Virus record (IMG/VR): IMGVR_UViG_3300022200_006438
Span: 1 to 23,955 of that record
Source of the DNA: a virus
Length of the DNA: 23,955 bases
Strand: one strand, 5' to 3'
The translations under genes were made by a program, and so were the position numbers. Below the pieces are notes generated by a model. The model searched no databases. It was given only the letters and a program-made list of their open reading frames with translations, and was not told the origin of the DNA. This document shows positions 1 to 23,955 of the stretch, piece by piece (position 1 is the stretch's first letter; each line of letters starts with the position of its first letter).

Positions 1-1
1 A

Positions 2-118
2 TTCCGCGTTGTTCGTCCTCTTGAAGGCGCAGAACTTGGGGTATACATGGAGCTTCGTGGTGAAGCTATGGGGCTTTTGAGTACTGAGCCGGATGTATCG
101 TCGTACGAAAAGCGATAG
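2..118 (+). CDS. C-terminal fragment of an unidentified protein (5' end outside window)
   Basis: The frame is open from the left edge and ends at TAG (116-118), leaving 38 visible codons that end in SSYEKR. The visible part has no recognisable motif, so no function is given. It runs in the same direction as the small genes that follow, and a 59-base gap separates it from the next start at 178. It is probably the last part of a longer early or metabolic gene of the same operon. The reading depends only on the open frame and the matching orientation. Confidence 0.55.
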   Translation, partial: FRVVRPLEGAELGVYMELRGEAMGLLSTEPDVSSYEKR

Positions 119-131
119 TTTCAGTGGGACC

Positions 132-165
132 AGTTTCCGGTCTGGCTAAAAACCGGATTTAAACT
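132..165 (+). other. Bulged hairpin in the leader of the 85-aa gene
   Basis: AGTTTCCGGT (132-141) pairs with ACCGG (152-156) and AAACT (161-165) if ATTT (157-160) bulges out. The structure ends just before the AAGGGGG ribosome binding site of the gene at 178. There is no T-run after it, so it is not an intrinsic terminator. It could be an mRNA-processing or translation-control element, or chance. Confidence 0.25.
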
Positions 166-177
166 CAAGGGGGACCT

Positions 178-435
178 ATGCCGCATATACCTAGTCTTAT
201 TATTACGTTCGACGAAACAAAGAAACCAGAGACGCCTAAAGCGGATCTAACTCCTACGCAGGCAAAGAGCGAGATTAAGTCTTTGATAAACGATATCCAC
301 GTTCTGACTAGAGATCACGCAGCTACGATCAAAAAGTTAGAAGACGAGGCTAAAAAAGCCGAAAAAGACTTTGATAAGCAGTACAAAAAGCTATCGAAGC
401 GCTTAGAGTCATTACAAAAGGCGGCTAACGAATGA
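178..435 (+). CDS. Small coiled-coil protein, function unknown
   Basis: This 85-aa protein starts at an ATG with an AAGGGGG Shine-Dalgarno sequence about 5 bases upstream. After a short beta-like start (MPHIPSLIITFDE), the rest is highly charged and helical. From about residue 28 to the end it is rich in Lys, Glu and Asp with spaced Leu and Ile (KKLSKRLESLQK), which suggests a coiled coil. There is no membrane segment, signal or cysteine. Its stop overlaps the next start in an ATGA arrangement, so the two are probably translationally coupled. I do not recognise a family. Confidence 0.7.
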   Translation: MPHIPSLIITFDETKKPETPKADLTPTQAKSEIKSLINDIHVLTRDHAATIKKLEDEAKKAEKDFDKQYKKLSKRLESLQKAANE

Positions 436-620
436 ACTCTCCTAGTTTATCTGGACTTCGTATATCTTTACTAAACAGAGTCCGCACAGCAGACAGATTA
501 ATAGCCGCCTCTACCAAACGAAAGAACCATAGAGCCGAGCTAGATAAACTGACTGCTTTACAAGCCATCGAGCTACTTGACACCTACGTAGAGAAAGCCA
601 ATGAAAAACAAAAAGATTGA
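432..620 (+). CDS. Small basic helical protein, function unknown
   Basis: This 62-aa basic protein overlaps the preceding gene by 4 bases (ATGA) and the following gene by 20 bases. It is predicted mostly helical, with a Lys/Arg-rich middle (STKRKNHR) and a Leu/Ala-rich second half. It has no signal peptide, membrane span or metal site. The coupled position suggests it is made with the 85-aa coiled-coil protein and may act with it, which is inference. No family is recognised. Confidence 0.65.
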   Translation: MNSPSLSGLRISLLNRVRTADRLIAASTKRKNHRAELDKLTALQAIELLDTYVEKANEKQKD

Positions 621-750
621 AGCCATTCGTTGGGTATGGGACTTAGCCCTTACTCCTTTTTATTTTATTTGTATAGCTGCCGCTAGTTTATTTGTTTTAG
701 CTTCAGGCGGAGTTTTTGAGTTCAAAGAGTTTTGGAAGCGCAACATATGA
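601..750 (+). CDS. Small single-pass membrane protein
   Basis: This 49-aa ORF starts at ATG 601, inside the end of the previous gene, and stops at TGA 748-750. A basic N-terminus (MKNKK) is followed by an amphipathic stretch and a hydrophobic segment of about 20 residues (LTPFYFICIAAASLFVLASG, roughly residues 17-36). It ends in a charged tail. This fits a one-span inner-membrane protein with a short cytoplasmic N-terminus. The ribosome binding site is weak (GAGAAAG), so translation probably depends on coupling to the upstream gene. Its role is unknown. Confidence 0.6.
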   Translation: MKNKKIEAIRWVWDLALTPFYFICIAAASLFVLASGGVFEFKEFWKRNI

Positions 751-784
751 ACATATTCATATTAGCCCAAAGGAGCGGAGAACT

Positions 785-1327
785 ATGCGCACACCTCTGA
801 TCGGAATCGCTGGTAAGGCCAGATCCGGAAAGGACACAGTAGGTAACTTTATCGTATCCGCAGTAGGCGGATATTGTTTTGGTTTCGCCGACCCAATCCG
901 TAGCATGATGCGTCAGATTGGGATCGACATGTCAGATCCGTACTGGACTGACCACAAAGAGGAAGTAATTCCGGCATTGGGCGTCAGCCCAAGGTATTTG
1001 ATGCAGACTCTCGGTACCGAGTGGGGGCGAGAACTGGTCAATCCAGACTTGTGGGTTACGATCGCCAAACAGCGCGTGTTGTCTTCAGGCTCTAGCTTAG
1101 CTATAGCCACGGACGTGCGGTTCGAAAACGAAGCCGCTTGGATTCGCGACATGGGCGGTACGATTATCCACATCCGTAGGAAATTAGATAAAAACGATCA
1201 GCACGCCAGCGAAGCTGGCGTAGCCGTCCAGCCAAGCGACATTACCATCGATAACGATCGTGATTTAGAAGACCTTCAGCACGCCACGCACGAAGCACTG
1301 GTTTACTGTGGCCTCCTCAAAACCTGA
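785..1327 (+). CDS. Deoxynucleoside monophosphate kinase
   Basis: This is a 180-aa P-loop kinase that would phosphorylate dNMPs to dNDPs to feed phage DNA synthesis. The Walker A motif GKARSGKDT lies at residues 10-18. QTLGTEWGR at 74-82 and DVRFENEA at 110-117 match the pattern of T4 gp1-like phage dNMP kinases, whose length is similar or somewhat greater. The start is the ATG at 785 because AAGGAGCGGAG lies just upstream. The frame is also open back to a TTG at 716, but that has no ribosome binding site. The gene overlaps the next one by 20 bases. The kinase assignment is firm; the exact substrate range is not visible. Confidence 0.9.
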   Translation: MRTPLIGIAGKARSGKDTVGNFIVSAVGGYCFGFADPIRSMMRQIGIDMSDPYWTDHKEEVIPALGVSPRYLMQTLGTEWGRELVNPDLWVTIAKQRVLSSGSSLAIATDVRFENEAAWIRDMGGTIIHIRRKLDKNDQHASEAGVAVQPSDITIDNDRDLEDLQHATHEALVYCGLLKT

Positions 1328-1727
1328 AACAACGTTCATTCGGGGGGTGCATAAGTACCTACCTCACACGTATTTCGAAAAAACAAACAACCCATACCGC
1401 GGCGGTACGGCCGATGTCTGGTATTCGGGCGATCTAGGAGACTTATGGGTAGAGTATAAATATGTGCCAAAAATAGTGCGCAGCGACTCGATCCGGTTAG
1501 GGTTATCAGAATTACAAAAACTATGGCTAAACAGCCGCTATGACGAGGGCAGGTCAATCGCGGTGATCCTAGGCTGCCCAAAAGGAGGGGTTATCTTTGA
1601 AAATAAAGACTGGATGAACGCGTTTACACAGACGCAGCTTATGGACCGAGTTATCACTCGGAAAGAAGTGGCCGCATGGATTTTCTCAAAAGTAGGGACA
1701 AAGATATGTCCGTCACACTTGCCATAG
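1308..1727 (+). CDS. PD-(D/E)XK-type phage nuclease
   Basis: This 139-aa protein starts at GTG 1308 and overlaps the kinase gene by 20 bases. The segment GGTADVWYSG...DLWVEYKYV (residues 32-53) carries Asp36 and Glu49-Tyr-Lys51, spaced as in the D...ExK active site of PD-(D/E)XK nucleases. A helix with Gln70 (LSELQKLWL) follows, as in VRR-NUC and Holliday-junction-resolvase-like members. Its small size fits a phage-encoded junction or flap endonuclease acting in replication or recombination. The fold is fairly clear from the motif; the DNA structure it cuts is inference. Neighbouring the dNMP kinase supports a role in DNA metabolism. Confidence 0.75.
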   Translation: MASSKPETTFIRGVHKYLPHTYFEKTNNPYRGGTADVWYSGDLGDLWVEYKYVPKIVRSDSIRLGLSELQKLWLNSRYDEGRSIAVILGCPKGGVIFENKDWMNAFTQTQLMDRVITRKEVAAWIFSKVGTKICPSHLP

Positions 1728-1897
1728 TAAATGTATCCAGAGCCGTTACAGCAGGGTACAAAGTTTTGGCTACAGCCATACTTGCCTATTATTTAATCAA
1801 AGACACTAAAGAACGACGAAGAATCGAAAAGCTGCAAAAAAAAAAAATCCCCCTCAAAAGAGGGGGTAAAGATCTAACCTTCTGGAGAAGAGGTTGA
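1706..1897 (+). CDS. Small membrane protein with basic tail
   Basis: This 63-aa protein starts at ATG 1706 with AGGGAC six bases upstream. An in-frame ATG at 1676 would add 10 residues. Residues about 7-30 form a hydrophobic segment ending in AILAYYLIK, followed by a very basic tail (KERRRIEKLQKKK). A run of 12 A (1836-1847) encodes part of the tail, and the coding region then reads through the opposite strand's terminator hairpin. The 3' end overlaps the oppositely oriented repressor gene (1874-1897). Because homopolymers invite indels, the true C-terminus may differ. Function unknown. Confidence 0.55.
   Translation: MSVTLAIVNVSRAVTAGYKVLATAILAYYLIKDTKERRRIEKLQKKKIPLKRGGKDLTFWRRG
1836..1867 (-). 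terminator. Intrinsic terminator of the Cro-like repressor gene
   Basis: On the - strand, CCCCCTC (1866-1860) pairs perfectly with GAGGGGG (1855-1849) around a 4-base TTTT loop. A run of 12 T (1847-1836) follows within one base. This is a textbook rho-independent terminator just downstream of the repressor stop at 1874. It lies inside the coding end of the + strand gene 1706-1897. Confidence 0.9.
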
Positions 1898-2110
1898 AGA
1901 CAGCGACGGAGGAGTGCTGTCAGGAGGATTGTCTAACGGGTCGGGCAAAAGGTCAATCATATGGTTACGGTGCAGAGCGCCAGCCACACGATCCTGGATT
2001 CTTTGAGTCAGAGGATTTGGCCAAGAATACACTGCCTGATGCGTGACCCCGATGAGGTCTGCTAACCTAGCTACTCCCCCGACTCTCTTGATCAGCAGTT
2101 CTTTGTTCAT
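1874..2110 (-). CDS. Cro/YdaS-like helix-turn-helix repressor
   Basis: This is a 78-aa DNA-binding protein starting at ATG 2110. Residues 10-31 (GGVARLADLIGVTHQAVYSW) match the helix-turn-helix of the P22-Cro/YdaS family, which typically has GG-V-LA--LGV--QAVS-W. The C-terminal 25 residues are Pro/Ser-rich and probably disordered. A TATAAT box ends eight bases before the ATG and there is no Shine-Dalgarno sequence, so the mRNA is probably leaderless, as for lambda cI from PRM. The gene runs against its neighbours and faces a divergent promoter, with repeated GCGCAACA elements between. It should regulate that promoter and its own. Whether the phage is temperate cannot be decided here. Confidence 0.85.
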   Translation of the reverse strand: MNKELLIKRVGGVARLADLIGVTHQAVYSWPNPLTQRIQDRVAGALHRNHMIDLLPDPLDNPPDSTPPSLSSTSSPEG

Positions 2111-2117
2111 AGAGCGG

Positions 2118-2146
2118 ATTATAAAGGCGCAACATTTTTTGCGCAA
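2118..2146 (-). promoter_or_regulatory. Leaderless promoter of the repressor gene
   Basis: The -10 box TATAAT (2123-2118) is preceded by 17 bases and a partial -35 TTGCGC (2146-2141). The start point expected 7 bases after the -10 box falls at or next to the A of the repressor ATG (2110). The -35 element lies inside one GCGCAACA repeat and the spacer contains the other, so bound repressor would block it. Confidence 0.7.
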
Positions 2147-2148
2147 CA
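2127..2148. promoter_or_regulatory. Tandem operator-like repeats (GCGCAACA x2)
   Basis: GCGCAACA occurs at 2127-2134 and 2141-2148, separated by TTTTTT, giving a 14-base period. The second copy sits within the 8-base palindrome TTGCGCAA. A related TTTTTGCAAG lies at 2161-2170 inside the spacer of the divergent promoter. The position between the repressor gene and the opposing promoter makes these probable binding sites for the Cro-like protein, though binding is inferred. Confidence 0.65.
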
Positions 2149-2152
2149 GGGG

Positions 2153-2181
2153 TTGACTACTTTTTGCAAGTTTACTATAGT
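2153..2181 (+). promoter_or_regulatory. Strong sigma70-type rightward promoter
   Basis: TTGACT (2153-2158) and TATAGT (2176-2181) are separated by exactly 17 bases, each matching consensus at five of six positions. It points toward the genes from 2251 on and is divergent from the repressor promoter, with the -35 boxes only a few bases apart. Confidence 0.8.
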
Positions 2182-2250
2182 TGGGCTACTCCATTTTACA
2201 TGGAAGTCCACTAGGGAAAAGCACACACTATCTAACGAAGGAACGTTTAA

Positions 2251-2448
2251 ATGACTGAAAAATCGAATAGTGGGGCTCCGTCCGAGCCTCAAATGGTACT
2301 CGCCGTTGTCTCGTTAAAGGCATACCTAGAGGCTATTTCTGGAATGCGTAAATACCTCGATACTGTCGAGGACAACCTTAAAACTCAGCTTTCAGAAACT
2401 GAGAAAAAACTTTCGGAGCACCATGTAGGTGACTCCTCCGTTAATTAG
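2251..2448 (+). CDS. Small helical protein, first gene after the rightward promoter
   Basis: This 65-aa protein has AAGGAA seven bases before the ATG. It is the first gene after the promoter at 2153-2181, with a leader of about 60 bases. The N-terminus is polar, then a Leu/Val-rich helix (about 15-30) leads into a charged coiled-coil-like stretch (LKTQLSETEKKLSEH, about 43-58). There is no signal, membrane span or cysteine. Its position makes it an immediate-early product under repressor control. I do not recognise the family. Confidence 0.65.
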   Translation: MTEKSNSGAPSEPQMVLAVVSLKAYLEAISGMRKYLDTVEDNLKTQLSETEKKLSEHHVGDSSVN

Positions 2449-2458
2449 GAGAAGACAA

Positions 2459-2830
2459 ATGGCTAAGAAAGAGAAGCCGGTTGTAGAAAGCGAGCTTAGC
2501 GTAAGCCAACTTGCTAAGCAGAGAGGACTAAATCCTACGCTTGTCCATAACAGGATGCACCGTGGTTGGAGCTTGGAAAAAGCTCTGGACACCCCAGTAC
2601 GTCCGCGCAAAACTGCTAAGAAAAAGGCCAAAGTATCGAAACCCAAAGCTGACCCGGCGCAGCCGCAGGTAGCTGAAACAGCTATGCCCGAGGCGGCAGA
2701 ACTACCGCAGGTTGACTGTACAATGCCGGCCCCGGCTCCAAAGAAAGAGGAGAGCTATGGCGTTGTTCTGTTTACTATGATGGCAGTGGTTATTCTTATG
2801 CTAGCATTGCTATTTTTCGGGCCGGTATGA
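2459..2830 (+). CDS. Membrane-anchored helix-turn-helix protein
   Basis: This 123-aa protein starts at ATG 2459 behind an AGGAGA Shine-Dalgarno sequence. Residues 13-47 (LSVSQLAKQRGLNPTLVHNR...GWSLEKALDTPV) form a homeodomain-like helix-turn-helix seen in many phage proteins. Residues 48-70 are a Lys/Ala/Pro-rich basic linker and 71-98 an acidic, Pro-rich linker. Residues 101-121 are a clear transmembrane helix ending two residues before the C-terminus, a tail-anchor arrangement. This would tether a DNA-binding head to the inner membrane. The domains are visible; the role (phage DNA at the membrane, host sensing or takeover) is speculative. The gene overlaps the next one by 4 bases. Confidence 0.7.
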   Translation: MAKKEKPVVESELSVSQLAKQRGLNPTLVHNRMHRGWSLEKALDTPVRPRKTAKKKAKVSKPKADPAQPQVAETAMPEAAELPQVDCTMPAPAPKKEESYGVVLFTMMAVVILMLALLFFGPV

Positions 2831-3039
2831 ACCCATTTGAGACCCTAGATTTAGCGCCGCTCCGCAAGGAGCTGGCGCTAGTTTGTAAAAAGATGATTAT
2901 AATCGCGAAAAAGCCCGGGGCTGCTAAAGGGTATCACTTCTACGAAGACAGCTCTGCGGAATACGAGGCGCTAGCTAAAAAACGAGACGCCCTAACAAGA
3001 GAAATCGTCAAATTATGGAATAAGAAACGATTCTCTTAG
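2827..3039 (+). CDS. Small basic helical protein, function unknown
   Basis: This 70-aa protein starts in an ATGA overlap with the helix-turn-helix/membrane gene. It is Lys-rich and helical, with an N-terminal amphipathic helix (LAPLRKELALVCKKM) and a C-terminal one (YEALAKKRDALTREIVKLWNKK). The layout suggests a small helical hairpin that may bind nucleic acid or a partner. One cysteine (Cys20) is isolated. Coupling to the upstream gene suggests joint function, which is inference. No family is recognised. Confidence 0.6.
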   Translation: MNPFETLDLAPLRKELALVCKKMIIIAKKPGAAKGYHFYEDSSAEYEALAKKRDALTREIVKLWNKKRFS

Positions 3040-3055
3040 GCACCAAAGGAACAAC

Positions 3056-3277
3056 ATGGCCGATGATGCAGATGACGCCCAAACGCAGATCGACCTACAT
3101 ATCGCAGCAGCAATAAAGCTACGCAAGCAATATGCTGGCGTGTCTAACGAATTCTGTGAAGAATGTGAGGAGCCTATTCCCGAAACACGACGTAAACTTC
3201 TTCCCGGAATAACTCTGTGCGTAGAGTGCGCAGAATTATCCGAGAAGCTTTCTAGACTTAATCAACTACAAATCTAG
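3056..3277 (+). CDS. TraR/DksA-type C4 zinc-finger protein
   Basis: This 73-aa protein has AAAGGAA shortly before the ATG. Cys34-E-E-Cys37 and Cys55-V-E-Cys58 with 17 residues between form the C4 zinc finger of the TraR/DksA family. The length matches phage and plasmid TraR-like members (about 70-75 aa), which lack the long DksA coiled coil. TraR binds the RNA polymerase secondary channel and mimics DksA plus ppGpp. Here the N-terminal helix starts with an acidic MADDADDA segment, as expected for residues reaching into the channel. A role in reprogramming host transcription is plausible but not shown. The last 20 bases overlap the end of the convergent giant gene. Confidence 0.8.
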   Translation: MADDADDAQTQIDLHIAAAIKLRKQYAGVSNEFCEECEEPIPETRRKLLPGITLCVECAELSEKLSRLNQLQI

Positions 3278-6200
3278 CGCCCGGAACGGTGCGGGCTACT
3301 ACGTCACCGAAATCGGTCCGTGGATCGCCAGTAAGCCAATTTGCAATATCAACGGCGTGTTCAGCGGTCGGGCCAGCAAAGCTGAACCCAGGAACACCGC
3401 CCCGGCCTGCATCGCCAATAGCCTCTGCGCCAAATTCAAACTTACCGAGAATCCCAGAACGGGCTACTGCGTGCCCGAAGTGGTCGTAGAAATCCCAGTT
3501 CTGCGGCACTGACCCGGTAAGCACCCATTTCGCCATATCTGCCGCGAACATAACGGGTACGTATGCAGCTAACATGAGCATGGGCTGGTCATTCCCCTGC
3601 TTAGCCTCCGCCAGCGCTCTGGCTAGAATCACTCTCTGGAACGAGTACGCAAACTGCTTTAGGTGGGAGATCAACATGAATCTAGGGTCTGACATCCACG
3701 TAGCACGCTGCGAGGCGCTCGGACGAATAACCGCGCCATCTACGAACTTGAACATCGCTTGAGACACTCGTTTGAACGATTCTGGTCCTAGAGTATCTGC
3801 GTCTACGATCAACCTGCCATCATTCGACACCTGAATGTCTTCCGGGCGAAGCCCGAGTTCATTCATGCGGCGTTCGTCATCCTTGTACTGAATAACATAG
3901 CGCTCCCCGGCTACAGTAGCCGCGATACGCATGGAGTTGTTCCACCCCTGCATACCGTTGAGGCGGAAGAACGCTCTGTTGATATTACGAGTAGCACGAG
4001 TCATATACATGCTGCCGTATGTCTGCCCCATGGCCTCCATCATGCTGTCTTCGTTAATAATCCCCAGCATTCTGGTCATTTCGCGGTCGTAGTCGAAGCT
4101 CTTATCCTTCGTAATCGTGCGACGGAGGTCTTTGAGGGCACGCTTATATCCTTCGCCAGCCTCTTTAATGTTCCCCGTACGGACAGCGATTCCGAGCGGG
4201 TCTACCATTTGAGAGAAAATAGCTAACGGTAGCAACACCATGTTCTGAAGAGTCATGACCGAGGCCTGAATCTCTTTCATGCGTACCGACATATCGTTGC
4301 CGAGAGACCCTTCTAGTGCACGGATGTTGGTGGCGGCTTCTGCTAGGGTCACTTGGTCAACCCCGGTATCCGCCGCTTTCGACAATAAGTTAGTGATTAC
4401 TTCGCCGTTATTCCCGAAAGTACGGGCATATTCCCCTCGATGCACTGCCTGCTTAATGTATCCGCCGACGGCATCATTAAGATCCTTGGACTGAAATTCA
4501 GCGAACTCAGCGGCGTTGCTCTCGTTAATGAATTTGAGAGAGCGGTCCTGCACATTAGCGTGGAACGGAGTGAACCCCAGGTGATGCTCGGTTTCGGCCA
4601 GTTCGAGTCGACCGTCCCCACTGAGAATAGCGTCAGTAATGGCACTAGCCTGCTCTGGTGGGACGTATTTGTTCAGCAGAGCTTCCCATTCCCCTCGTCT
4701 GGCGGAAATTGTAGATTTATCCCAGACACGCGGGTAGTAGTTCTCTACTTTAGGTATTCTCACCCATTGATCTTGCTCGGCATCAAACCGCATGACCCCA
4801 GCTTCGTCCATGTAGGTGTATAGGTCGGAGAACAGCTCTGCTAGGTCCTTTTCAAGCTGAGTTTCTGGCTTCTTCATCGATTGAAGATTCGTAACAGCGT
4901 TTTTGCGCTGCTGCTCAGTCGTGCCTTCGAGAATATCCTGCAAGCGGTTGCCGAAAACGCCTTCCTGCTGGAAGCGTGCCTGCAGGAACTCCAGCCCGCC
5001 TTCTTCACGACCCACGCCACGCTCGAACATGTCTGCTACTTCTACCAGCTCAGGGACACCAGTATCTCTTAGGCGGTCGGTAGGAGAGCGGAACACTTTG
5101 CTCATACCGCGGGCAAACGGAGCCGCTACTCTATCCAGTTTATCCGACAGGGTTTCTACGCCCTTCTCACGGAGTACCTGAGTCACGGTGTTGGGGTCGG
5201 TCAATTCGCCTTTATGTAGGGCTACAAGAACCTGTTCGATTTTCTCGTCCTTAGAGAGTACTCCGAACAGATCTCTGAAAAATGCAGCAACCTTCTGGAA
5301 GAAACTCTCGGCTTTTGGAGTCAGCGACAGCTGACCGGCAGCCCAGAATTGATACATATACGCTAAGCGTTCTTCCTGACTATCCTTAATCTGCTGGAGG
5401 GCAGCTGGGTGTCCTTTCAATAAGGTACGCAGCTGATTCATCACGAACGGGGAGCTAGCTACGGCCAGCATCTGTGCTTTCAGATTGCGCGCCGCTTTTT
5501 CCATTCCGAGGGTGAGGAAGAAATCATGCAGTGACTCGTGCCAAGCTACGGACGTAGGATCAGCTGCTGTTATTGCGATGCGGATGAAGCGTTCCTTAGT
5601 TTTAGGATTCATCTCATATTCGCCAGCCGCTTTCAGATCAGCGAATTTTTCAAACGCGACAACCACATCTGGACCGCGAGTACGGAGAATCTCGTCAATC
5701 GCCGCTTGCTGCTGCTCTTTCGTAGCAGCCTTAGCCGCAGGTTCCTGCAGCGACGCTCTCTGAATCACCCAATCTCTGAGCGCTTCGCGCTCAGCCGCTG
5801 TCATATCAGGGTTTTGTTCTAAGAACTTGTTGATGAACGCCTCAGCCGATGGGGCGGCTTTGGGAAGTCCGGTTTCCTCAGTCGCCGCCAAAGCAGCAAC
5901 TTGGCGAGCGAAGTCTTCCATGCTGCTGGATAACCTTGACTTCTCTTCTGCGGCCAACGCAGTTGGAGCCGCCCTCTCGCCCGGGGCAAGCTTAGGTTCC
6001 GGCAACGGGGCTTTCTGTTCTGCCTGCATAGCGGGGGCGGTACGACCCACGCGCTCAGCGCCTTGAAGCGCCATGCCAGTATCTTCTTCTGCGAAACGAG
6101 GCCCGAGTTTAGGAGCAGTATCCCCAGGCTCGGTGGTTTCTAGCTGACTGGGATCGAAATCTTCTCTGGGGTTAATCCGTCCCAAGGCCGCGGAATAAGC

Positions 6201-8561
6201 ATCCATGAGCCTGCTGAGCCTGTTGCGCTCACGCGCATCGGCCGGTACTCCGCGCTCAGCTCCTAGATTCTCGTATCTAGTGGCAGCGTTTTCGTACCTA
6301 TCTATAAGAGCCTGTTCAACAGCGCCCGCAGTAGCTGGATCGTTAGTCTCAGTAGCGGTATACAGTTCTACCAGCGCCTCGATATTACTACGAAGCTTTG
6401 AGTAGTTGTTCTCGTCGTTCTGCAGCCTAGTTACGATCTTGCCTGAGCGTTCGGCGTCTATGGCGCTTACCGGAGTAGCTCCGCGAAGCCCAGTTTTACG
6501 GTCTAGCAGAACACTGTCTAAGTTTGTTTCTACACCGGCTACGTCCGGTCTGGCGAGAATCGACGCAACCGCCTCGCTGAACAGTCTCTGGGCACGGCGC
6601 GCATAATTCTCGCCACTGCCAGTACCTTCTTTGTCGCCTTGCGTCTTCCACATGGACTCGGCGGATAGCGTGCGGACGCTCCCATCCTGCATGCGGAAAC
6701 GTACGCGAGTGTCACGGATTTTTTGGTTGTACTCGCTACTCGCTTCTCCTCTGCCTCTGCGCTCACTCTTTAGTAGACGCCCCATCTGGGCGAACTCTCG
6801 GTCAGTAGCTTCTAGCGGGTTGGCCTCGGCATCGGTTTGTTCGATAACCTGGTACTGGTTAAGGGCTGCTTTAATACCTTGAGATTCACGGGTAGCCTCA
6901 ATCAGTGAACGTTCCCCCTGCAGAGACTGAATAGCTTGCCTGCGATCCTCGCCCCTACGAGCTTGGTTTTGAGCGATACGGCTATCAATATCGGCAAGTC
7001 TTTGGTTATACAGCTGTTCTAGATTTTGCCCCTGCTGCTCGGCGGCGTCGCCAAAACCTACAACACGGGCGTAAGTACCGCCAAACCTAGCCTGTCTGGC
7101 AGCCTCGGCTTCAGTAACTTTTTTACCAGAAGCTGTTTCCGTAGCGACGAAAGCACGAAACGGGCGACCTGTAGTAGGTTCAGAATATGTATACCGTTCC
7201 CGCGGTGCGGTCTCTCGTGCGGCCATTCCTGGCTCGAACTCAGCCGCTGCTTCTGCAACCTGTTGTCCAAACGGTGAAACAGTCGCCTGCGCCATCTCAT
7301 CGTTCTGCTGGGCGTAGTAATCGAGTACTTTACGGGCCTTGGTAAAAGATCCGAATACAGGGGCTAGGTTTTCTAAGATGCGGTTCTGCTGCGCAGCAGT
7401 CATGCTCTCGAAACCCAAGGCGTTGTTATCTAAGTAGTTCGCTAAGTTCCGCTTGCTGGTAAAATCCAGTCCTTGTAACTGCGGGACAAGATTCTCTTCC
7501 AAGAAACTAGCGCCCTGCGACTCAGTTACATCGATAGCCGCTGCCTGCGGCAGCATATCCTCGACGCCTTCTAGACTCTGGCGCCTGGTCGGTCCTAAAG
7601 CTACCGGCGCGGCGGCGTCTTGCCTTTGCCCTTCTTCTTGCAAGCCATATTCAACTCCTGATTCGCGTTGAGGGATAGACGGTTGCCGCCTACCGCCACC
7701 CAATAAGATATCGAGGGTGGCGCCGCCGATGCCGCCAGCATAAAGGTTCTCTAAGTATTCTTGCGCAGTAGCGTTAGGGCGATCCGGAACATACTGCCCA
7801 CGAGCGAACTCGCCAATGCCAAACTGGGATACTTCGGTGCCTGCTTCTACGCCGGCTGACAGGGGAATAGATGCGTATCTAGGAAGGCGATTAAGAACCC
7901 TGCCGCCGATAAGCCCGGGAAGAGCCGCTTCAAAAGCAGTTTGTCCCAGAGCAGACTCGCTAGCTAAGTCAAGTTTCTGTTGAGCAGTAAGACCTTGGAG
8001 AGTAGGGTCATAGGCAATGTCGGCCTGCTCTGCACCACGAATAGTTCCGTATGACGGAATAGCGGCACCAATAGCTGCTTTCAGCGGGCGGAGTGGCCCG
8101 GGCAGAAGGCCGCCAGCAATACCGCCGACAAGAGGGTCAAATGTAGACCCCACAGCACTGGCGGCGGTGTTGGCGAAGTAAGACGCCCAATCCCCAGTTC
8201 TAGCGGCTTCTTCAGCGGTTGTGGCACCGCTAGGCTGAAAAGCCCTAGCCCTAGATTCTGCAATATTTATATCCTGCAGCGCTCTGAGCCTAGCTTCCTC
8301 ATCACCTGCTACCTCTGCCTCAAGGGCGCGGCGATGAGCCTCACCAAGCTGTACTTGGGCTCTCGGTGATTCAAGAGCCCGTAGAACGCTAGGAGTCTGC
8401 TGCGCTTGGCGCTGGGTTTCTCTGGCGTACCACTGCTCTAACTGGGCTCTAGTCGCTCCTAGCGGCGCTCCCCTATTAAGCTGCAAATGGTCTGTAAGGT
8501 CGGTTTGGCCTTCAGGTACCTGCGCTCTCAGGGGTGAGAAAAACTGGGGAGGGGTTGGCAT
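3258..8561 (-). CDS. Giant virion (probable ejection) protein with HExxH metallopeptidase motif
   Basis: This 1767-aa protein is the largest in the window and the last gene of the late block. Residues about 1-115 are Gln/Arg/Ala-rich and helical. About 125-290 contain several Gly/Ala/Pro-rich hydrophobic stretches, such as GGIAGGLLPGPLRPLKAAIG. The centre is Ala/Glu/Arg-rich. HESLH at 1008-1012, followed by EERLAY at 1063-1068, fits a gluzincin-like zinc protease (HExxH plus downstream Glu). The C-terminal third resembles the large polyvalent phage proteins (LPD38-like), with a hydrophobic segment (LMLAAYVPVMFAADMAKWVL) near the end. Size, position beside other virion genes and composition suggest a protein packaged in the capsid and ejected with DNA. 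The start is ATG 8561, which has no Shine-Dalgarno sequence, so coupling to the upstream gene is likely. Confidence 0.8.
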   Translation of the reverse strand: MPTPPQFFSPLRAQVPEGQTDLTDHLQLNRGAPLGATRAQLEQWYARETQRQAQQTPSVLRALESPRAQVQLGEAHRRALEAEVAGDEEARLRALQDINIAESRARAFQPSGATTAEEAARTGDWASYFANTAASAVGSTFDPLVGGIAGGLLPGPLRPLKAAIGAAIPSYGTIRGAEQADIAYDPTLQGLTAQQKLDLASESALGQTAFEAALPGLIGGRVLNRLPRYASIPLSAGVEAGTEVSQFGIGEFARGQYVPDRPNATAQEYLENLYAGGIGGATLDILLGGGRRQPSIPQRESGVEYGLQEEGQRQDAAAPVALGPTRRQSLEGVEDMLPQAAAIDVTESQGASFLEENLVPQLQGLDFTSKRNLANYLDNNALGFESMTAAQQNRILENLAPVFGSFTKARKVLDYYAQQNDEMAQATVSPFGQQVAEAAAEFEPGMAARETAPRERYTYSEPTTGRPFRAFVATETASGKKVTEAEAARQARFGGTYARVVGFGDAAEQQGQNLEQLYNQRLADIDSRIAQNQARRGEDRRQAIQSLQGERSLIEATRESQGIKAALNQYQVIEQTDAEANPLEATDREFAQMGRLLKSERRGRGEASSEYNQKIRDTRVRFRMQDGSVRTLSAESMWKTQGDKEGTGSGENYARRAQRLFSEAVASILARPDVAGVETNLDSVLLDRKTGLRGATPVSAIDAERSGKIVTRLQNDENNYSKLRSNIEALVELYTATETNDPATAGAVEQALIDRYENAATRYENLGAERGVPADARERNRLSRLMDAYSAALGRINPREDFDPSQLETTEPGDTAPKLGPRFAEEDTGMALQGAERVGRTAPAMQAEQKAPLPEPKLAPGERAAPTALAAEEKSRLSSSMEDFARQVAALAATEETGLPKAAPSAEAFINKFLEQNPDMTAAEREALRDWVIQRASLQEPAAKAATKEQQQAAIDEILRTRGPDVVVAFEKFADLKAAGEYEMNPKTKERFIRIAITAADPTSVAWHESLHDFFLTLGMEKAARNLKAQMLAVASSPFVMNQLRTLLKGHPAALQQIKDSQEERLAYMYQFWAAGQLSLTPKAESFFQKVAAFFRDLFGVLSKDEKIEQVLVALHKGELTDPNTVTQVLREKGVETLSDKLDRVAAPFARGMSKVFRSPTDRLRDTGVPELVEVADMFERGVGREEGGLEFLQARFQQEGVFGNRLQDILEGTTEQQRKNAVTNLQSMKKPETQLEKDLAELFSDLYTYMDEAGVMRFDAEQDQWVRIPKVENYYPRVWDKSTISARRGEWEALLNKYVPPEQASAITDAILSGDGRLELAETEHHLGFTPFHANVQDRSLKFINESNAAEFAEFQSKDLNDAVGGYIKQAVHRGEYARTFGNNGEVITNLLSKAADTGVDQVTLAEAATNIRALEGSLGNDMSVRMKEIQASVMTLQNMVLLPLAIFSQMVDPLGIAVRTGNIKEAGEGYKRALKDLRRTITKDKSFDYDREMTRMLGIINEDSMMEAMGQTYGSMYMTRATRNINRAFFRLNGMQGWNNSMRIAATVAGERYVIQYKDDERRMNELGLRPEDIQVSNDGRLIVDADTLGPESFKRVSQAMFKFVDGAVIRPSASQRATWMSDPRFMLISHLKQFAYSFQRVILARALAEAKQGNDQPMLMLAAYVPVMFAADMAKWVLTGSVPQNWDFYDHFGHAVARSGILGKFEFGAEAIGDAGRGGVPGFSFAGPTAEHAVDIANWLTGDPRTDFGDVVARTVPGARFVVD

Positions 8562-8576
8562 GTTAGTATTATATAC

Positions 8577-10781
8577 TTACATCCGAGGCCCCATGTACTG
8601 AATGTCTGCCCCTAGTTGGCGCAATCTTTCTCTCTGCTGCGTATCTGATGGGACCTGGTAAGGTGCAAGTTCACCCGCTCTGTTGCCGGCAATAGCGTAG
8701 TCAGCTCCGGTCAGGTAGTTATACAGCTGCGGGAAGGTCATGGATACAAGCTCCCTATATGACACATCCCGAGTAACAAGGTCCCCAGATTGAGGGTCGA
8801 TCATAGGCAGCGCAACGGAGTTCCCAAGCGCTCGGTTATCCGCTTCCCCGGCGACATACCCACCACCAAACGCACCTAGGACCGTCGACCCTAGTTTGCC
8901 GAATATTTTTTCAAACGCGCCCATTTTACCGATAGCTTTCAACGGGCCTGGGGCTCTAGCAAGCACCTTGTCTAAAGCGGCACCGGCGGAGCCAAGCTTG
9001 CCTTTACCCCCACTAAGGAACCCTAATACACCGCCTACTGTGCTCGCCGGTCCGACACCGCCCCCGACTTGTTCGAAATTGCCGGAGGCCAAACCTTCCA
9101 TGTTAAGTGCAAACGTAGATTGATCTTCTGGGCTTAGACTGTTGATACGTTCGACAGTAGAAGGGTCAAACGTCTCGCGCTTAGAGCGTTCCCACCACGC
9201 GTACCCCTCATCTCCTAGAACATCTTTCAGAACTCCTCGAGTTGCAGTACGGCGCTGCGCTGCAGTTTCGTCACCTTTACCAACAGCAGATAGTCTGGCT
9301 TTTGCAACATCAACATCTTGGCCACGAAGTGTAGCCATACGGTCCGCCTCTTGGCGCAGAGCTTCTGCGCGCGCTTGCTCTAGTTCTGACAGCTCCTGCA
9401 TTTTATAAACATCCCGCTTAGTGCGTAGCGGGGAGCTAGCAATTTCTCGCATGCGGGCGTCGAACAAAGCATTGATATCTTGCGTACGAGAAGCGTACAA
9501 ATCCTCAGTGCGCGGCTCTGGCACGGGCATATTACGGAGCACCTGCGAAGCAGAATATGTAGAAGAGGTACCCGGCACAGCCGCTGCCCCCGGCTGCCGA
9601 CCTACCGAAGGCCCTTCTACCCGAGGCTGCGGCGAGACCGCCGGGACTCTGGTCACAGACTCGATCTGTTCTGGGCGCTTACCACCGAAAAATGTACCGT
9701 TCTTTTCGGCGTATTGACGCGCCAACTGGTCCATCTGTTCATCCGTGGCCGTATCCGTAGGCTCTAGAGCAAGCGCCGCAGGGCCAAGTACCTTGCCACC
9801 GATGCCTAGAACTTTCCGCAAAGTGGATGGGCCTCCGGCAGCCGTTGCAGCCGTACCACCGGTTGCTGCTCGATTTGCCGCGGAGGTAGCCGACCGACGC
9901 GCCTGCTCTGCAGCCGCATCGGCTGCTCGGCGAGCAGCGACATCTTTAGCAGCATTACGTGCAATCTCATCCTCAATCGGCATATTAGGCCCCATGCGCG
10001 GCGGAAATCCGTCAGCTGCGTAGACCATACGGAGGGGCGAACCGCCATCGGCCATACCCCGGTACTCCTTATTGATCATATCGAGCTGCTGCTGTATCTG
10101 ACTATTGCGATTTTGTAACCCTTGTACGGCTCGGTTGAGGAGCCCAGTACCGAGGTATGGGGTAGTACGAACAGGTTCTTGCGGCTGGGTCTGCTCATCA
10201 GACGAACCAAAGATATTGCGAAGGCTGCTAAAGAACCCGCTGTCTGAGCCCGGGCTACGCCCGTCAGCCATGCCACCAATCACACCTCTGCGTTTTAACG
10301 CGTTATATTGCTCCATCTGATCGGCGGTGCCAAAAAGTTCACTACCGCGCGCCGGTTGATCAATCAATCCGCGTTCGTACAAGTCTAAAATCTTAGGGTT
10401 GCTAAGATCGATGGAGCCCGTATCGCGCAACTGCCTTTGCGCCTCCATCAGCACATAACTGTCATCTGAGGCGCCCATCGTCGCATCTCTAGTGCCGTCA
10501 GCCAAACCACGAAGAGCAATCCGCATATTCTTTTTACCCATATCTACATCCATCTCCAATTCTCTTTGAAGTTCAGCCGGTACATGAGTGGCGTCCACCA
10601 GAGCGTCTAAATTATCAGTTCCTACGGCAGCTGTGGTGTCAGCAGGGAGAACATATTCATCAGAACTCAGCATTACGGGCCCGACCATATCGTCTACAGG
10701 GCCGCCTGGACCTTTAACAACTCCGGGGCTAGCCCGACGTAGCTGGCTCTTCTTTTTAAAGTTCTTCTGAATGTTGTTCAT
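8577..10781 (-). CDS. Large Gly/Ala-rich virion-associated protein
   Basis: This 734-aa protein starts at ATG 10781 with AAGGG 6-7 bases upstream. Residues 24-48 (GPGGPVDDMVGPVMLSSDEYVLPAD) match the 'DD-v-aMLS-gEfV-PAd' motif found in many phage structural proteins. GMADG-type motifs recur (about residues 167 and 240). About residues 270-335 are an Ala/Arg-rich helix leading to a Gly-rich hydrophobic stretch (LGIGGKVLGPAALAL). A second hydrophobic Gly-rich region (SGGKGKLGSAGAALDKVLA...GAFGGGYVAGEAD) lies near 590-650. It sits between the coiled-coil and giant proteins, so an internal or ejection protein is the best guess. No enzymatic motif is seen. Confidence 0.75.
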   Translation of the reverse strand: MNNIQKNFKKKSQLRRASPGVVKGPGGPVDDMVGPVMLSSDEYVLPADTTAAVGTDNLDALVDATHVPAELQRELEMDVDMGKKNMRIALRGLADGTRDATMGASDDSYVLMEAQRQLRDTGSIDLSNPKILDLYERGLIDQPARGSELFGTADQMEQYNALKRRGVIGGMADGRSPGSDSGFFSSLRNIFGSSDEQTQPQEPVRTTPYLGTGLLNRAVQGLQNRNSQIQQQLDMINKEYRGMADGGSPLRMVYAADGFPPRMGPNMPIEDEIARNAAKDVAARRAADAAAEQARRSATSAANRAATGGTAATAAGGPSTLRKVLGIGGKVLGPAALALEPTDTATDEQMDQLARQYAEKNGTFFGGKRPEQIESVTRVPAVSPQPRVEGPSVGRQPGAAAVPGTSSTYSASQVLRNMPVPEPRTEDLYASRTQDINALFDARMREIASSPLRTKRDVYKMQELSELEQARAEALRQEADRMATLRGQDVDVAKARLSAVGKGDETAAQRRTATRGVLKDVLGDEGYAWWERSKRETFDPSTVERINSLSPEDQSTFALNMEGLASGNFEQVGGGVGPASTVGGVLGFLSGGKGKLGSAGAALDKVLARAPGPLKAIGKMGAFEKIFGKLGSTVLGAFGGGYVAGEADNRALGNSVALPMIDPQSGDLVTRDVSYRELVSMTFPQLYNYLTGADYAIAGNRAGELAPYQVPSDTQQRERLRQLGADIQYMGPRM

Positions 10782-10793
10782 ATCAAACCCTTA

Positions 10794-12656
10794 CTAGAAA
10801 TCAGCGTCGTAAGATGTACTGTGACTGACGCTTTGGCTGGCCGAGTTAGACTCAGAGCTAGACGAAGATACGCTGCCTGAGAAGCTTACTGCATTGAGTG
10901 CTGCGGCGGCTATCTGGGCGGATACTTGAGCGCCGACTTTGGCAGCGTCTAGCCCCAAACTACGCGTCGTTGCTGCTAACTCGCCATTTGCTTTGGCAGC
11001 AGATACGCCGATTTCGGCTACTCGTTGCGCTTGTTCTAACGAAGCCTGCCATTGTTTAGTCAGGACTTCATTATATGAAGCTTCGGCTGCCACAGCACCT
11101 TTATAGGCATCGATGGACGCGGAATTTTGGTACGAGATAGCCCTAGCTCTTTCGCCCTCACTGTTTACTTTAGCGACATACCCCTGCCATTCGGCCGTTT
11201 TTGCCGCGAGCCTTGCCTTATATTCTTCGATTCTAGAATCGATGTTTTTAGACGCCGCAGCTACTTTAACTCCGTACGCATCCACCTTAGTCTTATATGC
11301 GTCCTGCTTAGTAGCTTCGGCAGCAACCACACTCTTAAAGCCCTCGATTTGCGCCGTATACCCGTTGATCTTAGCTACATATCCACGGATCTGTTCAGCG
11401 TAAATCTCAGATTTGATCTTCTCTATCTCCGCTTTAGCGTTGATAGCATCCACACTAGCTTTGTAGATTTCGATCTCAGCCAAGGACGCATTAACTTGAG
11501 TAGCGTACTGCTGCACCAGTGAGGCGTTCACGTTTGCTTTAACCTGTTCTGCCTGCATTTCTGCAGTGTATGCCTCTACTTTTGCCATTTCCCCACGAAT
11601 TTGAGCTTCGTACGTAGCAACTTTGACTCTATAAGCGTCGATAAACGCCGCATAAGCTTGTACTCTGGCATTGTAGATAGATACTGCGGCCTCAGTTTCA
11701 TACCGAGCCGAGTCAAACGCCCTTTGCTCGATCTGGTTGTTGTAATTAAGGAGGGTGCTTTCTAACTGGACCGCCTGAGCTAATGCTTGGCGGCCGGTTT
11801 CTACCATTAAGCGAGCATTTTCGATAGCAATATCACGACTTAATGACACCGTACGGGCGTGCATTTCGGTAGTGATTTTTAACCGCGAATCCAGATATAC
11901 GCCCGTAGGCATCGAATATCCGAGCACTTCTAAACGGTCTAGTTCCAACAGAGCGTCTGCTGCAGAGATCGCCTCGCGCTCACGCGCCTGATTCCATAAG
12001 GCGGTTTCGGCTTCCGCTGTCAATCCGGTCCCGCCGTTGTCGATCTGGTCCCGCAGCGTATCAACAGCGGAGGTCAGAAGTGCAGATGTGTACTGGCTGC
12101 CCGGGGTGTAGCTAACAATGGACGGAGCAGCCACTTGTAACTCCGGAATATCCTCAGAGAAACTAGGAATATCCACGCCATCAAATTTATAGGTATTTAC
12201 GCCCAACAAACTTGGCGCGGACGGCAAAGTTACGCCGGGGAAATCAGGTACATCGTCGATAGTGGCCAGTGCCGGGGCGCTCGGTGCCGAATCAGTTGGT
12301 GCGGTAGGCGCGGCAGGGATAATAAGTGCCGGCGGGTCCTCATCAAACGTCTCCGGGAACAACGTATCGATGGACAGAGTGTGTGAGAAATCCGATGGCG
12401 CAGAAGGGAAATTAAGCGAGATCTCTGTTAGCTCTGGGGCCTCTGTAACCTCAATCGCCGGAGCCCCGCCAACCGTAGGGAACTCCGGGGTAATTACATC
12501 AGGAGCTAGATTTGTTAGCGCGTCTCTCAGAGAGTTAGCATACGAGATAGCTGAGGCTGTAGCGTTTTGGGCATAGTAACGAGCACTATCCATATCGGAA
12601 GTAATGCCATAATTGCCGATGGACAGCCAATTTGGAGATGATGGACCTATGCTCAT
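10794..12656 (-). CDS. Long coiled-coil tail/ejection protein
   Basis: This 620-aa protein starts at ATG 12656 with GGAG nine bases upstream. Residues about 45-180 are Pro/Asp/Ser-rich and low in helix, with repeated 'APELTEI / APSLLGV'-like pieces. From about 190 to 560 it is one long Ala-rich helical region. Tyr recurs about every 7-14 residues in IEAYKA-like units, with almost no Pro, Gly or Cys, which indicates an extended coiled coil. The last 25 residues are Ser-rich (SSSSSES...) and end in DADF. Its place next to the large virion proteins suggests a rod-like tail, ejection or tape-like component. Function is by architecture and context only. Confidence 0.75.
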   Translation of the reverse strand: MSIGPSSPNWLSIGNYGITSDMDSARYYAQNATASAISYANSLRDALTNLAPDVITPEFPTVGGAPAIEVTEAPELTEISLNFPSAPSDFSHTLSIDTLFPETFDEDPPALIIPAAPTAPTDSAPSAPALATIDDVPDFPGVTLPSAPSLLGVNTYKFDGVDIPSFSEDIPELQVAAPSIVSYTPGSQYTSALLTSAVDTLRDQIDNGGTGLTAEAETALWNQAREREAISAADALLELDRLEVLGYSMPTGVYLDSRLKITTEMHARTVSLSRDIAIENARLMVETGRQALAQAVQLESTLLNYNNQIEQRAFDSARYETEAAVSIYNARVQAYAAFIDAYRVKVATYEAQIRGEMAKVEAYTAEMQAEQVKANVNASLVQQYATQVNASLAEIEIYKASVDAINAKAEIEKIKSEIYAEQIRGYVAKINGYTAQIEGFKSVVAAEATKQDAYKTKVDAYGVKVAAASKNIDSRIEEYKARLAAKTAEWQGYVAKVNSEGERARAISYQNSASIDAYKGAVAAEASYNEVLTKQWQASLEQAQRVAEIGVSAAKANGELAATTRSLGLDAAKVGAQVSAQIAAAALNAVSFSGSVSSSSSESNSASQSVSHSTSYDADF

Positions 12657-12694
12657 ATTCGTAAGCTCCTAAAATACGCTGCTTTAGTATATCA

Positions 12695-12722
12695 CGGTTG
12701 GTTCTAGCCTATGACCCAACCG
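12695..12722. other. Inverted repeat at the end of the 988-aa gene
   Basis: CGGTTGG (12695-12701) and CCAACCG (12716-12722) form a 7-base-pair stem with a 14-base loop that spans the stop codon of the 988-aa gene. No T-run follows on the - strand. It may protect or punctuate the mRNA between the two structural genes rather than terminate transcription. Confidence 0.3.
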
Positions 12723-15675
12723 CTGCTGGCACAAACCCCCAGAAGGTCGCCCACACTTCGTAACTGGCCTTTCCTAGCTCGCTAACGTCATCGGTCAAAA
12801 ATGCCCCTCCCGCGGGGGAAAAGCTAGCGGTGTCGGATATATCCAGGACCGTATATGCTGGGTTTCCAAATTCATCCGTGCCGGGGGACACAGCATAGAC
12901 CTGATCCATATACACAACTTGCTGCCCGTCAGCCAGCGGATGGCTGTTCACATTGTACCCGTGCATGGTGGCGTCAAATCTCGCGTATTGGTTTCTAAAA
13001 CTAGGCGCTACAATGATTTTGCCGTCCGCCGATGATAGGAGAATGTGTTTATCTAGCGTCACACCTTGGTACATTAGCATATTATTATGTAGATACTCGT
13101 CCCAATACGTTTCCCAAGACTCATAGACAGCTTTTAGATATATATCCCACGACGGTGGGCCGGACATGAATCTCGGCGATACCACGTTCAACTCGGCGTC
13201 TATAACATACGATGACGTACTTGTTGGGGGCTCCATACCTGCGGTACCCCCTATACTTAGGGTCTGGTCTGACCACGGAGGGAGTAGCATGGCTTGAATA
13301 TACTCTTCTGGTAAGCCGCTAATAACCGATATCCATGTACTATAAGGTACTGGCGGGTATCCATCTTGTACCTCGTCCGCATAGGTAGTGTGCGTTGTGT
13401 ACAACGCATATCTAGAAGTCCCCTGTAAGTCCCCCGCTGCCCATGCCGCATCTCGGTCAGCTATCGAAGAACTAGAAGACGAAGATTCCTGCTCGTTTCG
13501 AACAAAATCCAAATCAACCGTGTGGCTCACACTCGGTTCGTAGAAAAAAAGTTGCTCTTTAGGGCCATCAGCGGTCCGGAAACTTTTGCTGATGCTAGTA
13601 TTGATCGATCTGACATATCCCGTATAAGCGGAATCAGGTGAAAAATACATCCGCCGTACATAAGCTGCTTTTACAAGCGCGCTGACCGCAAACCAATATT
13701 TAGTTCCTACCGGAGACACTGAGACTACCTCAGTAATAGATGGTGAACTCAACCCTGCTGTAACGGTGTTTACTTTTGATTTATCTACAAACGCTACTCC
13801 GGCACGAAGATCCACTCCAAGCAGCTGCATATACGTAGTTTCCACGTACTGCCCGCTTACAGTGGTACCAGTAACAGTGGCGGTGGTGGCATTTCCAGAA
13901 CCGGGGAAATATGCAGAACTGGTTGTCGTCGGAACATATACAACCTGTCCAACCTTAGCGTCAAGGTCCGCCAAAAGGACCATACCGCCGTCGTAAATGG
14001 CGTGCCCCCATGTGTTGTCGTGATAATACGAAGCGCTACTACTTAAACCGCCTGAGTAGGTATATGTTTCCCCAGTCTGGATCCACCCACATTCCTCTGA
14101 TGTACCCCCTGGGTTAAGCCAATAACCAATGGATTCCCAAGTAACAGTAAAGCTCCAGTCTTCGGAGTAATCAGAAGCATATGTTCCCGGCCCTATTGTC
14201 TTCGTGGCGCACAATATGCGCAGCTCACCGGCATTATTGTACCCACAGCACAACGGACGGATTAAGGACTGGGTATCATCGATATAAGTACTCATCATAT
14301 ACTCGCCTTGAGCGAGAGTATCGGTAGATGTAAGTACATCATCGCCACTGGTGCACTGAGTTGGGGTGTAGTATTCCGTAACTACGTTATCTGGCCAATT
14401 ATTTATTAAAGATTGTTTTACTCCATTGCGTAGCACACTAGATACCCCTTCTAATGCTGACATCAGCTCGGGGGAAAACTCTGTCACTGTAGGCGCGGCT
14501 TCCTCTGATAGATCTGCAGGTATATTGATAGTGTGTATATGAGAGGACGTATAGAATCTAGGATTTTCTCCAGACGCATCACATCTTTCCCTAGGATACA
14601 CGTGTGTAACCCTAGAACACGTACTGGCGTCCGGAGAAAAATGGAAAAAATATTGGCTAAACAAGGCCTGATAAAAATCAGTATGTGTATCGGGCGCCGG
14701 GGGATACCAGCACGTGTACCCAGCTTCATATGGATATTCAAGCTTCTGTTTTAATATATCCCTACCACTACCCCACTCTATCTCTGGTATAGGGGTAAAA
14801 ACACCTGAGCTATCGGGCTCGGATGTAAATACCCCACTAAACACGCGGACGCTGTAATACGACACATCGTAATATATATCCGTAACGTCGTCGTACGCTT
14901 GTTCCGTTTCAAAATACACCACGATTAGTGTGTTCCCACCCCTCACCGCTGCCCCGCATATGTCATGCACTCCGGCGAACATATACACGCCGTTTACGAA
15001 TATGCCGGTGCAATCCGTCTTTACTGAATGGGTAACTACATTGTCTACCGTAGTTGTGTAGGGATTATTATCATCCCCTCTAACGGAGAAGGGGATTTGG
15101 ATAGTAGAAGTGCCGTCGGATGAATACCAACTATATATCCCGGGGAATCCGATCGAAGGGTCGGTGCTATCAAAAGTATCGTCTTTAGAAGTGGGGCCAT
15201 ATGTGGCATCAGGGAACGCATAATCAAAGGCCAGCGTACTGGAACTAAGACCGGCCTGCTTGAAACCTGTTGCAGGATCTTCGAGTGGGGCGACCTCTTT
15301 GTACTCCCACCCAGCATCGTGGAAGAAAATGAAGCCGGGATTAATTTCGAATACTTTTCCTTCTTCTTTTTCTTCTTTAGGTGCAACACTGAAGTCGACA
15401 TATACAGTCTCTACACCGAACTGATTCAGATACCGCATCTCTACGCCGCCATATGTAACGGACGATGCCCCCTGCGATAGACCGGAAAGCGAATGATTAT
15501 GGCTTTGGCGTACGTAAAACGAATGAATAAGCGCTCTGTACTGTGCTAATAGCGCTTGCCCTTCTGGAGTCTTAGGATCTGCACCTATGACACGAAAATG
15601 CGCGGGTACACGCGCCACATCGCGAAATAGCTCTGTCCCGTGCTGCGGTGGGTTTATGAATTTAGGGTTAAACAC
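12709..15675 (-). CDS. Large Tyr/Ser/Thr-rich structural protein, candidate tail or receptor-binding protein
   Basis: This 988-aa protein starts at a GTG (15675) that overlaps the end of the upstream gene by 8 bases (GTGTTTAA). It has no obvious Shine-Dalgarno sequence. It is rich in Tyr, Ser, Thr, Val, Asp and Gly with few long helices, so it is largely beta, as expected for tail fibres, spikes or tail-sheath-like surfaces. Residues about 100-108 are a highly charged KEEKEEGK segment, and a poly-Ser tract (SSSSSS) lies near residue 730. I see no hydrolase motif or clear beta-helix ladder. Its position downstream of the tail-protein set makes a tail-tip or host-recognition role plausible. The family is not recognised. 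Confidence 0.75.
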   Translation of the reverse strand: MFNPKFINPPQHGTELFRDVARVPAHFRVIGADPKTPEGQALLAQYRALIHSFYVRQSHNHSLSGLSQGASSVTYGGVEMRYLNQFGVETVYVDFSVAPKEEKEEGKVFEINPGFIFFHDAGWEYKEVAPLEDPATGFKQAGLSSSTLAFDYAFPDATYGPTSKDDTFDSTDPSIGFPGIYSWYSSDGTSTIQIPFSVRGDDNNPYTTTVDNVVTHSVKTDCTGIFVNGVYMFAGVHDICGAAVRGGNTLIVVYFETEQAYDDVTDIYYDVSYYSVRVFSGVFTSEPDSSGVFTPIPEIEWGSGRDILKQKLEYPYEAGYTCWYPPAPDTHTDFYQALFSQYFFHFSPDASTCSRVTHVYPRERCDASGENPRFYTSSHIHTINIPADLSEEAAPTVTEFSPELMSALEGVSSVLRNGVKQSLINNWPDNVVTEYYTPTQCTSGDDVLTSTDTLAQGEYMMSTYIDDTQSLIRPLCCGYNNAGELRILCATKTIGPGTYASDYSEDWSFTVTWESIGYWLNPGGTSEECGWIQTGETYTYSGGLSSSASYYHDNTWGHAIYDGGMVLLADLDAKVGQVVYVPTTTSSAYFPGSGNATTATVTGTTVSGQYVETTYMQLLGVDLRAGVAFVDKSKVNTVTAGLSSPSITEVVSVSPVGTKYWFAVSALVKAAYVRRMYFSPDSAYTGYVRSINTSISKSFRTADGPKEQLFFYEPSVSHTVDLDFVRNEQESSSSSSSIADRDAAWAAGDLQGTSRYALYTTHTTYADEVQDGYPPVPYSTWISVISGLPEEYIQAMLLPPWSDQTLSIGGTAGMEPPTSTSSYVIDAELNVVSPRFMSGPPSWDIYLKAVYESWETYWDEYLHNNMLMYQGVTLDKHILLSSADGKIIVAPSFRNQYARFDATMHGYNVNSHPLADGQQVVYMDQVYAVSPGTDEFGNPAYTVLDISDTASFSPAGGAFLTDDVSELGKASYEVWATFWGFVPAAVGS

Positions 15676-16807
15676 GACGGGACAAGACTACTGGCTTGAA
15701 CTCGATGCTCTCAAGGTCAAAATCTTGTCCAGAGCTAACAAGCTCGAAAGAAACATAACGCGAGCTCATACCTCGACCTAATTTGATCTTAGCAGTACGC
15801 ATAGATTGGGCAGAAACGGAGTAGGTATAGGTCTGCCCATCAGCTGTGATTATCTTCAGAACATAATCACCGTCGCCTCTGACTCCTAAATAGGCCGCAT
15901 CCAACGATGTTAGATACGGGCCGCCGAACTGATGGAACCCGCTGCGGATGGTCGCCACGATATCCGTAGAGTCGTCATCGTCCCCAGTAAGCTCGTATAG
16001 CCCGTCTTTAGAGGCAGCGTAATACCGGTTGCCCATATATCCGAAGCTATTAAAAGGGAAATTCAGGTAGCTAGAAACTGAGCCGGTTCTCGTATTAACG
16101 GCCCAGGCTACTAGGTTATCACCGGCACTAAACGCCGCCGATATCTCTACTTCGTCAGTAACCTCGGAGCTAAACACGAAGTTCAGAATCTGGTCATCCG
16201 ATATATCTAAGCCGTCCTCGGAGACCACAACTAATGAGAAAGTAGGTGCAAGCGTATCCTGTACAGAGGCACTTTCTAAAATAGCCGCCGTGGGATACAA
16301 ATGCGCCAAGGTAGAACTAGAGAGCGTTACTCCATTCGTCACCGAGGCTGCAAATGCGCGAGCTACGTTGTCCGAAAGAACTGACGACTCCTCGTATGTT
16401 CCGCCGATTGCTAGTTTTAGCGCAGCTACTAATGACACCCCTACTCTGTCAATAAGTAGGGCTGCTAAGATTCCAGCTGCGTCTTCGCTTATATCTACAG
16501 AATCAGAAGCTAGTGCATGGTCTATTAGAGACAGAACCCCTGTAGTACGAAAAGACTGCTGCATTTCTACGGAAAATATCCGAGAAAGGACTTGTACTAG
16601 AGAGATACGCACCTCTTCATCTTGTGTGAGATGTAGAGTCAAAGATAAGTCAGGGGTGATAGAAAGCGCGTCGGATAACGCACTTGATAGATCGCCGACA
16701 CTAGACGGTGAGATGCTGGCCGTATCAGATACTATACTTGATAGCTCACCGACACTAGCCAATGAAACATTAGCTGTATCAGTTAATGCGCCTTCTACTA
16801 TAGGCAT
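15668..16807 (-). CDS. Phage tail/structural protein with N-terminal tandem repeats
   Basis: This 379-aa protein starts at ATG 16807. Its first ~45 residues are 18-residue repeats of the type (S)DTASISPSSVGDLSS. About 45-200 are Ala/Leu/Ser-rich and resemble degenerate copies of the same pattern (LSD / SASV / VSL). The C-terminal half (about 215-379) looks like a compact beta domain (VAWAVNTRTGSVSSY, NRYYAASKDGLYEL, SGQDFDLESIEF) that I recall from podovirus structural proteins without a settled function. It is followed by the 988-aa gene with an 8-base overlap and preceded by the strong 16828-16858 hairpin. A tail or appendage role is inferred from context. Confidence 0.75.
   Translation of the reverse strand: MPIVEGALTDTANVSLASVGELSSIVSDTASISPSSVGDLSSALSDALSITPDLSLTLHLTQDEEVRISLVQVLSRIFSVEMQQSFRTTGVLSLIDHALASDSVDISEDAAGILAALLIDRVGVSLVAALKLAIGGTYEESSVLSDNVARAFAASVTNGVTLSSSTLAHLYPTAAILESASVQDTLAPTFSLVVVSEDGLDISDDQILNFVFSSEVTDEVEISAAFSAGDNLVAWAVNTRTGSVSSYLNFPFNSFGYMGNRYYAASKDGLYELTGDDDDSTDIVATIRSGFHQFGGPYLTSLDAAYLGVRGDGDYVLKIITADGQTYTYSVSAQSMRTAKIKLGRGMSSRYVSFELVSSGQDFDLESIEFKPVVLSRRV
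16674..16781 (-). repeat. Two 54-base tandem repeats
   Basis: Units at 16674-16727 and 16728-16781 are adjacent and agree at 39 of 54 positions. They share blocks such as ACTTGATAG and CCGACACTAG. They encode two 18-residue repeats near the N-terminus of the 379-aa protein, and a further degenerate unit seems to follow in the coding direction. Confidence 0.8.
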
Positions 16808-16827
16808 CTTAGCCCTCTCTAAATACG

Positions 16828-16858
16828 TAATAGGCCGGGAGTAACCCCCGGCCTATTA
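16828..16858. terminator. Strong intergenic hairpin between two structural genes
   Basis: TAATAGGCCGGG (16828-16839) and CCCGGCCTATTA (16847-16858) form a perfect 12-base-pair stem with a 7-base loop. It starts four bases past the stop of the 187-aa gene on the - strand. It is not followed by a clear T-run, so it may be a weak terminator, an attenuator or a 3' mRNA stabiliser that sets a higher level for the upstream gene. Confidence 0.6.
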
Positions 16859-16861
16859 ACT

Positions 16862-17425
16862 TTATGCAGAGGCTGCCGAGAACGTGTAGGTCAACAACAA
16901 TTCGTCACCGCTATCTACATTCTTAGTAGAAGCAAAACGAGCAGCTGAGAACAACGTGCCGGTAGTAGCCGACTTAGCTGACGCACTTACCAAAAACGCG
17001 CCGTACAAGGTCTTGGTAGCGTTGAAAGTAAACGTGGCTCGGCTAGCGCTGTTGGTGATGCTCTGGCTAGAAGCGGCCGCTTCAGTGAATTCGCGACGAG
17101 TAGCTTCGTCATACGCCGTGGTCTCAGTAGCAGCAGAGGTAATCGTCGCGGCAGTTACGGCAGCTACAGGAGTGTAGTTACCTTCAAACAAACCGAGGTA
17201 CCAGGTAGTGACTTGGGTACTGCCATGCAGAACAACATCTAGAAGATGGTTCAGACCTTCGTTTACGACTAAGTTATGATCTTCAAAACGATCAATAACT
17301 TCGCCGTTACGGACAATCTCGCCCTCAAAAACGCCGCCAATAGTCAAACGCTGTGACGGAACGAGTACTCGGCCACCGTCGACTTCAAAATTGCCATCGA
17401 GAATGGCTTTCTGTAATTCGTTCAT
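16862..17425 (-). CDS. Conserved phage virion protein (tail or capsid-associated)
   Basis: This protein is 187 aa from ATG 17425, which has AGGAG seven bases upstream. A second ATG six bases earlier (17431) sits almost on the ribosome binding site and is less likely. The pattern VNEGLNHLLDVVLHGSTQVTTWYLGLF...YTPVA, then YDEATRREFTEAAASSQSITNSAS and KTLYGAFLVSASAKS, is one I recall from conserved podovirus structural proteins. The C-terminal half is Ala/Thr/Ser-rich and beta-like. The strong hairpin just downstream would suit an abundant virion protein. No enzymatic motif is seen, and the exact virion position is unknown. Confidence 0.8.
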   Translation of the reverse strand: MNELQKAILDGNFEVDGGRVLVPSQRLTIGGVFEGEIVRNGEVIDRFEDHNLVVNEGLNHLLDVVLHGSTQVTTWYLGLFEGNYTPVAAVTAATITSAATETTAYDEATRREFTEAAASSQSITNSASRATFTFNATKTLYGAFLVSASAKSATTGTLFSAARFASTKNVDSGDELLLTYTFSAASA

Positions 17426-17427
17426 TT

Positions 17428-18459
17428 TCATGCTCCTGAGAAACGAATAATTTCTGCATCAACATAATCCCCTACTCGAGCCCTCGAGGTAGGGGTGCCC
17501 GCGTTATCTAAAACGCCTACATACTGGGCTACCCCATCCTGAAATCGGAACATGGAAGCCATGTGGCCAGTTTCAGGAAATAGGTATTTAGCCTGGGTCA
17601 AATTATTACATACGCCGCCAGGTAAACCAACACACAGGCCGTCCGTAGTCAAGAAGAAGCCCGCCTCCGCCACCGCCTGTGGTTTGTCGCTAATGGCGTC
17701 GGTCTGCGTGTACACGACCGAGCCAGGAATCATGCCGGCGTCCGTTATCTTAATACGCCGCATTTCAGTGAACGCGCCGGTTAGGAAGTACACACCGGTC
17801 TCGGTCCCTACGTATAGACCGTCTTGGACGTGCGCCAACCCCGTGATCTTAGACTCGAACTGAATAAAATTACGGGTCTTATCTACTAGTTTGTAGAGAA
17901 ACAGCTCCGTGGCCCACAGCAGATTGTCATCGGCCAGATAGATGCGCCCGTTGAAGTGCGCCAAGGATGTAGCGGTCGGGGGCTTACCGAATAACCGCCC
18001 CCTGACTTCAGGTAGCTCGTCCGACGGGTTTACTACCGGGCTGATCCACTGGCCTGCGGAAGTCGTAGCCCCCCAGTCGCCGACGGTGTCGTCCTCGGCA
18101 ACGATGCCAGAAGCAGTAGAGGAACAGAAATATATATCTGACGCTACAGTGACATACGCTAAACGCTCAGCGCCTATACCAGTTTTTATCGGAGATGTGG
18201 TGCCGTCCGGATAAACCCGGCTCAGTACCCCATCCTTAACTACGAGGGTCTTAGTTCCGTTGGAATACAGACTATGGAATTGACCGTCAGCGAGCTTTCT
18301 GTACCCGCGACGACGACGGATCTGACCAGCATCGTCGATATCAATATTGTCGCCCTTAAGAAGCTGTTTCTTATTAAGCCGCTCCTCAGATACGACGTTT
18401 GTTAGGCCAACAAACTCGTTGAAAATAACTGAGTCCGACGGCCTATTACGAACTGTCAC
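17428..18459 (-). CDS. Beta-propeller-like phage tail protein
   Basis: This 343-aa protein overlaps the upstream 60-aa gene by 4 bases (ATGA) and ends on the ribosome binding site of the 187-aa gene. The N-terminus (LLKGDNIDIDDAGQIRRRRGYRKL, about 34-57) matches a podovirus structural protein pattern: 'l-vg-NvdiDd-G-lsrR-Gy'. About residues 60-300 have repeated short beta blades (FHSLYSNGTKTLVVKDGVLSRV, IYFCSSTASG, RIYLADDNLLWATE, GLYVGTETGVYFLTG), suggesting a beta-propeller. Such proteins are placed in tail or head-tail stabilising structures. The assignment rests on recalled patterns and order, not a search. Confidence 0.75.
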   Translation of the reverse strand: MTVRNRPSDSVIFNEFVGLTNVVSEERLNKKQLLKGDNIDIDDAGQIRRRRGYRKLADGQFHSLYSNGTKTLVVKDGVLSRVYPDGTTSPIKTGIGAERLAYVTVASDIYFCSSTASGIVAEDDTVGDWGATTSAGQWISPVVNPSDELPEVRGRLFGKPPTATSLAHFNGRIYLADDNLLWATELFLYKLVDKTRNFIQFESKITGLAHVQDGLYVGTETGVYFLTGAFTEMRRIKITDAGMIPGSVVYTQTDAISDKPQAVAEAGFFLTTDGLCVGLPGGVCNNLTQAKYLFPETGHMASMFRFQDGVAQYVGVLDNAGTPTSRARVGDYVDAEIIRFSGA

Positions 18460-18638
18460 GCCTTGAAGCCCCTGAGCGTCTTAGCCAAACGAGCTCGTTG
18501 ACCCAGCTTACCGCCAGCTTTAGCGGCTTTGTTCAGCTTCTTGAGAGGTATTTTCTCACCAGCTTTGACACCGAGCATAGCTCGTAAAGCTCCGGGCTTC
18601 TTGATGGCATCCCGAATCCAGTTTTTATCAGTACCCAT
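18456..18638 (-). CDS. Small very basic phage protein
   Basis: This 60-aa protein is rich in Lys, Arg, Ala and Gly (KKPGALRAMLGVKAGEKIPLKKLNKAAKAGGKLGQRARLAKTL). The pattern WI--AIKKPGALR--LGV--GEKIP--KL--A is one I recall from small proteins in many phage late operons, whose function is not established. The high positive charge suggests nucleic-acid or scaffold binding. It overlaps the next gene by 4 bases (ATGA) and the previous one by 11 bases. Confidence 0.75.
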   Translation of the reverse strand: MGTDKNWIRDAIKKPGALRAMLGVKAGEKIPLKKLNKAAKAGGKLGQRARLAKTLRGFKA

Positions 18639-18765
18639 TGCGACGCATACCTCCGTCTTTCATACTACGAAGCGGGCTTTTAGGCGCTTTCTTCAAGCAT
18701 TTACCGGCCGCGGCGCAAGCTTTGGGAGTCTTACAACTAGAACAAGGCGAGAATGACTTCTGCAT
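18628..18765 (-). CDS. Small cysteine-rich basic protein
   Basis: This 45-aa protein starts at ATG 18765 with AAGGA five bases upstream. PCSSCKTPKACAAAGKCLKK carries four cysteines (residues 8, 11, 17, 23) in a CxxC-x5-C-x5-C arrangement that could bind a metal or form disulfides. It is Lys/Arg-rich after that. The pattern resembles small zinc-ribbon-like phage proteins lying next to KKPGALR-type proteins. Because it overlaps the next gene by 11 bases it is probably translationally linked. Function unknown. Confidence 0.7.
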   Translation of the reverse strand: MQKSFSPCSSCKTPKACAAAGKCLKKAPKSPLRSMKDGGMRRNGY

Positions 18766-18788
18766 AAAAATCCTTAAATATCAACGAG

Positions 18789-19034
18789 TTACCACTTGAC
18801 GCGGTTAGCCCAGTAGGCCGCCGACATCTTGCCTTTGGCGATGTTCTTAGCATGTCGCGCTTGGAACGATTTTCTACGTAGCCGACTCTTTTCTGATTCA
18901 CCTTTCTTATGCGGAGACCCAGATACGCCCTGCTGCCCGAACCTAATGACCTTTTCTTTACCGCCAGAGCACGCTTTTACGACGTGGGATTTCTTAGGAT
19001 GCCCGGTCGTGCGTCTAGGCTTATTACAAGGCAT
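18789..19034 (-). CDS. Small basic MPCNKP-type phage protein
   Basis: This 81-aa protein starts at ATG 19034 with TAAGG five bases upstream. The frame is open to an ATG at 19073, but that ATG has no ribosome binding site. The sequence (MPCNKPRRT, SHVVKACSGGKEKVIRFGQQGV, RKSFQARHAKNIAKGKMSAAYWANRVKW) fits a widespread phage family of unknown function whose members begin MPCNKP and end in AAYWAN-VKW. It is strongly basic, with Cys3 and a second Cys near 25, suggesting binding to DNA or the virion interior. Confidence 0.8.
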   Translation of the reverse strand: MPCNKPRRTTGHPKKSHVVKACSGGKEKVIRFGQQGVSGSPHKKGESEKSRLRRKSFQARHAKNIAKGKMSAAYWANRVKW

Positions 19035-19081
19035 ATCTGCCTTAGAGGCTCTGCGTAAAGATGATCTAGACATACCGTCGA

Positions 19082-19261
19082 TTATAACCCAACAAACTCG
19101 ATAGTGTAATTTTGGTCAAGATGAACCATATCCCCATCGCGTCGGCGCTTACATAATACGTATTTCATGCCTCTATTCTCGAGCACCTCGTATTTTTCGC
19201 CGTCGAGAATAAATACCTCCCCTTCCAACATCTGCCCAACAGTAGGCGGTTCATCGATCAT
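19082..19261 (-). CDS. Small acidic beta-rich protein, function unknown
   Basis: This 59-aa protein starts at ATG 19261 with GGAG six bases upstream. A TTG at 19276 would add five residues but has no such site. MIDEPPTVGQMLEGEVFILDGEKYEVLENRG looks like a small beta-barrel start, followed by KYVLCKRRRDGDMVHLDQNYTIEFVGL. The size and beta pattern suggest an OB-like or SH3-like fold, which is a guess. No family is recognised. Confidence 0.65.
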   Translation of the reverse strand: MIDEPPTVGQMLEGEVFILDGEKYEVLENRGMKYVLCKRRRDGDMVHLDQNYTIEFVGL

Positions 19262-19272
19262 GTGCCGCTCCG

Positions 19273-19443
19273 TCAACGATGAAAATGCGTAGTAGCTGCT
19301 TCGAGCTTTTCATACGTCTCTTTCGGCATGTTTGTGTGCATGCCGTAATGGGATAAAACCTTACGAAGAGCATGGATAATCTCGCCTTTGTTTTTGGCCG
19401 TATCTATGTCTTTCCACAAGTCCCTCAAATCAAAACACTCCAT
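19273..19443 (-). CDS. Small helical protein, function unknown
   Basis: This is a 56-aa ORF from ATG 19443 with GAGG about six bases upstream, ending TGA at 19275-19273. It is charged and helical (MECFDLRDLWKDIDTAKNKGEIIHALRKVLSHYGMHTNMPKE, shown in part), with no signal, span or paired cysteines. The good ribosome binding site and tight fit to its neighbour support it as real. Function unknown. Confidence 0.6.
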   Translation of the reverse strand: MECFDLRDLWKDIDTAKNKGEIIHALRKVLSHYGMHTNMPKETYEKLEAATTHFHR

Positions 19444-19474
19444 TCTATCCTCATAGTATTTATTTTCAGTATTT

Positions 19475-19579
19475 TTACAGTGCCGCGAAACGATCTATCG
19501 GTGCACAACCAGTTGTACCGACCAAGAACAACAATATAAGAACTACTAGCGACCATTGCAAAAAGGTTTTGGTAGTCAT
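19475..19579 (-). CDS. Tiny lipoprotein (34 aa)
   Basis: This ORF is 34 codons from ATG 19579 to TAA 19477-19475. Residues 8-24 are hydrophobic (QWSLVVLILLFLVGTTG) and Cys25 follows TTG, giving a lipobox-like site that would leave a mature peptide of only about 10 residues (CAPIDRFAAL). Its start overlaps the stop of the 60-aa membrane protein by one base (TAATG). That is the usual order for an inner-spanin/outer-spanin pair, though both are unusually short. An entericidin-like small lipoprotein is an alternative. Confidence 0.55.
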   Translation of the reverse strand: MTTKTFLQWSLVVLILLFLVGTTGCAPIDRFAAL

Positions 19580-19761
19580 TAGGTCAATCTGTCCTCAAGT
19601 CGGTGTAATTCAGTACGAGTCACACAATCCCTGGCCATTTCCTCCCTTGTTTTGTTTAGAAGAATCTGGATGCGGTGAAGCTCAGTAGTTTTTTCTCGTA
19701 AAAAATACCCAACTACTATAATCAAGACTGTCAGCAGTAAGTTCCATAGAAAGTAGTCCAT
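19579..19761 (-). CDS. Small N-terminally anchored membrane protein (i-spanin-like candidate)
   Basis: This 60-aa protein has a transmembrane helix at about residues 4-21 (FLWNLLLTVLIIVVGYFL). A charged helix then runs to the end (REKTTELHRIQILLNKTREEMARD...LHRLEDRLT), with heptad-like Leu/Ile spacing. An N-terminal anchor plus coiled-coil ectodomain is the shape of an inner-membrane spanin, but typical ones exceed 90 aa. Its start overlaps the upstream lipoprotein stop (TGATG), and its stop overlaps the start of the tiny lipoprotein. Spanin function is inferred from shape and order only. Confidence 0.6.
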   Translation of the reverse strand: MDYFLWNLLLTVLIIVVGYFLREKTTELHRIQILLNKTREEMARDCVTRTELHRLEDRLT

Positions 19762-20000
19762 CAGTTTTCCCTAATGCAGACCATATCGGGCTGGCGTCCA
19801 CACCAGTCGGTTAGCTCAAGTGTACCGTAAATCCTACGTTCTTCTTCAGTATATGTAAGCTGTCGCAATTCTGCACAACCAGTTAGGGTGCTGGCAACGA
19901 CCACCCCGGCCAGCACGGGTCGCAAGTACCGGGTCGCTCGAAACTGGTGGCCTACTCCCCCGTCCTGAGATGCACGGTGTGTGTTTAAGGTTTCGGCCAT
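19761..20000 (-). CDS. Small lipoprotein
   Basis: This 79-aa protein has a signal segment at about residues 25-41 (YLRPVLAGVVVASTLTG) followed by Cys42. The lipobox L-T-G-C is canonical. The 41 residues before the Cys are long for a lipoprotein signal, so translation may begin further in. The mature part (about 38 aa) has two more Cys near its end and acidic Glu/Asp residues. It is translated right after the 162-aa membrane protein (TAATG overlap) and before the 60-aa membrane protein. It could be an outer-membrane partner in lysis or an exclusion lipoprotein. Not resolved. Confidence 0.65.
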   Translation of the reverse strand: MAETLNTHRASQDGGVGHQFRATRYLRPVLAGVVVASTLTGCAELRQLTYTEEERRIYGTLELTDWCGRQPDMVCIREN

Positions 20001-20488
20001 TAACTCTTACCGAGGTAAAAGCTGCCCGCTGCGAGGATCGAAATTTTGATCCAGTCGAATGCCACAACGGCATTCTCCAAGCGGACAAACTCAGTCACGG
20101 TCTTGGTGGTGTCGATAATGCCGAGGAAGTTGAAGCCCTTGGTCACTTCGACCGGGACGACCACATCAAAGCCACCTTGTGCGGCAGTCAGAAGCAGCCA
20201 GCCGAAGTAGAGCATTGCCGCCACGAACACGCGGCGTGCCCACGGAGACCACTTATCCACGCCCACACGAGCTGCGGCAGCATTGGCAGATTCTGTAGCT
20301 GCTTTCTGGTCTGCGGCTTTTACTTCCTGCTCACCACGCATCATTTCAAGCTGATGCTTTTGCAGCTCCATCTGCTGACGCTGCGCTTCAGCCTTGGCTT
20401 TCTGGCCGGTGCTGATGAATTTAGAGACCATGCCGAGGACGCTGCCTCCGGCCATGACGGCGATTTCTGGACCTAGTGCTTCAAGCAT
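20000..20488 (-). CDS. Membrane protein, holin-like candidate
   Basis: This 162-aa protein starts at ATG 20488 behind AAGGGAG. The open frame extends upstream to 20569 but lacks a comparable site. A weak hydrophobic N-terminus (about 5-24) precedes a Gln/Glu/Lys-rich helix (27-70). A membrane helix (about 86-105, VFVAAMLYFGWLLLTAAQ) and a C-terminal hydrophobic segment (about 143-160, WIKISILAAGSFYLG) follow. This resembles phage holins of the three-span type, but no diagnostic motif is visible. It is followed with one-base overlap by lipoprotein and membrane-protein genes, which supports a lysis-cassette reading. Confidence 0.55.
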   Translation of the reverse strand: MLEALGPEIAVMAGGSVLGMVSKFISTGQKAKAEAQRQQMELQKHQLEMMRGEQEVKAADQKAATESANAAAARVGVDKWSPWARRVFVAAMLYFGWLLLTAAQGGFDVVVPVEVTKGFNFLGIIDTTKTVTEFVRLENAVVAFDWIKISILAAGSFYLGKS

Positions 20489-20639
20489 GGTTGTCTCCCT
20501 TACAGTCTCTGGCGAGACAGTTGTAAATAGACTGAAGTACCCCCACCACTCTGCGACGCTTTGTATCATCTGGGCTTACCAGCGCCTCAATGGCTTCAGC
20601 AAGACCATCCATCAGGTCCCGCTTTTGATCGTCACTCAT
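20481..20639 (-). CDS. Small soluble helical protein, function unknown
   Basis: This 52-aa protein starts at ATG 20639, in a region with GGATGGAG just upstream. An ATG at 20645 (54 aa) is the alternative. The frame is open upstream to 20918, but there it lies inside the EF-hand gene, so only the downstream part is likely coding. It is charged and helical (MSDDQKRDLMDGLAEAIEALVSPDDTKRRR, shown in part) with two Cys near the end. It overlaps its neighbours by 8 bases on each side, so coupled translation is likely. Function unknown. Confidence 0.6.
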   Translation of the reverse strand: MSDDQKRDLMDGLAEAIEALVSPDDTKRRRVVGVLQSIYNCLARDCKGDNHA

Positions 20640-20970
20640 CTCCATCCTTTTTTCCTTTCTTTTCCTTACCCTTGACGTAGGCATCTGCGCCGAAGAATGC
20701 TGAAACCACCAGCCCAACGGACATGAAGTAGACGCCAGACATGTCGCCAATGATCTTGGACTCGTTATCAAATCCGAGTGCGCCGCTGGCGAACACAAAC
20801 AATGGGTATCCAAGCATGCCGAACAACGCAAACCATACCATTTTCCTTTGCTGGTCACGCTTTGCGTCCTCATCTTCCATCTCACGACGGAGGCGCTCAA
20901 TGTGGATCTGGTATTCATTTGCGTCGATTTTGCCGTCGCCGTTTAAATCTGCTTTTTCAAAGTCGGTCAT
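20632..20970 (-). CDS. EF-hand membrane protein
   Basis: This 112-aa protein starts at ATG 20970 with AGGA eight bases upstream. Residues 8-19 (DLNGDGKIDANE) form a complete calcium-binding EF-hand loop with ligands at positions 1, 3, 5 and 12. A charged helix (about 22-43) leads to two membrane helices (about 45-63 and 76-96) and a Lys-rich tail. I recall EF-hand two-span proteins of this kind in marine phage contigs, without a known function. Calcium-linked control of a membrane process is possible. The upstream gene stops one base before this start region. Confidence 0.75.
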   Translation of the reverse strand: MTDFEKADLNGDGKIDANEYQIHIERLRREMEDEDAKRDQQRKMVWFALFGMLGYPLFVFASGALGFDNESKIIGDMSGVYFMSVGLVVSAFFGADAYVKGKEKKGKKDGDE

Positions 20971-20971
20971 G

Positions 20972-21409
20972 TCAGTTTCCTGATAGGGGATTATCCAGAG
21001 CCTTTTGCAATTTGTCCTCAAGCTCGGCTTTGGTGTCCTCCACCTTGGCCTCGAACTTGTCCATTTTATCCTCGAACCGCACGATCTTGTCGTTGACCCG
21101 CTTCTCGATATCGTAGGTTAGCTGCTTGGCATCCCTGAGATTCTGCTCGATGGACTCCAACAGTCTTTCCTGTGTCTCGATCTTGTTGCTGGTCTGCTCC
21201 ATCTGTGCGGCATAGGCTCCTAGATCAAGGCTGGCGATCTCTTCGACCTTTTGATACATGGTAAAGCCACCGTACAGCGCACCCAACACAGAGCCGATTC
21301 CAGCAATCGCCATGCCGATGGTAGTCGGGGTCATGCGTAGACCGAACAGGGTGAACGCCTTGTCTTTTAGCCCTTCGATCTCGTCCAGTTTGTCGCCTAA
21401 GTCAGCCAT
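20972..21409 (-). CDS. Single-span membrane protein with long coiled coil
   Basis: This 145-aa protein starts at ATG 21409 and has no clear Shine-Dalgarno sequence. A charged N-terminal helix precedes a membrane segment at about residues 28-50 (PTTIGMAIAGIGSVLGALYGGF). From about 55 to 140 a Lys/Glu-rich coiled coil follows (LLESIEQNLRDAKQL, EDKMDKFEAKVEDTKAELEDKL). The architecture is close to an inner-membrane spanin, and the size is normal for one, unlike the 60-aa protein further on. Alternatively it is a membrane scaffold protein. Context of consecutive membrane proteins supports an envelope role. Confidence 0.7.
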   Translation of the reverse strand: MADLGDKLDEIEGLKDKAFTLFGLRMTPTTIGMAIAGIGSVLGALYGGFTMYQKVEEIASLDLGAYAAQMEQTSNKIETQERLLESIEQNLRDAKQLTYDIEKRVNDKIVRFEDKMDKFEAKVEDTKAELEDKLQKALDNPLSGN

Positions 21410-21422
21410 TTATAGTTGCCGG

Positions 21423-21441
21423 TATAATTGCTCTATAATTG
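21423..21441. repeat. Direct repeat TATAATTG x2 upstream of the 145-aa gene
   Basis: TATAATTG occurs at 21423-21430 and 21434-21441, 11 bases apart, about one helical turn. It sits in the gap between two leftward genes, and the second copy overlaps the stop region of the 79-aa gene. Read on + it contains two perfect -10 boxes with no good -35. It may be a protein-binding site or chance in an AT-rich gap. Confidence 0.3.
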
Positions 21442-21672
21442 ATCGTACTGATGGATTACGACTTTTGAACCCCCAACCTGCCGCACTTCAGGATCACACC
21501 AACAATCGACACCATTCGTATTGTGTTCTGGAGGATGGGCATAAACAGGAATTAGTTTAATCCCCTGCCCGATTAAATGATCGGCAGCGGCTTTTGAGGT
21601 GAACACTTCTGGTTCTTGAGCAGGATCGCTGTCATACAGAAGCCAAGCGGTTGGTTTAATTTCTTCGTTCAT
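21433..21672 (-). CDS. Small phage protein of the 'AW--Y...P-YAHPP' type
   Basis: This 79-aa protein starts at ATG 21672 with AAGGA seven bases upstream. It begins with a polar segment and PTAWLLYDSD, and includes KLIPVYAHPPEH at about residues 39-50. It also has two Cys close together (CWC) near 57-59. The pattern 'P-AW--Y ... IP-YAHPP' recurs in small phage proteins of unknown function, and the 96-aa protein at 23262 has a matching layout (PVAYVH ... TPLYTAPP). No enzymatic residues are recognisable. Confidence 0.7.
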   Translation of the reverse strand: MNEEIKPTAWLLYDSDPAQEPEVFTSKAAADHLIGQGIKLIPVYAHPPEHNTNGVDCWCDPEVRQVGGSKVVIHQYDQL

Positions 21673-21681
21673 GCTTTTTCC

Positions 21682-21792
21682 TTAAGAATGGTGTACATTT
21701 CTACTTCCCCCTTGTTGAGTGGTGTTCAGCTTGGGTTTGGGTTGTCCCTCGGAGAACTCTGTAATCGTCACCAACCACGCCTTGGATAGCAT
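21682..21792 (-). CDS. Possible 36-aa ORF
   Basis: This is a short ORF from ATG 21792 to TAA 21684-21682. It has only GAGG directly abutting the start, which is poor spacing. The product (begins MLSKAWLVTITEF) is polar with no domain, span or cysteine. It fills most of the 168-base gap between two leftward genes, and the next gene starts 10 bases after its stop. That fits the packing of the region, but coding is uncertain. Confidence 0.3.
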   Translation of the reverse strand: MLSKAWLVTITEFSEGQPKPKLNTTQQGGSRNVHHS

Positions 21793-21802
21793 CCTCGGCC
21801 CG

Positions 21803-21841
21803 AACCCCTGCTGGGCTTTTCCCGGTGGGGGTTCTCTTTTT
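21803..21841 (+). terminator. Strong intrinsic terminator oriented rightward
   Basis: AACCCCTGCTGGG (21803-21815) pairs with CCCGGTGGGGGTT (21821-21833) in a 13-base-pair stem with three G-T pairs and a CTTTT loop. TCTTTTT (21835-21841) follows. The T-run is on the + strand, so it stops rightward transcription, although all nearby genes run leftward. On the - strand the same hairpin follows the stop of the 136-aa gene but has no T-run. Confidence 0.75.
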
Positions 21842-22251
21842 CAATTCTCAAACCCTCCCTGCAATCTTTTAAGATTCTCCAACTCCTGTTGCAGCTTCAT
21901 CACCTCTAGTCGTCTGGCCTGAAGTTCCAGTTGGTACAGGGTATTGCAGTTGATCCGCTCTCTTGGTGCATCCAGCGGTATTACGATTCTTGCATATAGA
22001 CCAATGTCCTTGGTCTGCGGATTGTTCGGATCTTCACTGCCGAATGGGGTGACCGCATTATTCACAATCCCTGTTGCACCAATCTCAAAGTTGCTGGCTC
22101 CGCCAATGGCGTTCTTGCAGTCCAAATCCCCTGCCCTGAATGAATCCGTACCGTAGCTGCTACCAGCGTTGGGCAGTTGCAGGTTGAGCGAGGATGAATC
22201 TGCCATCGCTACCCCACAAAACATCAATGCTACTGCTGCAATTTTGAGCAT
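21841..22251 (-). CDS. Small exported protein with C-terminal coiled coil
   Basis: This is a 136-aa protein starting at ATG 22251. It has a Sec signal peptide (MLKIAAVALMFCGVAMA, cleavage likely after residue 17, before DSSS). The mature part has a Gly/Asn-rich beta-like middle (SFRAGDLDCKNAIGGASNFEIGATGIVNN) with Cys near 44. IGLYARIVIPLDAPRERINC follows, and the protein ends in a coiled coil (LELQARRLEVMKLQQELENLKRL). It would act in the periplasm or on the cell surface. I recall similar exported proteins in marine phages but know no function. It overlaps the upstream exported gene by 22 bases. Confidence 0.75.
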   Translation of the reverse strand: MLKIAAVALMFCGVAMADSSSLNLQLPNAGSSYGTDSFRAGDLDCKNAIGGASNFEIGATGIVNNAVTPFGSEDPNNPQTKDIGLYARIVIPLDAPRERINCNTLYQLELQARRLEVMKLQQELENLKRLQGGFEN

Positions 22252-22610
22252 ATCCGGCTCGCCAGTAGAGTGCCTGAACCATCACCACGCAGCTTGGACT
22301 GAGAGCAGACATAGGTTGCTCGATCAGCGTCAGCATTGCGGATATACACATCAAACTTCAGGTGTCCCAGATACCGCACATGAGCCACCCGATAGGCACT
22401 GACAAATGGGATGGGTTGCCAGTCCTCGGTGAATACGCCGATGTCGTAAAACTCCACATCCTGCCGCTTGTTGAATAACTCAAGGCTGGTCTTCATTACG
22501 CCAGTCACATGGGACGGTTTCAGCTTTGGATAAGTCGGAACCATCTCATGGGCAAACCCAGTACCCATAAAGAAAAGCAGGCATGTTACCGAAGCAACTT
22601 TCGGAAACAT
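22230..22610 (-). CDS. Exported periplasmic protein, function unknown
   Basis: This 126-aa protein starts at ATG 22610, overlapping the stop of the 54-aa gene by one base (TGATG). A Sec signal peptide covers residues 1-20 (MFPKVASVTCLLFFMGTGFA), with likely cleavage before HEMVP. The mature domain is mixed alpha/beta (VEFYDIGVFTEDWQPIPFVSAYRVAHV, YLGHLKFDVYIRNAD) with two Cys (YVCSQS and RICSKL) that could form a disulfide in the periplasm. It is one of three exported products in this stretch. Role unknown; envelope modification or late assembly is possible. Confidence 0.75.
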   Translation of the reverse strand: MFPKVASVTCLLFFMGTGFAHEMVPTYPKLKPSHVTGVMKTSLELFNKRQDVEFYDIGVFTEDWQPIPFVSAYRVAHVRYLGHLKFDVYIRNADADRATYVCSQSKLRGDGSGTLLASRICSKLQQ

Positions 22611-22774
22611 CAGTCGTAAAGCCCCATCTCTTGGGCTTCCTCTGCCAGCTTATCAAGCGCAACTAGTCGCTGATACTCTGCCATGTCGTGCTCGCCAATG
22701 GCTCGTCGCAGGGCGTCTGCGGCTTTCTCTAGGGCATCCACAGCCTGTACCGCAGTTTTTCGCCAGTCGCTCAT
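22610..22774 (-). CDS. Small helical protein, function unknown
   Basis: This ORF is 54 codons from ATG 22774 to TGA 22612-22610. It overlaps the upstream exported gene by 4 bases (ATGA) and the next gene by one base. It is Ala/Glu/Arg-rich and almost wholly helical (VDALEKAADALRRAI, then YQRLVALDKLAEEAQEM), so a short coiled coil or helical hairpin is likely. It has no signal although both neighbours are exported. Strict coupling on both sides supports it as real. Confidence 0.7.
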   Translation of the reverse strand: MSDWRKTAVQAVDALEKAADALRRAIGEHDMAEYQRLVALDKLAEEAQEMGLYD

Positions 22775-23265
22775 TGGGCGATACACTCCGCCACCACTAC
22801 TGCTCGATAAGTGCCACCCGGAAAGGCTTTATTGCCACCACCGCCATAGGTCGCTGTACTGGAAATCTGAAACCAAGTCGTACCTGTAGTAGTCAGGTCG
22901 TATTCCTTGGTCTGCTCATAGGTCACAGCATCCGTGTCATAGTCTGCCATGCCCACAGCAGATACCTCAGACACGCTTACAGCACCTGTCCAAGCCACCG
23001 CATCGCTCAGGCTAGGACTAGCAGAGAAGGCAGTCGGGTAGGTGATCTTAGCTTTGTAAGCATCTGCTAACGACACATCGTACCGGACGATTGGCAAGAC
23101 CCCGCCATCAGCAGGGGTAGTCGTCAGGGTGTAGGCATTCGGGTTTCCGTAGACACCCGCCACATCGGTGTTAATCAAGCAGCGGCTTTGTACTGTACCC
23201 TCGATGGGAACATCTACGGCATTTGCTGTGCCTGCAATCAGGCAGGCCAGTAGGATCTTCTTCAC
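22771..23265 (-). CDS. Exported beta-rich protein with a disulfide-type Cys pair
   Basis: This 164-aa protein starts at GTG 23265. That codon has AAGGAG eight bases upstream and overlaps the previous stop in a GTGA arrangement. An in-frame ATG at 23289 lies before the ribosome binding site and is unlikely. The signal peptide is (V/M)KKILLACLIAGTANA, cleaved before VDVP. The mature part is rich in Thr, Ser, Val, Gly and Tyr and clearly beta. One Cys lies near its start (RCLIN) and one near its end (AECIA), as in exported Ig-like or fimbria-like domains. A surface or receptor-masking role is a guess. Confidence 0.75.
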   Translation of the reverse strand: MKKILLACLIAGTANAVDVPIEGTVQSRCLINTDVAGVYGNPNAYTLTTTPADGGVLPIVRYDVSLADAYKAKITYPTAFSASPSLSDAVAWTGAVSVSEVSAVGMADYDTDAVTYEQTKEYDLTTTGTTWFQISSTATYGGGGNKAFPGGTYRAVVVAECIAQ

Positions 23266-23552
23266 TGTCGGATCTCCTTTATTTGCCATTCAAGTTCTTC
23301 AAGCAAATCTTCAATGGATTCGCCGTGGCCAGTTGCAAAGCCTTGGGAGATCATCCATGCAGCAATTTTTTCAACCGCTTCTTTCTTTGGTGGTGCGGTG
23401 TAGAGTGGGGTCATTCCTTCAAAAAGAATTTCACTAAAAGCGTCCTCTGGCCAAAGCTGACCATCTAACCATTTTTCTAGATGAACATATGCCACAGGTT
23501 TTTGTTCCGGTTGCGCTAGTGCTTGTTCGTGGTTGTAATCCATCATGCTCAT
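23262..23552 (-). CDS. Small phage protein with 'PVAYVH...TPLYTAPP' layout
   Basis: This 96-aa protein starts at ATG 23552 in an ATGA overlap with the ribbon-helix-helix gene. It has KPVAYVHLEKW near residues 18-28 and MTPLYTAPPKKEA near 47-59. A helical tail (AAWMISQGFATGHGESIEDLLEELEWQIKEI) follows. The 'PVAYxH...PLYTAPP' layout is that of a common phage protein group of unknown function, and the 79-aa protein at 21433 shares it. The gene is coupled on both sides and has no signal or span. Confidence 0.7.
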   Translation of the reverse strand: MSMMDYNHEQALAQPEQKPVAYVHLEKWLDGQLWPEDAFSEILFEGMTPLYTAPPKKEAVEKIAAWMISQGFATGHGESIEDLLEELEWQIKEIRQ

Positions 23553-23689
23553 GTGTTCTTTTCCAATCCAAGTTTGATGTAGTGCAAAACCTGATCCGCA
23601 AAGGTTCGGGTCTCTTTCTCGGCTTGCTTCTTTAACTTGGCTTCAATCTCAGCCGGAAGCCGGATGGTCATTGTTCGGTCTTTTTTCAT
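23549..23689 (-). CDS. Arc/MetJ-type ribbon-helix-helix regulator
   Basis: This is a 46-aa protein from ATG 23689. Residues 5-11 (RTMTIRL) form the beta strand that enters the DNA major groove. PAEIEAKLKKQAEKE and TFADQVLHYIKLGLEK follow as the two helices of the Arc-like ribbon-helix-helix fold, and the length fits phage Arc/Mnt proteins. Its GGAG ribosome binding site lies in the arm of a hairpin (23693-23713). ACACAAT repeats and a promoter-like sequence lie just upstream, so it probably controls its own operon. It is the first gene of a coupled cascade down to 21841. Confidence 0.85.
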   Translation of the reverse strand: MKKDRTMTIRLPAEIEAKLKKQAEKETRTFADQVLHYIKLGLEKNT

Positions 23690-23692
23690 GTC

Positions 23693-23713
23693 AATCTCCG
23701 TGTGAAGGAGATT
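23693..23713 (-). promoter_or_regulatory. Hairpin that sequesters the ribosome binding site of the regulator gene
   Basis: On the - strand AATCTCC (23713-23707) and GGAGATT (23699-23693) form a perfect 7-base-pair stem with a 7-base loop. The 3' arm holds the GGAG ribosome binding site, six bases before the ATG at 23689. Folding would shut off translation of the regulator and, through coupling, of the genes behind it. The DNA inverted repeat could instead be an operator. Confidence 0.6.
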
Positions 23714-23743
23714 ACACAATAACACAATTCAACACACTTGCAA
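23714..23743 (-). promoter_or_regulatory. Promoter with tandem 8-base operator-like repeats
   Basis: On the - strand TTGCAA (23743-23738) and TATTGT (23721-23716) are 16 bases apart with a TG extended -10 element. On the + strand ACACAAT repeats at 23714-23720 and 23722-23728 with an 8-base period, followed by a partial copy CAACACAC (23730-23737). Arc/MetJ-type repressors bind tandem short repeats of this kind, so autoregulation is likely. Confidence 0.6.
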
Positions 23744-23955
23744 CTATTTGTACTGCCCCTCAACCATCTGGTTGTGTAGTCGGTCATTCGCCATGCTGCG
23801 GAATGCCCGCTTGTTGTCCTTGATCTCACCACCTTGGAGTATTACGGTTTCCTTATACACTCCACCCGGTATATTGGCTGCATAATATTGAGTCATTGTG
23901 ACAGGATTCATCTGGGCAAGCATGCCTGTCTGACCCACTGCCATCTCCAGACCGC
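23744..23955 (-). CDS. C-terminal part of an unidentified phage protein (5' end outside window)
   Basis: The frame is open from the right edge to TAG at 23746-23744. An ATG at 23944 would give 66 aa, but GGAG lies directly against it, too close for a normal ribosome binding site. The protein therefore probably begins beyond the window. Visible features are GMLAQMNPVTMTQYYAANIPGGVYKETVILQGG and a charged C-terminus (SMANDRLHNQMVEGQYK). The pattern 'MNP-t--q-y---iPGG-Y-etV-L---i-DNk-a-r--A---LH--Mv--QY' recalls a phage C-terminal domain of unknown function. It precedes the regulator's promoter in the same direction. Confidence 0.6.
   Translation of the reverse strand, partial: GLEMAVGQTGMLAQMNPVTMTQYYAANIPGGVYKETVILQGGEIKDNKRAFRSMANDRLHNQMVEGQYK

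Follow-up and report, generated by a model that had tools for sequence, protein, structure and literature searches.

The closest described counterparts of the locus reported here are separated two-component spanins such as PseT.3/PseT.2 of phage T4 (compare Rz/Rz1 of lambda), PF11351 holin–endolysin pairs such as gp32–gp31 of roseophage CRP-810, class II holins such as the pinholin of phage 21, and the SAR and signal-peptide endolysins. A survey of two-component spanins found at least one Cys in 507 of 528 pairs, the commonest combination being none in the i-spanin and two in the o-spanin, as in PseT.3/PseT.2 (PMC6139136). Here we compare with these systems a run of seven genes from an uncultured marine phage. 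The window, by which we mean the whole stretch of DNA analysed, is the complete IMG/VR record IMGVR_UViG_3300022200_006438 of 23,955 bases, which is only a genome fragment. A first-pass annotation made from the sequence had likened the run to a lysis cassette with holin and spanin roles. We consider it probable that the run is the late lysis module of a phage of a Gram-negative host, a reading supported mainly by synteny. Synteny with hydrolases and the spanin anatomy of two members speak for the cassette, but the holin candidate gD fails both the PF11351 cut-off and a profile comparison. The module is unusual in its constant EF-hand member with two spans, in a lipoprotein that fronts a hydrolase in relatives, and in that no hydrolase was found in the window's branch.

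The seven open reading frames (ORFs) lie on the minus strand at 19475–21409 and have the lengths originally given (145, 112, 52, 162, 79, 60 and 34 aa); in order of transcription we label them gA to gG. Overlaps of 1–8 bases had been described for most junctions and are present at five of the six: gB–gC and gC–gD overlap by 8 bases, gD–gE, gE–gF and gF–gG by 1 base, and gA and gB are separated by a 1-base gap. Scans with gB and gD gathered 80 marine viral contigs, against which the window proteins were compared by tblastn. All seven ORFs have homologues in related contigs and are real genes. Homologues of gA, gB, gC, gD and gE are collinear in many contigs, and the order up172-up126-up136-gA-gB-(gC)-gD, which starts with three exported proteins encoded upstream of the run, recurs in more than 12 contigs at roughly 35–99% identity. 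The set conserved in relatives consists of gA, gB, gD and the lipoprotein; hydrolases share the module, some of them with this lipoprotein as a fused leader. At the gA–gB junction, some relatives carry one or two inserted genes that by eye are 2OG-Fe(II) oxygenase- or cupin-like, or HNH-like, and this junction looks like an insertion hot spot; oxygenase/cupin-like examples, also assigned by eye, are L007:8886-9999, L031:2149-2805, L017:8732-9986 and L038:8203-8754. The last of these phage contigs also has an ORF that by eye resembles a flavin-dependent tryptophan halogenase (L038:2610-3788).

The most constant feature of gB (20632..20970, minus strand; 112 aa), a candidate holin or holin regulator, is an N-terminal EF-hand (DLNGDGKIDANE) that precedes two transmembrane segments. 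Both parts had been read from the sequence and both stand: Pfam EF-hand_5 (PF13202) scores 27.5 bits (cut-off 25.9) over a canonical 12-residue calcium loop, and hydropathy places the spans at 47–65 and 77–95. The strict loop pattern D-x-[DNS]-x-[DNS]-G-x-[ILVM]-x3-E is kept in 63 of 65 distinct gB relatives, the loop of the other two being cut by the contig end, and this conservation argues for a calcium role. Basic residues precede span 1 and follow span 2, which is compatible with an N-in/C-in topology; the EF-hand would then be, and probably is, cytoplasmic. The two spans and the charge pattern liken gB to class II holins in topology alone, whereas gB is larger and carries the EF-hand calcium loop. 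In the open-access literature we found no description of EF-hand holins.

The first-pass annotation had proposed checking synteny in related phages, and the check came out strongly in favour of a link with lysis. A peptidoglycan hydrolase follows gB at a distance of at most 2 kb in 43 of the 73 loci that have at least 2 kb of downstream sequence; near-duplicate loci among the 73 make the independent number smaller, and the enzyme kinds are still unrelated. They comprise M15 peptidases of several kinds, GH108, GH19-like enzymes and T4-type lysozyme, that is, four unrelated catalytic kinds. In contigs L039–L050 the usual order is EF-hand protein, PF11351 holin and hydrolase, with the holin above the Pfam cut-off in the four contigs tested (E down to 1.5e-25). 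Cultured phages tell the same, the block being EF-hand/holin/GH108 in CRP-810, EF-hand/Rz-like protein/M15 peptidase in DC31 and EF-hand/spanin/endolysin in CRP-345, each with an annotated endolysin. Relatives of gB also occur in other settings. In the T4-like phages HTVC008M, Melnitz and phiN3 (L084, L085 and L110) the gB relative belongs to a baseplate-hub block, in which it follows a gp51-like hub-assembly gene, and is not beside an endolysin. Two contigs binned as a Rhodobacteraceae MAG (L115 and L116) carry gB relatives together with the exported set, and in L116 an exported SleB-like hydrolase, recognised by eye, adjoins the gB relative.

The spanin candidates are gA and gE. The first (20972..21409, minus strand; 145 aa) has one transmembrane segment (31–49), a predicted periplasmic coiled coil and the C-terminal end ALDNPL, and is the i-spanin candidate; homologues (36–99%) occur in ~30 contigs, and similar ends are found in HTVC115P gp49 and CRP-207 gp73. 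The second (19761..20000, minus strand) is a 79-aa lipoprotein and o-spanin candidate with the lipobox LTGC, assigned by motif and alignment, and a C-x7-C-I motif at its end. Mature gE has two Cys (67 and 75) besides the lipobox Cys 42, and gA has none. The features of two-component spanins found here are the transmembrane segment and coiled coil of gA, the lipobox of gE and one or more periplasmic Cys between the two proteins. As in PseT.3/PseT.2, a Cys-free inner-membrane coiled-coil protein would be paired with a lipoprotein bearing two periplasmic Cys, but here gB, gC and gD intervene, so that the two genes stand three genes apart, and in some relatives of the window the lipoprotein carries a fused endolysin domain. 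Matches of gA to Rz-like and spanin-like HMMs are weak and typical of coiled coils; what gA and gE display is the anatomy of a separated spanin pair, a fit of anatomy and not demonstrated sequence homology. CRP-207 gp73 (L082:3292-3873) bears the label 'putative lysozyme'; by eye it is not lysozyme-like and is a gA-type transmembrane coiled coil ending in DNPL, so the label is probably a misannotation and the protein was left out of the hydrolase count.

In relatives, the lipoprotein is recognised by a lipobox and C-x(5-7)-C-I, and is encoded directly past gD or a few hundred bases further. It stands alone, as in the window, in 18 related loci and forms the N-terminus of a hydrolase in eight, representing six distinct proteins, with T4-type lysozyme in L019, L020, L026-L028 and L029 and with M15 peptidase in L041 and L054. 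In Pfam searches of the aligned lipoprotein set, three members matched PF00959 (best 1.9e-12) and two matched PF08291 (best 4e-21), and one fused sequence is identical across three separate metagenome records. No separate short gE-type lipoprotein was seen near the fused loci examined. The fusions are apparent lipoprotein endolysins. Like SAR and signal-peptide endolysins, they are predicted to be exported peptidoglycan hydrolases and bear a membrane signal at the N-terminus, but this signal consists of a lipobox with a Cys-Cys module after it, which implies lipid anchoring and not signal-anchor release. Lipoprotein endolysins are undescribed in the open-access text searched, and none was found in cultured phages. 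The lysozyme of Alteromonas phage P24 was tried as a candidate, as it aligns from the lipobox position, and was rejected because there is no lipobox ORF there.

The remaining holin candidate, gD (20000..20488, minus strand; 162 aa), consists of a helical N-terminal half and two transmembrane segments. Its description as multi-span stands as far as membrane spans are concerned, but just two are predicted by hydropathy (87–105 and 141–159); gB and gD thus have two predicted spans each, a holin-like feature of topology only. Relatives of gD are 31–91% identical. GTA_holin_3TM (PF11351) matches gD at E 0.0074 and 17.2 bits, below the cut-off of 24.8, and its relatives at an equally sub-threshold 14.9–18.5 bits. 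Comparison by hhalign with genuine PF11351 members gave 5%, not significant, and lent no support to membership of gD in that family; it is possibly a distant relative, at best a sub-threshold one, and we infer a holin function from its position and two spans. The order of EF-hand protein, holin-like protein and hydrolase slot is that of PF11351 holin–endolysin pairs, but gD lies below the cut-off with two predicted spans and the window has no hydrolase. Between gB and gD lies gC (20481..20639, minus strand), a 52-aa soluble protein with two Cys and no span by hydropathy, whose homologues (37–75%) occupy the same slot in L003, L005, L008-L010, L012 and L014. Past gE, gF (19579..19761, minus strand; 60 aa) has an N-terminal transmembrane segment (3–21) and a short helical tail, with homologues (42–57%) in five contigs (L007, L013, L015, L016 and L047). 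The last gene, gG (19475..19579, minus strand), encodes a 34-aa lipoprotein with a predicted mature peptide of 10 aa, in which hydropathy shows one signal-like segment that ends close to the lipobox Cys; its homologue in L011 (64% over residues 1–32) lies directly past gD.

No cell-wall hydrolase had been noticed in the run, and neither Pfam nor PHROGs gave a peptidoglycan hydrolase when the window's main proteins were scanned. Searches of the record with seven hydrolase families gave no match, although for GH19 the control gave none either; the families apart from GH19 were also absent from the close relatives G001-G009. Amidase_2 and SLT matches fell in large ORFs or on less closely related contigs, with none in close relatives. 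In the closest relative, G003 (41 kb, gA 99% identical), all 20 Pfam families of the mid-sized proteins were seen and no hydrolase was among them; for the whole ORF sets of G003 and G006, 25 of 54 families were listed. Among the ORFs of ~10 kb upstream in several relatives, no hydrolase was obvious by eye. Compared with a canonical holin–endolysin–spanin cassette, a hydrolase is thus lacking among the window ORFs and in the record and is present in many relatives. The first-pass annotation had advised a search of the rest of the genome for the endolysin; none was recognised in the 24-kb record, itself a fragment, or in G003, and the endolysin may lie outside the fragment or be of an unrecognised kind.

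Upstream of gA, the window encodes a set of exported proteins. Directly upstream, up136 (21841..22251, minus strand) has a C-terminal coiled coil and is conserved in this position; up126 (22230..22610, minus strand) has a predicted PapD-like chaperone fold; up172 (22771..23289, minus strand) is a beta-sandwich protein and weakly pilin-like; and the 3' part of a fourth (23747..23932, minus strand), cut by the contig end, is homologous to L007:6105-6980 (68% over 62 aa). The AlphaFold2 model of up126 (pLDDT 86) matches DraB in Foldseek (prob 1.0, E 1.3e-4) and PapD-family chaperones at a VIA Z of ~10, with MSP and ASH domains, which share the fold, scoring similarly, and has the predicted Ig-like fold of the first PapD domain. 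For up172 (pLDDT 84), the top Foldseek matches include pilin domains (that of PapG at prob 0.99), but with an E value of 0.012 and a VIA Z <8 the pilin-like label is tentative. The likeness to the PapD family lies in these predicted folds, but up126 shows one domain instead of two, with no second Ig-like domain in its 126 aa, the window has no usher-sized ORF, and the proteins are phage-encoded. With the three exported families as queries, sequence searches of the PDB returned no matches. Vibrio phage Bennett has relatives of up172 (gp148, hhalign 95%) and up136 (gp150, hhalign 98%), both encoded a short way upstream of the annotated holin and M15 endolysin of that phage; hhalign of gp149 with up126 was not significant. 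The order of the up126 and up172 pair is conserved upstream of the cassette in ~20 marine viral contigs.

As a lysis module, the run might act as follows. gB and gD would form the pair that permeabilises the inner membrane, gB being a calcium-responsive holin or holin regulator that senses calcium entering as the membrane starts leaking; taken by itself, this calcium-switch step seems to us doubtful, if conceivable. gA would serve as the spanin of the inner membrane and gE as the lipoprotein spanin of the outer membrane, with gC, gF and gG as accessory members. Relatives with fusions would cut the wall with an exported, lipid-anchored enzyme, and the window virus would use an unattached one, encoded beyond the fragment or of unrecognised kind. 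Marine phages of unrelated types might then share a calcium-responsive lysis switch, in which the EF-hand protein links lysis to leakage of the inner membrane in calcium-rich sea water, and part of the group would possess lipid-anchored endolysins, built from an o-spanin-like lipoprotein and unrelated hydrolases, with the window's branch keeping the lipoprotein without the enzyme. That this whole picture is correct we think rather unlikely.

A more ordinary lysis cassette, with a conventional endolysin past the contig end, a divergent but usual holin and spanin set and an EF-hand without regulatory role, is a serious possibility, short of probable. The record is after all a 24-kb fragment, and L023 and L034 have an M15 peptidase ~4 kb upstream of gB; on the other hand, the 41 kb of G003 and ~10 kb upstream in several relatives are without a recognisable hydrolase, strict conservation of the EF loop argues for a calcium role, and neither the EF-hand nor the lipoprotein-endolysin parts were found described in the open-access literature. 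Two readings place the genes outside lysis altogether. If gB and its neighbours served virion assembly or DNA entry as tail or baseplate membrane proteins, the link with endolysins would reflect late-gene clustering, in keeping with HTVC008M, Melnitz and phiN3, where hub-assembly and tail genes flank the gB relatives, and with the window, in which small ORFs come after the run and head-closure and tail genes after those. Clustering does not readily account for the several unrelated kinds of hydrolase that follow gB within 2 kb in 43 of 73 loci, or for direct fusion of the lipoprotein module to hydrolases, and we regard this reading as improbable.

The second of these readings is remodelling of the envelope, for example for superinfection exclusion or receptor masking: exported chaperone-like and pilin-like proteins would act with lipoproteins to change the cell surface during infection. 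Other phages are known to have small lipoproteins for superinfection exclusion, the set here includes several small lipoproteins, and up126 is PapD-like and up172 weakly pilin-like. However, endolysins occur alongside the gA-gB-gD-lipoprotein core in relatives, and the Bennett relatives of the exported proteins adjoin a holin and an endolysin, which leaves this reading very improbable. Should the lysis module and its calcium switch be borne out, an EF-hand membrane protein beside four unrelated lysin kinds would be a missing and widespread piece of marine phage lysis, gB one of few candidates for timing lysis by calcium, and the lipoprotein-hydrolase fusions a route of endolysin delivery distinct from the holin-released and SAR routes. 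The window's branch, with a lipoprotein and no enzyme found, raises the question of how the wall is cut.

Elsewhere in the window, the virion genes include those for a head-closure protein and for a 1767-aa protein (3258-8561, minus strand), the C-terminal part of which shares ~31% identity with structural proteins of Pseudomonas phage KPP25. This large protein is without a Pfam match and contains a zincin-like HESLH motif. At 18789-19073 on the minus strand lies the gene for a 94-aa basic protein (KSHVVKAC...IRFGQQG), which recurs close to the EF-hand gene in many marine phages, CRP-207 and CRP-345 among them.
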